This document shows, piece by piece, positions 1 through 64,000 of a stretch of DNA of 64,000 bases. The notes beneath the pieces are model-generated. The model saw only the letters and a program-made list of their open reading frames with translations. It made no database searches and was not told the DNA's origin. This DNA is from Paractinoplanes lichenicola. GTDB taxonomy: Bacteria > Actinomycetota > Actinomycetes > Mycobacteriales > Micromonosporaceae. The stretch's first letter is position 1; each line of letters starts with the position of its first letter. The translations under genes and the position numbers were made by a program. The stretch covers positions 496,001 to 560,000 of the forward strand of contig NZ_JAENHO010000002.1 in assembly GCF_016785085.1 (NCBI RefSeq). Direction: 5' to 3'.

Positions 1-188
1 ATGCTCACCCGGGAGTCGCGGCGCAGATTGTGCACCTTGGCCAGCGACGTGCGGGTGGAGAAGCGGATCAGGCCGGGCAGGGCGATGTAGCTGACGTCGG
101 ACAGCTGCGGCCGCCCGTCCTTCTTGATGGTCGCGACGGTGCCCAAGTTGCCCGCCGCGATCACACCCCAGAGCTTCTCGTCTGACAT
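1..188 (-). CDS. PPOX-class (probably F420-dependent) oxidoreductase, N-terminal part
   Basis: This gene enters from the left edge, so only the first 62 codons are present. The visible protein starts MSDEKLWGVIAAGNLGTVAT and continues with a KKDGRPQLSDVSYIAL stretch and then RFSTRTSLAKVHNL. This is the usual N-terminal strand-turn-strand of split-barrel pyridoxamine-phosphate-oxidase-like enzymes, which in actinobacteria mostly use F420 or FMN to reduce or oxidise small molecules. The ATG at 188 is the only sensible start. No good Shine-Dalgarno is seen; a short direct repeat (TAGTAACG/TAGTAACC) sits just upstream. The substrate cannot be predicted. Confidence 0.75.
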   Translation of the reverse strand, partial: MSDEKLWGVIAAGNLGTVATIKKDGRPQLSDVSYIALPGLIRFSTRTSLAKVHNLRRDSRVS

Positions 189-206
189 GGTTACTACGTT
201 ACTAGG

Positions 207-240
207 AAGGGGCGGCGGGGTGTGCCCCGCCGCCCCTTTT
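207..240. terminator. Strong stem-loop between PPOX gene and GH92 gene end
   Basis: A perfect 14-bp stem (207-220 with 225-238) closes a 4-nt TGTG loop and starts two bases after the GH92 stop codon, read on the minus strand. The U-run is clear only on the plus-strand side (TTTT at 237-240); on the minus strand the stem is followed by TTCC. It is best read as the GH92 transcription terminator, in the common GC-rich actinobacterial form with a weak U-tract. Confidence 0.7.
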
Positions 241-241
241 G

Positions 242-3200
242 TCACAGCTTCGCGCACTGCCCCAGTCGGAGGCCCGAGCCCGCGTTCTTGAGCCCGTTGT
301 TGACCGGCGCCGGGTTGTTGCCCGTGCAGGTCAGTGCTCCGTTGATCGTGTTGCCGGCGACCACCGTGGCGGTCTTGCCGGTGGTCAGCGTGACGATCCC
401 GCGGACCGTGGAGCCCTCGATCGACACCGGACCCGAGTTGGTGGCGGTGACGAAGCCGGTCACGTTGGTGCCGAGCAGCGAGATCGTCCCCGCGCCGGTG
501 GCCGTGAGGGCCGCTTTCAGGGTCGCCCCCGTGGCATAGAGCGACGCCCCATTCCGTACGGTGACCAGGCCCTTGACTGTCGATCCGGGCGCCAGGCAAG
601 TGACGCCCGAGCTGACCGTGAGCGCCCCCGACACCTCGTCCGAGATGGTCGTCGTGCAGGCCGGCGCGGGCTTGCCGAGCAGCTCGACCTCGGCCAGCGT
701 GCCCTCGAACTCGATCGAGTAGTGCTTGTACCGCCCCGGCGACGCGATCTTGAAGGGCCGGGTCTGCAGCCGCCAATCAAATTTCTCCGAAGAGCGTGTA
801 TCGATCGTCGTCCAGGTCGTGCCGTCGTACGAGCCCCGCACGGTCCACGATGACGGGTCGGTGCCGGCCGTGGCCCCGGACGTCAGCGTGTAATACGTGG
901 CCTGCTCGCCGGCGCTCGCGAACTCGTAGCTGAACGGCCCGCTGCCCTGCGTCGTGCTGGCGTCGTCGACCAGCGTGGGCGTGGTGGCGGTGCCCTTGCC
1001 GGGACCGGTCAGGTCGCGCAGCGGGTTGGCCGGCGCGCTGCCCTGGGTGATCGACGGCGGCGGCGAGTCGGCGCCCCACGACGACGGGTTCGGCCCCATC
1101 TTGAAGTCCAGCACCGCGCCGTCGGCCAGCTTTTCATGGGGGATCGACGTTGATTTATAAGAAGCCCCGTTGATCTTCAGATCCTGCACGTAGACGTTCG
1201 AATCGCTGTTGGCGGGCGCGTTGATGACGATCTTCTTGCCGTTCTCCAGGTTGACCGTGGCCTTCTTGAAGAGCGGAGACCCGACCGCGTACGCCGGTGA
1301 GCCCATCTGCAGCGGGTAGAAGCCGAGCGCCGAGAACACCTGCCACGCCGACATCTCGCCGTTGTCCTCGTCGCCGGGGTAGCCCTGGCCGATCTCGCTG
1401 CCCAGATACAACCGGGACAGCGCCTCCCGCGCGAGCTTCTGCGCCTTCGCGGGCTGCCCGGCGTAGTCGTACATGTAGATGATGTGGTGCGACGGCTGGT
1501 TGCTGTGGCCGTACTGGCCCATCCGCACGTCGCGCGCCTCGAGCATCTCGTGGATCGTTCCCCCGTACGAGCCGGGGAAGGTCGCCGTCTCGGGCGTCGC
1601 GAAGAACTTGTCGAGCTTGTCGGCCAGCCCCTTCTTCCCGCCGTACAGGTTGGCCAGGCCCTGACCGTCCTGCGGCACGTGGAACGCCATGTTCCACCCG
1701 TTCGTCTCGGTATAGTCGTAGCCCCAGACGCGCGGGTCGTACTGCTCCGGCGTCTGCCGCCACACGCCCGCCGAGCTCTTGCCCTGGAAGAAGCCGACCG
1801 ACTTGTCGAACATGTTGACGTAGTTGAGCGCCCGGTTGCGGAAGTACTCGGCCTCCTCGGCGTACCGCTTCTCGCCGGTCTTCTCGGCCAGCGCCGCGGC
1901 CATGTTGGCGATGCCGAAGTCGTTGATGTAGCCGTCCATGGCCCAGCTCATCGCCTCGCCGGTGACGTCGCTCGGCGTGTAGCCCTTGAAGATCGAGCTC
2001 GCCAGGCCCTTGCGCCCGACGTTCTGGTTGGGCGGCGTCACCGTGGCGTTCTTGACCGCCGCGGCGTAGGCCTCCTCCACGTCAAAACCTTTGACCCCTT
2101 TCCGGTACGCGTCGGCGAACGCGACGTCCGAGCTGGTGCCCACCATGAGGTTGGCATAGCCCGGCGACGACCAGCGCGAGATCCACCCGCCGTCCCGGTA
2201 CTGCTGGACGAACCCGTCGACCATCTCGCCCGCCATCTTGGGCGTCAGCAGCGAATACGCGGGCCAGGTCGTGCGATACGTGTCCCAGAACCCGTTGTTG
2301 ACGTAGACCTTGCCGGCCTTGACCGGCGCCCCGGTCTCGGTGGGCGTGCTGGCCGGGCTGGTCACCGCCGACTGCACGGTGTGCTTGTAGACCGGCGCGT
2401 CGTTGGTGCCCGTGTTCTCGAACGCCGAGTTCGGGTAGAGGAACAACCGGTACAGGTTGGAGTAGAGCGTGACCAGCTGGTCCTCGGTTGCGCCCTCCAC
2501 CTCGATCGTCTTCATCTTCGCGTCCCACAGCTTCTGGGCGTTGTCGCGCACGGACTCGATCGTCGCGTCGGTCCCGATCTCCAGGTCGAGGTTGTGCTTG
2601 GCCTGGGCCACGCTGATCAGCGACGTGGCGATCCGCATCTGCACGGTCTTGTCGGCGAAGCTGACGTAGCCCGTCGACGGCCGGTTGCCCGCGGCCAGCG
2701 AGCCGCTCGCGGTCACCTGCTTGTCGAACGTGGCGTAGACGAACATCCGGGTCCAGCCGGCCGAGAGCCCGCCGCTGTTGACGTCGGTCCAGCCGCTGAT
2801 CGCGTTGTTCGCCGCGTCGATGGTCAGCCCGGCGTTGTTGTTGACGTTGTCCAGGATCAGGTTGCCTTGATTCTGCGGGAACTCGAACTTGAACAGCGCG
2901 GCGTGGTCGGTCGGCGCGAACTCCGTCTTGAGCCCGTTGTCGAACGTGACCCCGTAGTAGTACGGCTTGGCCACCTCGTTGTCGTGGCTGAACGGCAGCG
3001 CCCGCGCGGCGCGGGCCGGGTTGAGCGCCGTCGACGGCATCACCTGGAACGTCTGCCGGTCACCCATCCACGGGCTGGGCTCGTGGCTGGCCGAGAACGC
3101 CTGGATCGTCGGCTTGTTGTCGGCGTTGTTCTGCCGCGACCACTGGTAGAGCCAGCTGGTCGAGCCGGCGTCGGTCACCGGCGTCCAGAAGTTGAAGCCG

Positions 3201-4432
3201 TGCGGGACGGCGGTGGCGGGAAAGTTGTTGCCCCGCGAGAAGTCGCCTGACGACTGTGTGCCCCGGCGCGTGTCGGCGTACGCGGAAAGGTTGGCCTTGG
3301 GCTGGGCCGGCGCGACGTCGCCGATCGCGATGTCGTCGAACCACGTGCGGAAGCTGGTGGGGCCGCTCGGCTTGTCGTAGCCGACGAGGACGCGGTCGAT
3401 GGTCTTGCCCTTGGCGACCTGGCCGATCCTGCTTTTCTTGAGGTTCCACTGACTCGTGTAGAGGGTCTTGCTCTTGCCCTGCTCGGCCGGGCTCAGTTCG
3501 ATGCCGTGCTGGTCCTTAGCCGACAATTCGGACAAATATGACCCGTCTGTGAAGGCCAGATCGACTGCCGCGTACGTGGCGGGGTTGCTCAGGTCGGTCC
3601 GGTTGAACTCGGGGAAGACCAGGTAGGACAATTCGGAATTGTCGGTTACCGCGATGTTGACGTCGAAGACCTTGTTGTACGCGTAGCCCCGGCCCTCGGC
3701 GGTGTGGCGGCCGGCGATCTGGAAGGCTTTGAGGCCCGTGTAACCCGCGTTGGCCTTGGCCGTCGGCGAGCTGGCCGGGCCGTTGCCGAGCCGGCTCTGC
3801 ATCGGGCCGGTCGGCGGGGGTGTGGTGTTCGCGTCGGCCAGCTCGAGGTCGGCCAGCTGCGTCAGGTTGCCGCTGCCGTGCGCGCTGATGCTCAGGCGAT
3901 AGATCTTGAAGCTGCCCGGGCTCGAGACCTCGTACGTCTTGGTCTGGAACCGATCGTCGAACGTCTGCCCGGTCTGCGTGTCGACAGTCGTCCAGCTCTG
4001 CCCGTCGGCCGAGCCCTCGAGCGTCCAGTCCTTCGGGTCCCGCTCGGGGGAGTCGTTGGCGCTGGTCAGGGCGTATTTGACGACCTCTTTGGGGGCGTCC
4101 AGCGTGTATTGGGCCCAGCTCGTCGGCGTGTCGACCAGCCACTTGGTCGCGGCGTCACCGTCGTTGAGATTGTTGGCGCCCTCGTTGCCGTTCGGCTGGG
4201 CGTTGACGGCGATGGCCGTGACGTTGCCCCGCAGGCTGCCCGGCATGCCGACGGTCACGGTGCCGTCGACGCCGCTCGCCCGCTCGGTCGTATCGGTCCA
4301 GTCGGGCTGCGGCTGCCCCGCCTCGAACGAGGACGCGAAATCCGGCGCCGCGGCCTGAGCCGGCGCTCCCATCAGCATCGATCCCATCATCGTCAGGGGC
4401 ACTGCCGCGACTATCCACCGTGGTCGGCGCAT
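242..4432 (-). CDS. Secreted GH92 alpha-mannosidase with two discoidin domains
   Basis: A multidomain exported glycosidase of 1396 residues. The ATG at 4432 is chosen over an in-frame GTG 13 codons upstream because GGAGGAGG lies 4 nt before it and a signal peptide (twin Arg, hydrophobic core, AQAAAP cleavage region) follows directly. A first F5/8C-like domain lies at about 65-200, the GH92 catalytic core at about 380-1080, a second F5/8C-like domain at about 1110-1250, and a C-terminal beta-strand repeat region rich in G, T and V at about 1257-1396. GH92 signatures are clear: GHSNQPSHHIIYMYDYAG near 970 and GYPGDEDNGEMSAWQVF near 1012. Family members are Ca2+-dependent exo-alpha-mannosidases acting on N-glycans or mannans. 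A LacI-type palindrome upstream suggests induction with the sugar importer at 18-21 kb. Confidence 0.93.
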   Translation of the reverse strand: MRRPRWIVAAVPLTMMGSMLMGAPAQAAAPDFASSFEAGQPQPDWTDTTERASGVDGTVTVGMPGSLRGNVTAIAVNAQPNGNEGANNLNDGDAATKWLVDTPTSWAQYTLDAPKEVVKYALTSANDSPERDPKDWTLEGSADGQSWTTVDTQTGQTFDDRFQTKTYEVSSPGSFKIYRLSISAHGSGNLTQLADLELADANTTPPPTGPMQSRLGNGPASSPTAKANAGYTGLKAFQIAGRHTAEGRGYAYNKVFDVNIAVTDNSELSYLVFPEFNRTDLSNPATYAAVDLAFTDGSYLSELSAKDQHGIELSPAEQGKSKTLYTSQWNLKKSRIGQVAKGKTIDRVLVGYDKPSGPTSFRTWFDDIAIGDVAPAQPKANLSAYADTRRGTQSSGDFSRGNNFPATAVPHGFNFWTPVTDAGSTSWLYQWSRQNNADNKPTIQAFSASHEPSPWMGDRQTFQVMPSTALNPARAARALPFSHDNEVAKPYYYGVTFDNGLKTEFAPTDHAALFKFEFPQNQGNLILDNVNNNAGLTIDAANNAISGWTDVNSGGLSAGWTRMFVYATFDKQVTASGSLAAGNRPSTGYVSFADKTVQMRIATSLISVAQAKHNLDLEIGTDATIESVRDNAQKLWDAKMKTIEVEGATEDQLVTLYSNLYRLFLYPNSAFENTGTNDAPVYKHTVQSAVTSPASTPTETGAPVKAGKVYVNNGFWDTYRTTWPAYSLLTPKMAGEMVDGFVQQYRDGGWISRWSSPGYANLMVGTSSDVAFADAYRKGVKGFDVEEAYAAAVKNATVTPPNQNVGRKGLASSIFKGYTPSDVTGEAMSWAMDGYINDFGIANMAAALAEKTGEKRYAEEAEYFRNRALNYVNMFDKSVGFFQGKSSAGVWRQTPEQYDPRVWGYDYTETNGWNMAFHVPQDGQGLANLYGGKKGLADKLDKFFATPETATFPGSYGGTIHEMLEARDVRMGQYGHSNQPSHHIIYMYDYAGQPAKAQKLAREALSRLYLGSEIGQGYPGDEDNGEMSAWQVFSALGFYPLQMGSPAYAVGSPLFKKATVNLENGKKIVINAPANSDSNVYVQDLKINGASYKSTSIPHEKLADGAVLDFKMGPNPSSWGADSPPPSITQGSAPANPLRDLTGPGKGTATTPTLVDDASTTQGSGPFSYEFASAGEQATYYTLTSGATAGTDPSSWTVRGSYDGTTWTTIDTRSSEKFDWRLQTRPFKIASPGRYKHYSIEFEGTLAEVELLGKPAPACTTTISDEVSGALTVSSGVTCLAPGSTVKGLVTVRNGASLYATGATLKAALTATGAGTISLLGTNVTGFVTATNSGPVSIEGSTVRGIVTLTTGKTATVVAGNTINGALTCTGNNPAPVNNGLKNAGSGLRLGQCAKL

Positions 4433-4472
4433 CCGACCTCCTCCGATCAATCCACGTAACGTGCGCGACACA

Positions 4473-4501
4473 TCGTTACTGGTAAATCAACCAATGAGCA
4501 A
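4473..4501 (-). promoter_or_regulatory. Predicted promoter of the GH92 gene
   Basis: Read on the minus strand, TTGCTC (4501-4496) and TAACGA (4478-4473) are separated by exactly 17 bases. They resemble -35 and -10 elements of a housekeeping sigma factor, about 40 bases upstream of the chosen GH92 start. No transcription data are available, so this is inference from spacing and consensus. Confidence 0.45.
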
Positions 4502-4530
4502 GACCGGATCGCACACAATCGCGCAACGGC

Positions 4531-4544
4531 TGACATCGATGTCA
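4531..4544. promoter_or_regulatory. LacI-family operator candidate (TGACATCGATGTCA)
   Basis: A perfect 14-bp palindrome with a central CG, typical of LacI/GalR-family sites. It lies between the divergent GH92 and PhzF-like genes and ends two bases before the GTGGAG ribosome-binding sequence of the latter. It differs by one base from the site at 21299 in front of the sugar-binding-protein gene, whose neighbour is a LacI-type regulator. Confidence 0.65.
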
Positions 4545-4555
4545 GTGGAGCCCTT

Positions 4556-5461
4556 GTGTCCCGTTCTGCCTCCCGATATGGTCACTTCGGGCGCCCGTGT
4601 CTCCGAGTTCCCATGTTCAAACGTGTTCGATTCCAGGGGGTCCCGACGGACGTCGCCGTGGTCCACTCCTGCCGCCGCGACGGCCGCGGTGGCAGCCCCA
4701 CCGCGGTCGTCTGCCGATCCGACGCCCCGTCCGACCTGTCGTCGCTGAGCCATCTGCCCGCGCGGGCCGGAGCCTCCCACGCGGTGGTGGTCGACGGTCC
4801 ACCCGAGGGCCCGGTCACCCTGAGGTTCTTCACCGCCACCGGTGAACTGCCCGCCTGCGGCCACGGCACGGTCGCCGCCCTGGCCTTCCTGGCCGCCCGG
4901 GCCGGAAAACGCGACCACACCGTGCCCCTGCGCATCGGCAGTCGGTCTTTGACGGGCTATGTCACCGACGGCACGATGGCAACCTTCCTCGAGAGCCGCA
5001 TCGTCCTGCGGCTCCCCACCGACCCCGAACTGGCCGGCGTGCTGCCGGCGCTGGGCCTCCCGGGCCTGCCCGTGGGCGTGCTGGCCGCCTCTACCGGCCG
5101 CTGGCGCCTGCTGGTGCCGATCAACTCCCGGGCCGCCCTGACCCGGCTGACCCCCGACCCCGGCCACCTGCGCGAAGTGTGCGACCGGCTGAACTTGCTC
5201 GGCTGCTACGTGCATTCCCCGCCGGACGCCGAGGGCCGCCTGGCCGCCCGCATGTTCGCCCCCGCCATCGGCATCCCCGAGGACGTGGCCAACGCCAACA
5301 GCACCGCCTGCCTGGCCGCCGCCCTGGCCGGCCGCACGATCGCCGTCGACATGGGCGACACGGTGGGCGCCCCCTCCACCATCCTCGCGTCAGCTCGCCC
5401 CGGCGGGGCCGTCGAGGTGGGCGGCGAAGCCACGATCACCGGCAAACTCCGCCTCGACTGA
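4556..5461 (+). CDS. PhzF family isomerase/epimerase-like protein
   Basis: A 301-residue protein with the diaminopimelate-epimerase-like PhzF fold. The GGSPTAVV turn, the GELPACGHGTVAA motif carrying the presumed catalytic Glu, and IPEDVANANSTACLAA in the second half match the family pattern (GGNPxxVV, E-x-PxCGHAT, EDPATGSAA). Known members isomerise or close small amino-acid-like metabolites, but the substrate of this one is unknown. The GTG at 4556 has GGAG 5 nt upstream; by homology the ATG at 4613 (MFKRVRFQGV) would give the more typical N-terminus, so about 19 residues may be spurious. The LacI-type palindrome directly upstream could block its transcription. Confidence 0.8.
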   Translation: MSRSASRYGHFGRPCLRVPMFKRVRFQGVPTDVAVVHSCRRDGRGGSPTAVVCRSDAPSDLSSLSHLPARAGASHAVVVDGPPEGPVTLRFFTATGELPACGHGTVAALAFLAARAGKRDHTVPLRIGSRSLTGYVTDGTMATFLESRIVLRLPTDPELAGVLPALGLPGLPVGVLAASTGRWRLLVPINSRAALTRLTPDPGHLREVCDRLNLLGCYVHSPPDAEGRLAARMFAPAIGIPEDVANANSTACLAAALAGRTIAVDMGDTVGAPSTILASARPGGAVEVGGEATITGKLRLD

Positions 5462-5617
5462 TCACCGACCGTCCTCCGCTTCCCGGCCTGCCGGGTGAGC
5501 AGACGGGGCTGCCGGGCGGGCGTTCGCTGCTCGATGACGAGAAGCCGGTTCGGCTGACCCGTTCCAGGAGGTTGCCGAGTAGCGTGAGACTCGCCGTCGA
5601 CTCAGGAGGGTCAATCG

Positions 5618-8600
5618 TTGCCGATCGAGAAGATTCTCACCGCGGCGATCACGCCTCTGGCCAAGCTCCTGTGGAAGCAGCTGACCGAGACCCGCCCAGG
5701 CGCCGGTCTGGTCGGGACGGCGCCGCCGCGCCTCGACAGCCGACTGCCCGGCACAAAGCCCAAAAAGGAACTCGAAGAGACCGACATCGGAAAGCTGGCT
5801 TCGAAGCTCGAGGATCGACTGACCGAGCTGCGTGCGGCCGAGTTCTCGAGTTTGGGAGAGGCTGACGTCGCAGCAGCAACATCGGCTGTGGCCGCGGCCT
5901 TCGTAGCCATCACGCCACTCGACGCGACCACACTGTTCGACCTGGACCTCGACCCGCAGCGGCTCAGCGCCTTGGTGCGGGAGAGTCCTGCTGCGAAGTC
6001 ACGCCGTGCCCAGATGGGTGACGAGGGTCGTCTCTACGACCAACTGCTCGACAACGTGAGTATCCAAATCGTCGAGTTCTTCACATCTCGGCCACAGTTC
6101 GCGCTGCGTTCCCAGGTTGAGACGGTCCGGAAACTGGCGGCGGCCCGCTCCGATATCGCCGGCCTGGCGGACAAGGTCACTACCACTGCCGATCAGTATC
6201 TGACTTTTGAGCGGCGGTATCGCGAGACAGTGGCGCGCCGGCTCAATCGCGTCTATTTCTACGGCCTGGAGAGCCCCCAGTTCTCGCCCGAGCTCAACAG
6301 ACACCACCCGCTGGACACGGCGTATGTGTCTTTGCGGCTCGCACCGACTCGTCGCGTTTCCGCCGGAGTGCTGGCGGCTGGCGGCCTTGACCCGCAGGGC
6401 GTTCTCACCAGCAATCGCCGCTTGATCATCACGGGCCCGGCGGGCGCCGGAAAGACCACAATCCTGCAATGGCTTGCGTTGACGTCCGTCGGGGCTCTGG
6501 ACGGTGCAGCCGCCTCCGACCTGGGTGGCGTCATTCCCTTCTTTCTACCGATCCGGAGATTCCGCGAAGACCGCGCGCTTCCTGCCCCCGAGCATTTCTT
6601 GGGGCCGATCGCCGGGCACATCGCAGGCGACATGCCGCCCGGGTGGGTCCACGACTGCCTGCGTACCGGGCGCGCTGCCGTCCTCGTCGACGGTATCGAC
6701 GAAATACCTCGAGCGCGCCGAAGGGCCGCGCTTGAATGGTTGGAGACCCTGGTCGACGAGTACGGCTTGTCGCGCTTCATCGTGACCTCTCGTCCGGCAG
6801 CGCTCGACACCGCCTGGGCCGGCCTGGACCAGTTCGCGGCCTACGAGATCATGCCGATGACGTTGGCCGAGAGCACCACCATGATCGAGCGGTGGATGGA
6901 GACAGTTGGCCTCTCACGCTCTTCCCGGTCCGCGGTCAAGCGCTTGGTCGAGCACCTTCCGAGCGATCCCGGCTTGGCCCAACTGGTGCGCAATCCCGCA
7001 CTCTGCGTCCTGGTGGCGCGATTGCTGATCCTCGATGGAGGCGTTCCGAGCAGCCTGGTGAGGCTGTGTGAACGCAGCCTCAGGCTATTCCTCGGCACCG
7101 ACTCTCTAGCGAGCCGGGACGTTGTGCGGGGTATCGACCCCGTCGAGTACGGCATCAGGCTCTCGCCGGAACAACAGGCTCGTGTGATAGCTGCTCTCGC
7201 CTGGTGGATGATACGCAACGGTCTCGACAGTGTGTCCGCCGAGGCAGTCACGCGGCACCTCCGGAACGACTACGGAGACCGGTCTGAACAGTTCCTCCAT
7301 TTCCTCCTCGTGCGTTCAGGAATTCTGACCGAGACTGACCCTTCAGCGGTCACCTTCTCGAACGAGACGCTACGCAATTACCTGGGTGCGGTCGGTGCCC
7401 TCGATTCCGGTGACGCCCCGATGCTGGCGAATCAAGCAGCCGACGGACGCTGGGACGAGGTGACCTCGCTGGCGATAGCCGTCGAAGTACGCCGGCACGG
7501 CCAGTCGCCACTCGCCGCCGCCCTGGTCGAGCAGGCGAAGACGGGCCCCGGCGTTCGCCAAGACTTGTTCCGCCTGGTCGGCAGCGGACTGGCGGCCGTC
7601 GATGGCGACTCTCAATTGAAGAGAAAGCTGCTACAGGTACTGCTTCCCGTCGATGACGTCGCGCAGGCCGGTGATCTCGCCCTGTGCGGGCCGGCCCTGC
7701 TCCCGCTGCTTGACGAGCAAGTGAGCCACACCGAGCAACAAGTAGCGGCTGTGGTGCGGACGGCATCATTGATAGGAGGCGCCTTCGCGTTGAAGCTGAT
7801 CAAGAAGCACGCACGCGATCCCCGAACCACCGTGGTGGCGGAGTTGGTCAGGGCCTGGGAACGTTTCGACGTGGCGGAGTACGCCTCGCACATCCTGCGG
7901 GACGCCGCAGTTCACAACGTTACGGTTGCCGTGGACCAGCCCGAGTGTCTCGAGCAGCTTTCTCAGATCAACTTGCTTCGCCGCTTGCGCTGCACCGGCG
8001 CTCTCCCAGATCTCTCCGCGCTGGGCCGAGTCCATGGGTTAAAGACTCTCGAGATCGCCGATAACCCCGCCTTCCGCGACGGCGGCCAGCTGACGCTGCC
8101 GCCGATTCTGGCCGAACTCAGTTTGGAAGGCTGTTCGGAGATCCGGGATCTCTCTTGGCTGTCAGGCGCCAGGCTGCGCCGGCTGGGCATTCGACGCTGC
8201 CGCGTCGAGCTGGCCACGTTGGCGGGGTCGCCCGCTCTCGAGACCTTCGAGCTTGAGCTCGGCCCAGACCAAGCCGACCTTGCCGACCTCTCGTCAGCAG
8301 TACCGTTGACGCGGCTCATCAGCACCGCTCCGGGCATGAGCCTGCTTCCCCTGGCGCAGCACCGAAAGCTCGAGTACCTGGTTGTGGCCGGTTGGCCGAC
8401 AGAGAGCGAGTTCAGCGTCCTGGCGAGCCTTCCGCATCTCCGTACGTTGAAGATCAACGGTGCTGTGATCGACGACTTCGCGCCCCTCGCGAGCTTGTCC
8501 GGACTGGCCGAACTCGACCTCGCCTTCTTCACTGCCCCCGCCGACAGCTCCCCGCTGCGAAGGCTGACCGCGCTGAAGTCACTTCGGTTGGACCATCAAG

Positions 8601-8671
8601 GGATCGGGTTGCTGCCTTTCGCGCCCCCGATCACGGCCGCTCGGCTGGAGATAGTCCGCGCCGTCGTGTGA
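5618..8671 (+). CDS. NACHT-LRR STAND NTPase (bacterial NLR-like), candidate defence protein
   Basis: A 1017-residue protein. An N-terminal helical region (1-about 240) is followed by a NACHT NTPase with Walker A GPAGAGKTT (273-281), Walker B VLVDGIDE (355-362) and a TSRPA sensor-like motif about 30 residues on. A helical winged-helix and superhelical region comes next, and leucine-rich repeats run from about 775 to the end (LRRLRCTGALPDLSALG, LKTLEIADNPAF and similar). This is the layout of bacterial NACHT/NLR-like proteins, several of which protect against phages; no separate effector domain is obvious. The start is TTG at 5618 with AGGAGGG seven bases upstream. Codon use is unusual for the window (ATA and other A/T-ending codons), a sign of transfer. 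It stands alone, not in an operon. Confidence 0.85.
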   Translation: MPIEKILTAAITPLAKLLWKQLTETRPGAGLVGTAPPRLDSRLPGTKPKKELEETDIGKLASKLEDRLTELRAAEFSSLGEADVAAATSAVAAAFVAITPLDATTLFDLDLDPQRLSALVRESPAAKSRRAQMGDEGRLYDQLLDNVSIQIVEFFTSRPQFALRSQVETVRKLAAARSDIAGLADKVTTTADQYLTFERRYRETVARRLNRVYFYGLESPQFSPELNRHHPLDTAYVSLRLAPTRRVSAGVLAAGGLDPQGVLTSNRRLIITGPAGAGKTTILQWLALTSVGALDGAAASDLGGVIPFFLPIRRFREDRALPAPEHFLGPIAGHIAGDMPPGWVHDCLRTGRAAVLVDGIDEIPRARRRAALEWLETLVDEYGLSRFIVTSRPAALDTAWAGLDQFAAYEIMPMTLAESTTMIERWMETVGLSRSSRSAVKRLVEHLPSDPGLAQLVRNPALCVLVARLLILDGGVPSSLVRLCERSLRLFLGTDSLASRDVVRGIDPVEYGIRLSPEQQARVIAALAWWMIRNGLDSVSAEAVTRHLRNDYGDRSEQFLHFLLVRSGILTETDPSAVTFSNETLRNYLGAVGALDSGDAPMLANQAADGRWDEVTSLAIAVEVRRHGQSPLAAALVEQAKTGPGVRQDLFRLVGSGLAAVDGDSQLKRKLLQVLLPVDDVAQAGDLALCGPALLPLLDEQVSHTEQQVAAVVRTASLIGGAFALKLIKKHARDPRTTVVAELVRAWERFDVAEYASHILRDAAVHNVTVAVDQPECLEQLSQINLLRRLRCTGALPDLSALGRVHGLKTLEIADNPAFRDGGQLTLPPILAELSLEGCSEIRDLSWLSGARLRRLGIRRCRVELATLAGSPALETFELELGPDQADLADLSSAVPLTRLISTAPGMSLLPLAQHRKLEYLVVAGWPTESEFSVLASLPHLRTLKINGAVIDDFAPLASLSGLAELDLAFFTAPADSSPLRRLTALKSLRLDHQGIGLLPFAPPITAARLEIVRAVV

Positions 8672-8705
8672 CCTGGCCATCCGGCTTTTGAACTGAGACG
8701 CCAAG

Positions 8706-9668
8706 TCAGTCCGACTGCACGGCGGCGGTGAAGCGGGCCGCCACCTCTGCCACGGCCTCGCGCAGTTCAGGGCACTCCACGACCGTGAAGGGGAACGGCA
8801 CGGCGGGCAGCCACTCCTGGGCGTACATGCGGGTGTTGGTCGTGCTGCCGATCAGCACGCACTCCGTAGCACCGGATGGCTCGAGGCGGCCCATCGTCGG
8901 CCGGATCCAGGGTGCGACCTGGTCGAACGGGGCGTGGAAGACGATCCGGGTCGGATACTTCCAGCCCGAGGCCAGGTTCTCTTCGAGTGCCGCCACCGGG
9001 TCGAGGTCGTCCGGCGGGATGAACTTCTGCGGGAGCTGCCGGGCGGCGCGGATCCGGTCGATCCGGTACGTGCGGATGGCGTCGGCCCGATGCGAATGGC
9101 ACAGCAGATACCACCGGCCGAACCGCACCACCACGGCCCACGGGTCCACTTCGGCGTCCCATTGATCGCCGCTCTCGTTGGCGTACGTGACGGTGACCCG
9201 ATGATGGTCGGCCACGGCGGCGACCAGCGCGCTCATGACGGCCGGGTCGGCGCGGGCGGCCTTGCGGTCGGGGGCGGCCGACGCGTACGCCCGGAGCGCC
9301 GCCGCCTGCCGTCCGATGCTCTCGGGCAGCGCTCGGATCACCTTGCTCAGCGCCGCCCCGACCAGGTCGTCGGCGTCGATCGCGGCCGGCTGGCCGTCCA
9401 GCACGGCCATCACCAGCCCGAGGGCCTGCTCCTCGGTGAACACGACGGGTGGCAGCCGGGTGCCGCGGCCGAGGCGATAACCCCCGTACGGGCCCCGGAC
9501 CGAGTCGACGGGGATGCCCGCCTCGCGGAGGATCCCCACGTAGCGGCGCGCGGCCCGCTCGGTGACGCCCAGCTGGTCGGCGAGCTGCTCGGCGGTGGTG
9601 CCCGGACGGGCCTGCAGGATCTCGAGCGTGCGCAGGGCGCGGGAGGTGGGGCTCGAAGGATTCTCCAC
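8706..9668 (-). CDS. WYL-domain transcriptional regulator (HTH_11 + WYL)
   Basis: A 320-residue regulator. A DeoR/HTH_11 winged helix covers about residues 8-60 (LEILQARPGTTAEQLADQLG, then RAARRYVGILREAGI and RGPYGGYRLG). A WYL sensor domain lies at about 130-220 (VDPWAVVVRFGRWYLLCHS, RTYRIDRIRA) and a WCX C-terminal extension completes it. The GTG at 9668 is the first start consistent with the family N-terminus (VENPSSPTSRALRTLEIL); a longer open frame upstream overlaps the divergent gene and is not credible. It probably controls the divergent hydrolase gene 54 bases away. WYL domains bind nucleic-acid or small-molecule ligands, and the inducer is unknown. Confidence 0.9.
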   Translation of the reverse strand: MENPSSPTSRALRTLEILQARPGTTAEQLADQLGVTERAARRYVGILREAGIPVDSVRGPYGGYRLGRGTRLPPVVFTEEQALGLVMAVLDGQPAAIDADDLVGAALSKVIRALPESIGRQAAALRAYASAAPDRKAARADPAVMSALVAAVADHHRVTVTYANESGDQWDAEVDPWAVVVRFGRWYLLCHSHRADAIRTYRIDRIRAARQLPQKFIPPDDLDPVAALEENLASGWKYPTRIVFHAPFDQVAPWIRPTMGRLEPSGATECVLIGSTTNTRMYAQEWLPAVPFPFTVVECPELREAVAEVAARFTAAVQSD

Positions 9669-9722
9669 GGGCCGAACGCTACCGGAAGAGAAACGTCCGG
9701 AATGGGTCCTAGATTGGGCCGC

Positions 9723-10385
9723 ATGACTGACGAACAAATCGTGCTCCTCGGCGGCCTCTGGCTCACCCCCTCGACGTGGGACGGCGTCGTCGCCGAACTG
9801 ACCGGGCGGGGCCGCCGCGCGGTGCCGGTCGACCTGAGCGGGGCCACGCTCGACGACCAGGTCAACGCGGCCCTCGCCGTGGTCGACGCGGCCGAGGGGG
9901 CCTCGGTCGTGGTCGGGCATTCGGCCGCCTGCGCGCTGGCCTGGCTGGTCGCCGACGCGCGGCCCACCAAGGTGGCCAAGGTCGTGATGATCGGCGGCTT
10001 CCCGAAGGCCGACGGCGAGAGCTACGCCGACTTCTTCCCGCCCGAGAACGGCGTGATGGCGTTCCCGGGCTGGGAGCCGTTCGAGGGCGCCGACTCGGCC
10101 GACCTCACCCCGGCCGCCCGCGCGGACTTCTCGGCCAAGGCCGTCCCGGTGCCCGAGGGCGTCTCCAAGGCGATCGTGCACCTGTCCGACGAGCGCCGCT
10201 TCGACGTGCCGGTCGTGCTGGTGTGCCCCGAGTTCAGCCCGGCCGAGGCCCGCGAGTGGATCGACTCGGGCGACCTCCCCGAGCTGGCCAAGGCCAAACA
10301 CATCGAGCTGGTCGACATCGACTCGGGCCACTGGCCCCAGCTCACCAAGCCGGCCGAACTGGCCCGCATCCTGGCCGACGCCTGA
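9723..10385 (+). CDS. Small alpha/beta-hydrolase
   Basis: A 220-residue cytosolic protein with a compact alpha/beta-hydrolase fold. An early LLGGLWLTPSTW strand-loop (oxyanion region) is followed by the nucleophile elbow GHSAA with Ser67, a strand VPVVLVCPEFSP, and DIDSGHWPQLTKP carrying the likely catalytic His. No lid domain is evident, which is common in esterase-like or RBBP9-like hydrolases. It is divergent from the WYL regulator, with a 54-bp shared promoter region, the classical regulator-target arrangement. The gene ends inside a 17-bp tandem repeat. Substrate unknown. Confidence 0.8.
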   Translation: MTDEQIVLLGGLWLTPSTWDGVVAELTGRGRRAVPVDLSGATLDDQVNAALAVVDAAEGASVVVGHSAACALAWLVADARPTKVAKVVMIGGFPKADGESYADFFPPENGVMAFPGWEPFEGADSADLTPAARADFSAKAVPVPEGVSKAIVHLSDERRFDVPVVLVCPEFSPAEAREWIDSGDLPELAKAKHIELVDIDSGHWPQLTKPAELARILADA

Positions 10386-10448
10386 GAAAGGTCGACGCCT
10401 GAAAAAGGTCGGCGCCTGAGAAAGGTCGGCGCCTGAGAAAGACGGCCA
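10381..10448 (+). repeat. Four tandem 17-bp repeats across the hydrolase stop codon
   Basis: The unit CCTGAGAAAGGTCGACG is present three times with one or two substitutions, and a diverged fourth copy ends the array. The first copy supplies the last codons and the TGA of the hydrolase gene. Because 17 is not a multiple of 3, unit gain or loss downstream of the stop is neutral to the protein. Confidence 0.85.
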
Positions 10449-10490
10449 AGGCATACTCCGAATGGTGTAGCCGGTAGTCGGGAGGCGTCG

Positions 10491-11657
10491 ATGGAAGTGT
10501 CAGCGGCGGGACGACGTGCCGGCCCCGTCGCCGGCCATAGCGTCCGGGGCATGAACAGATATCTCGCTCCGGCGTTGACCCTTGTCGGCGTTCCGGCCGG
10601 GCTTGCGATCACCGGTGGCAACGTCGACACGACCATGACGCTCTCGTTGGCCGGCTGGCTCGCGGTCTTCGCCTGCTTCGTCAGCCGGTTCCCCCGTACG
10701 GTCCTCGTGCTCTCGCTCTTGACTGTGGCGGGGATGCGCGGCGCCGGCCTCGTCGGGGCGGGCTGGGTGTGGCCGGCCACCGCCGCGTTCGTGGCTGTCG
10801 TGCTGGCCGGTGGGCTCCGGTTCGCCGTCGTCGCGGGCGGGCTGGCCCTGGCGTACGGGATCGGCTGGGACGCCTTCGTCAACCAGGACCACGACGGCAA
10901 CTGGGCGCTCGCGCACGTCGGCGGCGACGCCCTGTGGCTGGCCGCCGTGCTGGCCGCGGCCAACGCGTTCCTCAGCACCCGCCGCTGGCAGCGGGAGTTG
11001 GCGCTGCGCCTCGAGCAGGAACAGCAGCAGCGCGAGCTCGACACCCTGCGGCGCCGGGCCGAGGAGCGGGTCGGCATCGCCCGCGACCTGCACGACGTCG
11101 TGTCCCATACGCTGGCCGTGGTGGGCGTGCACCTCAACGTCGCGCTCGACGCGTTCGACAACGATCCCGACGAGGCCCGCTCGTCGCTCCGGCTGGCTCA
11201 GGACGTACGGGGAAAGGCCATGTCTGATCTGAAGTCGCTGGTCGACGTGTTGCGCGACGGGCAGCTGGCGGAACCGGTGGAGGGCCTGGACGGGATCGAG
11301 CGGCTCGCCGACCAGGTGCGGGGGGCCGGGCTGACGGTGACGCTGAACGAGTTCGGGGAGCGGGCCGACGTGCCGGCCGCGGTGGCCACGGCGATCTATC
11401 GCGTGGTGCAGGAGGCGCTGACCAACACCGTGCGGCACGCGATGGCGCAGCGGGTGACGATCACCCTGCGGTACGCGCCGGCCAGCGTCCTCGTCGACGT
11501 GCAGGACGACGGCACGGCCCCGGAGCTGGTGATCGACGGCAACGGGATCGCGGGCATGCGCGAGCGGGTGGCCGCGCTGGGCGGGGCGCTCACGGCGGGC
11601 GCGGGCAAGAGCGGTTTCACCGTACGGGCGACGATCCCCTACGGCGGCCGCGAGTGA
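10491..11657 (+). CDS. Sensor histidine kinase, NarL/DesK type (HisKA_3)
   Basis: A 388-residue membrane kinase. Four to five hydrophobic segments occupy about 20-160, followed by a coiled linker (RRWQRELALRLEQEQQQREL). The HisKA_3 dimerisation motif is ERVGIARDLHDVVSHTLAVV with phospho-acceptor His201, and the HATPase_c domain includes VVQEALTNTVRHA (N box) and GNGIAGMRERV (G box). The ATG at 10491 has GGGAGG five bases upstream; an internal ATG at 10551 is an alternative. The stop overlaps the next gene by GTGA, so kinase and response regulator are translationally coupled. No dedicated sensor domain is seen, so the stimulus, perhaps at the membrane, is unknown. Confidence 0.92.
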   Translation: MEVSAAGRRAGPVAGHSVRGMNRYLAPALTLVGVPAGLAITGGNVDTTMTLSLAGWLAVFACFVSRFPRTVLVLSLLTVAGMRGAGLVGAGWVWPATAAFVAVVLAGGLRFAVVAGGLALAYGIGWDAFVNQDHDGNWALAHVGGDALWLAAVLAAANAFLSTRRWQRELALRLEQEQQQRELDTLRRRAEERVGIARDLHDVVSHTLAVVGVHLNVALDAFDNDPDEARSSLRLAQDVRGKAMSDLKSLVDVLRDGQLAEPVEGLDGIERLADQVRGAGLTVTLNEFGERADVPAAVATAIYRVVQEALTNTVRHAMAQRVTITLRYAPASVLVDVQDDGTAPELVIDGNGIAGMRERVAALGGALTAGAGKSGFTVRATIPYGGRE

Positions 11658-12313
11658 TCTCAGTGCTTCTCGCCGACGACCAGCACCTCGTACGGGCCGG
11701 GTTTCGCAGTCTGCTCCGGCGCGACAAGGGGATCCAGGTCGTCGGCGAGGCGTCGACGGGTGACGAGGCCGTCCGTACGGCGTCCGCGCTGTCTCCTGAC
11801 GTGATCCTGATGGACATTCGCATGCCCGGGATGGACGGGATCACTGCCACCCGCACGATCCTGGCGTCGGGCCTGCCGACCCGCGTGATCATCCTGACGA
11901 CGTTCGAGACCGACGATTACGTGTTCGCCGCGCTCGCCGCCGGGGCCAGCGGGTTCCTGACCAAGGAGATCGGGCCGGACGGCCTGCGGCAGGCGGTGCG
12001 GGTCGTGGCGGCCGGGGACGCGCTGCTCTCGCCGAGCGTGACGCGGCGGGTGGTGGGGCAGTTCGCGCATCGCCCGGTGGCCGCCGCCGCTTCTGGTCAG
12101 AGCCGGCTCGCCGTGCTGACCGAGCGCGAGCGGGAGGTCGTACGGCTGGTGGCGGCCGGGCTGTCCAACGACGAGATCGCCCGCGAGCTGGTGATCAGCC
12201 CGTTGACGGCGAAGACCCACATCACCCGGGCGATCGCGAAATTGGGCGTACGGGATCGGGTCCAGCTCGTGATTATCGCGTTCGAGGACGGGCTGGCCGG
12301 ACCGCTATCGTGA
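11654..12313 (+). CDS. Response regulator, NarL/FixJ family
   Basis: A 219-residue regulator with an N-terminal receiver domain (acidic pair Asp8-Asp9, phospho-acceptor Asp54 in VILMDIRMPG, and a conserved Lys in FLTKEIGPDG) and a C-terminal LuxR-type HTH (LTEREREVVRLVAAGLSN, then LVISPLTAKTHITRAIAKLG). The GTG start at 11654 overlaps the kinase stop, so this is the cognate partner of the upstream kinase. Its targets are not obvious from neighbouring genes. Confidence 0.93.
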   Translation: MISVLLADDQHLVRAGFRSLLRRDKGIQVVGEASTGDEAVRTASALSPDVILMDIRMPGMDGITATRTILASGLPTRVIILTTFETDDYVFAALAAGASGFLTKEIGPDGLRQAVRVVAAGDALLSPSVTRRVVGQFAHRPVAAAASGQSRLAVLTEREREVVRLVAAGLSNDEIARELVISPLTAKTHITRAIAKLGVRDRVQLVIIAFEDGLAGPLS

Positions 12314-12840
12314 CCGTTATGCGACGGATCCTGGTGTACGGGGTGACCGGTTCCGGCAAGTCGACGCTGGCCGCCCGGGTCGGCGCCCGGCTGGGCCTGC
12401 CCTACCACTCGATCGACGACCTGATGTGGCGGCCCGGCTGGGTCCCGCTCGCCGTGGACGAGCAGCGCGACGTCATCGAGAAGCTGCTGGCCGGCGACGA
12501 GTGGGTGATCGACGCCGCGTACGGCTATTGGCACGACCTGGCCCTGCAACGCGCCGACCTGATCGTCGGCCTCGACCTGCCCCGCTGGCGCTCCGGAAGC
12601 CAGCTGCTGCGCCGCACGGTCACCCGGATCGTCCGCAAGACCCCCACGTGCAACGGCAACTACGAGACGTGGCGCGCATCCTTCTTCGACCGCGAATCGA
12701 TCCTGCTCTTCCACATCACGTCGTTCCCGCGCAAACGCAAGCGGATGCGCCTGTGGCACGCCAGCCCCGACTTCCCCGAGACGGTGCTGCTGCGTTCCCC
12801 GGCCGAGGTCGAGAAGTGGCTGGCCGGTCTTTCATCCTGA
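12310..12840 (+). CDS. P-loop NTPase, adenylate-kinase/FlaR-like
   Basis: A 176-residue P-loop protein. Walker A is GVTGSGKSTLA near residue 11, followed by LGLPYHSIDDLMWRPGW and a WVIDAAYGYW segment, the pattern of small kinases often labelled topology-modulation or FlaR-like proteins. It probably phosphorylates a nucleotide or small metabolite, but the role is unproven. The GTG at 12310 overlaps the response-regulator stop (GTGA). The ATG at 12319 gives the more typical MRRILVYGVTGSGKS N-terminus, so the true protein may be three residues shorter. Confidence 0.75.
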   Translation: MTVMRRILVYGVTGSGKSTLAARVGARLGLPYHSIDDLMWRPGWVPLAVDEQRDVIEKLLAGDEWVIDAAYGYWHDLALQRADLIVGLDLPRWRSGSQLLRRTVTRIVRKTPTCNGNYETWRASFFDRESILLFHITSFPRKRKRMRLWHASPDFPETVLLRSPAEVEKWLAGLSS

Positions 12841-13352
12841 CCGGCACCCCCGGCTCGGGCAAGACGGCGTTGCTGCGCCGGCTCGAGGTCGCGGGCCACG
12901 CCGTCGTCGAGGAGGCCGCCACCGACGTCATCGCCCTGCAGCAGGCCCTGGGCGTCGACGAGCCCTGGCGCGATCCGGCTTTCCTCGACCGGATCGTCGC
13001 GCTGCAACGTGCGCGGCAGCTCGCCGCCGGCCCGGGCCTGGTCTTCTTCGACCGTTCGCCGGTGTGCACCCTCGCGCTGAGCCGTCACCTCGGCCTGCCC
13101 GCGCCGCCCAGGCTGCTCGCCGAGCTCGACCGGATCCGGGCATGCGTCTACGAGCCGACCGTCTTCTTCGTACGCAACCTGGGTTTCGTCGAGCCCACGG
13201 CCGCCCGCCGCATCTCGTACGAGGACGCGCTGTCCTTCGAGCGGCTGCACGAGGAGGCCTACCTGGCCGCCGGCTTCACGCTCGTCGACGTGCCCGCGGC
13301 GCCACTGGAGGAACGTGCGGCGCTCGTTCGGGGATTTGTTGTCGGACCCTGA
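12816..13352 (+). CDS. AAA_28-like ATPase
   Basis: A 178-residue P-loop protein beginning VAGRSFILTGTPGSGKTALL, so Walker A is right at the N-terminus. A Walker B-like strand (LVFFDRSPVCTLALSRHLG) and a PTVFFVRNLGF segment with late Arg residues follow, as in small AAA_28 ATPases or kinases. The GTG at 12816 lies within the 3' end of the preceding P-loop gene (25-bp overlap), with GAGG about 8 bases upstream. It probably forms a tandem pair with that gene. Biochemical role unknown. Confidence 0.7.
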   Translation: MAGRSFILTGTPGSGKTALLRRLEVAGHAVVEEAATDVIALQQALGVDEPWRDPAFLDRIVALQRARQLAAGPGLVFFDRSPVCTLALSRHLGLPAPPRLLAELDRIRACVYEPTVFFVRNLGFVEPTAARRISYEDALSFERLHEEAYLAAGFTLVDVPAAPLEERAALVRGFVVGP

Positions 13353-13367
13353 CGCTACTGTCGCTTC

Positions 13368-13778
13368 ATGTCCGCTCCCGGTGACGTGCCGCCCGAGATC
13401 CTGAGCCGCTTACGCCCGATCTGCCGTGCGCTGCCGGAGGCGTACGAGGAACCGGCTTGGATCGGTCTTCGCTGGCGCATCCGTCAGCGCACGGTGGCCC
13501 ACGTCTACACGGCCGACCCGGAGCGGCAGCTCGCCTATCCGCGCGACTGGGTCACCGACGAGCCCCCGGTCCTGATGACGTTCCGCGTGCCGCCCGACGA
13601 CCTGCTCGGCCTGACCGGCAGCGGCTTCCCGTTCTTCCGGGCCGGCTGGGGTCACAACGTCGCCGGCATGTTCCTGAACTCCGACACCGACTGGACCGAG
13701 GTGGCCGAAGTGCTGACCGACAGCTATTGCGAGATGGCCCCCAAGTTCCTCGCCGCCCGCGCAGGGCTGGTCCGATGA
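13368..13778 (+). CDS. MmcQ/YjbR family protein
   Basis: A 136-residue single-domain protein with the YjbR (CyaY-like) pattern: RPICRALPEAYEEPAWIGLRW, a VAHVYTADPE strand, LMTFRVPPDD, and a C-terminal TEVAEVLTDSYCEMAPKFL helix. The fold binds DNA non-specifically in some members, but no general function is established. Its stop overlaps the next start by ATGA, so it is co-translated with the DinB-like gene. A second family member sits at 24033. Confidence 0.8.
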   Translation: MSAPGDVPPEILSRLRPICRALPEAYEEPAWIGLRWRIRQRTVAHVYTADPERQLAYPRDWVTDEPPVLMTFRVPPDDLLGLTGSGFPFFRAGWGHNVAGMFLNSDTDWTEVAEVLTDSYCEMAPKFLAARAGLVR

Positions 13779-14275
13779 GGACCGACATGCCGGCGTCGTG
13801 GGACGAGCGAGGCACCCTGACCGCGATGCTCGACTACGCCCGCGCCACCGTACGGGCCAAGTGCGAGGGCTTGTCCGAGGACGATGCTCGCCGCGCCCCG
13901 CTGCCGACATCCCCGCTGACGACCATCGCCGGCCTGGTCAGCCACGTCCGCTGGGTCGAGTATTCGTGGTTCGACGTCGTCTTCCTGGGCCAGGAGGATC
14001 GCGGCCCCTGGACAGACGACGACCCGGACCGAGAAATGCGAATCGCCCTCGACGCACCACTCGCCGAACTCCTCGACGACTATGACGCCCAGTCGGAGCG
14101 CTACCGTCAACTCGTCGCCGAGACGGACCTCGACGACCGCTCCCAAAAGACAATGAGCACCGGCGAGACCGTGACGATGCGCTTCATACTCCTGCACCTC
14201 ATCGAGGAAACAGCCCGCCACAACGGCCACATAGACATCCTCCGCGAACTAGCCGACGGCGTCACCGGCACCTGA
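13775..14275 (+). CDS. DinB/DUF664 family protein
   Basis: A 166-residue four-helix protein of the DinB superfamily, closest by eye to DUF664. It has GLVSHVRWVEYSWF with a metal-ligand-type His, and MRFILLHLIEETARHNGHID with two further His near the C-terminus. In actinobacteria these proteins are metal-dependent, often mycothiol-linked, transferases. The ATG at 13775 overlaps the YjbR stop. The start MRTDMPASWDERGTLTAML fits the family. Confidence 0.82.
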   Translation: MRTDMPASWDERGTLTAMLDYARATVRAKCEGLSEDDARRAPLPTSPLTTIAGLVSHVRWVEYSWFDVVFLGQEDRGPWTDDDPDREMRIALDAPLAELLDDYDAQSERYRQLVAETDLDDRSQKTMSTGETVTMRFILLHLIEETARHNGHIDILRELADGVTGT

Positions 14276-14470
14276 ATCTCCCCGCGCCGAATCCACGGTG
14301 GCGCGTCGAACTCAAGCTCCTCGGCGATCGCAGCCAGGTGCGCCGCAACCGCAGTCCGCAAATCACCCACCGCCAGCCCGAACCGGAGCTCATCGTTGCG
14401 GGCGGCTCTACAGAGCAGGGAAAGTCGCTGACTGCGAACGGGGTCTCCTCTGAACGAACGATCCCAGTCC
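14234..14470 (-). pseudogene. Possible gene remnant antisense to the DinB gene end
   Basis: The 250-bp gap after the DinB gene holds a minus-strand reading frame without stop whose translation looks like real protein. It has an amphipathic stretch GDLRTAVAAHLAAIAEELEF preceded by SLLCRAARNDELRFG, with normal high-GC codon choice. There is no start codon with a ribosome-binding site, and it runs into the antisense of the DinB gene. It may be the decayed end of a lost gene. I do not recognise the family, and chance cannot be excluded. Confidence 0.25.
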
Positions 14471-14525
14471 GGCAGTGGACCTCTGTACGGTGACGCGGTC
14501 CTTGCCGCCGGTCCGGGGAGACGAC

Positions 14526-15458
14526 GTGAAGAAGTATCTGCCTCTGCTCGCCGTGGTCGCGGGCGTGCTGCTCTCGCCCGGGGTGGCGATCGCGAATCCG
14601 CCCGGCGTGGAGCCCCGGTTCGCCGCGCTGAGTGAGCTCGGCGGCGATGGTAAGCCCGTGTCCGTGCCGGTCCGGGCGGGTGGCACCGCTGCGATCACGG
14701 TCGGGGTCGCGTTCCTGGCCAACGCCCCGGCCAGTGGGGTCACCGTCAACGTGCGAGCGCTGTCCGATGTCGATCTTCCGCGGACGTTCGGGAACTGCGT
14801 GTACTCCGTCGTCGGGAGCACGAAGCAAGCCTGGTGCGACATCGAGCAGCGCATCGAGTTCGGCACGGGATATTCGCTCGCCGGGTTCGAGGTCGGGGCC
14901 GTGCCCGGCGCCCGGGCCGACCAGCTGCCGGGCGTCTTCTTCGAGTGGCACCCGCTCGGCACCAGGCCGCCGGTCAAGGGCTTGCCGGGCACGCCCGACC
15001 CGGTCCGAGGCACCGGCCCGGCGCTGACCTTGGCGAAGAACAGCAAGCTCGTCGTGACCGCCGCCCCGTCCAACGGTATGGCCTACGTGCACTTGGACGG
15101 CGCCGCCGTGCCGCCTCCGACCCCTCGGGCCACCCCGACCGTTCCCGACTCCACGCGAGCGCCGGGCATGCCGCCGTTCACCCCGCCGCCCCTCGACGAC
15201 GATCCGGCCCTCACGCCGCCGACCACCGCCCCCACTTCGGCCCCCACCGCTCCGCCCTCGTCGCCGTCGGCCACACCGACACCCTCGCCTACCGCGGCCG
15301 TGACCACCGAACCGCCGCCCCCGTCCGGCACCGGCGGTGGGCTGGCGCAGACCGGCTCCAAGACCGCCCTGTTTGCCGGGGCCGGTGCCGCCATCCTGAT
15401 CGCCGGGCTGGTTGTCGCGCTCATCGCCCGTCGACGCCGCCCGAGTTTCATCGCGTAG
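14526..15458 (+). CDS. Sortase-anchored surface protein with LAQTG signal
   Basis: A 310-residue exported protein. The GTG at 14526 has GGGGAG five bases upstream and is followed by a signal peptide (KKYLPLLAVVAGVLL, cleavage near AIA-NPP). The folded part (about 25-195) contains two Cys and is followed by a Pro/Thr/Ser-rich stalk (about 195-275). A cell-wall sorting signal closes the protein: GGGLAQTG, a hydrophobic helix and RRRR. LAxTG is the class E sortase signal of high-GC actinobacteria. The N-terminal domain is not recognised. The protein probably sits covalently on peptidoglycan; the partner sortase is not in this window. Confidence 0.85.
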   Translation: MKKYLPLLAVVAGVLLSPGVAIANPPGVEPRFAALSELGGDGKPVSVPVRAGGTAAITVGVAFLANAPASGVTVNVRALSDVDLPRTFGNCVYSVVGSTKQAWCDIEQRIEFGTGYSLAGFEVGAVPGARADQLPGVFFEWHPLGTRPPVKGLPGTPDPVRGTGPALTLAKNSKLVVTAAPSNGMAYVHLDGAAVPPPTPRATPTVPDSTRAPGMPPFTPPPLDDDPALTPPTTAPTSAPTAPPSSPSATPTPSPTAAVTTEPPPPSGTGGGLAQTGSKTALFAGAGAAILIAGLVVALIARRRRPSFIA

Positions 15459-15464
15459 CGGAGC

Positions 15465-16232
15465 CTAGGGTTTGCGGCCGACAGCACCGTACTGGTCGAT
15501 GTCGGGGACGTCGGTCTCCGGGTGCCAGCGGGTCACCGGAACCAGCCCGGGGCCGACCAGTTCCAGGCCTTCGAAGAGCCGGGCCAGGCGGTCCGGCCCG
15601 CGCAGGTGGTAGGGCAGGGCCGCGGATTCGTTCCAGATGCGGGCGGCCTCGACGACCTCGGGGGTGGTGTCGGTGCTGTCGCAGATGGCCAGGTAGCTGC
15701 CGGACGGAACCGCGGCCATCGCCGTACGGGTCAGGTTTTGCGCTGTTGCGTCGTCTTCGATGTGGCCGAGGACGCCCATGAACAGCACTGCCACCGGCTG
15801 GTCGAAGTCGAGCGTGCGCCCCGCTTCACGTATGACGTGCGCCAGGTCTTCGAGGCCGGCCTCGAGATAGACCGTCTCGCCTTTGGGGTGGCTGGTCAGC
15901 AGGGCGCGACCGTGCGAGACGACCAGCGGGTCGTTGTCGACGTAGACGATGCGGCTTTCCGGCGCCACGGACTGGGCGACTTCGTGGGTGTTGTCGGCGG
16001 TGGGCAGGCCCGCGCCGAGGTCGAGGAACTGCCGGATGCCGGCCTCGCCGGCCAGCCACCGCACCACGCGGGTGAGGTAGGCGCGGCTGAGCCGGGCGTT
16101 CTCGGCCAGCGCGGGCTGGCCGACCAGGACCTGATCGCCTACCGCCCGGTCGACGGCGAAGTTGTCCGTGCCGCCGAGCAGGTAGTTCCAGATCCGTGCG
16201 GTGTGCGGAACAGAAGGTTCGTCACTGACCAC
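15465..16232 (-). CDS. DUF574 S-adenosylmethionine-dependent methyltransferase-like protein
   Basis: A 255-residue protein typical of the actinobacterial DUF574 (Methyltransf_19) family. It starts PSVPHTARIWNYLLGGTDNF, has the SAM-binding segment FLDLGAGLPTADNTH, RIVYVDNDPLVVSHG, and the FMGVLGHIEDD strand. These proteins have a class I methyltransferase fold; most have no assigned substrate and they are abundant in Streptomyces and Actinoplanes. The GTG at 16232 lacks a clear Shine-Dalgarno and may be leaderless. It is convergent with the surface-protein gene, with a 6-bp gap. Confidence 0.9.
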   Translation of the reverse strand: MVSDEPSVPHTARIWNYLLGGTDNFAVDRAVGDQVLVGQPALAENARLSRAYLTRVVRWLAGEAGIRQFLDLGAGLPTADNTHEVAQSVAPESRIVYVDNDPLVVSHGRALLTSHPKGETVYLEAGLEDLAHVIREAGRTLDFDQPVAVLFMGVLGHIEDDATAQNLTRTAMAAVPSGSYLAICDSTDTTPEVVEAARIWNESAALPYHLRGPDRLARLFEGLELVGPGLVPVTRWHPETDVPDIDQYGAVGRKP

Positions 16233-16275
16233 GCCGACAGCCTAAACGAAAAGAGTCCGATTAGGACGGACCGGA

Positions 16276-16743
16276 TCACCAGTTGTCGAGGCCAACGATC
16301 CGGTTGTGGCTGACGAACTCGGTCACCGCGAAGCGCACCTCGGTCAGGAACTGTTCGAGTGAGTCGGCCACCGGCTTGAAGTCTCCCTCCAGGGAGGCGC
16401 CGATCGATCGCTGGACGCGGCCGGTTCCGTCGATGACGAATTGAGTGCCGCCGCCCGTCGAGCCGATCAGCAGGCCGTGGGGGTATGCGCCGGCGGCGCG
16501 GTGGATGAAGATGCCGTTCGCGACATCCGGCAGCCTCACCTCGGCTACGACCCGAGAGAAGCCGGTCAACGGTGTCGGAGCCTCAGGGTGTGCCTCGGGC
16601 TCGAGGTCGTCGTCGGCGGCCCACCGTACGAGGTTGGCGCCGGGCGGGTAGCCGTAGCTCGCCTCGAACGTCGCCATCAGGCTGCTCGCGGCGGCGTCGA
16701 TGTCGCCGGCCCACTGCCGCACCCATGCTTCCCAGTCAGTCAT
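16276..16743 (-). CDS. SUKH/SMI1-KNR4-like protein
   Basis: A 155-residue cytosolic protein. ANGIFIHRAAGAYPHGLLIG, a GGGTQFVIDG turn and the C-terminal DFKPVADSLEQFLTEV resemble the SMI1/KNR4 (SUKH) pattern, in which a Gly-rich strand is followed by a helix ending in a FxEFL-like motif. SUKH proteins are often immunity proteins of contact-dependent toxins, but no toxin gene is adjacent. It lies two bases after the LigD-type polymerase gene on the same strand, so they may be co-transcribed. Family assignment is tentative. Confidence 0.5.
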   Translation of the reverse strand: MTDWEAWVRQWAGDIDAAASSLMATFEASYGYPPGANLVRWAADDDLEPEAHPEAPTPLTGFSRVVAEVRLPDVANGIFIHRAAGAYPHGLLIGSTGGGTQFVIDGTGRVQRSIGASLEGDFKPVADSLEQFLTEVRFAVTEFVSHNRIVGLDNW

Positions 16744-16745
16744 GC

Positions 16746-17702
16746 TCAGCCGGCTTCCCGGCGGGCCTTGGCTCGGCGTTTGCCCTCGTGCATGGCCTGC
16801 ACCCGGGCGACCGGAATCGTCCGCCCCTCCTCGATCAGCCCCTCGTCGAGGGACTGCGGCGCAGGCATCTCCGCCGCCCACGGGTCCTTCTCGCCCAGCC
16901 GCGCGAGTGCCGTGTGCACCGTGAAGTCGCTCGGCTTGATGTCGTCGAGCTCGTCCCAGGCCACGGGGAACGAGACGGGCACCCCCGGCCGTACGCGTGG
17001 GCTGTAAGCCGCCACCACGGTCGCGCCGCCTGAGCGGGTGGCGTCCAGGAAGACCTTGCCGTGGCGGTCGTCGCGGATGAACGCCGTCGTCGCCAACTCG
17101 GGGTCGAGGCGTTCGGCTCGGGCGGCCACGGCCCGGGTTGCCGCGGCCACCTGTTCGGGGTCGGACTTGCCGTCGAGGGGCACGAACACGTGCACACCCT
17201 TGGCGCCGCTGGTCTTCACCGCCCCTGACATGCCCGCGCCGGCCAGGGCCTCGCGGACGAGCCGGGCCGCCTTGACCGCCAGCTCGAACGCGCCGCCCTC
17301 GGGCGGGTCCAGGTCCATGATCAGGTGGGTCGGGTGGTGCGAGTCGGCGAGCATCAGGGCGGGGTGATATTCGATCGCGCGCTGGTTGCCGAACCACAGC
17401 AGCGTACGGCGGTCGTTGCAGAGGCCGTACGTCACCTCGCGGTGGGACGAGTCGGCCCACACCTTCGTACGCGGAACCCAGTCGGGCGTGTATTTCGGCA
17501 GGTTCTTCTGCATGAACTTGTCCTGCCCGCGCAGCAGCCTGATCACCGACAGCGGCCGGTCGTGCAGCACCGGCAGGATCCGGTCGCGCACCGCGTCCAG
17601 ATAGTCGACCAGGTCACGCTTGGTCGCCCCGGCGTCCTCGAACAGCTCCTGGTCGAGGTTGGTCAGCTTGACGCCGTCGCGCTCCTCGGGCTTCTCCGCC
17701 AT
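16746..17702 (-). CDS. LigD-type polymerase/primase domain protein (NHEJ)
   Basis: A 318-residue stand-alone polymerase domain of the archaeo-eukaryotic primase superfamily, as found in bacterial LigD. Visible landmarks are KLTNLDQELFEDAGATKRDL, RPLSVIRLLRGQDKFMQKN, the metal-binding LIMDLDPPEGG, TSGAKGVHVFVPL and SFPVAWDELDDIKPSDF. Such proteins fill gaps with NTPs or dNTPs during Ku-dependent end joining. No ligase or nuclease domain is fused, and no Ku or ATP-dependent ligase gene is in the window, so the partners must be elsewhere. Confidence 0.9.
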   Translation of the reverse strand: MAEKPEERDGVKLTNLDQELFEDAGATKRDLVDYLDAVRDRILPVLHDRPLSVIRLLRGQDKFMQKNLPKYTPDWVPRTKVWADSSHREVTYGLCNDRRTLLWFGNQRAIEYHPALMLADSHHPTHLIMDLDPPEGGAFELAVKAARLVREALAGAGMSGAVKTSGAKGVHVFVPLDGKSDPEQVAAATRAVAARAERLDPELATTAFIRDDRHGKVFLDATRSGGATVVAAYSPRVRPGVPVSFPVAWDELDDIKPSDFTVHTALARLGEKDPWAAEMPAPQSLDEGLIEEGRTIPVARVQAMHEGKRRAKARREAG

Positions 17703-17720
17703 GCGCCCATCGTGCCCGAG

Positions 17721-18062
17721 TCAGCCGAGCTGGGCGACCCAGACCGCGGGCAAGACCATCAGGAGCGTGAGGACCACGTACGCCGCACCGAGGCCGAACC
17801 GGCGGCCATGGGTGGCGACGACGGCGGCCGTGAAGGGCATCAGCAGGGTCAGCGACGCGGCGATCGAGATCACCTCGGTCTCGCGCTGGCGGCCCGTCAC
17901 GGCGTACCCGATCAGAATGGGAACGATGACCGCCCAGCCGACCAGGATGGCGGTGCACCGCAGGCCGACCTTGGTGTGACGCTCGTCGTCGGAGAAGTCC
18001 TTTTCCAGGGCGTACGCCATGCGATCGGTGAAGCTCACACCGCCGAGCCTAGTGGTGATCAT
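17721..18062 (-). CDS. Small membrane protein, unknown
   Basis: A 113-residue protein with three likely transmembrane helices (about 33-55, 65-85 and 90-110) after a charged N-terminus (MAYALEKDFSDDERHTKV). No family recognised. The start is uncertain: ATG at 18062, GTG at 18038 or ATG at 18020 are all in frame, none with a convincing Shine-Dalgarno. It lies upstream of, and on the same strand as, the polymerase gene, with an 18-bp gap. Confidence 0.6.
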   Translation of the reverse strand: MITTRLGGVSFTDRMAYALEKDFSDDERHTKVGLRCTAILVGWAVIVPILIGYAVTGRQRETEVISIAASLTLLMPFTAAVVATHGRRFGLGAAYVVLTLLMVLPAVWVAQLG

Positions 18063-18109
18063 GGGCCCGCGTCTTTAACGCCAAGGGTGAATTGACCGAA
18101 TAGAGATGA

Positions 18110-18141
18110 GCCCCCGGCACACCGTTCGGTATGCCGGGGGC
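18110..18141 (-). terminator. Terminator of the sugar ABC operon
   Basis: A 10-bp perfect stem (18110-18119 with 18132-18141) has a 12-nt loop that can pair further (ACCG/CGGT). It lies 13 bases past the stop of the last permease gene. No U-tract follows on the minus strand (TCATCTC), a common form in GC-rich actinobacteria. Confidence 0.65.
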
Positions 18142-18154
18142 CTCCGGGGCGGCT

Positions 18155-19048
18155 CTAGCTTTTGACCGAGCCCGCCATCAGGCCACCGATGAACCAGCGG
18201 CCCAGCAGCACATAGACGACCAGCGTCGGCAGCGACGTGATCAGCGCGCCGGCCATCGACGCCGCGTAGTCGGGCGACTGGGCGCCGGCCAGCGCGTTCA
18301 GCGCGATCGTGATCGGCCCGTTCCTGGTGTTCGACAGGAAGATGGCGAACAGGTAGTCGTTCCAGGCCGACGTGAACTGCCAGATGACCGTCACCACGAA
18401 GCCGGGGATCGAGATCGGCAGGATGATCCGGCCGAACGTGCGCAGCAGGCCCGCGCCGTCGACCCGGGCCGCCTCGATCAGCTCCTCGGGAACCGTGGTG
18501 GCGTAGTAGTTCCGGAAGATCAGCGTGCAGATCGGGATGCCGTAGACGCAGTGCACGAAGACCAGCGTCGTGATGCCCGGCGGGATGCCCAGGGTGGTGA
18601 CGATCTCGCGCAGCGGGATCATGACGGCCTGGTACGGGATGAACATGCCGAACAGGATCAGCGTGAACACCACGTCGGCGCCGGGGAAGCGCCAGCGCGA
18701 CAGCACGAAGCCGTTCGCCGCGCCGATCAGCGACGAGATGACCGCGACCGGGATGGCCAGCTGGAACGTGCGGAAGAAGGCGGGCTGCAGGGCGGTCCAG
18801 GCCTTCTCCCACGACGCCAGGGTCCACGTCTCGGGCAGGCTCCACTGGCTGGCCACGCCGATGTCCGAGCCCGACTTGAAGCTGGTCACGATCAGCACGT
18901 ACATCGGCATCAGCACGACGATCAGGAAGATCAGCGCGAGGGCGTACTTGACGATCGCCCCGGGACCACCGCGACGCTTCGGCTTGCGTACGGGGGCCAG
19001 GGTCTCGATGCTGGGCGGCGGGGGAGCTTCCACAGACGTCGACGTCAT
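18155..19048 (-). CDS. Carbohydrate ABC transporter permease (MalG-like, CUT1)
   Basis: A 297-residue inner-membrane permease with six helices. The N-terminus is a cytosolic Pro-rich tail (APPPPSIETLAPVRKPKRR) before TM1 (YALALIFLIVVLMPMYVLI). The cytoplasmic EAA loop, which contacts the ATPase, is EELIEAARVDGAGLLRTFGR with the conserved Gly. The ATG at 19048 overlaps the stop of the upstream permease (ATGA). It forms the translocation channel with that permease. The operon has no ATPase gene, as usual for actinobacterial sugar importers that share an MsiK-type ATPase. Confidence 0.93.
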   Translation of the reverse strand: MTSTSVEAPPPPSIETLAPVRKPKRRGGPGAIVKYALALIFLIVVLMPMYVLIVTSFKSGSDIGVASQWSLPETWTLASWEKAWTALQPAFFRTFQLAIPVAVISSLIGAANGFVLSRWRFPGADVVFTLILFGMFIPYQAVMIPLREIVTTLGIPPGITTLVFVHCVYGIPICTLIFRNYYATTVPEELIEAARVDGAGLLRTFGRIILPISIPGFVVTVIWQFTSAWNDYLFAIFLSNTRNGPITIALNALAGAQSPDYAASMAGALITSLPTLVVYVLLGRWFIGGLMAGSVKS

Positions 19049-19938
19049 GCGTTCTTCTCCTGCCGGTTCGTGTAGATCAGGTAAGGCACGATGACCACGG
19101 CCACCAGCAGCAGCAGGATGATCGAGATGGCCGCCGCCTTGGCGTAGTCGCTGGTCAGCAGCGTCTGCCAGACGTAGATCGCGGGCACCTCGGTGAGCCA
19201 CTGCGGGCCCGAGACGCTCATGATCAGGTCGAACATCTTCATCGACATGTGCCCGAGGATGATCAGCGCGGACAGCGCCACCGGGGTCAGCTGCGGGAAG
19301 ATGACGTTGCGATAGAGCCGGTACGTCGACGCGCCGTCCATCGCGGCGGCCTCGCGCAGCTCCTGCGGGATGCCCCGGAAGCCGGCCAGGAACAGCGCCA
19401 TCACATAGCCCGACAGCTGCCAGATCGCCGGGATCGCCATCGCCGCCATGCCCCAGTCGGGGTTGGTCCACCAGGTGTTCTGCAGGAAATCAAGACCGAG
19501 CCCACCCAGTACGGAGTTGAGGCCGCCCGCGCTGTCGCCCTTGTTCGGGTTCATCAGCCAGCGCCACACCACACCCGACGCGACGAACGACACCGCCATC
19601 GGGAACAGATACACCGTACGGAAGAAGCCTTCGGCCTTGACGCCGCGCTCGAGGATGAACGCCCAGAGCAGGCCGAAGAACATGGCCCCGACCAGGAACA
19701 CGACCGTGAAGATCAGCAGGTTCTTGAGCGAGTGCGTGAACCGGTCGTTGATGTCGTTGGTGAACAGTTTCGTGTAGTTCTCGAGCCCGACGAAGCCTTT
19801 TGAGCCCAGGGCGTTGTGCTCGTCGGAGACCGAGACCTTGGTCGTCCAGGCGATCAGGCCGTAGACGAAGATCGCGAGCAGGATCAGTGAGGGGGAGAGC
19901 AGCAGCAGGCCCGGTCCCCAGTGCCGGAGTTTGCGCAT
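19045..19938 (-). CDS. Carbohydrate ABC transporter permease (MalF-like, CUT1)
   Basis: A 297-residue permease. TM1 follows a short basic N-terminus (MRKLRHWGPGLLLLSPSLIL), a periplasmic-type loop precedes TM2, and the EAA loop is QELREAAAMDGASTYRLYRN. AAGG ribosome-binding sequence (AAGGAG) lies five bases before the ATG at 19938. It is co-transcribed with the binding protein upstream, but a stem-loop in the intergenic gap probably lowers permease expression relative to the binding protein. Confidence 0.92.
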   Translation of the reverse strand: MRKLRHWGPGLLLLSPSLILLAIFVYGLIAWTTKVSVSDEHNALGSKGFVGLENYTKLFTNDINDRFTHSLKNLLIFTVVFLVGAMFFGLLWAFILERGVKAEGFFRTVYLFPMAVSFVASGVVWRWLMNPNKGDSAGGLNSVLGGLGLDFLQNTWWTNPDWGMAAMAIPAIWQLSGYVMALFLAGFRGIPQELREAAAMDGASTYRLYRNVIFPQLTPVALSALIILGHMSMKMFDLIMSVSGPQWLTEVPAIYVWQTLLTSDYAKAAAISIILLLLVAVVIVPYLIYTNRQEKNA

Positions 19939-19966
19939 CCGGGCTCCTTGGTGTCAACGCTGAAAA

Positions 19967-19991
19967 TGGGGACGGCCATTCGCCGCCCCCA
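19967..19991 (-). terminator. Intra-operon attenuator hairpin
   Basis: On the minus strand, GTGGGGGCGG and CCGTCCCCA pair (one mismatch) around a 7-nt loop and are followed by TTTTC. It lies between the solute-binding-protein stop and the first permease gene, the usual place for partial terminators that keep binding protein in excess. Confidence 0.6.
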
Positions 19992-20005
19992 CCTTCAGCT
20001 GGTGC

Positions 20006-21277
20006 TTACTTCTTGACGAACTCGGAAGCGGCAGTGGCCATGGCCTTCTGCAGCTCGGCGACGTCCTGGTTGGTGGAGAACTTGCCGAGGGCCGAGTTGG
20101 CCGCACCCTGCCAGCCCTGCGAGCAGGCCGAGCCGTGCGCACAGGACGGAACCTGCTTGAACGACTTCCAGTCGGCCATGGCGGCCTGCTGGTACTTCGG
20201 GTAGTCGGCCGGCTTGGCGTCCGTACGGGCCGGGATCGAGCCCTTCGTGGTGTTGAACGCCTTCTGACCGGCGTCCGAGCCGACGGTCTTCAGCCAGCAC
20301 TTGGTGCCCTCGGCGTTCTTCGCGCCCTTGGGCAGCACGAACGAGTCGGCCAGCCACTGGAACGTGTCGCCGTTGCCCGGGAACGTGAACCAGGCGTAGT
20401 CGGTGAACTTCTTGGCGTCCAGGTCGGCCGCCTCCCAGTCACCCATCAGCTGGTACGCCGCCTTGCCGTCCATGACGAGCTTCTCGGCGTCGGTCCAGTC
20501 GAGCGCGTCACGGTCCTTGTTGGTGTACGTGAGCAGCGTCTTGAAGTCGTTGATGGCCTTGGTGACACCGGCGTCGTTCCAGTCGGTGGCGCCGGTCCAC
20601 AGGCCGGTGAACTTGTCCGCGCCCAGGTCCGTGATCAGCACCGACTCGAACAGCATCAGCTGCGTCCAGTCCTTGCCGACCGCGAGCGGGGCCGCGATGC
20701 CCTTCGCCTTGACCTTGTCGAGGTCGGCGATGAAGGCGGCCATGTCGGCCGGGTCCTTGGTGATGCCGGCGTCGGCCAGGACCTTCTTGTTGGTCCAGAC
20801 GACGTTGGCCCGGTGGATGTTCGCGGGCACCGAGTAGATCTTGCCCTCGACCGTCAGGTTGTCGATCAGGCCCTGCGGGAACGCCTGCTTGAGGCCCCAG
20901 CTATCGTAGTCGGCGCTGAGGTCCTCGATCTGGCCGGCGTTGATGTAATCCTGCAGCTCCGCGCCCGCGTGGGCCTGGAACGTGTCCGGCGGGTCGCTCT
21001 GCTGCAGGCGGGACGCGAGCACGCTCTTCGCGTTCGCGCCGGCGCCACCGGCCACCGCGCCGTTCTCGAAGGTCTGCCCGGCGCAGTCGGTGCCGAACTG
21101 CTTGACCAGGCCGTCGAGGCCGGCCTTCTCGCCGCCGTCGGCCCACCAGGTGAAGACCTCTACCTTGGTCGAACCGGAGCCGCCGCCGCTGCTGTCGTCA
21201 CTGGACCCACAGGCCGTGGCGGTCAGGAGCGCGGCGACACCGACAGCTGCCACAGCAGCCCGTCGAGTGAAGCGCAT
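20006..21277 (-). CDS. Sugar ABC transporter substrate-binding lipoprotein
   Basis: A 423-residue family 1 extracellular solute-binding protein. The ATG at 21277 has GGGAG six bases upstream and leads a lipoprotein signal (RRAAVAAVGVAALLTATACG, Cys about residue 23) and a Ser/Gly linker (SSDDSSGGGSGS). The mature part starts VEVFTWWADGGEKAGLDGL and contains GKAAYQLMGDWEAADL, typical of CUT1 binding proteins for oligosaccharides. The sugar cannot be read from the sequence; the shared operator with the GH92 gene suggests a mannose-containing ligand. A LacI-type site sits 21 bases upstream of the start. Confidence 0.93.
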   Translation of the reverse strand: MRFTRRAAVAAVGVAALLTATACGSSDDSSGGGSGSTKVEVFTWWADGGEKAGLDGLVKQFGTDCAGQTFENGAVAGGAGANAKSVLASRLQQSDPPDTFQAHAGAELQDYINAGQIEDLSADYDSWGLKQAFPQGLIDNLTVEGKIYSVPANIHRANVVWTNKKVLADAGITKDPADMAAFIADLDKVKAKGIAAPLAVGKDWTQLMLFESVLITDLGADKFTGLWTGATDWNDAGVTKAINDFKTLLTYTNKDRDALDWTDAEKLVMDGKAAYQLMGDWEAADLDAKKFTDYAWFTFPGNGDTFQWLADSFVLPKGAKNAEGTKCWLKTVGSDAGQKAFNTTKGSIPARTDAKPADYPKYQQAAMADWKSFKQVPSCAHGSACSQGWQGAANSALGKFSTNQDVAELQKAMATAASEFVKK

Positions 21278-21298
21278 GGTTATCTCCCATCGAAGTAT

Positions 21299-21312
21299 TG
21301 ACATCGTTGTCA
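21299..21312. promoter_or_regulatory. LacI-family operator candidate (TGACATCGTTGTCA)
   Basis: A 14-bp near-palindrome (one mismatched pair) between the predicted promoter and the Shine-Dalgarno of the sugar-binding-protein gene. It matches the perfect palindrome at 4531 in 13 of 14 bases. Upstream TTGAGA (minus strand, about 21340-21335) could be the -35, which would place the operator over the transcription start. Confidence 0.7.
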
Positions 21313-21642
21313 CACGATGGGGAGTACCGTGCCGTCTCAACCGAACACGTGTCAACGCCTGTTTCCGTGTCGTTACGTGCGCACTCTGTTGTTACCTGAG
21401 CGGAAGATCGCTGACCTGCACATTCATCGACGATTTTCCCTGCTTCGGCGATCGTCGAAGTGCCGTGGTCAACCCGGGTGACGGACAAAACGGTCACCTC
21501 CCGTACGCCGCGGGTTTGATCTCTCCGTCGCTTGTGTTCGGTTGTGGTGAGTCTCGGGGTGATCGCTGAGCGTTATTGCTTGTCTTGCCTCGCCTTTTCG
21601 CCGCGGCCGCTCGCCTTTCAGCGCGGCGGTCGCTCGCCTCTC
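21313..21642. other. Intergenic region upstream of the sugar operon
   Basis: With the operator, this forms a gene-free gap of about 365 bp between the lacI stop and the importer operon. It holds the presumed importer promoter (TTGACA-like boxes on the minus strand around 21335-21355) and an inverted repeat TCGACGAT/ATCGTCGA (21427-21434, 21451-21458). A second inverted repeat GGTGAC/GTCACC with a 10-nt spacer lies at 21477-21498. The second may terminate lacI or bind a regulator. No coding potential was seen. Confidence 0.5.
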
Positions 21643-21663
21643 TCAGCGTGGCGGTCGCTCGCC
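21618..21663. repeat. 25-bp tandem duplication spanning the lacI stop
   Basis: The 21-bp block at 21643-21663, which contains the last codons and stop of the LacI-type gene, recurs at 21618-21638 with one substitution, giving a 25-bp period. A weaker third echo lies near 21601. Probably local slippage. Confidence 0.75.
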
Positions 21664-22659
21664 CGAGCCGCGGGCAATGATAGAGGTAGAAATCACGATG
21701 GTTCGGGCGGGGCCGGAATGCCCGCTGATGCGCTCGTACGCGAGCCGCGCCGCCTCCCGCCCGAGCGCGGTCATGTCATGCGCGACAACAGTCGTCCCGA
21801 GCACGTCGGCCAGGTCGAAGTCGTCGAACCCGACCAGCGCCGGCGGATCGGCCAGTCCCCGCATGCCCCGCAGCGCACCCGTCGTGAGCCGGTTGTTGGT
21901 CGTGAAGATCGCGGTCGGCGCCGGGTCGAGCGCGAGCAACTCGCGCACCGTGCGCTCGGCATGCCGTACGTCATGCACGTCCGTGCGCAGATAGGGCTCC
22001 CAGGCCCGATTGCCGGCGGCCCGCATCGCCCCGACAAAACCGTCGATCCGGGCCCGCTGCGGCGCCATCCGCGCCAGGTCGGCCACGATCGCGATCCGCT
22101 TGTGCCCCGCCGCCAGCAGATGCTCACCGGCCGAGCGCGCCCCACCCGCGTTGTCGATCAGCACCGCGTCGGCGGCCAGCCCGTCCGGCGGCCGGTCGAG
22201 AAAGACGAACGGCACGCCGCGATTGCCCTCGATGGCCAGATACTCGTGATCGTCCGCACTGGGCACAACCAGCAGAGCCCGTACGCGTCTTTCCAGGAAC
22301 GCGTCGACGAGGCTGCGCTCGAGCATCGCGTCCTCGTCGTTGTTCGCGGTGATCAGCAGGAGCCCGTGCTGCCGCAGCTCCCGCTCGATGCCGCTGGCCA
22401 CCGCCGAGTAGAACGGGTTGGTCAGATCGCCGCTGACCAGCCCGACCAGCGCCGAGGTGGCCCCGCGGCGCAACTCGCGGGCGATCCCGTTGAGCCGATA
22501 GCCCAGCAGATCGGCCGCATCTCGCACCCGCCGCCCGGTCGAGGGCGCGACATTAGGCTCCTGATTGAGGGCGCGGGAGGCGGTCTTGAGGCTGACCCCG
22601 GCCAAGGCGGCAACCTGAGTCAACGTGGGCCGGCGAACGGTCACATCGTCGGCGGGCAT
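21643..22659 (-). CDS. LacI/GalR family transcriptional regulator
   Basis: A 338-residue repressor. The DNA-binding HTH is TLTQVAALAGVSLKTASRAL followed by the hinge RVRDAADLLGYRLNGIAREL, and the rest is a periplasmic-binding-protein-like sugar sensor (LVGLVSGDLTNPFYSAVASG, PSADDHEYLAIEG, FLDRPPDGL, VGFDDFDLADVLGTT). The ATG at 22659 has CGGAG four bases upstream; a longer frame to 22734 is rejected. It lies directly upstream of the sugar importer, whose operator matches the one at the GH92 gene. A TGACATCGA half-site 30-40 bases before its own start may allow autoregulation. Confidence 0.93.
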   Translation of the reverse strand: MPADDVTVRRPTLTQVAALAGVSLKTASRALNQEPNVAPSTGRRVRDAADLLGYRLNGIARELRRGATSALVGLVSGDLTNPFYSAVASGIERELRQHGLLLITANNDEDAMLERSLVDAFLERRVRALLVVPSADDHEYLAIEGNRGVPFVFLDRPPDGLAADAVLIDNAGGARSAGEHLLAAGHKRIAIVADLARMAPQRARIDGFVGAMRAAGNRAWEPYLRTDVHDVRHAERTVRELLALDPAPTAIFTTNNRLTTGALRGMRGLADPPALVGFDDFDLADVLGTTVVAHDMTALGREAARLAYERISGHSGPARTIVISTSIIARGSGERPPR

Positions 22660-22817
22660 AACGCTCCGAGCACTCTCAGCAACGGGACGCCCCAGTATGA
22701 CATCGACGCCGATGCGCCCCACCGCGGTACGCACCGGGCCGCTCGGTTATCGGTCGCGGCGCTCGTTGCTCCCGGTTGGCGCCCACACGCTCGACTTCGA
22801 CCGGTCCACGTCGCGCG

Positions 22818-22861
22818 TTGTCCACAGGGCCGTTCGATGCGTCGGCCTCGCCTGTGGATAA
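22818..22861. promoter_or_regulatory. Pair of inverted DnaA-box-like sites
   Basis: TTGTCCACA (22818-22826), the high-GC actinobacterial DnaA-box variant, faces TGTGGATAA (22853-22861), the complement of the perfect consensus TTATCCACA. The inverted arms extend to TTGTCCACAGG and CCTGTGGATAA. This could be a DnaA-titration or regulatory site; chance or a hairpin function is possible. It is not next to dnaA or dnaN, so it is not oriC. Confidence 0.4.
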
Positions 22862-22873
22862 CTAGGCCCTCCC

Positions 22874-22899
22874 GGCTTGACAAGCCGTAAGGTCAAGCC
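22874..22899. repeat. Inverted repeat with two mutually exclusive foldings
   Basis: GGCTTGAC (22874-22881) pairs with GTCAAGCC (22892-22899), while the same left arm can instead fold as CGGCTT-GAC-AAGCCG (22873-22887). It may be an operator or an RNA switch-like element. Function unknown. Confidence 0.5.
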
Positions 22900-22981
22900 C
22901 CGGTCTCCCCGTGGTGGGCGGGGGTTAGGGATGGCCGACTCCGCAAGATTTATTTGTCGGAGGAGTTGTCCGGGCGCGGGG

Positions 22982-23038
22982 GCGGCCGTGCCCCGGCCGC
23001 CGGTGGGCGCGGATTGAGCCGGGGCGGGGCACGGCCGC
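22982..23038. repeat. Long GC-rich inverted repeat
   Basis: A perfect 14-bp arm (GCGGCCGTGCCCCG at 22982-22995, complement at 23025-23038) encloses 29 bases that contain a nested CCCCGGC/GCCGGGG pair. There is no T-run on either side. It lies about 100 bases upstream of the dehydrogenase start. Confidence 0.65.
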
Positions 23039-23135
23039 TGATCGGGGAACCCGCGGGTTCGTGAGGATCAGCGAATCACCGCGGCCTAGGTTGGAGCTGT
23101 CAGCGGCCTGTGTGGATCTTGGGTGAGGGGTAGCC

Positions 23136-24011
23136 ATGGTGACGGTGGGGCTGGTCAGCGCGGGGTTCATGGGGGCCGGGCTGGGGCGGGCGCTGATCGG
23201 GGGTGGCGCTCGGGTCGTCACGACCCTGGACGGGCGATCGGCGCGGACGGCTCGGCTGGCGACGGAGGCCGGGCTCGAACTGCTGCCCACTCTCGCGGAC
23301 GTGGTCGCCGCGGCCGACGTTGTGCTGTCGGTGACGCCGCCGGGAGCCGCGGTGGACACCGCTCGGGCGGTCGCGGCCGCAGCCAGACAGGCCGGTCGGC
23401 TTCCCGGCGTCGAATCCGAGGCCGGTGGTGGGCTTGTGGTGGCGGATTTGAATGCGGTTTCGCCGGCGACCATGGAACGGGTCGGGGCGGAGCTGGTGGG
23501 GCTGCGGGTGGTGGACGGGTCGATCTCGGGGCCGCCGCCCAGTGTCAAGGCGGGGGCGCGGATTTATCTCTCGGGGGCGGCCGCGCGGGTTGTGGCGGGG
23601 CTGCCGTGGGACGGGCAGGTGGAGACCGTCGTGGTGGGGGAGCGGGTCGGGGCGGCCAGTGCGGTCAAGATGTGCACCGGAAGTGTCTACAAGGGGTTGA
23701 CCGCGCTCGTGACCCAGGCGATGCGGACTGCGGGGGCTCAGGGCGTGCTGGATTTCGTGGTGGCGGATCTGGAGCGGAACGGGCTGGGCGACAGCGACGG
23801 CGTGGCGCGGTCGGCCACCAAGGCCCACCGGTTCGTCGACGAGATGCGCGAGGTGGCCGCCACCCAGGAAGCGGCCGGATTGAGCCCGGCCCTGTTCAGC
23901 GCGATCGCGGAGGTGTACGCCGGCATCGCGCGTACGGAGTTGGCGGTAGGCGATCCGGAGCGCGAGCGGGAACTTACGGCGGCCGAGGTCGTCGCGCGGC
24001 TGCGGGAATAG
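23136..24011 (+). CDS. NAD(P)-dependent dehydrogenase (NAD_binding_2 + DUF1932)
   Basis: A 291-residue protein of the 6-phosphogluconate/beta-hydroxyacid dehydrogenase superfamily. The Rossmann start is VTVGLVSAGFMGAGLGRAL, with VVLSVTPPGAAVDTA in the NADP domain and VVDGSISGPPP as the substrate-loop region. SAVKMCTGSVYKGLTAL carries the catalytic-type Lys, and the helical C-terminus resembles DUF1932. The substrate is unknown. The upstream region contains several inverted repeats. Confidence 0.82.
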   Translation: MVTVGLVSAGFMGAGLGRALIGGGARVVTTLDGRSARTARLATEAGLELLPTLADVVAAADVVLSVTPPGAAVDTARAVAAAARQAGRLPGVESEAGGGLVVADLNAVSPATMERVGAELVGLRVVDGSISGPPPSVKAGARIYLSGAAARVVAGLPWDGQVETVVVGERVGAASAVKMCTGSVYKGLTALVTQAMRTAGAQGVLDFVVADLERNGLGDSDGVARSATKAHRFVDEMREVAATQEAAGLSPALFSAIAEVYAGIARTELAVGDPERERELTAAEVVARLRE

Positions 24012-24032
24012 GGCCAGGCGGGTTAAGAGCGG

Positions 24033-24380
24033 TCAGGCCAGGCGGGGTAGGTAGGCGTTCCAGACCTTTTTCGGGACGACCATGCGCCACGCCTCGAGCA
24101 CCAGCTCGGTCATCTGCTCCTCGTCGAGCTGGGCCGGCCAGGCCTGCACCCAGTTGAAGCGCATGTCGGACTCGCGAGGCAGGTGGAACGTCGCCGGGTC
24201 GGAGGCGACGAGGGCGGCCCTCTCCTCCTTGGGATAGCCGAAGCCCATGACTGTCTCGTCGCGGGAGAACGCCACATAGACGATCGCGCCGACGCGGAAC
24301 TTCACGCGGTCGTGGATCAGATGCTCGGAGCTGCGCGGAAGGTCGGCTGCGACCCGCCGGACGTCCTCGACGGTGACCAT
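24033..24380 (-). CDS. MmcQ/YjbR family protein
   Basis: A 115-residue YjbR-fold protein: VEDVRRVAADLPRSSEHLIH, FRVGAIVYVAFSRDETVMGF, FNWVQAWPAQLDEEQMTELV and a final RMVVPKKVWNAYL. It is the second family member in the window and only distantly similar to the one at 13368. Convergent with the dehydrogenase gene. No function is assigned beyond the fold. Confidence 0.8.
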   Translation of the reverse strand: MVTVEDVRRVAADLPRSSEHLIHDRVKFRVGAIVYVAFSRDETVMGFGYPKEERAALVASDPATFHLPRESDMRFNWVQAWPAQLDEEQMTELVLEAWRMVVPKKVWNAYLPRLA

Positions 24381-24418
24381 GCGAAGACGGTACGGCGGGG
24401 GTACGACAGAAACCGCCG

Positions 24419-25288
24419 TCAGGAGCGACGAGGCTTCGGCACGCCGAGATTGGTCGTCGGCTCGTCCGGCAGGGCGGTGCTGTTGGGGACCTTCGCGCGG
24501 AACACCCGGTCGGGCGGGAGCCGATAGGTGGTGGCCTGCACGAGCTCGTCGGGGACGGTGTGCTTGCCCACCGAACGCGGCTCGTCCTCCGGCTCGTCCT
24601 GATCGCCGGCCGCCCGGGAGACATAACCTCCCGTACGGGAGAGATTGGCGGGGCTGCCCGGCTCCGGGTTGACGGATCGAGAGTGGGGCGCGGGCTCGGG
24701 CAGGTGCCGAGTGGGTTCGGCGGGCGTGGGGCGACCGGCCTCGGCCAGGCGTACGGGGTCGGTGTCGGGAAGAGGCGGGGGCGCGGCGGGGTCAGTGTCG
24801 GGAAGAGGCGGGGGCGCGGGGAGGTCGGGGTGCCGCGGAACGGGGAACGGCTGGTAGTTCACGCCGCCGACCGCGCCCGGTTCGGCCACTGTGTTGGGTG
24901 GGGGCGGCGGCGGGGCCGGAAAGCCGAGCGCCATCCCGTGCCGGGTGGACTCCGCGGAGCTGCGCTGACGCGGGCGCCGGTCGGTGGGGTCCGAGGCCGG
25001 TGGCTCCGAAGGAACATGGGCAGCCGCCTGGGGAGCAGTGGCCGGGGCGACGCCCTGATGCCGGACGGCCCGCCCGGGATCAGCGTCGGGTGACCGCTTG
25101 GGCACCGTGGTCCGCACGGCCAGGCTGAAGACCCGGTTCGAGGCGGTCTCGTAGCCGTCCCGGTAGGCCTCGTCGCGATCCTGCTTCAGCTGGCGGCGCT
25201 GGTGGACGCGCCCGGCCGCATATCCACAGCAGGCGACGAACAGGGCCAGCAGGATGAAAATCAGCACAGAGTCGCCCGGCGCGGTCAT
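24419..25288 (-). CDS. Membrane-anchored proline-rich protein, unknown
   Basis: A 289-residue protein. A single N-terminal transmembrane helix (SVLIFILLALFVACCGYAAG) is followed by a basic juxtamembrane segment (RVHQRRQLKQDRDEAYRDG) and a long disordered Pro-rich region. The latter holds PAPPPPPPN and two copies of the 11-residue unit APPPLPDTDPA. The C-terminal about 60 residues are charged. The basic linker suggests a cytosolic tail. No domain recognised; it could be a scaffold. Confidence 0.65.
   Translation of the reverse strand: MTAPGDSVLIFILLALFVACCGYAAGRVHQRRQLKQDRDEAYRDGYETASNRVFSLAVRTTVPKRSPDADPGRAVRHQGVAPATAPQAAAHVPSEPPASDPTDRRPRQRSSAESTRHGMALGFPAPPPPPPNTVAEPGAVGGVNYQPFPVPRHPDLPAPPPLPDTDPAAPPPLPDTDPVRLAEAGRPTPAEPTRHLPEPAPHSRSVNPEPGSPANLSRTGGYVSRAAGDQDEPEDEPRSVGKHTVPDELVQATTYRLPPDRVFRAKVPNSTALPDEPTTNLGVPKPRRS
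24755..24818. repeat. Two tandem 33-bp units in the proline-rich gene
   Basis: The 31-base blocks 24755-24785 and 24788-24818 differ at one position. They encode the repeated APPPLPDTDP segment of the minus-strand gene. The period is a multiple of three, so copy-number change keeps the frame. Confidence 0.85.
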
Positions 25289-25351
25289 GGCCCAATTGTT
25301 GCGCTTTCAATAGACCGGGAGCTATGGCCCGTTTGACGTACCCCGATCGTA

Positions 25352-26470
25352 TTAACCGGAGGGCGCGAGGGCGGCCACGCACGCCCGGACCTCGTCGACG
25401 AACAACTCGGGCTGCTCGAAGGCGGCGAAGTGCCCACCCCGGGCCGGCTCGTTCCAGTAGCGGATGTCGGTGAAGCGGCGCTCGGCCCAGCGGCGTGACG
25501 GGCGCGGATTCTCGCGCGGGAAGATCGAGCAGCCCACCGGCACCGATACGACGGGGGCCGCGCTGCCGTCGCCCCGGAAGACGGCCTGAACTTCGGGAAA
25601 GCTCTCCCAATACATGCGTGCGGCCGACGCCCCCGCGCCGGGCAGCCAATACATCATCAGGTTGTCGAGCAATTGATCACGGGTGAGCGGGTCGCCGTCC
25701 GTCCAGGCGTGGAACTTCTCGATGATCCAGGCGCACAGCGCGGCGGGGGAGTCGACCAGGCCGTACCCGATGGTCTGGGGCCTGGTGGACTGCACGAACG
25801 AATACCCGTCGCCCTGCTGGGCCGCGGCGAGATCGTCCAGGGCGGACTGCTCGGCCGGCGTGAGCGAGTCGAACGTCGCCGGGTCGGGCGCGACCAGCGG
25901 CGGCACCAGGTGCAGCCCGATGATCCGCGACGGGTGCCGGAGCCCCAGCGCGGTGCTGACGCTCGTGCCCCAGTCGTGGCCCTGGGCGACAAATCGGGAG
26001 TAGCCGAGCCGGGACATCAGCTCGGCCCAGGCGTCGGCCACCCGCGACACGCCCCAACCGGCCTCGGCGGGCGCGTCGCTGAAGCCGTAACCGGGCAGCG
26101 ACGGCACCACCACGTGGAACGACTGCGACAGCGGCCCGATCACGTCGAAGAACTCGACGATCGAGCCCGGCCACCCGTGCGTGAGCAGCAGCGGCACGGC
26201 ATCGGCGCGCGCTGACCGGACGTGCACGAAGTGGATGCCCAACCCGTCGATCACCGTACGGAATTGGGGGTGCCGATTGAGTCGATCGCGAGCGGCGTCG
26301 AAGTCGTAGCCCGAGGCCCAGTACGCGCACAGGCCCGAAATATCCGACAACGGGGAGCCCTGAGTCCACCCCGGCAGGGGCGAGGACGACGGCCATCTCG
26401 TACGGGAAAGGCGGTCTCGCAAATCGGTGACGTCGGCGGCAGTGATCGGGACGGAAAACGGAGCGATCAC
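25352..26470 (-). CDS. Epoxide hydrolase family protein (EHN + alpha/beta hydrolase)
   Basis: A 372-residue protein. The N-terminal EHN domain (about 1-105) contains [11 protein letters not shown] and the segment up to [16 protein letters not shown]. The alpha/beta-hydrolase core has [20 protein letters not shown] (oxyanion HGxP), nucleophile Asp in [13 protein letters not shown], and a C-terminal His in [20 protein letters not shown]. Such enzymes open epoxides or hydrolyse related substrates. The GTG at 26470 overlaps the rnhA stop (GTGA), which also excludes a longer frame. Confidence 0.88.
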
Positions 26471-26934
26471 GCCCCACCGACGATCTTTCCCGAGGCGACC
26501 GCCTCCTGCAGGCCCCGCGCGGCCAGCCGGTCGGCCCGCTCGTTCTCCGGGTGCCCGGCGTGCCCCTTCACCCAATGCCACTGCACGTCATGACGCTTGA
26601 CGGCCGCGTCGAGACGCTGCCACAGGTCGACGTTCTTGACCGGCTGCTTGGCCGACGTCTGCCAGCCGTTGGCCGACCAGCGTGGCAGCCACTTCGTGAT
26701 GCCGTCGCGCACATAGATGCTGTCGGTGTAGAGCTTGACCGTCATCGGCTCCCGGTTGAGCGTCTCGAGCGCCCGGATCGGGGCCATCAGCTCCATCCGG
26801 TTGTTCGTGGTCGACTCCGCGGTGCCGCCGCACAGATCCTTCTCCTTGGCGCCGTAGCGCAGCACGGCGCCCCAGCCACCCGGGCCGGGGTTGGGGACGC
26901 ACGCCCCGTCGGTGTAGATCTCCACCACGGTCAT
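26467..26934 (-). CDS. rnhA: Ribonuclease HI
   Basis: A 155-residue RNase H, the usual length. The catalytic acidic set is present: Asp9 ([17 protein letters not shown]), Glu48 ([14 protein letters not shown]), Asp71 (LYTDSIYV) and Asp135 (ERADRLA). [16 protein letters not shown] is the canonical basic-protrusion and active-site region. It removes RNA from RNA-DNA hybrids (R-loops, primers). It is followed by the epoxide hydrolase gene with a 4-bp overlap. Confidence 0.96.
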
Positions 26935-27003
26935 GTGAGCACCTTAACGGCGCGGCCCCGCCCACAGCCGGGGAGGAACGGACGCCACGTAAAGTGGTTG
27001 ACC

Positions 27004-27996
27004 GTGACGGACGAGGCGGTCGAGGTACGCGACATCGTCGTGCGCTACGGCGACACGACCGCGGTCGACGGTGTCTCGCTCACCGTCCCGCGCGGCCGGG
27101 TGCTCTCCCTGCTCGGGCACAACGGGGCCGGCAAGACGAGCCTGCTGCAGGTCTGCGAGGGCTTCCGCCGGGCCGACGGCGGCACGGCCCGGGTGCTGGG
27201 CCTCGACCCGATCGACGATCACGACGCGTTGATGCCCCGGCTCGGCATCATGCTGCAGTCGGGCGGCGTCTATCCGTGGGCGACGGCGGGCGAGATCCTG
27301 CGCCTGTTCGCCTCGTTCGCGGCCACCCCGCTCGACGTCGACATGCTGCTCGACCGTCTCGGCCTGCGCAAATTCGAGCGTACGAGGTGGCGCCGGCTCT
27401 CCGGGGGCGAGCAGCAGCGCCTCTCGCTGGCCATCGCGCTGGTGGGCCGGCCCGAGCTGGTCTTCCTCGACGAGCCGACCGCGGGCATGGACACCGAGGC
27501 CCGCCACACCACCTGGCAGCTGATCGAGGAACTGCGCGCCGACGGCGTGTCCGTGCTGCTCACGACGCATCTGCTCGACGAGGCCGAGCGCCTGGCCGAC
27601 GCGGTCGTGATCATGCGCGCGGGCGTGGTCGCCGCGACCGGCTCGCCCGCCGAGCTCACCGCGGCCGCCGGCATCGACCTGCTCGAGGTGCGCGCCGACC
27701 CGGGCCTGGTGCCCGCGGGCCGGCTGGCCGACTTCAAGGTCACCGAATCCACGCCGGGCGAGTATTCGATCAGCGGTGCCCTCGACGCGACGGCGATCTC
27801 CGAAGTGGTCGGCTGGTTCGCCGGCGCCGGCGCGCAGGTCACCGCGGTCAACACGCGACGCCGAACTCTCGAAGACGTCTACCTTAAGCTGACAAAAGCC
27901 GATAGATCGGGCGGCTCAGGGGTCGACGTTGTCAAGGTGCGCGGCGGCCATGCGGAGAGCAGCGACCAGACGACCGGGGAGCGGGTTCACCGATGA
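27004..27996 (+). CDS. ABC-2 export system ATP-binding protein
   Basis: A 330-residue ATPase. Walker A GHNGAGKTSLL, Q-loop LQSGGVYPW, signature LSGGEQQRLSLAI, Walker B LVFLDEPTAGMD and switch His in LLTTHLLDEAE are all intact. A C-terminal extension of about 120 residues follows, as in drug-resistance (DrrA-like) ATPases. The GTG at 27004 is preceded by TAAAGT about 10 bases upstream and no Shine-Dalgarno, consistent with a leaderless transcript. The stop overlaps the permease start (ATGA). Probably exports a small hydrophobic compound. Confidence 0.92.
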   Translation: MTDEAVEVRDIVVRYGDTTAVDGVSLTVPRGRVLSLLGHNGAGKTSLLQVCEGFRRADGGTARVLGLDPIDDHDALMPRLGIMLQSGGVYPWATAGEILRLFASFAATPLDVDMLLDRLGLRKFERTRWRRLSGGEQQRLSLAIALVGRPELVFLDEPTAGMDTEARHTTWQLIEELRADGVSVLLTTHLLDEAERLADAVVIMRAGVVAATGSPAELTAAAGIDLLEVRADPGLVPAGRLADFKVTESTPGEYSISGALDATAISEVVGWFAGAGAQVTAVNTRRRTLEDVYLKLTKADRSGGSGVDVVKVRGGHAESSDQTTGERVHR

Positions 27997-28751
27997 GCGG
28001 CACTTTCGCCCCGGCTCCCGGGCGGGCTCCCGTGCGCAGCGTCGTGGCCAGCCAGATCCGGATGGAGCTGACGTTGACGGCGCGGCGCGGGGAGGCCGTT
28101 GTGCTGGCCCTGGCCGTGCCGCTGCTGGTGATGCTCGGGGCCGGGCTGACCGAGGTCACCAACGTGCCCGGCGACGACCGGCTGGCCTTCGTCGTGCCCG
28201 GCGTGCTGGCGTTGACCGTGCTGTCCACCGCGTTCACCGGGCAGGCGATCACCACCGGTTATGAGCGCAGCTATGGGGTGCTCAAGCGGCTCGGCGCGTC
28301 CCCGCTGAGCCGGCCCGGCCTGCTCTTCGCAAAGACGGCCGCGGTGCTCGGGCTGATCGCCGGGCAGTTGATCGTGCTGGCCGCGGTGGGGGCGGCCGTG
28401 GGCTGGCGGCCGCATCTCGAGGCGCTGCTGCCCGCGCTCGGGGTCACCGTGCTGGCCACCGCGGCGTACAGCGGGCTGGCTCTGCTCATGGCGAGCCTGC
28501 TGCGGCCCGAGGCCACCACTGGCGCGGCCACGCTGATCTATGTGCTGATGCTGGCGGCCGGCGGCATCATGTTCGCCGCCCCCGATCTGGGCACGGCGGG
28601 CTGGTTCTTGTTGCCGCTGGCCGCGCACGCGGAGGCGCTGCGGGCCACCCTGTCGCACGGCGAGAGTGTGCCGCTCGCGATCTGGCTCAGCCTGGCGGCG
28701 TGGGCCGTCGTCATGGTGACGGCCGCCGCCAAGAAGTTCCGCTGGGAATAG
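27993..28751 (+). CDS. ABC-2 type permease
   Basis: A 252-residue membrane protein with about six helices of the ABC2_membrane family. It has a cytosolic start (RSVVASQIRMELTLTARRGE), TM1 VVLALAVPLLVMLGAGL, and GYERSYGVLKRLGASPLSR, the conserved coupling region. It pairs with the ATPase encoded directly upstream. The last 31 bases of the gene are duplicated downstream of the stop. Confidence 0.9.
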   Translation: MSGTFAPAPGRAPVRSVVASQIRMELTLTARRGEAVVLALAVPLLVMLGAGLTEVTNVPGDDRLAFVVPGVLALTVLSTAFTGQAITTGYERSYGVLKRLGASPLSRPGLLFAKTAAVLGLIAGQLIVLAAVGAAVGWRPHLEALLPALGVTVLATAAYSGLALLMASLLRPEATTGAATLIYVLMLAAGGIMFAAPDLGTAGWFLLPLAAHAEALRATLSHGESVPLAIWLSLAAWAVVMVTAAAKKFRWE

Positions 28752-28781
28752 TGACGGCCGCCGCCAAGAAGTTCCGCTGGG
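28716..28781 (+). repeat. 35-bp-period duplication of the permease gene 3' end
   Basis: A 31-base block at 28716-28746, coding for the end of the permease, recurs exactly at 28751-28781, beginning at the last base of the TAG stop. The copy carries no function that can be seen. Confidence 0.9.
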
Positions 28782-28800
28782 CATGACCTTCTAAAAACAG

Positions 28801-28824
28801 GCTGTCCACCGATCGGTTGACAGC
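28801..28824. promoter_or_regulatory. 24-bp dyad upstream of the second ABC operon
   Basis: GCTGTC and GACAGC flank the 10-bp palindrome ACCGATCGGT, so the whole 24-bp element has only one mismatched pair. It lies 57 bases before the ATPase start. The size and symmetry suit a TetR- or response-regulator-type operator; a hairpin terminating the preceding operon is the alternative, although no T-run follows. Confidence 0.5.
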
Positions 28825-28880
28825 GATTGACGACCGCACGGTCGTCCCCGCCGCGACGGAAAACCAGCAGGATCGATGGC

Positions 28881-29719
28881 ATGACAGCCATTGAGGTGCG
28901 CGGCCTGCGCAAGGCCTACAAGGGCCACGAGGTGGTCCGCGGCATCGATCTAGAAGTGGCCCGCGGCGAGGTGTTCGCCCTGCTCGGCCCGAACGGCGCC
29001 GGCAAGACCACCACCACCGAGATCCTCGAGGGGCACCGCAGGCGCGACGGCGGCGAGGTGCGGGTGCTCGACGCCGACCCGGGGACGGCCGGGTCGGACT
29101 GGCGGGCCCGGATCGGCATCGTGCTGCAGGACACCGACGACGCCGCCGACCTGACCGTGACCGAGATGGTCAAGCACCTGGCCGGGTTCTATCCCGAGCC
29201 GCGGCCGGTGGCCGAGGTGATCGGCCTGGTCGGGCTCGAGGAGAAGAGCAAGAGCCGGATCCGTACGCTCTCCGGCGGTCAGCGCCGCCGGCTGGATGTC
29301 GCGCGCTCGGCATCGTCGGCCGGCCCGAGCTGCTGTTCCTCGACGAGCCGACCACCGGCTTCGACCCCGAGGCGCGCCGCCAGTTCTGGGATCTGATCCG
29401 TGAGCTGGCCGCCGAGGGCACCACGATCCTGCTCACCACCCACTACCTGGAGGAGGCCGAGGCGCTGGCCGACCGGCTGGCCGTGTTGTCGGGCGGCCGG
29501 ATCGTCGCCGAGGGCACCCCGGCCGGGCTGGGCGGGCGGGCCTCGGCCGGTTCGCGGGTGACCTGGCTCGAGAACGGCGTGCAGCACAGCGAGCAGGTGA
29601 CCGACCCGGCGCCGCTGCTGCGCAAGCTGCTCGCGGCCGAGGTCGACCTGGCCACGCTGACGATCACCCGCCCGTCGCTCGAGGACACCTACCTGAATTT
29701 GATCGGAGCGAACCGATGA
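28881..29719 (+). pseudogene. ABC-2 system ATP-binding protein gene, frameshifted
   Basis: Two frames together make a normal DrrA-like ATPase of about 279 residues. The first (from ATG 28881) has Walker A GPNGAGKTTTTEIL, Q-loop LQDTDD and signature LSGGQRRRLDVA. After codon 140 the alignment moves to another frame that supplies LLFLDEPTTGFDPEARR, LLTTHYLEEAEALADRL and the C-terminus. The switch falls at GCGCGC (29301-29306), where one extra GC dinucleotide (or one missing base) explains it exactly. As read, the first frame loses Walker B and ends at 29396. It is either a recent mutation, a sequencing error, or less likely programmed frameshifting. The intact permease and two-component genes downstream argue for error or recent loss. 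Confidence 0.85.
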
Positions 29720-30507
29720 GCACTGTCGCCCTGGGGGTCAGCCGCGGCCACGTCGAGCTGCTCCAGTTCTTCCGCGACCGTACGGCCATGGTCTTCACGT
29801 TCGCGTTCCCGGCCCTGCTGCTGCTCCTGTTCGGCACGATCTTCTCGGACTCGTACGACCAGCCGGGCGTGAGCGCCGCCCACGTCTTCTCGGCCAGCAT
29901 GATCGCGTACGGGGTGCTGACCACCGCGTTTGTCACCATGGGCGCGGGGCTGGCCATGGACCGCGAGGACGGCACGCTCAAGCGCCTGCACGGCACGCCG
30001 ATCAGCGCCACCTCGTACGTACTGGGAAAGCTCCTTCTGGTCCTGATCCTGGCGGTCGCCGAGGCGGTGCTGATGATCGCGGTGGGCGCCCTGGTCTTCG
30101 GCATGTCGCTGCCCGACGCGTCGCACTGGCTGACGTTCGCCTGGATCTTCGTGCTCTCGGTGATCTCGTCGTCGCTGCTCGGCATGGCGGTCAGCGCGAT
30201 CGTCAAGCATGCCCGCACGGCCGGCGCGATCCTCAACGTGCCGGTGGTGGTGCTGCAGTTCATCTCGGGCGTCTTCATCTATCCGGTCATTCAGCTGCCG
30301 TCGTGGCTGATCACGGTCGCGTCGTTCTTCCCGGTGAAGTGGATGGCCCAGGGCTTCCGGTACGTCTTCCTGCCCGACGGCATGCGCGTCAACGAGCCGG
30401 CCGGCCAGTGGGAGCTGGGTCGCATCGCCTTGGTGCTCGGCGCCTGGTGTGTGATCGGATTGGTGCTGTGCCTGACGACGTTCCGGTGGAGCCGGTCCGA
30501 CCGGTGA
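29716..30507 (+). CDS. ABC-2 type permease
   Basis: A 263-residue membrane protein of the ABC2_membrane family with six helices. It starts with a cytosolic segment GHVELLQFFRDRTAMVFTFA and has MDREDGTLKRLHGTPISATS (coupling region) and the NVPVVVLQFISGVFIYPVIQLP signature near TM5. Its ATG overlaps the stop of the frameshifted ATPase gene (ATGA) and its own stop overlaps the kinase start (GTGA), so the whole cluster is one coupled operon. Confidence 0.9.
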   Translation: MSTVALGVSRGHVELLQFFRDRTAMVFTFAFPALLLLLFGTIFSDSYDQPGVSAAHVFSASMIAYGVLTTAFVTMGAGLAMDREDGTLKRLHGTPISATSYVLGKLLLVLILAVAEAVLMIAVGALVFGMSLPDASHWLTFAWIFVLSVISSSLLGMAVSAIVKHARTAGAILNVPVVVLQFISGVFIYPVIQLPSWLITVASFFPVKWMAQGFRYVFLPDGMRVNEPAGQWELGRIALVLGAWCVIGLVLCLTTFRWSRSDR

Positions 30508-31631
30508 AATCCGACGACCAGGTCCCGTATCCGGCCTTCTGGGATCTCTACACGGCGGTGATCGCGGTCGCGGTGGTGGTCGTGATCGCCGTCGGCGAGT
30601 CGCCCTGGCCGGCCAAGCTCGGCGCGGCCGGGGCGATCGCCGCGATGGCCGTGCTGCACGCCGTCTTCGGGCGGCGCCTGGTGCGGGCCGACCGGCCGAG
30701 CGGCCGCCTGCTCGCCGCGCAGCTCGTCCTGTTCGCCACGGCCGTCACGCTGGTGCCGGAGTCGAACTGGCTGCTCTTCGGCCTGATCCCGTTGATCTTC
30801 CAGCTGGCCGGGCTGCGCACGGCGATGGTCGGGGTGGTGCTGGCCAACACCGCGCTGCCCGTCTCCGATCTGATCCTGCGCCCCGAGGCGTTCGGCCCCG
30901 ACCTGGTCATCGCGACGATCTCGGCCGCGGCGGGCATCTGGCTCGGCTTCTGGATCATCCGGGTGATCGAGCAGAGCCAGGAGCGGCACCGGCTCAACCA
31001 GGAGCTGGAGGCCAGCCGGGCCGAGGTCGCGCGGCTCTCCCGCGAGGCCGGCGTCACGGCCGAGCGGTCCCGGCTCGCGGCCGAGATCCACGACACGCTG
31101 GCCCAGGGCTTCACCAGCATCATCACACTCCTGCAGGCGGCCGACCCCGAGCTCAAGGACGAGAAGATCGCGCTGGCCGTGCGGACCGCCCGCGAGAACC
31201 TGGCCGAGTCGCGGTCGCTCGTGGCGGCCCTGTCGCCCTCGCCCCTGGCCTCGGGGTCACTTCCTTCCGCCGTACGGCGTCAGGTCGATCGCTTCGCCGA
31301 GGAGTCGGGCGTCCGGGCCGGCCTGCGCGTGACCGGCGACGAGCGGGAACTGCCGACGGCGGCCGAGGTCGTGCTGCTGCGGGCCGCGCAGGAGGCGCTG
31401 ACCAACGTACGGCGGCACGCGTCGGCCCGGGAGGCGGCCGTGCTGCTCGCGTACGGTCCCGGCTCGGTCCGGCTGGTCGTGCGGGACGACGGCTGCGGGT
31501 TCGAGCCCGGGGCGGCCGACGGCTACGGGCTGTCCGGCATGCGGGCGCGGGCCAAGCAGGTCAGCGGGGCGGTCACCGTGCGAAGCGACCCCGACACCGG
31601 CACGACAGTCGAAGTGGAGGTGCCGGCGTGA
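30504..31631 (+). CDS. Sensor histidine kinase, NarL/DesK type
   Basis: A 375-residue membrane kinase. Six hydrophobic helices span about 15-160, then a coiled linker (EQSQERHRLNQELEASRAEV) leads to HisKA_3 with phospho-acceptor His196 in LAAEIHDTLAQGFTS. The HATPase domain has RAAQEALTNVRRHA and DGCGFEPG plus GYGLSGMRARAK. It is co-translated with the upstream permease and downstream regulator, which suggests it senses the exported compound or the membrane state, as in DesK/LiaS-like export modules. Confidence 0.92.
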   Translation: MKSDDQVPYPAFWDLYTAVIAVAVVVVIAVGESPWPAKLGAAGAIAAMAVLHAVFGRRLVRADRPSGRLLAAQLVLFATAVTLVPESNWLLFGLIPLIFQLAGLRTAMVGVVLANTALPVSDLILRPEAFGPDLVIATISAAAGIWLGFWIIRVIEQSQERHRLNQELEASRAEVARLSREAGVTAERSRLAAEIHDTLAQGFTSIITLLQAADPELKDEKIALAVRTARENLAESRSLVAALSPSPLASGSLPSAVRRQVDRFAEESGVRAGLRVTGDERELPTAAEVVLLRAAQEALTNVRRHASAREAAVLLAYGPGSVRLVVRDDGCGFEPGAADGYGLSGMRARAKQVSGAVTVRSDPDTGTTVEVEVPA

Positions 31632-32245
31632 TCCGGATCCTGCTGGTGGACGACCACCCCGTCGTGCGGCACGGGCTGCGCGGCATGCTCGAGGCTGAAC
31701 CCGACCTGACCGTGATCGGCGAGGCGTCGTCGGGCGCCGAGGGGGTCGAGCGGGCGGTGGCCCTGCGGCCCGACGTGGTGCTGATGGACCTGCGGATGCC
31801 GGGCGGCGACGGGGTGGCGGCGACCGAGCAGATCGTGGCCAAGACCTCCGGCGTACGGGTCATGGTGCTAACCACGTACGAGGCGGACCGGGACATCCTG
31901 CGCGCGATCGAGGCCGGCGCCGGTGGCTACCTGCTCAAGGACGCGTCGCCGACCGAGCTGGCCGACGCCGTGCGGGCCGCCGCCCGGGGGGAGACCGTGC
32001 TCGCCCCGAGCGTGGCGTCGTCGCTGGTCAAGCAGGTGCGCAAACCCGCGCCGCCGGCCCTGTCGGCGCGTGAGACCGAGGTGCTGCGGCTGGTGGCCCG
32101 GGGCCTGACGAACGCCGACATCGGCAAGGAGCTGTTCATCTCCGAGGCCACCGTCAAGACCCACCTGCTGCGCACGTTCAACAAGCTCGACGTGGCCGAC
32201 CGTACGGCCGCCGTCACCACCGCCATGGAGCACGGCCTGATCTGA
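31628..32245 (+). CDS. Response regulator, NarL/FixJ family
   Basis: A 205-residue regulator with acidic pair Asp8-Asp9, phospho-acceptor Asp54 (VVLMDLRMPG) and a Lys in YLLKDASPTEL, then a LuxR HTH (LSARETEVLRLVARGLTNAD, ATVKTHLLRTFNKLDV). The GTG at 31628 overlaps the kinase stop. It probably controls its own operon; the 24-bp dyad at 28801 is a candidate site. Confidence 0.93.
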   Translation: MIRILLVDDHPVVRHGLRGMLEAEPDLTVIGEASSGAEGVERAVALRPDVVLMDLRMPGGDGVAATEQIVAKTSGVRVMVLTTYEADRDILRAIEAGAGGYLLKDASPTELADAVRAAARGETVLAPSVASSLVKQVRKPAPPALSARETEVLRLVARGLTNADIGKELFISEATVKTHLLRTFNKLDVADRTAAVTTAMEHGLI

Positions 32246-32357
32246 GGCCGCGACTCTCACAGGAACCGCCAAGGCCGCCCACAGGGCAGGGCCAAGGGGA
32301 ACGCGCACCGTAGTTGAGGTGTCCACCAGTCGGGGACCGCAACGAACGGAGGCACGG

Positions 32358-32603
32358 ATGGAACGGGAGTCCGGCCGGCGCAGCGCCGTGCTGCTCACCG
32401 GCGTCCTGGTGGCGGCCAGTGTCGCGGGGACCGCCGCCGTGGCCGCGGCGGCATACGCGTCCTCGTCGGTCACCACGACCGACGACTCGGCCAATTCGTC
32501 ATCGTCATCGTCCTCGTCTTCCTCGTCGACCGAGGACTGGCCGTCCCTGTCCGGCGACAGCTCGTCGTCCGGCGGGCAGTCCGCGACCTCCGGGGGTTCG
32601 TGA
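32358..32603 (+). CDS. Small exported Ser-rich protein, first gene of the ApbE operon
   Basis: An 81-residue protein. The ATG at 32358 has GGAGG five bases upstream. One hydrophobic segment (AVLLTGVLVAASVAGTAAVA) acts as signal peptide or anchor. The remainder is low complexity: about eleven consecutive Ser, then TEDWPSLSGDSSSSGG and a terminal QSATSGGS. No domain recognised. It lies one base before the apbE gene and heads an operon of flavin and Fe-S electron-transfer genes, where other actinobacteria often have an FMN-binding protein. It may be the Ser/Thr acceptor for ApbE-attached FMN; that is a hypothesis. Confidence 0.7.
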   Translation: MERESGRRSAVLLTGVLVAASVAGTAAVAAAAYASSSVTTTDDSANSSSSSSSSSSSTEDWPSLSGDSSSSGGQSATSGGS

Positions 32604-32604
32604 C

Positions 32605-33531
32605 ATGCCGCTCATCGAGGCATTGCCCGTCGGCGTTGATACGGCCCAGTGGAATGTCTGGGGGACCGTCGCCCGGGTGGTCGTCACCGACCCCGAGCGC
32701 TTGAGTTCGGCCGCCGCTGTTCTCAAGGCCGAGCTGGCCGCCGTCGACCGGGCCTGCAGCCGGTTCCGCGACGACTCCGAGCTGCGGCGAGCCTGCACCG
32801 GCCGGCCCGTCACGGTCAGCCCGCTGCTGGCCGAGCTGGTCGCCGCGGCGCTGACCGCGGCCCGCGAGACCGGCGGCGACGTCGACCCGACCGTGGGGGC
32901 GGCGCTGTGCGGCCTCGGCTACGACCGGGACTTCGCGGCGCTGACCGGGCGCGAGGTGGCGCCAGCGGTCCGCGTCTTCACGGCCCCCGACTGGCGGTCC
33001 GTGCGGCTCGAGGACCGCGAGCTGACCGTGCCGGCCGGGGTGCTGCTCGACCTGGGGGCCACGGCCAAGGCGGTCACCGCCGACCGGGCCGCCGCCCGGA
33101 TCGCGGCCGAGCTCGGCGTGGGCGTGCTGGTCGCGCTGGGCGGAGACATCGCGACCGCCGGCGACGGGCCCGACGGCGGCTGGCGCGTGCTGGTGCGGGA
33201 CCGTCCGGAAGACCCTTCCTGCACCGTACGGCTTCCGGCGGGCGCGGCTATGGCCACGTCGAGCACGGCATCGCGTACGTGGGGCCGGCCTGGCGAACTG
33301 CTGCACCACATCGTCGACCCGCGCACCGGCCGGCCCGCGCCGCGCGTGTGGCGTACGGTCTCGGTCGCCGCTTTTTCCTGCTTGCGGGCCAACACCCTGA
33401 GCACGGCCGCGATCGTCCGCGGTCACGACGCCCCGGCCCTGCTCGGCGGCGCACCCAGCCGGCTCGTCACCCCGGCCCTCGACGTGCTGCGGCTCGGCGG
33501 GTGGCCGGCGTCTTTTGCGGGTCTGTCATGA
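32605..33531 (+). CDS. apbE: ApbE-type FAD:protein FMN transferase
   Basis: A 308-residue ApbE family protein. Landmarks are QWNVWGTVARVVVTD at the start, DVDPTVGAALCGLGYDRDF, VLLDLGATAKAVTADRAA, LVALGGDIATAG with the FAD/Mg-binding Gly-Asp, and HHIVDPRTGRPAPRVWRTVS. ApbE transfers FMN from FAD onto a Thr or Ser of an acceptor protein, normally outside the cytoplasm. No signal peptide is visible, so it may act in the cytosol or be exported with a partner. The stop overlaps the next start (ATGA). Confidence 0.92.
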   Translation: MPLIEALPVGVDTAQWNVWGTVARVVVTDPERLSSAAAVLKAELAAVDRACSRFRDDSELRRACTGRPVTVSPLLAELVAAALTAARETGGDVDPTVGAALCGLGYDRDFAALTGREVAPAVRVFTAPDWRSVRLEDRELTVPAGVLLDLGATAKAVTADRAAARIAAELGVGVLVALGGDIATAGDGPDGGWRVLVRDRPEDPSCTVRLPAGAAMATSSTASRTWGRPGELLHHIVDPRTGRPAPRVWRTVSVAAFSCLRANTLSTAAIVRGHDAPALLGGAPSRLVTPALDVLRLGGWPASFAGLS

Positions 33532-34250
33532 CCGACGCCCTGTGGTATTTCGCGCGGGGCAGCGGCGTGGTCTCGCTCGTGCTGCTGACCGTGGTGGTCG
33601 CGCTGGGCATCGGCGCCCGCAGCGGCCGTACGGCGTTCGGCCTGCCCCGCTTCGCCGTGAACCTGCTGCACCGCAACGCCGCCCTGCTGGCCGTGGTGTT
33701 CCTGGCCGGGCACGTGGTCAGCCTGCTCTTCGACCCGTACGCCCAGCTGCGCGTCTTCGACCTGGTGCTGCCGTTCGCGGGCAACTACCGCCCGGTCTGG
33801 CAGGGCCTGGGCACGCTGGCGTTCGACCTGCTGCTCGCCATCGTGATCACCAGCCTGCTCCGCAAGCGGCTCGGCGCCCGGGTCTGGCGGATCGTGCACT
33901 GGCTGGCCTACCTGTGCTGGCCGGTCGCGCTGCTGCACGGCCTCGGCACCGGCTCCGACAACGGCACGGTCTGGCTCTGGACGATCTCGGCCCTGTGCAC
34001 GCTGCTCGTCGTGGCCGCCGTGGGCTGGCGCCTGGCCCCGTCCTTCTCCCGCTTCCCCGAACGAGCGCGACGGCACATCAACCCACGCCTGCTCCCCGCC
34101 CCCACCCCAGCCCTGACCCAGCCCGGCACCCCATCCCAGCCCGGCACTCCGCCCCAGCCCGGCACTCCGCCCCAGCCCGGCACTCCGCCGCCGGCCCATT
34201 TCGGCGCTCGGGCGTCGGCTCAGCCCGGCTCGTACGAGGAGGTTCGATGA
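33528..34250 (+). CDS. Ferric-reductase-like transmembrane protein
   Basis: A 240-residue membrane protein of the ferric-reductase-like transmembrane (FRD/MsrQ-like) group, with about six helices (for example YFARGSGVVSLVLLTVVVAL). Heme-ligand-type His occur in NLLHRNAALL with FLAGHVVSLLF, and in RIVHWLAYLCWPVALLHGLG. It probably passes electrons across the membrane. The C-terminal tail (about 180-240) is Pro-rich with four QPGTPP-type repeats encoded by 18-bp tandem units. Coupled by ATGA overlaps to the genes on both sides. Confidence 0.88.
   Translation: MTDALWYFARGSGVVSLVLLTVVVALGIGARSGRTAFGLPRFAVNLLHRNAALLAVVFLAGHVVSLLFDPYAQLRVFDLVLPFAGNYRPVWQGLGTLAFDLLLAIVITSLLRKRLGARVWRIVHWLAYLCWPVALLHGLGTGSDNGTVWLWTISALCTLLVVAAVGWRLAPSFSRFPERARRHINPRLLPAPTPALTQPGTPSQPGTPPQPGTPPQPGTPPPAHFGARASAQPGSYEEVR
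34119..34190 (+). repeat. Four tandem 18-bp repeats coding QPGTPP units
   Basis: Four copies of CAGCCCGGCACTCCGCCC, the first and last with a few changes, run in frame and encode the Pro-rich tail of the ferric-reductase-like protein. Copy-number variation would only change tail length. Confidence 0.9.
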
Positions 34251-35455
34251 CCAGCGTCGCGGAGGCACCACCCGGCAGCTCGGTGGAGTCCAGGCTGCTT
34301 GCCGACCCCGCCGGGACCCGGCTCGACGTCCACCTGACCCAGCACGGCCGCCTGCCCGCCGCCGACCTCACCCAGGTGATCGGCATGGCCCGCGACGCCG
34401 GGCTGACCGGTCGCGGCGGCGCCGGCTTCCCGTTGTGGCGCAAGCTCGCCGCCGTCGCGGCCACCAACCGGCCCGCCGTGGTGATCGCGAACGGCGCCGA
34501 GGGCGAGCCGGCCAGCGGCAAGGACAAGGCCCTGCTCGCGTACGCGCCGAACTTGGTTCTCGACGGCCTCCAGTTGGTCGCGGCCGGAGCCCGGAGCGCT
34601 GTTCTCTATGTGCCCGCCTCGGCCCACCCCGCACTGGCCCGCCTGCTCGACCAGCGCCGGTCGGCCGGGCTCGATCGGGTGCCGGTCCGGCTGGTCGCGG
34701 CGCCCGACGCGTTCGTCGCGGGGGAGGAGAGCGCGGTGGCGTCGGCCGTAGCGGGCCAGGGTGCGGTCCCGGCCGACAAGCTGGTGCGGATCACCGACGC
34801 GGGGACCCTGGTGCAGAACGTCGAGACACTCGCGCACCTGGCGATGATCGCGCGCTACGGGCCCGGCTGGTTCCGCGCGGCCGGCACCTATGACGAGCCG
34901 GGCACCTTTCTGGCCACGGTCAGTGGCGCGGTCGCGTCACCGGGCGTGGTCGAGGCCGGTTACGGGGTGGCGCTGGGTGACCTGATCGCGGCCGCGGGTG
35001 GGGCCACGGCGCCACTCGCCGCGGTGCTCGTCGGTGGGTATCACGGCGCCTGGGTGCCGGCCGACCCTCGCCTGCCGGTCAGTCGCGCGGCTCTTACGCC
35101 GTACGGGGGCAGTCCCGGCGCCGGCGTGATCATGGCGCTGCCGGTCGGCGCGTGCGGGCTCGTCGAGACGGCCCGGATCGCCGGTTATCTGGCCGAGCAG
35201 AGCGCCGGCCAATGCGGGCCGTGCGTCAACGGTCTGCCCAGGCTCGCGAGCACGCTCTCCGACCTGGCCGCACGCCGAGCCCGACCGGGCCTGCCGGCCG
35301 AGGTCGAGCGGTTGGCCCGCCTGGTCACCGGTCGCGGCGCCTGCCGCCACCCGGACGGCACGGCCCGCCTGATCCACAGCGCCATGCGCGCCTTCCACGC
35401 CGACGCCACCGCGCATCTGGCCGGACAATGCCTGGCCGAGAGGAGCCACCGATGA
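34247..35455 (+). CDS. NuoF-like NADH/flavin oxidoreductase with SLBB and partial Fe-S site
   Basis: A 402-residue protein resembling the 51-kDa subunit of complex I. The FMN-binding GRGGAGFPLWRKL and NADH-binding VIANGAEGEPASGKDKALL are present. These are followed by the conserved VRITDAGTLVQNVETLAHLA, an SLBB-type region (PGVVEAGYGVALGDLIAAAG) and the C-terminal Fe-S helical domain. In that domain the expected SCGxCxPC reads SAGQCGPC, so the first of four cluster Cys is Ala; the last may be in GACRHPDG. GAGGAGG precedes the ATG at 34247, which overlaps the upstream stop. It likely feeds electrons from NAD(P)H to the ferredoxin and membrane protein of the operon. Confidence 0.88.
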   Translation: MTSVAEAPPGSSVESRLLADPAGTRLDVHLTQHGRLPAADLTQVIGMARDAGLTGRGGAGFPLWRKLAAVAATNRPAVVIANGAEGEPASGKDKALLAYAPNLVLDGLQLVAAGARSAVLYVPASAHPALARLLDQRRSAGLDRVPVRLVAAPDAFVAGEESAVASAVAGQGAVPADKLVRITDAGTLVQNVETLAHLAMIARYGPGWFRAAGTYDEPGTFLATVSGAVASPGVVEAGYGVALGDLIAAAGGATAPLAAVLVGGYHGAWVPADPRLPVSRAALTPYGGSPGAGVIMALPVGACGLVETARIAGYLAEQSAGQCGPCVNGLPRLASTLSDLAARRARPGLPAEVERLARLVTGRGACRHPDGTARLIHSAMRAFHADATAHLAGQCLAERSHR

Positions 35456-35721
35456 GCCACGCCGAGACGACGAGGATCGGCCGCGGGCAAGAGCCGGCAA
35501 GCCGCCGCTTGCACGTCGACTGGACGGCGTGTGACGGGCGCGGCCTGTGCGCCGAGTTGCTGCCCGAGTTGCTCACTGAGGACGACTGGGGCTTTCCGGT
35601 GGCCCGGGGTGACATGACGGTGCCGCCGGCCCTGGAGCCGGCGGCACGTCAAGCGGTGGACCGTTGCCCGGCCCTGGCCTTGCGACTGGTCAGCGAACGC
35701 CCAGCGCCCGCTTCATCGTGA
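35452..35721 (+). CDS. Ferredoxin, single-cluster (3Fe-4S type)
   Basis: An 89-residue protein. The motif CDGRGLC, followed about 45 residues later by CPALAL, is the three-Cys pattern of single [3Fe-4S] actinobacterial ferredoxins; WGFPVA is the usual core strand. The N-terminal 20 residues are an extra charged tail. The ATG at 35452 overlaps the NuoF-like stop. Its last 32 bases overlap the 3' end of the convergent alkaline phosphatase gene. Confidence 0.88.
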   Translation: MSHAETTRIGRGQEPASRRLHVDWTACDGRGLCAELLPELLTEDDWGFPVARGDMTVPPALEPAARQAVDRCPALALRLVSERPAPASS

Positions 35722-37039
35722 AGAACAGGTCGGTCTGGTTGGTCACGCCGAGCACGTTGGCCGCCTGCGGGCCGCCCGCGGCGATCCGCACCTCGGTGCC
35801 GGTGTGCTGCTGCGAGCCGGTGATCTCGGCCGTGGCGTAGCTGATCGTCATGTTCGCGTTGTCGTGCGTGATCAGCGTGGCCGTGTAGCCGAGGGTCGCC
35901 TCCTCGACGATCTGGCTGGTGTGGCCGTGGTCGGCGGTGACGACGACCAGGGTGTCGGGGTTGCGCTTCTGGTATTCGAGCACCTTCTTGATCGCGGCGT
36001 CGAAGGCCACGGTCTCACCGATCTGGCCGCACGGGTTGGCCGCGTGGTCCTGCTTGTCGATCGAGGCGCCCTCGATCTGCAGGAAGAAGCCCTGGCGGCT
36101 GTGCTTGGTCTGCTTGTCCAGCACGTCGATCGCCTTGGTGGCCATGTCGACCAGGTGCGGCTGCGTCGCCGTACGGGCGGTGTTGACCTCACACTTGGCG
36201 GGCGTGGTGCCCGTCCGCGTCGGCTTCGGGCCGACCCACTCGAGGTCCATGTTGTTCTTGGCGAACGCGCCCAGGATCGGCTTGTCGCCCTTGGCCGCGG
36301 CCAGCCCGGCGGCGTCGGTCACGACGTGGTAGCCGTTGGCCTGGGCCTGCTGGGTGACGGTCTTGCCCTTGTACTGCCCGGCCTTGACGGTCTGGTCGAA
36401 GTACTGCTTGCCGCCGCCGAGCAGCAGGTCGGGCTTGGTCTGCACGAGCTGCTCGGCGATCGAGCCGGCGCCGCCGTTGACCTTGTCGTTGACCGCGCAG
36501 GTGGCCATCGCGTCGGGGCCCTTGCAGTCGCGGTTGATCACGTGCGAGCCGAGCACGGCCGGGGTCGCGTCCTGCAGCTCGGCCGTGGTGACGTCGCCCG
36601 TGCGGTAGCCGGCCTTCTTGGCCAGCTCGAGGATGGTCGGCTGCGGCTTGCCGTCCGGGGTCACCGAGATCGCGCCGTTGTAGGTCTTGCGGCCGGTGGC
36701 CCAGCCGCTGCCCGAGGCGGCCGAGTCGGTCACGTACTCGGGCTTGCTCGGGTCGTCCTTCTGCACCGCGTACGTGGTGTAGGCGCCGGTCAGCGGCAGC
36801 TTGTCCATCGCCAGGCGGCCGTTCGCGCCGACCTGGTAGTTGCGGGCGATGGTGATCTCGCTGTCGCCCATGCCGTCACCGATGAGCAGGATGACGTTGC
36901 GAGCCTGACCACCCTTGATCGCCTGCCGGGCGGCCTGGGTGTTGTCGTGGTGGCCGTCGCCGGCCAGGGCGGCCGACGGAATCGCGACGACCGCGGCCGC
37001 CACCAGCGCCAGGGTCTTCTTGGAACGCAGAGCATTCAT
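35690..37039 (-). CDS. Secreted alkaline phosphatase (PhoA type)
   Basis: A 449-residue enzyme. The ATG at 37039 has TTGGAG upstream and leads a Sec signal peptide (KKTLALVAAAVVAIPSAALA). Metal and catalytic landmarks are VILLIGDGMGDSEIT, the nucleophile Ser in VTDSAASGSGWATGRKT, IEGASIDKQDHAANP and VTADHGHTSQIVE. It releases phosphate from phosphomonoesters outside the cell. A GTTCATC box on the minus strand about 130 bases upstream loosely resembles half of a PHO box, so control by PhoP is possible but not shown. Confidence 0.94.
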   Translation of the reverse strand: MNALRSKKTLALVAAAVVAIPSAALAGDGHHDNTQAARQAIKGGQARNVILLIGDGMGDSEITIARNYQVGANGRLAMDKLPLTGAYTTYAVQKDDPSKPEYVTDSAASGSGWATGRKTYNGAISVTPDGKPQPTILELAKKAGYRTGDVTTAELQDATPAVLGSHVINRDCKGPDAMATCAVNDKVNGGAGSIAEQLVQTKPDLLLGGGKQYFDQTVKAGQYKGKTVTQQAQANGYHVVTDAAGLAAAKGDKPILGAFAKNNMDLEWVGPKPTRTGTTPAKCEVNTARTATQPHLVDMATKAIDVLDKQTKHSRQGFFLQIEGASIDKQDHAANPCGQIGETVAFDAAIKKVLEYQKRNPDTLVVVTADHGHTSQIVEEATLGYTATLITHDNANMTISYATAEITGSQQHTGTEVRIAAGGPQAANVLGVTNQTDLFFTMKRALGVR

Positions 37040-37256
37040 TAATGCGCACTCCAATATGCGTGGAAGCTTGGTCAACCTCACGCCATCAGTCTCGTCCGGC
37101 TTTCCGGTGGCCAACAGGTTACGAACAAGCCAACTCGGGCCGGATGTGATGTTCGGGATGAACGGACAACAACCACGCGCTGTCAGTTCCCTGAGATCGC
37201 CGCGACGCGTAAGTGGAGAGGCATCCCCATTTGATCATGCCGTCTAAGCTCGTGCG

Positions 37257-38438
37257 GTGCTGAGGATCGTGCGGCTCGTGCTCGCGGTGGCGATCACGGC
37301 TACCGCCGCCCTGGGCGCGGCCCGCCTGACCGCACCGGCCGGCGGCGGCATCTCCCCGCAGCTGGCCTTCCTCCGCGCCGAGCTGGAATCGGGCGCGGCC
37401 GAGCAGGCGCAGGAGCTCTTCCCCGAGGGCTATTTCTTCCTGTACGCCCTGTACGGTCTGACGGCGGTCGACGAGGGCCGGGCCGACGACGCGCGCTGGG
37501 CCCTGACCCACCTCGAGTCGGACGCGGGCCGGGCCCCCTTCGGCGGCGACATGCCCCTGCGGTACGGCGTCTTCTACCGCGGCTGGGTCAACTGGCTGCG
37601 CGGCGGCATCGTTTCCTTGTCGCGCGACCCCGCCGAGGTGCGGAGGTTCGAGCAGGACTCGGCCGAGATCGCCGCCGCCTTCGACGGGTCCCCCACGCCC
37701 TACCTGGTCTCCTATCCCGGCCAGGCGTGGCCGGTCGACTCGACGGTGGCCATGGCGTCGCTCCGCCTGCACGACAAACTGCTCACCCCCAAATACGACG
37801 TCACGACGATCGTCTGGCTGGCCAACGTGCGGGCGAGCCTCGACCCCGCCACCCAGCTGATCCCGCACACGGCCGACGCCGACACGGGCGAGCCCACCTC
37901 CGGGGCCCAAGGCACCTCGCAAAGCATGATCAACCGCTTCCTGCCCGAGATCGACGCCGACTTCGCCACCCAGCAATACACCCGATTCCGTACGTGGTTC
38001 CTCGACGCCCCGCTGGGCCTCGGCCCCGCCGTACGGGAGTATCCGGTCGGCTTCGACGGCCCCGCCAACGTCGACTCGGGCCCGCTCGTCCTCGGCATCA
38101 GCCTCTCCGCCACCGCCGTCACCATCGGCGCCGCCCGCGTCCACGGCGATGCTTCCCTGGCCACGGGCCTGTCCCAGTTCGGCGAGGTGGCCGGCCTACC
38201 GCTCTCCACCCCCTGGACCAAGCGGTACGCCCTCGGCCTGGCCCCGATCGGCGACGCGTTCCTGGCCTGGTCCAAGTCCGCCCGGTTGTGGGTCGCCACC
38301 CCGCCCGCGGAACCGCCGTCCCGCCACATCTCCATGTGGTGGCGCCTGCCGCTGCTCACGCTGTTCCTGGCCGTGGGCACCGCGCCGTGGCTGCTGCGGG
38401 CCGCCCTCCGACGCCGACGGCTTACGGTCTCCGCCTGA
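37257..38438 (+). CDS. Membrane-associated protein, possibly alpha/alpha-toroid (linalool dehydratase-like)
   Basis: A 393-residue protein. An N-terminal hydrophobic segment (LRIVRLVLAVAITATAALGA) and a C-terminal one (WWRLPLLTLFLAVGTAPWLL) with RRRR flank a soluble middle. That middle is rich in Tyr/Trp motifs such as PEGYFFLYALYGLTAVDEG, RYGVFYRGWVNWLRG and YPGQAWPVDSTVAMASL. The pattern of helical repeats with aromatic loops recalls the linalool dehydratase/isomerase-like toroids; this is tentative. The GTG at 37257 lacks a Shine-Dalgarno, and TAAGCT 7 bases upstream suggests a leaderless transcript. Confidence 0.6.
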   Translation: MLRIVRLVLAVAITATAALGAARLTAPAGGGISPQLAFLRAELESGAAEQAQELFPEGYFFLYALYGLTAVDEGRADDARWALTHLESDAGRAPFGGDMPLRYGVFYRGWVNWLRGGIVSLSRDPAEVRRFEQDSAEIAAAFDGSPTPYLVSYPGQAWPVDSTVAMASLRLHDKLLTPKYDVTTIVWLANVRASLDPATQLIPHTADADTGEPTSGAQGTSQSMINRFLPEIDADFATQQYTRFRTWFLDAPLGLGPAVREYPVGFDGPANVDSGPLVLGISLSATAVTIGAARVHGDASLATGLSQFGEVAGLPLSTPWTKRYALGLAPIGDAFLAWSKSARLWVATPPAEPPSRHISMWWRLPLLTLFLAVGTAPWLLRAALRRRRLTVSA

Positions 38439-38577
38439 CCAGACCGGTCTGTTTGCCGGCGTCCGGGCTGGTCGAATGCATGCTGCGGCACCCCTCGGCT
38501 TAGAGCGTTTGGCCGATTTAAGCCGAAAAAACCGTTCCGCCGGTAACGAGGCGATAGGCCGGTTAGATTACGGAAGG

Positions 38578-38603
38578 CGAGAAGCCGGATCTTTCTCGGT
38601 TTT
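38578..38603 (+). terminator. Weak hairpin plus T-run in the leader of the Calx-beta gene
   Basis: CGAGAA (38578-38583) pairs with TTCTCG (38593-38598) and GTTTT follows. It lies 140 bases after the preceding stop and 45 bases before the riboswitch. It could end the upstream transcript or fold in the leader RNA. A TAGATT box at 38564-38569 is a possible -10 for the riboswitch transcript. Confidence 0.35.
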
Positions 38604-38648
38604 CGCTGCTCGGCCGGCCCAAGCCGGTTTCCCCGAGCCCCGCCATCG

Positions 38649-38732
38649 GTGCGGTACCCGAACAGGCAAACCCGCCGCGAGGCGGAGACGCAAAGCCAGG
38701 GGCCTCCCCCGACGGAGGCAGCCCAGCCGCCG
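38649..38732 (+). ncRNA. Cyclic di-GMP-I (GEMM) riboswitch
   Basis: The hallmark GEMM core is present: ACAGGCAAACC, a P2 stem CCGCC/GGCGG capped by a GCGA tetraloop, then GACGCAAAGCC, GGGGCCT, a P3 hairpin (GGCCTCC/GGAGGC) with receptor-like AGGCAGCC, and a closing GC-rich P1 strand (CCGCC) that can pair with GGTGCGG at about 38648. The tetraloop and receptor pairing is diagnostic for the class that binds c-di-GMP. It ends just before the ribosome-binding region (GAAGGAG) of the Calx-beta gene, so control of translation initiation is likely; no terminator follows. The 3' boundary is approximate. Confidence 0.85.
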
Positions 38733-38749
38733 AAGGAGAACAGAAGGAC

Positions 38750-41653
38750 ATGGCCTATTCAGAAGCCCATGCGGCGACGAGCGGCTCCGTTCCGTTCGCG
38801 CTGTTTGGCAAAAAGCCCGTGCGGATGGTGCTTTCTGCCGCCGTCGCAGCTGCCATCGGCGTTGCGCCCGCACTCGTGTATTCCTCGCCGGCGATGGCCG
38901 ACCCGGGTGACCTTGTGCTCACGCCCCAGTCGACCACGGTCGCTGAGAACGGCATTCTCACAATCGACTACAAGTACAACGGGGCGGCAGTCAACGCCAG
39001 TCCCGCTTCGTACTCGATCAGCGCTGTTCCGTCGGTCAGCGCGAACCACGCCAGCTCCACGGACTTCGCACTCACCAGCGCCGCCACTATCTCGGTCGAC
39101 ACCACCCACACCACTGGCACCATCACGGTGAAGGCGGCGGCTGACCAGATCTACGAGGGTGACGAGACCTTCGTGGTCAAGGCGGTCAACGGGAGTGACG
39201 ACACCGCGACGACGGCGGATCTGACGATCACCGACGGTGACGCGCCGTCCTTCACTCTGACGACGCCGGCGTCGACGACGCCGGCTCAGGAAGCCGCGGC
39301 CGGCTCGCTGACCCCGGCCAAGGCGACGGTCACGGCGGCGCTGCCCACGGGTTGGACGGCCGAGAAGGCCTACACGGTCAACCTGACCACTCTCGACGGC
39401 ACCGCTAAGGTCGCGACCGACTACACGGCGCTGGCGAACAAGGTCGTGACGATCCCGGTCGGCGGCACTTTTAAGGCCGAAGATGTGACGATCACGAGCG
39501 ACGGCCTGAAGGACAGTGCGCTCGTCGAGGACTTGACGGTGCTGGGCACCGGTCCTGCGAGCAATGTTCTGCCGCAGCAGGTGAAGGTCCAGATCAAGGA
39601 CGACCCGAAGGATGCGGTCGACCCCGTTCTGAGCATTGCCAAGGCCGCTGACGCCAAGGAAGGCACGAGCGCCAGCTTCAAGGTCACCGCCGACCACGGC
39701 TCCGACACCGAGATCAAGGCCTGGTGGTCGTCGCTGACCACCACGCCGATGACCGGCCACGGCACCGCGACTGCCGGCACGGACTTCGACTACGACGCCG
39801 ACGCGACCAAGCGGTTCGTCACCGTTCCCGCCGCCACGGCGCCGAATCCGGCGGCAGGCACGGTGGCCGCCAATATCCTGATCCCGCTCAAGAAGGACGA
39901 CGTCTACGAGCAGCCCGAGGACTTCACCATCGGGCTGGACAAGGCGACGGGTGCCACGGTCGGCACCCCGGCGTCCGCCATGGGCACGATCATCGACGAG
40001 AAGGACCTGACCACCGGTGTCACGCCGGTCAGCATCGACGAGGGCAACAACGGCCGCAAGCCGGCGACCTTCACCGCGACGCTGAGCCAGGCCGCTTCCA
40101 CCCCGGTCACCGTGATGTGGAAGACGACCCCCGGCACCGCGACGGCCAACGTCGACTACATGCCGACCAGCGGCACGGTCACCTTCCCGGCCGGCTCCAC
40201 CAAGCAGACGTTCACCGTCGACATCAACGGTGACCTGATGGACGAGCCGGACGAGACCTTCAGCATCGCCACCTCGTCGGAATTCGTCGGCTACAGCCCC
40301 TCGACGGCCCTGATCACGATCAAGGACGACGACGCCGCCCCGACGTTCAAGTTCGACAGCGTGACGATGGACGAGGGGAACATGCCGCACGCGGTCCTGC
40401 TCCCGGTCAAGCTGAGCAACCCCAGCTCCCAGGCGATCTCGTTCGACGTCACGGACACGACGGGTTCCGGCGCCGGTGCGGCCTCGGACACCTTCAACGT
40501 GAACACCATCGGCTCCGGTGACTACAGCCTGCTGACCGAGGGCAACGCGACGGTGAACATCCAGGCCGGCGAGACCGAGGGTTACGTCGTTGTTCTGGTG
40601 AACGGCGACAAGATCCACGAGAAGGCGGAGTGGGCGAAGTTCACCGCCACGCCGTCGGCCGGCACTATCGCCAACCTGGCGACGGGCGCCGCGGCCACGA
40701 CGTCGACGCTGACCCTGTCGAACGATGACAAGGCGCCGGACCTCGAGATCAACAATGTGACCGGCAAGGAAGGCGAGACGGTCCAGGTGACCGGTGTCGT
40801 CAGCGGCTGGGCCGACGACGACATCAAGCTGACCGTCGTCTTCGCCGGCGGCGCGTCGGACGGCAAGCGGGCCGCGAGTGCGGACGACTTCACCAACCCG
40901 GGTGCCACCCCGTGGACCATCGCCAAGGGCACGGTCGAGGGCACTGTCATCGACGTGGCCAAGGTTCCGCTGCTCGTGACGCCCGGCGCTGAGCCGGCCG
41001 AGACCATCCGGGTCACCGGTTATGGCGAGGGCAACGTCGGCACCGTGACCGAGGGTGTCATCACCATCGCGGCCCACGGCACCGCGCCGGAGGAGCCGGG
41101 TGAGCCCGGTGAGGCTCCCAAGCCGACCATCATGGCGAAGCCCACGAAGGTTGTCGGCCCGTCCAAGGTCGAGGTCGAGGGCACTGTTGCCCCCGGCAAG
41201 CAGGTCCAGCTGTGGAGCGCGACCGTCGGTGGCGGCGCCCTCAAGTGGGTCAAGAACGTGACCGCTGACGAGGACGGCTACTACTGGTTCGAGCAGAACA
41301 TCACCTGGGGCACGCGCTTCGCGACGCTCTCGCAGGGCGTGAAGTCCAACGAGATCGCCGTGTGGGTGCAGCAGGACCCGGTGTTCGTGGTCTCGACCTC
41401 GACCAAGGGTCAGCTGAACCTGGGCGTCAAGGGCATGCCTTGGGGAGCCGGTCAGACCGCTGCCGTCCAGCAGTGGGTGAACGGCGCCTGGGTGACCAAG
41501 TGGAGCGGCAAGACGGGCGCCGACGGTGTCTGGCGCGGTTCGCCCAAGTTCAAGTCGGGCACCTCGGTCGTCCTGCGGGCGTGGGTTGGCGGCGAGCCTG
41601 GCAAGGGCACCCTGCCGGCCTTCACCGACCAGATCAAGTCGACCGTTAAGTAA
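38750..41653 (+). CDS. Large secreted Calx-beta repeat protein
   Basis: A 967-residue exported protein. An unusually long N-terminus (about 24 residues) precedes a signal peptide (VRMVLSAAVAAAIGVAPALV, cleavage near AMA-DPG). Six to seven Calx-beta domains follow, with the repeated logic of a SVxEG-type start, a middle ATAxxDYxxxxGTVTFPAG, a DxxxExDETF segment and a final IxDDD. The clearest is at about 418-531. Two C-terminal Ig-like or carbohydrate-binding-like modules (about 790-967) contain WSATVGGG and QWVNGAWVTKW. Calx-beta domains bind Ca2+ and occur in adhesins. The c-di-GMP riboswitch suggests a biofilm, attachment or developmental role. No anchor is present. Confidence 0.88.
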   Translation: MAYSEAHAATSGSVPFALFGKKPVRMVLSAAVAAAIGVAPALVYSSPAMADPGDLVLTPQSTTVAENGILTIDYKYNGAAVNASPASYSISAVPSVSANHASSTDFALTSAATISVDTTHTTGTITVKAAADQIYEGDETFVVKAVNGSDDTATTADLTITDGDAPSFTLTTPASTTPAQEAAAGSLTPAKATVTAALPTGWTAEKAYTVNLTTLDGTAKVATDYTALANKVVTIPVGGTFKAEDVTITSDGLKDSALVEDLTVLGTGPASNVLPQQVKVQIKDDPKDAVDPVLSIAKAADAKEGTSASFKVTADHGSDTEIKAWWSSLTTTPMTGHGTATAGTDFDYDADATKRFVTVPAATAPNPAAGTVAANILIPLKKDDVYEQPEDFTIGLDKATGATVGTPASAMGTIIDEKDLTTGVTPVSIDEGNNGRKPATFTATLSQAASTPVTVMWKTTPGTATANVDYMPTSGTVTFPAGSTKQTFTVDINGDLMDEPDETFSIATSSEFVGYSPSTALITIKDDDAAPTFKFDSVTMDEGNMPHAVLLPVKLSNPSSQAISFDVTDTTGSGAGAASDTFNVNTIGSGDYSLLTEGNATVNIQAGETEGYVVVLVNGDKIHEKAEWAKFTATPSAGTIANLATGAAATTSTLTLSNDDKAPDLEINNVTGKEGETVQVTGVVSGWADDDIKLTVVFAGGASDGKRAASADDFTNPGATPWTIAKGTVEGTVIDVAKVPLLVTPGAEPAETIRVTGYGEGNVGTVTEGVITIAAHGTAPEEPGEPGEAPKPTIMAKPTKVVGPSKVEVEGTVAPGKQVQLWSATVGGGALKWVKNVTADEDGYYWFEQNITWGTRFATLSQGVKSNEIAVWVQQDPVFVVSTSTKGQLNLGVKGMPWGAGQTAAVQQWVNGAWVTKWSGKTGADGVWRGSPKFKSGTSVVLRAWVGGEPGKGTLPAFTDQIKSTVK

Positions 41654-41665
41654 GTAAAGAACGAA

Positions 41666-41704
41666 GACGGGGGCAGCCACTCGGCCGCCCCCGTCGCCTT
41701 TTGT
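41666..41704 (+). terminator. Rho-independent terminator of the Calx-beta gene
   Basis: GACGGGGGC (41666-41674) pairs with GCCCCCGTC (41687-41695) and a TTTT run follows (about 41699-41702). It lies 13 bases after the Calx-beta stop. It may also serve the convergent ABC exporter operon, which ends at 41712. Confidence 0.85.
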
Positions 41705-41711
41705 TCAGAGC

Positions 41712-43667
41712 TCAGTCGACCTCGGCCACCGCCTGCGCGAACTGCGCCGAGTACAACCGCGCGTAGGCCCCACCGGCCGCGATCAGCGACTCGTGGGTGC
41801 CCTGTTCGACGATGGACCCGTTCTCCATCACCAGGATCACGTCGGCGTCGCGGATCGTCGACAAGCGGTGGGCGATCACGAACGACGTGCGGTTCTCGCG
41901 CAGCGTCGCCATCGCCCGTTGGATCAGCACCTCCGTACGGGTGTCGACCGAGCTCGTGGCCTCGTCGAGGATCAGGATCGACGGCTCGGCCAGGAATGCG
42001 CGGGCGATCGTGATCAGCTGCTTCTGGCCGGCGCTGACGTTCGAGCCCTCCTCGTCGATCACCGTGTCGTAGCCGTCGGGCAGTGTGCGGCAGAACGCGT
42101 CGACGTGGGCCGCCTCGGCCGCCGCCTGCACCGCGGTCATGTCGAACGAGTCGGCCCCGTACGCGATGTTCTCCGCGATCGTGCCGCCGAACAGCCACGT
42201 GTCCTGCAGCACCATCCCGATCTCCTCGCGCAGCTGTTCGCGCGGCATCGTGGCGATGTCGACCCCGTCGAGCAGGATCCGCCCCGAGTCGACGTCGTAG
42301 AAGCGCATCAGCAGGTTGACCAGCGTGGTCTTGCCCGCACCGGTCGGCCCGACGATGGCCACGGTCTGACCGGGCGCGACGGACAGCGACAGGCCGGAGA
42401 TGAGCGGCTTGTCGGGAACATAGCGGAACGAGACGTCGTCGAAGACGATCTCACCCCGTACGGGAGGAAGGTCCTTGACTGCGGGATCGGGCGACTGCTC
42501 GGGCGCGTCGAGCAGGGCGAACACCCGCTCGGCGGAGGCGACACCCGACTGGATCAGGTTGGCCATCGAGGCGACCTGGGTCAGCGGCTGGCTGAACTGC
42601 CGCGAATACTGGATGAAGGCCTGCACCTCGCCCAGCGACAACGACCCCGAGGCCACCCGCAGGCCACCGACCACGGCCACCAGCACGTAGTTCAGGTTGC
42701 TGATGAACATCATGGCCGGCTGGATCAGGCCGCTGATGAACTGGGCGCGGAACGACGACGCGTACAGCTTATCGTTGTGCTCCTGGAAGACGGCCGAGGC
42801 CTCGTCCTGCCGGCCGAACACCTTGACCAGCGAGTGCCCGGTGAACATCTCCTCGATGTGCCCGTTGAGCCGGCCCGTGGTGGCCCATTGCGCGACGAAG
42901 TTGGGCTGCGAGCGCTTGCCGACGGCGGTGGTCACGAAGAACGACACCGGCACCGTGACCAGCGCGATCAGGGCGAGCAGGGGAGAGATCCAGAACATCG
43001 CCCCGAGCACCCCGACGATCATCAGCAGCGACGTGATGAGCTGCGCGAACGTCTGTTGCAGGGTCTGCGCGATGTTGTCGGTGTCGTTGGTGGCCCGGCT
43101 CAGCACCTCGCCGCGGGGCTGCTGGTCGAAATACGACAGGGGCAGCCGGGACAGCTTCGCCTCGACCTCCTGCCGCAGGTGATAGACCGCCCGCTGCACC
43201 ACGGTGGCGGTGATCCGGCCCTGCAGGATGCCGAACAGCCAGGCGAACACGTAGACGATCGCGACCCAGGCCAGCACCCGGGCCAGCTGGTCGAAGTCGA
43301 TGCCCCGGCCCGGCGTGAAGTCGAGCGCCGAGAGCAGGTCGGCCTGGGTGTTCTCGCCCCGGGCGCGGAGGGCCCCGATCACATCGTTCTTGGTTTCCCC
43401 GGGCGAGAACATCTGCCCGATCACGCCGCGGAAGATCACGTCGGTGGCGTGGCCGAGCAGGTAGGGGCCGATCACGGACAGGGCGACGCTGACCGCGCCG
43501 GCCAGCATCACGAAGCCGACCAGCACCCGCTGCGGTTTGAGCCGGCGCAGCAACCGCAGGGTCGAGCCCTTGAAGTCCTGCAGTTTCTCGGTCGGGGCGG
43601 GCCCGGCCATCATCCGGACGGCGGGCGGTCCACCCACCGGCGGTCCGGGTCGACGAGGCGCGGTCAT
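41712..43667 (-). CDS. ABC exporter, fused permease-ATPase (second half-transporter)
   Basis: A 651-residue half-transporter with six helices (about 45-345) and an ATPase domain with Walker A GPTGAGKTTLVNLL, signature NVSAGQKQLITIARAF, Walker B ILILDEATSSVDTRTE and switch HRLSTIRDAD. The N-terminus is Pro-rich. Its start overlaps the stop of the other half-transporter (ATGA), so they form a heterodimeric exporter, probably for drugs or lipids. Both ATP sites look complete in this subunit, including Glu after Walker B (DEATS). Confidence 0.94.
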   Translation of the reverse strand: MTAPRRPGPPVGGPPAVRMMAGPAPTEKLQDFKGSTLRLLRRLKPQRVLVGFVMLAGAVSVALSVIGPYLLGHATDVIFRGVIGQMFSPGETKNDVIGALRARGENTQADLLSALDFTPGRGIDFDQLARVLAWVAIVYVFAWLFGILQGRITATVVQRAVYHLRQEVEAKLSRLPLSYFDQQPRGEVLSRATNDTDNIAQTLQQTFAQLITSLLMIVGVLGAMFWISPLLALIALVTVPVSFFVTTAVGKRSQPNFVAQWATTGRLNGHIEEMFTGHSLVKVFGRQDEASAVFQEHNDKLYASSFRAQFISGLIQPAMMFISNLNYVLVAVVGGLRVASGSLSLGEVQAFIQYSRQFSQPLTQVASMANLIQSGVASAERVFALLDAPEQSPDPAVKDLPPVRGEIVFDDVSFRYVPDKPLISGLSLSVAPGQTVAIVGPTGAGKTTLVNLLMRFYDVDSGRILLDGVDIATMPREQLREEIGMVLQDTWLFGGTIAENIAYGADSFDMTAVQAAAEAAHVDAFCRTLPDGYDTVIDEEGSNVSAGQKQLITIARAFLAEPSILILDEATSSVDTRTEVLIQRAMATLRENRTSFVIAHRLSTIRDADVILVMENGSIVEQGTHESLIAAGGAYARLYSAQFAQAVAEVD

Positions 43668-45400
43668 GCGGTGGCCTCCTGAGCCGTGAGCTGCGAAAGA
43701 ACGATTTCCCGGTACGTGGCGTTGGTGTCCATGAGCTCGGCATGAGTGCCGGTGCCGGCCACCCGGCCGTCGTCGAGCACCACGATCCGGTCGGCGTCGC
43801 GGATCGTGCTGACCCGCTGGGCCACGATCACCACGGTGGCGTCGGCGATGTGGTCGGTCAGCGCGGCCCGCAGCGCGGCGTCGGTGGCGTAGTCGAGCGC
43901 CGAGAACGAGTCGTCGAACAGGTAGATCTCGGGCCGGTGCACGAGCACCCGGGCGATCGCGAGCCGTTGCCGCTGGCCGCCCGACACGTTCGTGCCGCCC
44001 TGGGCGATCGGGGCGTCGAGCCCGCCCTCCATGCGCTCGACGAAGTCACGGGCCTGGGCCACCTCGAGCGCCTGCCACAGCTCCTCGTCGGTCGCGTCGG
44101 GGTTGCCGTACCGCAGGTTGGAAGCCACCGTGCCGGTGAACAGGTAGGGCCGCTGCGGCACCAGGCCGACCAGCCGGGACAGCAGGCCCGGGTCGAGCTC
44201 GCGCACGTCGACGCCGTCCACCAGCACCTGGCCGCCGGTCGCGTCGAACAGCCGCGGCACCAGGTTGAGCAGCGTGGTCTTGCCGCTGCCGGTGCTGCCG
44301 ATGATCGCGGTGACCTCGCGCGGCCGGGCCGTCAGGCCGATCCCGCACAGCACCGGCGACTCGGCGCCGGGGTAGTGGAAGTCGACGTCGCGCAGGTCGA
44401 GCCGGCCGTGCTGGGTGACCTCGGTGACGGGCCGGGCCGGCGGGGCGACGCTCGACTCCGTGTCCAGCACCTCCTCGATCCGCTCGGCGCAGACCTCGGC
44501 CCGCGGGATCATCACGAACATGAAGGTCGCCATCATGATCGACATGAGGATCTGCATGAGGTAGCTGAGGAACGCGGTGAGCGCGCCGATCTGCATCGCG
44601 CCGGAGTCGATGCGGTGGCCGCCGAACCAGAGCACGGCGACGCTGGACAGGTTCACGATCAGCATCACGCTCGGGAACATCAGCGCCATCAGCTTGCCGG
44701 CCTTGAGCGACACGTCGGTCAGCTCGTCGTTCGAGACCTCGTAGCGCTCCTGCTCGCGCTCGTCGCGGACGAACGCGCGGATCACCCGGATGCCGGTGAT
44801 CTGCTCGCGCATGACCTGGTTGACCCGGTCGATCCGCTTCTGCATCGAGCGGAACAGCGGCCGCATCCGCACGATGATCAGCGCCACCACGGTGACCAGG
44901 ATCGGGACGATGACCAGCAGCAGGCCCGAGAGCGGCACGTCCTGCCGCAGGGCCAGCACGATGCCGCCGACGCACATGATCGGCGCCGAGACCATCAGCG
45001 TGAAGGTCATCAGCACGAGCATCTGGATCTGCTGGACGTCGTTCGTGGTGCGGGTGATCAGCGAGGGGGCGCCGAACTGCCCGACCTCGCGGGCCGAGAA
45101 CTCCTGCACCCGCGAGAAGATCGAGCCCCGCACGTCGCGTCCGACCGCCATGGCCGTACGGGCGCCGAAGTAGACCGCGACGATCTGGGTGGCGATCTGG
45201 CCCACGGTCACGGCGAGCATCCAGCCGCCGATCTGCATGACGTAGCCCGTGTCGCCCTTGACCACGCCGTTGTCGATGATGTCGGCGTTGAGCGTGGGCA
45301 GATAGAGCGTGGCCAGGGTCTGCAGGAACTGGAAGAGCACGACGAGCGTGATGTCTCGCCGGTAGGGCGGTAGATGTTTCCTGAGTAGCTGGATGAGCAC
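43664..45400 (-). CDS. ABC exporter, fused permease-ATPase (first half-transporter)
   Basis: A 578-residue half-transporter. TM domain about 1-310, then ATPase with Walker A GSTGSGKTTLLNLV, signature NVSGGQRQRLAIARVL, Walker B EIYLFDDSFSALD and H-loop position AQRVSTIRDAD. Two substitutions stand out: the catalytic Glu after Walker B is Asp (FDDSFSA) and the switch His is Gln (AQRVS). This is the degenerate site typical of heterodimeric exporters (TM287/288-like), paired with the consensus subunit downstream. The GTG at 45400 shares one base with the TetR stop (TAGTG). Confidence 0.93.
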   Translation of the reverse strand: MLIQLLRKHLPPYRRDITLVVLFQFLQTLATLYLPTLNADIIDNGVVKGDTGYVMQIGGWMLAVTVGQIATQIVAVYFGARTAMAVGRDVRGSIFSRVQEFSAREVGQFGAPSLITRTTNDVQQIQMLVLMTFTLMVSAPIMCVGGIVLALRQDVPLSGLLLVIVPILVTVVALIIVRMRPLFRSMQKRIDRVNQVMREQITGIRVIRAFVRDEREQERYEVSNDELTDVSLKAGKLMALMFPSVMLIVNLSSVAVLWFGGHRIDSGAMQIGALTAFLSYLMQILMSIMMATFMFVMIPRAEVCAERIEEVLDTESSVAPPARPVTEVTQHGRLDLRDVDFHYPGAESPVLCGIGLTARPREVTAIIGSTGSGKTTLLNLVPRLFDATGGQVLVDGVDVRELDPGLLSRLVGLVPQRPYLFTGTVASNLRYGNPDATDEELWQALEVAQARDFVERMEGGLDAPIAQGGTNVSGGQRQRLAIARVLVHRPEIYLFDDSFSALDYATDAALRAALTDHIADATVVIVAQRVSTIRDADRIVVLDDGRVAGTGTHAELMDTNATYREIVLSQLTAQEATA

Positions 45401-45993
45401 TAGTGGGTCCCCCGTCGGATGAGCAGTCCGTCGAGCAGCAGGGATACCGTGTCCTCGCCGCTGAAGTTGTCCGGGTCGCCGAACGGCCCGTACGTGTTGG
45501 CGCCGCAGAAGAGCAGCAGCAGTGAGGCCACCGCCGCCGGTGGCCGGCGCAGTTCCTCCGCGCCCGGCGTGATGACCTCGGTGAGCGCCGTGTGCAGCCG
45601 CTCCCGGTTCGCGACCATGTGGGCCGGTGCGTCGCCGGTCATCACCAGCTTGCGCGCGGCCGTCATGATCTGTGCGTTCTCCGCGAACCGGGCGTGCAGC
45701 AGTTCGGCCGCCCGCACGAGCCGGTCGCGCAGCGGGGCCGACCGGTCGATCGCGGCCAGCGCGTCGACAGTCGGCTGGGCGTCCAGCGCCTTGATCACCG
45801 AGCACACGACCAGCGACGTCTTCGTCTCGAAGACCCCGAAGATCGTGCCCTCGGCGACGCCGGCGGCCTGGGCGATCTGCCGGGTGCTGACGTCGACCCC
45901 GTGCTCGTGCAGCAACGGGATCGTGGCGGCGATCAAGGCCTCGCGCCGCTCCTCGGGCGCGAGCGCGGGCACACGCCGTCGTTTGTTCTCCAC
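45400..45993 (-). CDS. TetR family regulator of the exporter
   Basis: A 197-residue repressor. The HTH is REALIAATIPLLHEHGVDVS, then TRQIAQAAGVAEGTIFGVFE, with a helical ligand-binding half. The GTG at 45993 is preferred; an upstream GTG at 46023 would place the start inside the operator. The regulator is the first gene of the operon and is translated into the exporter genes through TAGTG, so it presumably represses its own operon until a transported compound binds. Confidence 0.9.
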   Translation of the reverse strand: MENKRRRVPALAPEERREALIAATIPLLHEHGVDVSTRQIAQAAGVAEGTIFGVFETKTSLVVCSVIKALDAQPTVDALAAIDRSAPLRDRLVRAAELLHARFAENAQIMTAARKLVMTGDAPAHMVANRERLHTALTEVITPGAEELRRPPAAVASLLLLFCGANTYGPFGDPDNFSGEDTVSLLLDGLLIRRGTH

Positions 45994-46008
45994 GTCCGAC
46001 CACTCTAA

Positions 46009-46026
46009 TGAGCGAGCACTCACTCA
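46009..46026. promoter_or_regulatory. TetR operator candidate
   Basis: TGAGCGAGCACTCACTCA is an 18-bp near-palindrome (two mismatched pairs plus the centre) of the TGAGTGAG-type bound by many actinobacterial TetR repressors of exporters. It lies 16-33 bases upstream of the chosen TetR start. A second short palindrome, TGACATTTGTCA (46032-46043), overlaps the start of the divergent GGDEF-EAL gene. Confidence 0.65.
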
Positions 46027-46042
46027 GCCACTGACATTTGTC

Positions 46043-48325
46043 ATGACCCCCGAAAGACTCAGGTTGCAGAACGGTGAGCCGATCGAGGCGCCCGTGCGGA
46101 ATGTCGAGATGGACGATCACACTGCCGAGTACTGGGCGCGCCAGCTGCGCATCGGGGCCGGCATCGCGGCCGTGGTCACCGCGATCGGCGGCGCCCGCAT
46201 CGCGATGGGCTGGGACCCGCTGGACCGGTGGTGGCTGATCCCGGTGGCGCTGGCCGTACTGGCCCAGCTGGCCCTGTTCTCGCTGCCGTGGAGCCGGCTG
46301 GTGCGCGACGGGCGCACCAAACGCTGGCTGGTGGCCTGGTGGTTCGGCGAGCTGCCGGTGATGCTGCTGTTCGGCTGGGTCGACCCCGACGGCTGGATGC
46401 TCTATCTGCCCGCCGCGGTGCTGCTGCTGGTCACGGCGGCCGCCCTCTGGTCACCCCGCTTCGTCATCGGCCTCGGCGTGATGGCGATCGGTGGCTACGC
46501 CGTCCTGCTCCCGGTCCGCGCGGGTACCACCGCCGGCACCACCTTCGTGCTCGTCGCGATGATGGCCTGCGTGGTCGGCCTGACCGCGATCTACGCGAAG
46601 AGCCGGCGCTGGCTCGACGACCGCCGCCAGGCCACCGAGCACCGCGCCGAGACGATGCTGGCCGCCTCGGCCGACGCGGTGATCGCCATCGGGCCGGACA
46701 CCACGATCCGGTACGCCAACGAGTCCGTCGGGCAGCTCCTCGGCTTCGAGGCCGCCGCGATGGTCGGCAACCGGCTCAACGAGCTGCTGCCCGACGAGCG
46801 CCGGGTCCTGGCCGGCACGTTCCTGGACGATCTGCTGGCCCTGCCGACCGGGCAGAGCAGGCGGGCCGAGTCGCAGCTGCGCAACGCGGAGGGCGAGTGG
46901 GTCTACCTCGACGTGCTCGCCACCAACTGGATGGACGACCCGGACATCGAGGCCGTCGTGGTGAGCCTGCGCGACATCGGCGCCCGCCGCGCGCTCGAGG
47001 ACAAGCTGCACCTGCAGGCGTACACGGACTCGCTGACCGGCATGCCCAACCGCGCCCTGTTCCGGCGGCGGCTGGAGGAGGCCGTGTCGGCCCCCGGCGG
47101 CAACCCGGTCACCGTGCTGCTGCTCGACCTCGACGACTTCAAGCTGGTGAACGACAACCTGGGGCACAGCGCGGGCGACGACCTGCTCTCGACGATCGCC
47201 GGTCGGCTGCGCCGGCACGTACGCCCCTCCGACGTGCTCGCTCGCCTCGGCGGCGACGAGTTCGCGATCCTCATGCACGACCTCGAACCGGGTGACGCCG
47301 CCGCGCTGGCCGAGCGGCTGGTCCGCACGATCCGCGAACCGATCCGCCTGGCCAGCCGCGACGTCACCTGCTCACTGAGCATCGGCATCGCCACCTCGAC
47401 CGCGTACGGGGAGAACGGCTCCTCGGCCGACCACCTGCTGGGCAACGCCGACCTGGCGATGTACGCCGCCAAGCGGGCCGGCCGCAACGGCTACGCCGTC
47501 TTCGACCCGACCATGACGATGTCGGTGCTGGAGGAGGCGCAGCTGCGCAGCGACCTGGAGCACGGCCTCGAGCACGACGAGTTCCTGGTGCTCTATCAGC
47601 CGGTGGTCGACATGCAGACCCAGCGCGTCACCTCGGTCGAGGCGCTGGTGCGCTGGCAGCACCCGCGCGACGGGCTGCTCGGCCCCTATCACTTCATCGC
47701 CGCCGCCGAGGCCAACGGCCTGATCGTGCCGCTCGGCCGGTGGGTGCTGCGGGAGGCCTGCACCCAGCTCGCCCGTTGGCGGGCCGAGTCGCCGGCCGCG
47801 GCCGACCTCAAGATCAACGTCAACCTCTCGGCCCGGCAGTTCCAGTACGCGGGCCTGGTCGACGACGTCGCCGCCGCGCTCGCGGACGCCGGGGTCGACG
47901 CCGCCTCGCTCACCCTCGAGATCACCGAGTCGATGCTGATGGAGGACATCGAGACCGCCAAGCGCACCCTGCACGCGCTGCGCGGGCTGGGCGTACGCCT
48001 GGCCATCGACGACTTCGGCACCGGCTACTCGTCGCTCAGCTATCTCAAGCAGCTCCCGGTCGACGTCATCAAGATCGACAAGACGTTCGTCGACGACGTG
48101 CACATCGACGACGACGACGTGGCCCTGGTCGACGCCGTGGCCGGCCTCGGGCAGGCGCTCAAGATGCAGACCGTGGCCGAGGGTATCGAGACCGACGAGC
48201 AGTGGTCGACGCTGCGCAGCATCGGCATCGACCACGGGCAGGGCTACCTGTTCGGCAAGCCCGCGGCCCCGGCCGAGATCAACGCCCTGCTGGCCGGGGT
48301 GAGCGCCATCTCCGCCCACGGCTGA
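46043..48325 (+). CDS. GGDEF-EAL c-di-GMP turnover protein with PAS sensor
   Basis: A 760-residue membrane protein. About six helices (about 35-185) are followed by a PAS domain (about 210-330; ASADAVIAIGPDTTIRYANE), a GGDEF domain with an intact active-site motif (RLGGDEFAIL, 403-407) and an EAL domain with EAL at 533-535, DDFGTGYSSLSYLK and KIDKTFV. Both catalytic motifs are intact, so it may make and break c-di-GMP, with PAS or membrane signals deciding which. The start is uncertain: ATG 46043 or GTG 46094 (GAGG five bases upstream). The nearby riboswitch makes the Calx-beta gene a plausible output. Confidence 0.92.
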   Translation: MTPERLRLQNGEPIEAPVRNVEMDDHTAEYWARQLRIGAGIAAVVTAIGGARIAMGWDPLDRWWLIPVALAVLAQLALFSLPWSRLVRDGRTKRWLVAWWFGELPVMLLFGWVDPDGWMLYLPAAVLLLVTAAALWSPRFVIGLGVMAIGGYAVLLPVRAGTTAGTTFVLVAMMACVVGLTAIYAKSRRWLDDRRQATEHRAETMLAASADAVIAIGPDTTIRYANESVGQLLGFEAAAMVGNRLNELLPDERRVLAGTFLDDLLALPTGQSRRAESQLRNAEGEWVYLDVLATNWMDDPDIEAVVVSLRDIGARRALEDKLHLQAYTDSLTGMPNRALFRRRLEEAVSAPGGNPVTVLLLDLDDFKLVNDNLGHSAGDDLLSTIAGRLRRHVRPSDVLARLGGDEFAILMHDLEPGDAAALAERLVRTIREPIRLASRDVTCSLSIGIATSTAYGENGSSADHLLGNADLAMYAAKRAGRNGYAVFDPTMTMSVLEEAQLRSDLEHGLEHDEFLVLYQPVVDMQTQRVTSVEALVRWQHPRDGLLGPYHFIAAAEANGLIVPLGRWVLREACTQLARWRAESPAAADLKINVNLSARQFQYAGLVDDVAAALADAGVDAASLTLEITESMLMEDIETAKRTLHALRGLGVRLAIDDFGTGYSSLSYLKQLPVDVIKIDKTFVDDVHIDDDDVALVDAVAGLGQALKMQTVAEGIETDEQWSTLRSIGIDHGQGYLFGKPAAPAEINALLAGVSAISAHG

Positions 48326-48376
48326 ACCGCGAGCCCTCACCCAGCGTGTACCTGATGGCAGGTGTGTAATCCAGCG

Positions 48377-50047
48377 GTGAGGAAGTTCCCAGTGTCGGTC
48401 AACAAGCACGTACGCCGGATCGGCGGCGCGGTGGTCACCACCCTCGCCGCGCTCCTCGTCTTTCTCGCGCTGGTGGTCCCCGACCAGATCACCCGGCTCC
48501 CACCCGGCAACTTCTGGGGCACGGCGCTGGTCCGGGTGCCGATCGAGGGCCTGCTCGTGGCGGCCCTGCTGCTCGTGCTGCCGGCCCGGGCCCGCCGCGT
48601 CACGGCCACCGTGTTCGGCGTCCTGCTGGGCGCGCTGACCGTTCTGAAGATCATCGACATCGCGTTCTTCGCCGTGCTGGCCCGCGCGTTCGACCCGGTG
48701 CTCGACTGGATGCTGTTCAAGGACGGCTTCAACTTCCTCACCGACTCGGTGGGCAAGGGCGGCGCGATCGGGGTGGCCGCGGGCGGCGTCCTGCTGGCCG
48801 CGCTGACCCTGGTCGCGATGACCTTCTCCGTACGGCGTCTGGCCCGGCTGCTGCCCACGCATCCGCGCCTGGTCCGGGGCGGCGTGGTCACCCTCTCCGC
48901 GGCCTGGGTCACGCTCGCCGTCATGAGCTTCCAGCTCGTCGGCGGCATCCCGGTGGCCAGCCAGACCGCGACCGACCTGGCCCGCGACACGGTGCTGGCG
49001 GTCCCGCAAGACATCGAGGACCGCAAGAGCTTCGCCCGCGAGGTGCAGGACGACGACTTCCGCGACCTGCCGCAGGATCAGCTGCTGAGCGCGCTGCGCG
49101 GCAAGGACGTGATCATCGGGTTCGTCGAGAGCTACGGCCGCGACGCCGTCGAAAATCCCGCCTTCAACCAGCCCGTCGCCGACAAGCTGCGCACCGGGCA
49201 GCAGGAGCTCGCGGCCAAGGGCTTCCACGGCCGCAGCGGCTATCTGACCTCGCCCACGTTCGGCGGCGGCAGCTGGCTCGCGCACTCGACGTTCCTGTCC
49301 GGCCTCTGGGTCGACAACCAGAACCGCTACCGCAATCTGGTGGCCACCGACCGGCTCACGCTGACCTCGGCCTTCGGCAAAGCCGGCTTCCGTACGGTCG
49401 GGTTCGAGCCCGGCGTCACGTTCGCCTGGCCCGAGGGGCAGTTCTACGGCTACCAGCAGATCTACGACTCGCACACGCTGGGCTACCACGGCCCGATGCT
49501 GAGCTGGTCGACGATGCCCGACCAGTACGTGATGAAGAAGGTCCACGACTACGAGTTCGGCAAGGCCAAGCGCCCGCCGCTGCTGGCCGAGGTGACGCTG
49601 ACCTCCAGCCACACCCCGTGGACGCCGGTGCCGACCATGCTCCCGTGGGACAAGATCGGCGACGGCTCGGTCTACGGCCCCGAGGTGGCGGCCGCCGAGA
49701 GCCCGCAGCAGCTCTTCGCCGACGGCAAGAAGGTCAAGCAGGCGTACGCCGGGTCGATCGCCTACTCGATCGACAGCCTCATCTCGTACGTGCGGGATTT
49801 CGGCGACGACAATCTGGTGCTCGTGCTGCTCGGTGACCACCAGCCGGCCTCGGTCGTGGTCGGCACCAACTCGACCAAGGACGTGCCGATCTCGATCGTC
49901 GCCAAGGACCCGAAGGTGCTCGACCGGATCGGCTCCTGGGGCTGGACCGACGGGCTCACTCCCGCGCCCGACGCGCCACTGTGGCCGATGAACGAGTTCC
50001 GCGACAAGTTCCTCACCGCGTACAGCCCGCAGGGCGAGCCGCATTGA
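48377..50047 (+). CDS. LTA-synthase-like sulfatase/phosphatase-fold membrane enzyme
   Basis: A protein of about 556 residues. Four to five N-terminal helices are followed by an extracytoplasmic alkaline-phosphatase-superfamily domain. That domain has VIIGFVESYGRDAVENP (metal ligand Glu plus a Tyr/Ser region), SPTFGGGSWLAHSTFLSGLW (the expected nucleophile region), AEVTLTSSHTPWTP and VLVLLGDHQPAS (metal ligands Asp-His). The layout resembles lipoteichoic acid synthase and phosphoglycerol transferases, so it probably modifies a surface glycolipid or polymer. The start is ambiguous (GTG 48362 or 48377); TGTAAT 8 bases before 48377 suggests a leaderless transcript. Confidence 0.82.
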   Translation: MRKFPVSVNKHVRRIGGAVVTTLAALLVFLALVVPDQITRLPPGNFWGTALVRVPIEGLLVAALLLVLPARARRVTATVFGVLLGALTVLKIIDIAFFAVLARAFDPVLDWMLFKDGFNFLTDSVGKGGAIGVAAGGVLLAALTLVAMTFSVRRLARLLPTHPRLVRGGVVTLSAAWVTLAVMSFQLVGGIPVASQTATDLARDTVLAVPQDIEDRKSFAREVQDDDFRDLPQDQLLSALRGKDVIIGFVESYGRDAVENPAFNQPVADKLRTGQQELAAKGFHGRSGYLTSPTFGGGSWLAHSTFLSGLWVDNQNRYRNLVATDRLTLTSAFGKAGFRTVGFEPGVTFAWPEGQFYGYQQIYDSHTLGYHGPMLSWSTMPDQYVMKKVHDYEFGKAKRPPLLAEVTLTSSHTPWTPVPTMLPWDKIGDGSVYGPEVAAAESPQQLFADGKKVKQAYAGSIAYSIDSLISYVRDFGDDNLVLVLLGDHQPASVVVGTNSTKDVPISIVAKDPKVLDRIGSWGWTDGLTPAPDAPLWPMNEFRDKFLTAYSPQGEPH

Positions 50048-50174
50048 TCGGTTTCTTGACAACAAATCGACACGGATCTACTCGCGCGTAACTGACGTTC
50101 CGTAACCATCATCCGCTTAGATACCCGTCGGAGGCCGCGAGGGGGCGGCCCTCGAGGGTAAGCGGGGAACCGAA

Positions 50175-50954
50175 GTGGAAGAGCCGAGGCGACCGTCCCG
50201 AGCGGACAGTCTGAGGCTGACGAAAATGCCGGATGTGCGGCCGCGTGGGGGCGCGGCACCGCCACCCGCGACCGCGCCGCCGGCGCCGCCGCCGGCCCGG
50301 CGCCGGTCACGTAAGGGCTGGTGGGCGGCCAGTGGGCTGATCACCGCGGTGCTGCTGGCGGGCGGTCTCTACGTCGCCTATCGCGCGACGACGGAGAAGG
50401 CCGTGCCCGCGCCCAGCGTGCCGTCGCTGGCCGTGCCGACCGCCTCCGCCGTCGCGACCGAGGCGGTGCTGCCGCCGTCGGCACCGCCGAGCCGGGCCGT
50501 GGCGGCGCCGGTCACGAGTGTGCCCAAGTCATCACCCAAAGTGACAGCGGCCGCGAAGGCGAACCCGTCCGGGGCCAACCTCGCGCTGACCGGGGTCGTG
50601 GCCGCCAGCAGCATCGAGGCCCCGCATTTCGGGGCCGCCGAGGCCGTCGACGGCGACCCGGCGTCGCGCTGGTCGAGCGGCTTCGCCGAGCCGCAGTGGC
50701 TGCGGGTCGACCTGCGCGAGCGGCGCACGCTGACCGAGGTCAAGCTGGTCTGGGAGCACGCGCACGCGACCGCCTACCGGGTCGAGGTCTCGCTCGACGG
50801 CAAGACCTGGCGGCGGATCTTCGCCACGACCGCCGGCGCGGGCGGCACGGTCACGGTCGACGCGGGCGGAACCGTCGCGCGGTTCGTGCGGATGTACGGC
50901 ACCAAGCGGTCCAACCAGTACGGCTTCTCGCTGTGGGAGTTCGAGGTTCGCTGA
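50175..50954 (+). CDS. Membrane-anchored F5/8C (discoidin) domain protein
   Basis: A 259-residue protein. A Pro-rich cytosolic tail (PPATAPPAPPPARRRSRKG) precedes one transmembrane helix (GLITAVLLAGGLYVAY), an Ala/Pro/Ser-rich linker, and a C-terminal F5/8 type C domain (about 130-259). The domain has PHFGAAEAVDGDPASRWSSG, PQWLRVDLRERRTLTEVKL and SLWEFEVR. The domain usually binds carbohydrate or lipid. The GTG at 50175 is the likely start. It follows the LTA-synthase-like gene and ends at a strong terminator, so it may bind the polymer that enzyme makes. Confidence 0.82.
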   Translation: MEEPRRPSRADSLRLTKMPDVRPRGGAAPPPATAPPAPPPARRRSRKGWWAASGLITAVLLAGGLYVAYRATTEKAVPAPSVPSLAVPTASAVATEAVLPPSAPPSRAVAAPVTSVPKSSPKVTAAAKANPSGANLALTGVVAASSIEAPHFGAAEAVDGDPASRWSSGFAEPQWLRVDLRERRTLTEVKLVWEHAHATAYRVEVSLDGKTWRRIFATTAGAGGTVTVDAGGTVARFVRMYGTKRSNQYGFSLWEFEVR

Positions 50955-50965
50955 ATCCTGAAATG

Positions 50966-51000
50966 AGGCGCTCCCCGCAGGGAGCCTGCGGGGAGCGCCT
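50966..51000. terminator. Bidirectional terminator
   Basis: A perfect 14-bp stem (50966-50979 with 50987-51000) with a 7-base loop lies between convergent genes: 11 bases after the discoidin gene and 17 bases past the stop of the minus-strand secreted protein gene. The T-run is short on both sides (TT and CATTTC on the minus strand). Confidence 0.75.
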
Positions 51001-51017
51001 TGACGGTCGACTGGGAC

Positions 51018-52058
51018 CTAGTCGACCGTCGGAGGAAGGTTCCTGGCCGCCTTCAGCGCCGCGGCGGCGCCGGAGTACGGGTTGTAGCTGTAACTGCGGT
51101 CGAGCGAGCCGGGCACCTTGAAGTACGAGGCAACCAGCTTCGCCGGATCAGTTGCGATCTCACCTCGTGCCGGCACGTCGTTGCCGTCGTCCCAGCCCCA
51201 CGGCGCGTTGGCCGAGTTCGTGCCGCAGCTCCACGTGCCCTGGCCGCAGCCGCCCGACGTGTCACCCGCGAAGGTGCCGAGGTTGGCGAACAGGTTCGTG
51301 TTGTTGCGCTGGGCCCACAGGCCGCCGCTCGCGAAGATGTCGATCAGCTGATACTTGACGTCGCGGTCGTTCGAGCTGCTGGGCGCCTCGGAGGTGCTCG
51401 CCGTCGGGTAGTAGATGACGCCGTCGCCGTCGATGTCGTACTGCGGCCACGCCTTGAGCCCGTGCCCGCCGCGCTCCTGGGCGGTCACCGGGTGCTGGAA
51501 CGAGTCGTGCGGCGACGCCTTGAGCTGCAGCGTGCCGTCGATGGTCTCGCTGCCGTTGGTCCAGTCGCTGCCGCTCGGGATGTACGAGTAGAAGTCGCTG
51601 TGGGCCACCGTGACCGCGCCCTTGAGCGTGCCGTAGGTCGAGCCGTCCTTCTGCACGACCTCGAGCACGCCCTCGCCGTCGTTCTCGTGCTCGGTCTCGA
51701 AGAACGGGTGGTCGATCCAGTCGCGCGGGTGGAAGAAGAAGTACGTCAGGTAGTAGTGCGTGCTGGTCTCGAGCACCGAATAATAGACAGCCGCCGAAGT
51801 GTTCGAGCCGGCGTTGTCCCAGTTGTCCCGGCCGTTCAGATTGCCGTCGAAGTCGTACCGGGTAATGAAGTCGCTCTTGCCGCCCAGCGCGTGCGTGCCG
51901 GTCGAGTCCACGTCCTGATAGTGGATCGGCGCCCAGCGCAGCGCGAGCTCGGCCCGGCTGGGGGCGGCCTGCGCGGGTGTCGTGGCGACGACCGCCGCCG
52001 AGCCCGTGGCCACCAGCAGGCCGGCCAGCCCGGCCGCGATCCTGCGAACCATCCCCAT
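51018..52058 (-). CDS. Secreted protein, unknown (NPP1/Vps62-like features)
   Basis: A 346-residue exported protein. The ATG at 52058 has GAGGAGG four bases upstream and leads a signal peptide (RRIAAGLAGLLVATGSAAVV, cleavage near AQA-APS). The mature part starts with ALRWAPIHYQDVD and has STHYYLTYFFFHPRDW and FETEHENDGEGVLEVVQK. These recall the metal-binding His/Asp/Glu core of NPP1-like or Vps62-like proteins, although the GHRHDWE signature is absent. Two late Cys (GCGQGTWSCG) may form a disulfide. Function unknown. Confidence 0.65.
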   Translation of the reverse strand: MGMVRRIAAGLAGLLVATGSAAVVATTPAQAAPSRAELALRWAPIHYQDVDSTGTHALGGKSDFITRYDFDGNLNGRDNWDNAGSNTSAAVYYSVLETSTHYYLTYFFFHPRDWIDHPFFETEHENDGEGVLEVVQKDGSTYGTLKGAVTVAHSDFYSYIPSGSDWTNGSETIDGTLQLKASPHDSFQHPVTAQERGGHGLKAWPQYDIDGDGVIYYPTASTSEAPSSSNDRDVKYQLIDIFASGGLWAQRNNTNLFANLGTFAGDTSGGCGQGTWSCGTNSANAPWGWDDGNDVPARGEIATDPAKLVASYFKVPGSLDRSYSYNPYSGAAAALKAARNLPPTVD

Positions 52059-52158
52059 GTGCCCTCCTCGTCATGCATTGATGATCGTAAATCTATGCGG
52101 GGCGGGTGGACACGGGGAGTCCGGAAAATGGCGTGCCGGCAGCGGTTACGCTGTGGCC

Positions 52159-52710
52159 GTGTTCAAGGTCGATCTGGGCAAGGGCGCTGAGTTACGGCAG
52201 CTGGTTCCGTGGCAGGCCGAGCAGTTCCTGGCCCACATGGAACGGGCGCGGGCCACGGTCGACCCGTGGATCCCGTGGGCCAGCCGCAGCACCGACCTCG
52301 ACTCGGCCCGCCGGACCCTGCAGCGGTACGCCGACCTCGAATCGCGCGGCGAGGGCCGGATCCTCGGCATCTGGCTCGACGGTCTGCTCGTCGGCGGCGT
52401 GATGATGTTCGACCTCGACGACGCCTCCGGCGTGTGCGAGATCGGCTGCTGGCTCGAACCCGCCGGCACCGGCCGCGGCCTGATCACCAAGTCGGCCGCC
52501 CTGCTGATCGAATGGCTGATCCGCGACCGCGGCGTCTACCGGGTCGAATGGCACTGCCGCCCCGACAACGTCGCCAGCTCCAACGTGGCCCGCCGCCTGG
52601 GCCTCAAGCACGAGGCCACCCTGCGGGCGAACTTCGTGTGGAAGGGCGTCCGCTACGACACCGAGATCTGGGCCGTCCTGGCCCCGGAATGGCCCGGCGT
52701 AGAGGACTGA
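52159..52710 (+). CDS. GNAT acetyltransferase, RimJ/RimL type
   Basis: A 183-residue acetyltransferase. The N-terminus KGAELRQLVPWQAEQFLAHM leads to the acetyl-CoA-binding core (CEIGCWLEPAGTGRGLITKS, RVEWHCRPDNVASSNVARRL) and the C-terminal FVWKGVRYDTEIWAVL typical of RimJ/RimL enzymes acting on N-terminal or other amines. The GTG at 52159 has no Shine-Dalgarno, and TACGCT about 10 bases upstream suggests a leaderless transcript. Two bases separate it from the cbiZ start, so they form an operon. Confidence 0.88.
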   Translation: MFKVDLGKGAELRQLVPWQAEQFLAHMERARATVDPWIPWASRSTDLDSARRTLQRYADLESRGEGRILGIWLDGLLVGGVMMFDLDDASGVCEIGCWLEPAGTGRGLITKSAALLIEWLIRDRGVYRVEWHCRPDNVASSNVARRLGLKHEATLRANFVWKGVRYDTEIWAVLAPEWPGVED

Positions 52711-52712
52711 CC

Positions 52713-53861
52713 GTGCAGCCTTCGCTGACCACCCGCTTCGAGAACGGCCACGATGTGCCGCTTCTCGTGTGGCGACTACCCTTCCCCGTACGATCGATCT
52801 CGTCAGCAGTCCTGGGCGGCGGCATCGGCGAATGCACGTGGCTGATCAACGCCACGGTCCCGATGTCCTACGACCGCGACGACCCAGCCGACCACCTGAC
52901 CACCATCGCCGCCGACCTCAACCTGCACGGCCCCGGCGTAGGCCTGCTGACCGGAGTCGACGTAGCCGACGTGGTAGCCGTGTCCGACGGGGGAGTGCGC
53001 CTCTGGGCAACGGTCGGCCTCGGCGCCCCGATCCAGGCGGCCGCCGAACACCCCGCCTCCCAGCACGCCAGTCCCCAACGCCCGACACCGCAGCACTCCA
53101 CCTCCCGCCAGTCCGCCTCCTCGCACTCCGCGCCGGAGCAGCCGAGCTTCCGCCAGTCCGCCTCCGGGCATTCCGCGCCGGAGCAGCAGAGCTTCCGCCA
53201 GTCCGCCTCCCCGCACTCCACGTCAGAGCACCCCAGCTCCCAGCAACCCGCCTCCCTGCCACAGCACCCCAGCTCCCAGGGATCCACCTCCCCGCACTCC
53301 ACGCCGCAGGGTCCAACCCATGCGGACATTTCGTATTTGTCGGATGGGAGGACGGGTGGGGAGAGCGGCGAGCGTCTTGGAATGAGGGCGGGCGGGGTGA
53401 GCGGTGAGCGTCTTGGGATCGGGACGGGTGGGGTGAGCGGTGAGCGTCTTGGGGCCGGGGCGGGTGGGGACAGCGGTGAGCGTCCCGGTGTCGAGGCGGG
53501 TGGGGTGAGCGCTTATCAGCCCGGCATGGGAGCGGGCACGGCACGACCGGCAGTGGGGACTGTCAACATTGTGGCTTGGGTGCCTGTGCGGCTCAGTGAT
53601 GGTGCGCTCGTCAATGCCGTGGCGACCGTGACTGAGGCCAAGGCGCAGGCGATTCGGGCGCTGGGGCTGGAGGCGACCGGGACGGCCACCGATGCCGTCT
53701 GCGTGTTGTGTCCCGTTGACGGGCCGGTCGCCGCCTATGCCGGGCCGCGGTCGACGTGGGGTGCGCCGCTGGCCCGGGCCGTCTATGCCGCGGTGCTCGA
53801 CGGGGGAGCGGTCAACTTGGCCGGCACCCAGTCGTGGTCCGATCGCGTCAGTGGTACGTGA
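52713..53861 (+). CDS. cbiZ: CbiZ-type adenosylcobinamide amidohydrolase with a large repetitive insert
   Basis: A 382-residue protein. Residues 1-110 (SISSAVLGGGIGECTWLINA, GPGVGLLTGVDVADVVAVSD) and 282-382 (GTVNIVAWVPVRL, TEAKAQAIRALGLEATGTAT, DAVCVLCPV) are the two halves of the CbiZ domain. CbiZ removes the aminopropanol side chain of adenosylcobinamide so that cobalamin precursors can be salvaged. Between them lie about 170 low-complexity residues in two repeat families (Ser/Gln/His-rich, then Gly/Ser/Glu/Arg-rich). CbiZ proteins are normally about 200-240 residues. The insert falls in a surface loop by position, so the enzyme may still fold. The GTG at 52713 has GAGG 7 bases upstream. 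Confidence 0.85.
   Translation: MQPSLTTRFENGHDVPLLVWRLPFPVRSISSAVLGGGIGECTWLINATVPMSYDRDDPADHLTTIAADLNLHGPGVGLLTGVDVADVVAVSDGGVRLWATVGLGAPIQAAAEHPASQHASPQRPTPQHSTSRQSASSHSAPEQPSFRQSASGHSAPEQQSFRQSASPHSTSEHPSSQQPASLPQHPSSQGSTSPHSTPQGPTHADISYLSDGRTGGESGERLGMRAGGVSGERLGIGTGGVSGERLGAGAGGDSGERPGVEAGGVSAYQPGMGAGTARPAVGTVNIVAWVPVRLSDGALVNAVATVTEAKAQAIRALGLEATGTATDAVCVLCPVDGPVAAYAGPRSTWGAPLARAVYAAVLDGGAVNLAGTQSWSDRVSGT
53043..53550 (+). repeat. Two repeat families inside cbiZ
   Basis: The first part (about 53043-53310) is built of loosely conserved 15-codon units containing SFRQSAS and HSAPEQ. The second (about 53345-53510) holds four to five 12-codon units of the form GGVSGERLG plus three variable residues. 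Both periods are multiples of three. The composition is Ser/Gln/His then Gly-rich, unlike the enzyme halves on either side. Confidence 0.85.
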
Positions 53862-54426
53862 GTTCGCCGGCCTCGATGGCGGCGGTCACGGTGTTTTCCG
53901 GTGGGGCCAGCGGGCAGAGGTAGGCGTCGTTGTAGGCGCACGACGGGTTGTAGAGGTAGTTGAAGTCGAGCCGCACCCGGGAACCGCCCAGGGTTTGCAG
54001 GCCGCGGCCGTGGGTGCCTTTGACCGTGTCGGTGAGGTAGCGGCCGCCGCCGTACGCGCCCTTGCCGCAGGTGGCGTCGCGGACCGGCAGGAACAGGCCG
54101 CCGCCGTACGCCTTGATCCACCAGAGCGAGAGTTCCCCGTACGGCGTCTCGATGATGCCCACGCGGTTGTAGTGGACCACGCCGTCGGGGCCGCCCGTGT
54201 CGATGTCGATCTCGCCGTCGGCCGGGCGCACGTCGGCCTCGACGATCACGCTGTCGTTGGGCGGGAAGTAGCGCAGGCCGGTGAACGAGGACGGCTCGGC
54301 GATGGCCGACTGCGGATGGGTCGCGAACAGCTTGTCGCGCTCGGCCCGGAACTCGGTCAGGCTTGTGCCGGCCAGATACATCCGGGCCACGGCCGCGCGG
54401 TAGTCGGTCAGATCGAGAGCGTCCAT
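53848..54426 (-). CDS. DUF1684 family protein
   Basis: A 192-residue protein matching the DUF1684 pattern: ALDLTDYRAAVARMY at the start, RAERDKLFATHPQSA, FPPNDSVIVEADV, LSLWWIKAYGGGLFLPVRDA, GRYLTDTVKG and FNYLYNPSCAYNDAYLCPLA. The family is widespread in actinobacteria with no established activity; the conserved Tyr/Asn/Cys-rich C-terminus suggests ligand or metal binding. The ATG at 54426 is the only sensible start. It overlaps the 3' end of cbiZ by 14 bases (convergent). Confidence 0.85.
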   Translation of the reverse strand: MDALDLTDYRAAVARMYLAGTSLTEFRAERDKLFATHPQSAIAEPSSFTGLRYFPPNDSVIVEADVRPADGEIDIDTGGPDGVVHYNRVGIIETPYGELSLWWIKAYGGGLFLPVRDATCGKGAYGGGRYLTDTVKGTHGRGLQTLGGSRVRLDFNYLYNPSCAYNDAYLCPLAPPENTVTAAIEAGELTYH

Positions 54427-54448
54427 GCCCCCACTATGCCCCGGACGA

Positions 54449-55483
54449 TCAGGCTTCATAGGCGCGTACCTCGGTCGCCTTGACGCTGGCCCAGATCTCG
54501 CGGCCGGGCTCGAGGCCCAGGTGAACGGCTGCGGCGGGGGTGACGTCGGCCGCCGCGGGCAGGGGCCCGCCGAGGTCGATGCGAAGTGAGTCACCCTGCC
54601 GCGAGACGGTCGTCACGGTCGCGGGCCAGGTGTTGCGGGGGCTGCCGTCGGGGCGGGTGGGATAGAGCGCGACGGCCGAGGGCGGGAAGGCCACGAAGAC
54701 CTCGCCCTGCTGTTCGGCCCCGGTCACCAGCGTGAAGCCGTCGGGCAGGGTCACCGTGGTGCCGTCGGCGTGGCCGCGATAAAGGTTGAGGCCGACCAGT
54801 CGGGCCACGTAGTCGGTGCGGGGCTGAGCGGTGATCGTGGCGGCGTCGCCGGTCTGCACGACCCGGCCGTCCTCGATGATCACCAGCCGGTCGGCCAGCA
54901 TCAGCGCGTCCAGCGGGTCGTGGGTGACCAGCACCGTCGCGCCGGGGAAGGCGGCCAGATGCCCCCGCAGCTGGGCCCGGGTCTCCAACCTCGTACGGGC
55001 GTCGAGCGCGGCCAGCGGCTCGTCGAGCAGCAGCATCCGCGGCTCGGAGGCCAGCGCCCGGGCCAGCGCCACCCGCTGGGCCTGCCCGCCGGAGAGCTGG
55101 CGCGGCTTCTTGCGTACGTGCTCGGTCAGGCCGACCCGGGTCAGCCACTCCTGGGCCCGCCGGCGCGCCTCGGCCCGCGGCACCCGGCGGCACCGGGGAC
55201 CGAAGGCGACGTTGTCGAGCGCGCTCAGATGCGGGAAGAGCAGGTAGTCCTGGAACACGACGCCGATGCGCCGCTGTTCGGGGGCGAGCCCGTCCAGCCG
55301 TACGCCGTCAAGGGTGATCCGGCCGCCGTCGAGCGGCAGCAGGCCGGCCAGCGCGCGCAGGGTCGTGGTCTTGCCGGCGCCGTTGGGGCCCAGCAACGCG
55401 ACGACCTCGCCCGGCTCGGCGGTCAGGTCGACGTCGAGCGTGAACCCGTCCCGCTTGATCACGAGCTGCGCTGCCAAGCTCAT
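54449..55483 (-). CDS. modC: Molybdate ABC transporter ATP-binding protein
   Basis: A 344-residue ATPase with Walker A GPNGAGKTTTLRALAG, Q-loop FQDYLLFPHL, signature LSGGQAQRVALARAL, Walker B MLLLDEPLAALD and switch His in VTHDPLDAL. The C-terminal third contains a TOBE/Mop-like domain (RQGDSLRIDLGG, LGLEPGREIWASVKATEVRA), as in ModC, where bound molybdate inhibits transport. Its start overlaps the modB stop (ATGA). Confidence 0.93.
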   Translation of the reverse strand: MSLAAQLVIKRDGFTLDVDLTAEPGEVVALLGPNGAGKTTTLRALAGLLPLDGGRITLDGVRLDGLAPEQRRIGVVFQDYLLFPHLSALDNVAFGPRCRRVPRAEARRRAQEWLTRVGLTEHVRKKPRQLSGGQAQRVALARALASEPRMLLLDEPLAALDARTRLETRAQLRGHLAAFPGATVLVTHDPLDALMLADRLVIIEDGRVVQTGDAATITAQPRTDYVARLVGLNLYRGHADGTTVTLPDGFTLVTGAEQQGEVFVAFPPSAVALYPTRPDGSPRNTWPATVTTVSRQGDSLRIDLGGPLPAAADVTPAAAVHLGLEPGREIWASVKATEVRAYEA

Positions 55484-56262
55484 GCGGCGACCCACTTGTC
55501 GCGGAGCGCGGCCAGGATGCCGACCGAGACGACGAGGAGGATCAGGCTCAGGACGATCGCCGCGTCCACGTCCTGCTCCAGCGCCAGATAGACGGCGAGC
55601 GGCATGGTCTGCGTACGGCCGGGGAAGTTGCCCGCGAAAGTGATGGTCGCGCCGAACTCGCCCAGCGCCCGGGCCCAGCAGAGCACGGCGCCCGCGGCCA
55701 CCCCGGGCGCGATCAACGGCAGCGTGACCCGGCGAAAAGTGGTCCAGCGGGAGGCGCCGAGCGTGGCCGCCGCCTCCTCGAACCGCACGTCGGCGCCGCG
55801 CAACGCCCCCTCCACGGCGATCACCAGGAACGGCATCGCCACGAACGCCTCGGCCACGACCACGCCCGTGGTGGTGAACGGCAGGCTCAGCCCGAACGTC
55901 TGGTCGAGCCACTCGCCGACCAGCCCCCGCCGCCCGAACACCAGCAGCAGCGCCACCCCGCCGACCACCGGGGGCAGCACCAGCGGCACGGTCACCAGCG
56001 CGCGCACGAACCGCCGGCCCGGGAACTCCAGGCGGGCCAGCACCCAGGCCAGTGGTACGCCCAGGATCAGGCACACCAGCGTGGCCAGGCTCGCGGTGAG
56101 CAGCGACAGACGCAGCGCGGCGAGGATGCCCGGCTCGGTCAGGCGTTCCGGCAGCGTCGTCCACGGGGCCCGGATCAGCAGCCCGGCCAGGGGCAGGATC
56201 AGGAACGCGAGGCCGAACGCGGCCGGAATCGCCAGGGCCAGCGGGGCTCTCCGGCGGTTCAG
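55480..56262 (-). CDS. modB: Molybdate ABC transporter permease
   Basis: A 260-residue permease with five to six helices. The core motif for ATPase contact is RFEEAAATLGASRWTTFRRV with the conserved Gly, and GEFGATITFAGNFPGRTQTM is the ModB signature. No ATG, GTG or TTG occurs in frame at the expected N-terminus; the only start position consistent with the family and with the coupling pattern of this operon is CTG at 56262, which overlaps the modA stop as CTGA. The protein would begin LNRRRAPLALAIPAAFG. Confidence 0.9.
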   Translation of the reverse strand: MNRRRAPLALAIPAAFGLAFLILPLAGLLIRAPWTTLPERLTEPGILAALRLSLLTASLATLVCLILGVPLAWVLARLEFPGRRFVRALVTVPLVLPPVVGGVALLLVFGRRGLVGEWLDQTFGLSLPFTTTGVVVAEAFVAMPFLVIAVEGALRGADVRFEEAAATLGASRWTTFRRVTLPLIAPGVAAGAVLCWARALGEFGATITFAGNFPGRTQTMPLAVYLALEQDVDAAIVLSLILLVVSVGILAALRDKWVAA

Positions 56263-57041
56263 GGCTTCTGGAACCCTGCGTCGGTGAGGATCTTGAGCGA
56301 CGGCTCCGACTGGACGAAGGTCACGAACGACTCCGCGGCCGACGGGTTCGGCGCGTCGTTGAGCGCGACGATCGGGTAGTCGTTGATCGCGCCGGCCGAC
56401 TCCGGGAACTCGACGCCGTCGACGTCGGCGCTCGCCGCCTTGGCGTCCGTGCGGTAGACCAATGCCGCGTCGACCTCGCCCAGCTTCACCTTGGACAGTG
56501 CGGCCTTCACGTCCTGCTCCAGCGTCACCGGCTTGACGTCCACGCCGGCCGCCTCGATCGCCTTCTTCGCGGCCGAGCCGCACGGCACCTGCTCGGCGCA
56601 GAGCGCGACCTTCAGATCCGGGTTCTTGAGGTCGGCCAGCGTCTTGATGCCCTTGGGGTTGCCCTTGGCGGTGGCGATGACGAGCTGGTTCTTGACGAAG
56701 ACGACCGGGTCGCCCTTGGCGTCACCCGCGTCGACGACCGTCTTCATGGTGGCCGGGCTGGCCGCCGCGAACACGTCGGCGGGCGCGCCCGAGGTGATCT
56801 GCTGGGCCAGGCCGGAGCTGCCCCCGTACGAGATCGTGACCTTGATGTTGGGGTTCTGCGTCTCGAAGTCCGTCTTGATCTTGTCGAACGACTCGGTCAG
56901 GGAGGCCGCGGCCATGACGATCAGCTCACCGGTGCCCGCGCTGGCGCTCGAACCGGCCGCGGGCGAGTTGTCGTCGGAGTTGCCGCATGCCGCGGACGTG
57001 AGCACCGCGAGCAGCGCCACACCGGTCAGGATTCGTCTCAT
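56259..57041 (-). CDS. modA: Molybdate-binding lipoprotein
   Basis: A 260-residue lipoprotein. GAGGAG lies 7 bases before the ATG at 57041. Signal with lipobox LTSAACG, a Ser/Gly linker, then a ModA core: ELIVMAAASLTESFDKI, YGGSSGLAQQITSGAPADVF, VKNQLVIATAKGNPKGIKT, CGSAAKKAIEAAG and AALVYRTDAKAA. Binds molybdate or tungstate outside the membrane for ModBC. Confidence 0.94.
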   Translation of the reverse strand: MRRILTGVALLAVLTSAACGNSDDNSPAAGSSASAGTGELIVMAAASLTESFDKIKTDFETQNPNIKVTISYGGSSGLAQQITSGAPADVFAAASPATMKTVVDAGDAKGDPVVFVKNQLVIATAKGNPKGIKTLADLKNPDLKVALCAEQVPCGSAAKKAIEAAGVDVKPVTLEQDVKAALSKVKLGEVDAALVYRTDAKAASADVDGVEFPESAGAINDYPIVALNDAPNPSAAESFVTFVQSEPSLKILTDAGFQKP

Positions 57042-57445
57042 CTGTCGTCTCCTCGTTCCACGACCACCGTGGTCGACTTGATGACGGCGACCGCCGTCGA
57101 ACCCACCTCGAGACCCAGGTCGTCGACGGCCTCGCGGCTCATCAGCGACACCACCCGGAACGGGCCGGCCTGAATGTCCACCTGCGCCATCACCTCGTCG
57201 CGCACGACCGCCGTCACGATGCCGCGGAGCCGGTTGCGCGCCGAGGAACGGCTGGCGCCCGGGTCGGGCTCGTCGGCCAGCGACCGGGCGAACGCGGCCA
57301 GATCGGCCCCCGCGATGTGCCGGTGCCCGTGGTCGTCGCGCCCGGCGTTCAACCGGCCCGAGTCGACCCAGCGCCGGACCGTGTCCACGCTCACGCCGAG
57401 CAGGTCGGCCGCCTCGCCGATGCGATAGGTCGTCACAGCCGTCAC
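57038..57445 (-). CDS. Molybdate-responsive regulator (MerR/excisionase-type HTH + TOBE)
   Basis: A 135-residue protein. An N-terminal HTH of the excisionase or MerR type (TYRIGEAADLLGVSVDTVRRWVDSGRL) is followed by a Mop/TOBE domain (RNRLRGIVTAVVRDEVMAQV, SREAVDDLGLEVGSTAVAVI, KSTTVVVE) that binds molybdate. It is the first gene of the mod operon and overlaps modA (ATGA), which indicates molybdate-sensitive control of uptake. The start is either GTG 57445 or GTG 57436, neither with a clear Shine-Dalgarno. Confidence 0.88.
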   Translation of the reverse strand: MTAVTTYRIGEAADLLGVSVDTVRRWVDSGRLNAGRDDHGHRHIAGADLAAFARSLADEPDPGASRSSARNRLRGIVTAVVRDEVMAQVDIQAGPFRVVSLMSREAVDDLGLEVGSTAVAVIKSTTVVVERGDDR

Positions 57446-57537
57446 TCTAGGGCCGCAGTTGCGAGGCGTCCTACCTCGTACGGCTCGCAGATGCGGAACC
57501 GTTGCACAGCTCACACACCCGGCGGCATGCTGATGGC

Positions 57538-58515
57538 GTGCCCGAACGCATTGCCGAGGTCACCGCCTTCCTGGCCGAGGTGCTCGCGCCCCGCGCGCCG
57601 CTCACCGTCATCGTCGACGGCGGTGATCACGGCGCCGCCGCGCAGTTCGCCTCCCGGCTGGCCGCCGCGTTCCCGCCCTCGGCCCGGGCGTGGAACGTCG
57701 ACGCCGTGATGGGCCTGAGCGGCCCGTCCGGGGGAGTGCTGGACTCGGCCCTCAACGTGCTCGAACCGGCAGCCGACCGCGTCATCGTCTATCTGCGCGC
57801 CAGCCGCCGGGCCCACGCCGGCGAGGGCGAGCGCCGGGCCCAGGTGGTGATCGATCACCACGATCCCCAGTGGCCGGTCATCAGGCACGTCCACCCGCGA
57901 CTGGCCGACCCCGACCGCTGGCACCTGTCGGAGAGCCGGGCCTTCTTCGCCACCCGGGCCGCGAGCTGGGACGACAAATTCGGCGACGACCTGCCCGCGT
58001 ACGCGAGAGCGGTGGAATCGGCCTCGCCCGCGCCCGGCGACCTGGCCCTCGACGTCGGCTGCGGCACCGGCCGGGCCCTGCCCGCGCTGGCCGCCGCCGT
58101 CGGCCCGACCGGCCGGGTGATCGGCCTCGACTGCACCTCCGCGATGCTGGCCGAGGCCCACGCCAAGGGCCGGGACGAGGCCGCCACCCTGCTCCAGGCC
58201 GACGCCCGCTGTCTGCCGCTCGCCGACGCGGTGGCCGACGTGGTCTTCGCCGCCGGCCTCGTGCACCACCTGCCCGACCCCGAGGCGGGCCTGGCCGGGC
58301 TGGCCCGGGTCGCTCGGCCCGGTGGTCGCCTGGTCCTCTTCCACCCCACGGGGCGAGCCACGCTGGCCGCCCGGCACGGCCGCAAGCTGACCCCGTCCGA
58401 CATCCTCAACGAGGACAACCTGACCCCGGCCCTGGTCGCCACGGGCTGGTCGCTCACCCGCTACGAGGACGAGGACGACCACTTCCTGGCCGTGGCGGTT
58501 CGCGCCACTGGGTGA
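57538..58515 (+). CDS. Class I methyltransferase fused to a degenerate kinase-like N-terminal domain
   Basis: A 325-residue protein. The C-terminal part (about 140-325) is a SAM-dependent methyltransferase: LALDVGCGTGRALPALA, VIGLDCTSAMLAEAHAKG, ADARCLPLADAVADVVFAAG and VARPGGRLVLFHPTG. The N-terminal 130 residues resemble uridine-kinase-like P-loop proteins (LTVIVDGGDHGAAAQFASRL, then WNVDAVMG and DRVIVYLRASRRAHAG), but the GKS/T of a working P-loop is missing. The GTG at 57538 is preferred over an upstream ATG. It is immediately convergent with the MarR gene (no gap). Confidence 0.78.
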   Translation: MPERIAEVTAFLAEVLAPRAPLTVIVDGGDHGAAAQFASRLAAAFPPSARAWNVDAVMGLSGPSGGVLDSALNVLEPAADRVIVYLRASRRAHAGEGERRAQVVIDHHDPQWPVIRHVHPRLADPDRWHLSESRAFFATRAASWDDKFGDDLPAYARAVESASPAPGDLALDVGCGTGRALPALAAAVGPTGRVIGLDCTSAMLAEAHAKGRDEAATLLQADARCLPLADAVADVVFAAGLVHHLPDPEAGLAGLARVARPGGRLVLFHPTGRATLAARHGRKLTPSDILNEDNLTPALVATGWSLTRYEDEDDHFLAVAVRATG

Positions 58516-58956
58516 TCAGCAGGCGCCGGGCTTGGGGTGGAGCATCGGGCTCTTCATGGCCTCGGCCAGCGCCTGCAGCACGTGCTCGAAGCTGGCGCGG
58601 CCGGCGGCTGGCAGGTCGTTGAGGAGGTCGGGCACGGAGGCGTCGATGTCGGCGTAGAGGGCCTCGACCGTCTTCTGCCCGAAGGGCGTCGTGCTGACGA
58701 CGACGGCCCGGCGATCGCGGCCCGGAGAGTCTCGCTGGACCAGGCCCAGCTTCTCGGCCCGGATGACGAGACCGGTGAGGCCGGGGCGCTCCATGCCCAT
58801 CAGCGGGGCCAGCTCCCTCATGCCGCAGGGCTGGTCCTTGATCATGCACAACAGCTGCGCCTGCGCGGGCGTGAGGTCGTGCTCGGCGCAGATCTGCGCA
58901 TAGCGTCGCTGGATCAGGACCGACAGGCCGACCATCGTGATGCCGAAGCCGGTCAT
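58516..58956 (-). CDS. MarR family regulator
   Basis: A 146-residue winged-helix protein: LIQRRYAQICAEHDLTPAQA, MRELAPLMGMERPGLTGLVI (recognition helix), RDSPGRDRRAVVVST (wing). The ATG at 58956 has AGGAG seven bases upstream. Divergent from the ene-reductase gene, with three 13-bp palindromes between them; a Cys-containing motif (CMIKDQPCGM) near the HTH could make it redox- or electrophile-responsive, as in regulators of such reductases. Confidence 0.9.
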   Translation of the reverse strand: MTGFGITMVGLSVLIQRRYAQICAEHDLTPAQAQLLCMIKDQPCGMRELAPLMGMERPGLTGLVIRAEKLGLVQRDSPGRDRRAVVVSTTPFGQKTVEALYADIDASVPDLLNDLPAAGRASFEHVLQALAEAMKSPMLHPKPGAC

Positions 58957-59009
58957 CGTTGCGCTCCTCACACTCTCCGTGCTGCCGACCATCTTAATCC
59001 TTGCAAACC

Positions 59010-59059
59010 TTCGCGCCGCGAAGTAGTTTCCTTCGCGACGCGAAGTTTCGCGCCGCGAA
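59010..59059. promoter_or_regulatory. Three MarR-type operators (TTCGCGnCGCGAA)
   Basis: Copies at 59010-59022, 59032-59044 and 59047-59059 share the palindrome TTCGCGnCGCGAA with centre spacings of 22 and 15 bp. They lie 54 bases before the MarR start and 20 before the ene-reductase start, placed to repress both genes. Confidence 0.75.
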
Positions 59060-59078
59060 GAACATCTGGGGAGCAGTC

Positions 59079-60161
59079 GTGAGCAGCGCATTCGATTCGC
59101 ATGATCTCGCCGGCACCAAGCTGGCCAACCGCATCGCGATGGCGCCGATGACCCGCAGCCGGGCGTACGGTCCCGGGTTGAGCCCGACCGAGCTGACCGC
59201 GGAGTACTACGCGCAGCGGGCCGGGGCCGGCCTGATCATCACCGAGGGCACGCAGCCGTCGGTGGCCGGGCAGGGCTACACCAGCACCCCCGGGCTGCAC
59301 TCGGCGGAGCAGGTCGCGGGCTGGCGGCGGGTGACCGACGCCGTCCACGCCCGGGGCGGGGTGATCTTCGCCCAGTTGATGCACGCGGGCCGGATCGGGC
59401 ACCCGAGCCTGCTGCCCGGCGACCTGACCCCGGTCGGCCCGTCCGCGGTGCGCCCGGCCGGGCAGGCGTTCACCGACACGGGCCTGCAGGACATGCAGAC
59501 GCCACGCGAGCTGACCGAGGCCGAGATCGCCGAGACGATCGCCGACTTCGCGGCCGCCGCCCGCAACGCGATCGAGGCCGGGTTCGACGGCGTGGAGATC
59601 CACGGCGCGAACGGCTACCTCGTGCACCAGTTCCTGTCGTCGAACGCGAACCTCCGTACGGACGGCTGGGGTGGCTCGATCGAGGGCCGGATCCGCTTCG
59701 GCGTCGAGGTCGCGCGGGCGGTCGCGGCGGCCGTCGGCGGGCACCGGGTCGGCTTCCGGGCGTCCCCCGGCAACGTCGCCAACGACATCGCCGAACAGGA
59801 GACGGAGGAGCTCTACAGCGCGCTGGTCGCCGGCCTCGCCCCGCTGGGCCTCGCGTACCTGCACCTGCTGGAGAGCGCCGACCGCGACCTGACCCGGCGG
59901 CTGCGCGCGGAGTGGCCGGGCACACTGATCCTCAACCCGTTCACCCACCCCGAACCGACCGGCCCCGAGGCCCTCACGCTGATCGAGGACGGGCTGGCCG
60001 ACGTCATCAGCTTCGGCGCGCTGTTCCTGGCCAACCCGGACCTGCCAGCCCGCCTCGCCGCCGGGGGCCCGTTCAACACCGCCGACCGAAACACCTTCTT
60101 CGGCGGCGACCACCGCGGCTACACGGACTACCCCGCGGCGGCGTCCGCGGGAGCCTTGTAA
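59079..60161 (+). CDS. Old-yellow-enzyme family ene-reductase (NemA-like)
   Basis: A 360-residue FMN-dependent flavoprotein. N-terminal LANRIAMAPMTRSRAYGPG, LIITEGTQPS, LMHAGRIGHPSLLPG, the catalytic-type EIHGANGYLVHQFLSSNANL with its His-Asn pair, GGSIEGRIRFGVEVARAV, and DVISFGALFLANPDLPARL are classical OYE motifs. It reduces activated C=C bonds (enones, nitro compounds) with NADPH. The GTG at 59079 has GGGGAG five bases upstream. MarR control suggests induction by electrophiles. Confidence 0.93.
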   Translation: MSSAFDSHDLAGTKLANRIAMAPMTRSRAYGPGLSPTELTAEYYAQRAGAGLIITEGTQPSVAGQGYTSTPGLHSAEQVAGWRRVTDAVHARGGVIFAQLMHAGRIGHPSLLPGDLTPVGPSAVRPAGQAFTDTGLQDMQTPRELTEAEIAETIADFAAAARNAIEAGFDGVEIHGANGYLVHQFLSSNANLRTDGWGGSIEGRIRFGVEVARAVAAAVGGHRVGFRASPGNVANDIAEQETEELYSALVAGLAPLGLAYLHLLESADRDLTRRLRAEWPGTLILNPFTHPEPTGPEALTLIEDGLADVISFGALFLANPDLPARLAAGGPFNTADRNTFFGGDHRGYTDYPAAASAGAL

Positions 60162-60667
60162 GCCAGCGACACCGTGAGCATCGAGTTTTCGTCCGCCGTG
60201 GCGTAGAACATCTGGCGGCCGTTCGCGTCGGGCTCGGTGCCCGCGCCGGCGAAGATGCCTGCGCCTTCGCGGCTGTCGCGGCAGTTCGACCGGGTGTCGT
60301 CGGGCGGGGTTGACGGCACCACCCGCACCGCCCACGCCGCCAGCGCGTCGCACGCCTCGGGCGTCATTGTCGTCGTCCAGGTCGCGGTGAAGGCGCCGCT
60401 GTCGCGGTTGATGCCGATCAGGACGCCGTCGCGCGACTCGGTCTCGCCGGTCTGGCCGTCCTGCGGCAGCATCGAGACGGGTTCGGTGCTGGTCCAGCCC
60501 TGCGGGCCGCCGATGTCGAGCGCCCGGTCGAGGGCGGCCTCGGTGGCCGCGGTGCGCGGGTCGGTCTCGCGGGGCCACAACCACACGGCCAGCCCGGCCG
60601 CGACGACCAGCACCACCGCGGCGACGATGAAGCCGGCGCCCCGGCGGCGAACCGCGTCTATCGACAT
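60128..60667 (-). CDS. Single-pass membrane protein, unknown
   Basis: A 179-residue protein: a basic N-terminus (SIDAVRRRG), one helix (AGFIVAAVVLVVAAGLAVWL), and an extracytoplasmic domain with two Cys (EACDALAAW, SNCRDSREGAG) and a final strand NSMLTVSLAYKAP. No family recognised. Its last 34 bases overlap the 3' end of the ene-reductase gene (convergent). Confidence 0.7.
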   Translation of the reverse strand: MSIDAVRRRGAGFIVAAVVLVVAAGLAVWLWPRETDPRTAATEAALDRALDIGGPQGWTSTEPVSMLPQDGQTGETESRDGVLIGINRDSGAFTATWTTTMTPEACDALAAWAVRVVPSTPPDDTRSNCRDSREGAGIFAGAGTEPDANGRQMFYATADENSMLTVSLAYKAPADAAAG

Positions 60668-60793
60668 GAGTCCATCGTGAACGCCCGGCGCAAGGCTTAT
60701 CCCGCAGCTGCGCTACGGCCGTTCGTCTCGCCCAGATCGCAGGCACCCTCGGTTCGGGTCAATGCGTTTGTCGCAGTTGTCGATTCGTACGGG

Positions 60794-61597
60794 CTAATCG
60801 GCGGAAGCGAAGGCAGCTAGCTCGGCCAACGCCAGTGCCGACGGCGAACCCGGCTCGGCGTGCAGCATCAGGGTCTCGAGGCCGTCGGTGCCCAGCACGG
60901 CGAACTTGTCGATCAGCAGCTCGATGTCGCCGACGCGGGGGTGGCGGATCACGAAGGTGCCGCCACTCGCGGTGCGGACGTCGTGGCGGGCCCAGAGGCG
61001 GCGGAAGCGGTCGCTTTCGACCGAGAGCTCGCCGATCAGCGCGTGCAGCCGCTGGTCGTCGGCGTCGGCCTGGGCGCGCAGGTGGGCGACGGCGGCGGCC
61101 GTGTATTGCTCCCAGTCGGGGTGATGGGCGCGGGTTTCGAGATCGGTGAAGAGCATGCGCAGGCGGTTGACGCCCGGCACCATGTCGGGCGAAAGCTCGC
61201 GGGCCAGCGCGTTCGCGGCCACCACGTCGCTGTATTTGTTGAACACCAGCGCCGGCACGTTGATCGTGCGCAGCAGCGTCTCGATGCTCGCGGGAACCTG
61301 CTGGCTCGCCGGACGCCGGGGGGAGCGAGGGCCGGCCAAGGCCAGCAGGTAGGCCGTGCTTTCGGCGTCGAGCTGCAACACCCGGGCCAGCGCCTCGACG
61401 ACCTGGGCCGACGGGTTGCGGTCGCGGCCACGCTCGAGGCGCAGGTAATACTCGGCGCTGATGCCGGCCAGCAGGGCGACCTCCTCGCGGCGCAGGCCGG
61501 GCACGCGACGCAGGCCGGTGCCGGGCGGCAGGCCCACCTCGGCCGGGGTCACCAGTTCCCGCCGCGCGCGCAGGAAATCGCCGAGGACGTTGTCCAT
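60794..61597 (-). CDS. XRE-family regulator with MmyB-like ligand domain
   Basis: A 267-residue regulator. The HTH is near the N-terminus (RRVPGLRREEVALLAGISAE, YYLRLERGRDRNPSAQVVEA), followed by a MmyB-like sensor domain (PALVFNKYSDVVAANALARE, WEQYTAAAVAHLRAQADADD). The ATG at 61597 is preferred over a longer frame. It is divergent from the SDR gene across 80 bases that contain the inverted repeat CCCCC-N7-GGGGG (61623-61639), a likely operator. Confidence 0.9.
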   Translation of the reverse strand: MDNVLGDFLRARRELVTPAEVGLPPGTGLRRVPGLRREEVALLAGISAEYYLRLERGRDRNPSAQVVEALARVLQLDAESTAYLLALAGPRSPRRPASQQVPASIETLLRTINVPALVFNKYSDVVAANALARELSPDMVPGVNRLRMLFTDLETRAHHPDWEQYTAAAVAHLRAQADADDQRLHALIGELSVESDRFRRLWARHDVRTASGGTFVIRHPRVGDIELLIDKFAVLGTDGLETLMLHAEPGSPSALALAELAAFASAD

Positions 61598-61677
61598 GCT
61601 TACGAAGGTATCCCTCCGACTACCCCCTATCAGCGGGGGACTCCCTGGTCGGCATCTGCCTGACCAGGATCGACGGC

Positions 61678-62457
61678 ATGAAGACATGGTTCATCACGGG
61701 AGTCAGCAGTGGGTTCGGGCGAGAGATGGCGACGCGGTTGCTGTCGCGCGGGGATCGGGTGGCGGGCACCATCCGGCGGGCGGGGTCGGCCGGCGATCTG
61801 CGCGACCGGCTCTGGCTGCGGCAGCTCGATGTGACAGACCTTCCCCTCGTACGCGAGGTGGTGGACGCGGCGTTCGCCGAGCTCGGCCGGATCGACGTCG
61901 TGGTCATGAACGCGGGTTACGGGCTGTTCGGGGCGGCCGAGGAGGTCAGCGACGAGCAGGTGCGCCATCAGCTCGACACCAATCTGCTCGGCTCGATCCA
62001 GACCGCCCGGGCCGCCCTGCCCCACCTGCGGGCCCAGGGCGGCGGGCGGCTGATCCAGCTCTCGTCGGTGGCCGGGCTGACCGCCTTTCCGGGGGCGTCG
62101 ATCTATCACGCGAGCAAGTGGGGCGTCGAGGGCTTCATCGAGGCCCTGGCGGGCGAGGTGGCGCCGTTCGGGATCGGGGTGACCCTGGTCGAGCCGGGCG
62201 GCGCGCGCACCGAGTTCGCCCGGGGCAGCCTGCGGACCGGCACCCCGTTGAGCGCGTACGACAACACGCCCGCCGCCTTCGTGCGCGGCCTGCGGGACGG
62301 GTCGGTCGAGATTCCGGGCGACCCGGGCGAATACGCGGCTCGGGTGATCGCGAGCGCCGACGTCGAGCCGGCGCCGCTGCGGCTGGTGCTGGGCGACGAC
62401 TCGTACGCGGGTGTGACCGCCGCACTGCGCAACAGGCTGGCCGGCGTGGAAGCCTAG
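61678..62457 (+). CDS. Short-chain dehydrogenase/reductase
   Basis: A 259-residue classical SDR: TWFITGVSSGFGREMATRLL (NADP-binding TGxxxGxG), VVVMNAGYGLFGAAEEV (NNAG-type motif), LIQLSSVAGL with catalytic Ser, and YHASKWGVEGF with catalytic Tyr and Lys. Divergent from the XRE regulator, which probably controls it. The substrate is unknown. Confidence 0.93.
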   Translation: MKTWFITGVSSGFGREMATRLLSRGDRVAGTIRRAGSAGDLRDRLWLRQLDVTDLPLVREVVDAAFAELGRIDVVVMNAGYGLFGAAEEVSDEQVRHQLDTNLLGSIQTARAALPHLRAQGGGRLIQLSSVAGLTAFPGASIYHASKWGVEGFIEALAGEVAPFGIGVTLVEPGGARTEFARGSLRTGTPLSAYDNTPAAFVRGLRDGSVEIPGDPGEYAARVIASADVEPAPLRLVLGDDSYAGVTAALRNRLAGVEA

Positions 62458-62466
62458 GATGGCTGG

Positions 62467-62718
62467 ATGAGCGATGAGATCACGGCCGACCAGCTGCGTC
62501 AGGAACTCAAGGACGTCGAGGCGGAGATTGCCGAGCTGCGCCGCGTCGGGGGTGACGCCCAAGCGCGTCGCGGGCAGGACACCGACACCTCCGAGGGATA
62601 TATCGAGCCGGAGGAGATCGCGACCACGCTGACCGGGATCGCCGAGAACGACGCGATCATCGACACGCTGGAGCAGCGGCGCGAGCGCATCCAGGAAAAG
62701 ATCAAGAACCTCGGGTGA
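62467..62718 (+). CDS. Small coiled-coil protein, unknown
   Basis: An 83-residue charged helical protein: an N-terminal coiled-coil ([20 protein letters not shown]), a short linker ([14 protein letters not shown]) and a second helix ([20 protein letters not shown]). No family recognised, but the heptad pattern and normal codon use support it as a real gene. It follows the SDR gene with a 9-bp gap and overlaps the convergent hydrolase gene by 17 bases. Confidence 0.7.
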
Positions 62719-63469
62719 AGTCGAGGACGGCGTGGGCCAGGCGTTCGGGAGCCTCGAGCGCGACGTAGTGGCCCACGCCGTCCAGCTCCACCTCGGTGAC
62801 CTTCGCGGCCACCTGCCTCATGGTGGCGATGGTGAATGCGTTCACCGCCAGCACGGGCATCTCCAGGGCCGGCAGGGCCCGCAGCTCGTCGCCCTCGCGC
62901 AGCATCGAGCGGTAGAGACCGGCGGCCCCACGCCAGCCGCCGGGGCGTGAATAGCTGCGGGCGAACTCCTCGACGTCGCCCGGCAGCAGATACTTCAAGA
63001 ACTCGCGCTCGTGACCGGCCAGCAGCATCTCGGGCACGCCGGGCGCGGCCAGCACGCCGATGTGCCACGCGCCGCCGTGCGTGAAGTCGGCCAGCGCCTC
63101 CAGCCCGTAGCCGGCCAGGCCCATTTCGACCGCGATCAGGCTGCGGACGTCCTCGGGGTGGGTGGCGGCCAGCCGGTAGACCGCGCCGCCGGCGATGTCC
63201 TGGCCCGCGAGGTGCACCGGGCCGACCCCCAGGTGGCCGATCAGCTGGTGCAGATCCTCGGCGGCGGTGGCGCTGTCGTTGTCGCCCGGGTCGGAGTCGC
63301 CGAAGCCGCGCAGGTCGACGGCGAAGACGCGATGGTGCTCGGCGAGCAAGGGGATCACGTCGTGGAAGGCGTACGAGGTCTCGGGGAAGCCGTGGACCAG
63401 CAGGATCGGCTCTCCCTCGGTGCCCGCTTCCAGGTAGTGCAGCGTCGTGCCGTTGATCTTGCCCTTCAT
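62702..63469 (-). CDS. Alpha/beta-hydrolase (haloalkane-dehalogenase/epoxide-hydrolase-like)
   Basis: A 255-residue hydrolase: [20 protein letters not shown] (HGFP oxyanion motif), [11 protein letters not shown], nucleophile elbow LAGQDIAGG with Asp in place of Ser, and a late His in [20 protein letters not shown]. The Asp nucleophile fits haloalkane dehalogenases and epoxide hydrolases. AAAGGAGAGGTC precedes the ATG. Regulated in all likelihood by the divergent MarR gene. Confidence 0.88.
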
Positions 63470-63483
63470 GACCTCTCCTTTTC

Positions 63484-63531
63484 GACAGTCTGACTGTCTT
63501 TCTCGATCCCAAGATAGACAGCTAGCCTGTC
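63484..63531. promoter_or_regulatory. Two operator-like palindromes (GACAG-N5-CTGTC)
   Basis: GACAGTCTGACTGTC (63484-63498) and GACAGCTAGCCTGTC (63517-63531) share arms GACAG/CTGTC with a 5-bp spacer and lie 33 bp apart between the divergent hydrolase and MarR genes, as expected for sites of that regulator. Confidence 0.7.
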
Positions 63532-63562
63532 GATTGCCAAGAGCTGCCGTAATCTGATGCGC

Positions 63563-64000
63563 ATGTCACGTTCCGGTGCCGACCTCGCCCTGCTGCTCCT
63601 CGGCGGCTTCCGTACGCTCGTCGACTCCGCGACCGCGGAACTGGCCTCGCGCGGCTACGAGGACGTCCGACCGGTGCACGACTTCGCCATGCGCTCGATC
63701 GCGGCCGGCGCCGACACGGCCTCGGAACTGGGCCGCCGCCTCACGATCACGAAGCAGTCGGCGGCCCGCACGATCGCGGTGCTGCAGGAGCGGGGCTGGG
63801 TGGCGACCGGGCCCGACCCGCGCGACGCCCGCCGCAAACGCCTCGAGGTCACGCCGCTGGGCTTCGAGATCATGCGTACAGGCGAGGCCATCTTCGAGCG
63901 GCTCCGCGACGACTGGGCCGCCAAGATCGGGGAGGCCGAGCTGGCGGCGCTGGAGCAGCACCTCGTCGCCCTGGCCGGCCCGCAACCCGTACGCTTCGAC
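63563..64000 (+). CDS. MarR family regulator, 3' end beyond window
   Basis: At least 146 residues are present without a stop. It has a MarR-type winged helix: [40 protein letters not shown] (recognition helix), [20 protein letters not shown] (wing), and a C-terminal dimerisation helix. The ATG at 63563 is preferred to one at 63557. It presumably binds the two GACAG-N5-CTGTC sites upstream and controls itself and the hydrolase gene. Confidence 0.88.

Follow-up and report, generated by a model that had tools for sequence, protein, structure and literature searches.

A GEMM-I riboswitch aptamer in the leader of a predicted secreted Calx-beta protein gene, conserved across a genus of actinomycetes, probably gates translation in response to c-di-GMP

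The window, by which we mean the whole 64-kb stretch of DNA that was analysed, carries on its forward strand a gene for a 967-aa predicted secreted Calx-beta protein (38750..41653), preceded on the same strand by a c-di-GMP-I (GEMM-I) riboswitch aptamer (38655..38734). The Pfam family Calx-beta (PF03160) matched the open reading frame at 1.7e-27, with 96.2 bits against a cut-off of 27, residues 1–50 resemble a signal peptide by eye, and in the PDB the protein is related by sequence to Calx-beta domains of Na/Ca exchangers. Modelling of the last 200 residues with AlphaFold2 gave a mean pLDDT of 90.0 and a C-terminal pair of beta-sandwich domains similar to Ig or FnIII folds, at about residues 787–967 (41108..41650, forward strand). 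A Foldseek search with this C-terminal model returned 218 matches at E ≤ 0.001; the 50 listed were mostly Ig or FnIII, and the best matches were two-domain Ig proteins, with a TM-score of about 0.5 at best among those 50. By eye we saw neither a sortase motif nor a C-terminal membrane helix in the 967-aa protein, and none of the 74 records obtained in a plasmid search with it spanned 80% of its length. The protein would likely be an extracellular adhesin or matrix component.

Downstream, a GC hairpin followed by a T run (41666..41695) was read from the sequence as a likely terminator between the Calx-beta gene and a convergent ABC gene, and because it separates the two facing genes the Calx-beta gene is likely transcribed alone. 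Further on, 4.4 kb beyond the Calx-beta open reading frame, lies a forward-strand gene for a PAS-GGDEF-EAL protein of ∼760 aa (46043..48325), which was recognized by Pfam and in which the motifs GGDEF, RxxD, EAL, DDFGTGYSSL and KIDKTFV are present. The first-pass annotation had reported this gene with its intact motifs, and that much stands; the start at 45419 probably does not, because the stretch from 45419 overlaps a TetR gene on the opposite strand (45400–46023), so that this start is unlikely and the ATG at 46043 is the likely one.

When the 64-kb window was scanned with Rfam, the aptamer was matched by RF01051 at 38655–38734 (forward strand) with 49.7 bits and E 1e-6, over the complete model (positions 1–87), where the gathering cut-off is 35 bits. 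RF01051 was the sole Rfam family over its cut-off in the window, and this match was its sole match in the 10.67-Mb genome. The first-pass annotation had proposed a GEMM-I aptamer in the leader of the 967-residue gene, to be checked with a covariance model, and this match over cut-off bears the proposal out; the motifs that it had quoted are also in place, with GGCAAACC at 38665–38672, the GCGA loop at 38677–38680 and GACGCAAAGCC at 38687–38697. The folding energy of the leader alone is ordinary (z = −0.14), and hence it is the covariance model and the comparison with relatives that carry the case for the aptamer. As judged from this comparative evidence, a c-di-GMP-I aptamer in the Calx-beta leader is real.

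To place the aptamer among relatives, 354 genomes of the family were searched with RF01051, and matches at E ≤ 0.001 were found in 60 of them (82 matches; 59 of the 60 genomes over cut-off). All 60 matching genomes belong to the window's own genus, which is represented by 67 of the 354 genomes and would correspond to Actinoplanes in the wide sense, taking in Paractinoplanes, Winogradskya, Amorphoplanes, Couchioplanes and others. A protein scan gave 29 loci, 25 of which are named as members of the Actinoplanes group, the other four being Calx-beta genes from MAGs that are unrelated. All 82 matches were examined in their genomic context, and they split cleanly into two classes. Class A comprises 59 loci in 59 genomes, including the window, in which the aptamer lies 13–16 nt upstream of an open reading frame of 704–1478 aa of the same kind as the window protein; class B comprises 23 loci in 23 genomes, 22 of which also hold a class A copy. 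The class A aptamers are 91% identical to that of the window at the median and 73.5% at the lowest (n = 58), and one of them (L112) scored 32.5 bits, under the cut-off. The protein has changed far more, with a median best-segment identity of 34.6% between the window Calx-beta protein and its class A relatives (n = 58), and the two ABC neighbours in the same loci have median identities of 80% and 83% (n = 56 each). The repeats of the predicted secreted protein would diverge fast beneath a slowly changing leader.

A match to the Calx-beta protein at E ≤ 0.001 was found in 66 of the 67 genomes of the genus, at loci that are not all the same. Besides the 59 genomes with a class A match, the remaining eight have a diverged, decayed, deleted, replaced or no aptamer. 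In G026 and G070 the aptamer is diverged and is not reported by RF01051, whereas the Calx-beta gene persists with a decayed aptamer core in G062, with a deletion inside the aptamer that keeps the ribosome site in G052, and with a replaced leader in G063; at the syntenic locus of G017, G025 and G031 we found neither an aptamer match nor a Calx-beta relative. This breakdown of the 67 genomes indicates that the Calx-beta gene is almost always under the aptamer yet can live without it. The combination had been described in the first-pass annotation as little explored in actinobacteria. Of 396 genomes sampled over the phylum, 155 have an RF01051 match, as have 43 of 394 sampled over the class, so this kind of RNA is neither rare in the phylum nor new to Actinobacteria; what does seem to be new is the pairing of GEMM-I with a Calx-beta protein across a genus, of which there was no report among the literature matches listed.

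The ribosome-binding site of the gene, GGAG (38735..38738, forward strand), starts on the first base after the aptamer match, and translation of the Calx-beta protein would therefore likely be gated. Only 15 nt lie between the end of the aptamer (38734) and the ATG at 38750, and a consensus scan found no terminator-like hairpin between aptamer and start codon, which makes control of ribosome access the simplest reading. A different outcome of ligand binding, in which the aptamer works through Rho-dependent control of transcription or through mRNA decay and not directly on ribosome access, draws on the folding models, which yield no resolved switch between SD and anti-SD pairing. The modelled accessibility of GGAG over the 59 leaders was 0.48 in the free and 0.44 in the aptamer-folded state, and was higher when folded in 18 of 59; an off state with CCUCC paired to GGAG was on average less stable than the free fold by ∼4 kcal/mol, and came within 3 kcal/mol of it in only 17 of 59. 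We nevertheless regard this outcome as unlikely, given the 15-nt spacing free of a terminator-like hairpin and a GGAG that abuts the aptamer in 59/59 class A loci.

Two further analyses of the leader were set aside. For the longer class A leader, RNAalifold returned a mixed fold. For a strand swap at GCGG upstream of the aptamer, the upstream partner barely beat shuffled sequences (mean 4.75 versus 4.43), and the downstream helix has at least 5 pairs in 55 of 59 leaders, which are related sequences and not independent. Codon conservation after the start codon was 0.61 versus 0.44–0.58 (500 of 1711 pairs), slightly raised but not decisive.

We therefore prefer gating of translation, and put at roughly 80% the probability that c-di-GMP, through the GEMM-I leader, gates translation of this one predicted secreted Calx-beta protein, a reading drawn from sequence. 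Transcription would start near 38575, from a putative promoter near 38564, where TAGATT (38564..38569, forward strand; within TTAGATT at 38563–38569) may be the −10 element. In 42 of 59 class A loci TTAGATT occurs within the 260 nt upstream of the aptamer, in a conserved sequence context; among the 17 loci from which the exact motif is missing, 13 have GGTTACAGT instead. A sigma-70 scan found no promoter in the leader. The resulting transcript would encode the Calx-beta protein as a single gene, the aptamer in it would bind c-di-GMP, and control would be exerted at translation rather than transcription. As to its sign, we lean slightly towards ON at high c-di-GMP, in which case the P3 helix would keep the CCUCC strand off GGAG.

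To study the structure by covariation, all 82 aptamers (59 class A and 23 class B) were aligned and 20 helix pairs taken from Rfam were scored. In these pairs 91.1% of cells had standard pairing and 117 cells were changed on both sides, compared with 34.8 in shuffles; the covariation score was 0.305, against 0.132 when shuffled and at most 0.081 when slid, and 0/500 shuffles reached it. Two of the five measures were not above controls, as pairs with changes on both sides (10 of 20 versus 8.2 shuffled) and further pair types (20 versus 20.6 shuffled) do not stand out, and a large share of the signal reflects how class A and class B differ. The hairpin with the GCGA (GNRA) loop (38671..38686) had 98.1% of cells paired and changes on both sides in 3 of 6 pairs; its window pair 38671–38686 is a C-A mismatch, and other loops replace GNRA in some relatives. 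P3, the third helix (38694..38728), has 12 pairs, 7 of them with changes on both sides, and 86.1% of cells paired. Compared with RF01051 c-di-GMP-I in general, the window aptamer shares the full-length match, the core, the GNRA hairpin, P3 and a G at base 20 (Vc2 numbering; alignment column 11, position 38665); it differs in the ribosome-binding site directly after the aptamer and in its Calx-beta target gene, and class A as a whole differs in that two pairs at the base of P3 (columns 43–81 and 46–78) are conserved as mismatches.

These P3 mismatches could be taken as a sign that ligand sensing has been lost in class A, the RNA being retained only as a structured leader, and G052 and G062, which have lost the core but retain the half with the ribosome site, would fit this as well. 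However, G is found at base 20, the ligand-selectivity position, in 59/59 class A aptamers, the exact core word GACGCAAAG is retained in 50 of 59, and the GNRA hairpin has changed on both sides in half of its pairs, and we consider the loss of sensing very unlikely. Conservation, covariation and position together give good support to what had been proposed from the window sequence, namely riboswitch control of a predicted secreted, surface or matrix protein.

We then considered where the c-di-GMP would come from, since the first-pass annotation had joined the riboswitch and the GGDEF-EAL gene into a local circuit in which the nearby enzyme is the dedicated regulator. The gene is adjacent in the window and in 14 other class A loci, and its catalytic motifs are intact. 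ABC, ABC2 and TetR genes are all present in 55 of 59 class A loci, but GGDEF-EAL follows TetR in just 15 of the 50 loci that could be judged (9 of 59 could not) and is absent in 35; directly after TetR an LTA-synthase-like gene takes its place in 25 of these, and neither gene was seen in 10. GGDEF-EAL also follows TetR in G026, G062 and G070, and thus stands beside diverged aptamers and the decayed aptamer of G062. Moreover, GGDEF matches in the genome fill 89 rows, two of them apparently the halves of a single domain. This is a density of roughly one every 120 kb, at which a GGDEF gene less than 10 kb from the aptamer is unremarkable. Three opposite-strand genes intervene, so that GGDEF-EAL and Calx-beta are not one transcription unit. 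The patchy presence and the 89 rows indicate that GGDEF-EAL is a neighbour in part of the genus, outside the conserved unit, and not a conserved partner; the local circuit does not hold up, and a dedicated role of this enzyme is very unlikely. With translational gating as the preferred reading, c-di-GMP would instead be drawn from the cell pool, likely fed by many GGDEF enzymes and not by the neighbour gene in particular. Within Actinobacteria, the available part of one source reports, GGDEF domains are most numerous in Actinoplanes species (PMC10746217), and the genus's many GGDEF proteins are noted there and in the accessible text of PMC10333796.

In cases studied so far, base 20 influences whether an aptamer favours c-di-GMP or cGAMP, according to the accessible parts of PMC6456294, PMC10333796 and PMC9262584. 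A class A ligand other than c-di-GMP, for example 3′,3′-cGAMP, is highly improbable, since although the base equivalent to 20 is said to contribute to selectivity rather than to act as a hard filter (PMC9262584, available part), all 59 class A copies have G20 and an A-to-G change at nucleotide 20 turned a cGAMP riboswitch to c-di-GMP (PMC6456294, available part). The GEMM-Ib (cGAMP) riboswitches of Geobacter belong to the same aptamer class, as given in the accessible text of PMC6456294 and PMC8835794, and their A at base 20, as that text has it, recurs in 6 of 23 class B copies, whereas the window copy has G20. On the protein side, FrhA of Vibrio cholerae is likewise a Calx-beta repeat protein linked to c-di-GMP; its control, in the available part of the report, is by LapD/LapG proteolysis and transcription (PMC6890996), in contrast to the RNA leader of the window in an actinomycete.

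In the literature on the genus, none of the titles or abstract starts among the matches listed named a c-di-GMP riboswitch in Actinoplanes, with subscription papers mostly outside this scope, and among the same matches we found no described Actinoplanes output that reads c-di-GMP through RNA. The words ‘riboswitch’, ‘c-di-GMP’ and ‘Calx’ are absent from the available main text of three papers on Actinoplanes missouriensis (PMC13293333, PMC13251363 and PMC10733313), and PMC11626248, in its accessible part, refers to a paper on a c-di-GMP riboswitch in one place only, a table row that concerns a siderophore cluster. With a riboswitch ahead of a rapidly diverging predicted secreted protein in 59 of its 67 genomes, the genus would offer a direct and testable output of c-di-GMP.

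The class B aptamers precede a different kind of locus, in which a gene for a small secreted protein of 130–150 aa is followed by a signal-peptidase-like gene. A relative of the signal peptidase of L089 was found in 23/23 class B loci, where the match begins 85–148 nt past the frame of the small protein. This arrangement of a small secreted protein and a putative signal peptidase of the archaeal or SipW kind may resemble the tapA-sipW-tasA matrix modules of Bacillus. Family models were run on three of the 23 loci, L032, L040 and L089. The archaeal signal peptidase family TIGR02228 scored 58.2, 47.5 and 45.4, respectively, against a cut-off of 51.85, and DUF5305 exceeded its cut-off in L032 and L089 but narrowly missed it in L040. 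Class B differs from the Bacillus modules in that a GEMM-I riboswitch lies upstream, in that SipW (NF046067) was matched in L032 only among these three loci and far under its cut-off (24.1 versus 190), and in that no match of the small protein to TasA was found by family, sequence or fold; the model of the small protein is of low confidence (pLDDT 66.7) and gave no Foldseek match at E ≤ 0.001. In L032 the signal peptidase is fused to a GGDEF domain with the changed motif RLEADNF.

Of the 23 class B copies, 12 have G at base 20, 6 have A and 5 have C, and each of the 11 genomes with A20 or C20 in class B has a class A copy with G20 as well. It may be that two dinucleotide signals are read by sister GEMM-I riboswitches, class A with G20 reading c-di-GMP for Calx-beta, and class B having a selecting base that drifted among G, A and C, with some species sensing cGAMP, or else a dinucleotide for which no RNA sensor is known so far; we offer this tentatively, as a possibility with the odds against it. 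Riboswitches for cGAMP were reportedly defined in two papers of 2015. With G, A and C all represented at the ligand-selecting base, class B provides a series of natural mutants inside a single genus, on which the evolution of riboswitch specificity could be studied, as could the question whether a second dinucleotide signal is present there. As a side observation, class B with its varied base 20 may be more novel than the class A finding. In a tree of the 23 class B signal peptidases the A20 copies are scattered, and the five C20 copies fall together at a node with a weak support of 0.248.

In the alignment of the 82 class A and class B aptamers (A5), the two pairs at the base of the third helix, P3 (columns 43-81 and 46-78; within 38694-38728 in the window), are mismatched in class A, the GEMM-I loci that precede a Calx-beta-type ORF, and paired in most aptamers of class B, which precede a small secreted protein. 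The mismatched basal P3 strand of class A looks as if it had a second role. A closing helix with at least five pairs is possible in 55 of the 59 class A leaders. In the window, GCGGU (38651-38655) and GCCGC (38726-38730) could pair and would close the aptamer, and the resulting helix would overlap the strand adjoining the ligand-contact bases. The stretch from the putative promoter to the aptamer also contains a hairpin (38578-38598) that resembles a terminator and has a short run of T; this hairpin may be a chance occurrence.

Near the class A locus, some species encode Calx-beta frames of about 2,400-3,600 aa; such very long frames were found in eight genomes (G034, G038, G046, G051, G053, G059, G071 and G072), and at locus L063 one lies upstream of the aptamer.

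The class B unit, which consists of the riboswitch, the small secreted protein and a signal-peptidase-like gene (for example L040:3093-6666 and L089:3090-5183), is conserved at all 23 loci, three of which were run on family models, and the small protein begins MRNMxQLLGGVAVAGVVAAGSTAFTA. The ligand-selecting base of the class B aptamers in the genus, base 20, is G in 12 of the 23, A in six (L038, L040, L049, L083, L084 and L102) and C in five (L090, L093, L097, L098 and L099). All five C20 copies cluster in the signal-peptidase tree, at a node with weak support. At L032, the class B signal peptidase (L032:6416-8509, minus strand) carries a fused GGDEF domain, the active-site motif of which is altered to RLEADNF, and a close relative is encoded at L036. 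A GEMM-I aptamer followed by a class B-like protein (MHHKSKLLGALAIAGVIATAGSAFTASN...) is also present at L185, in a genome from another family of the class Actinomycetes.
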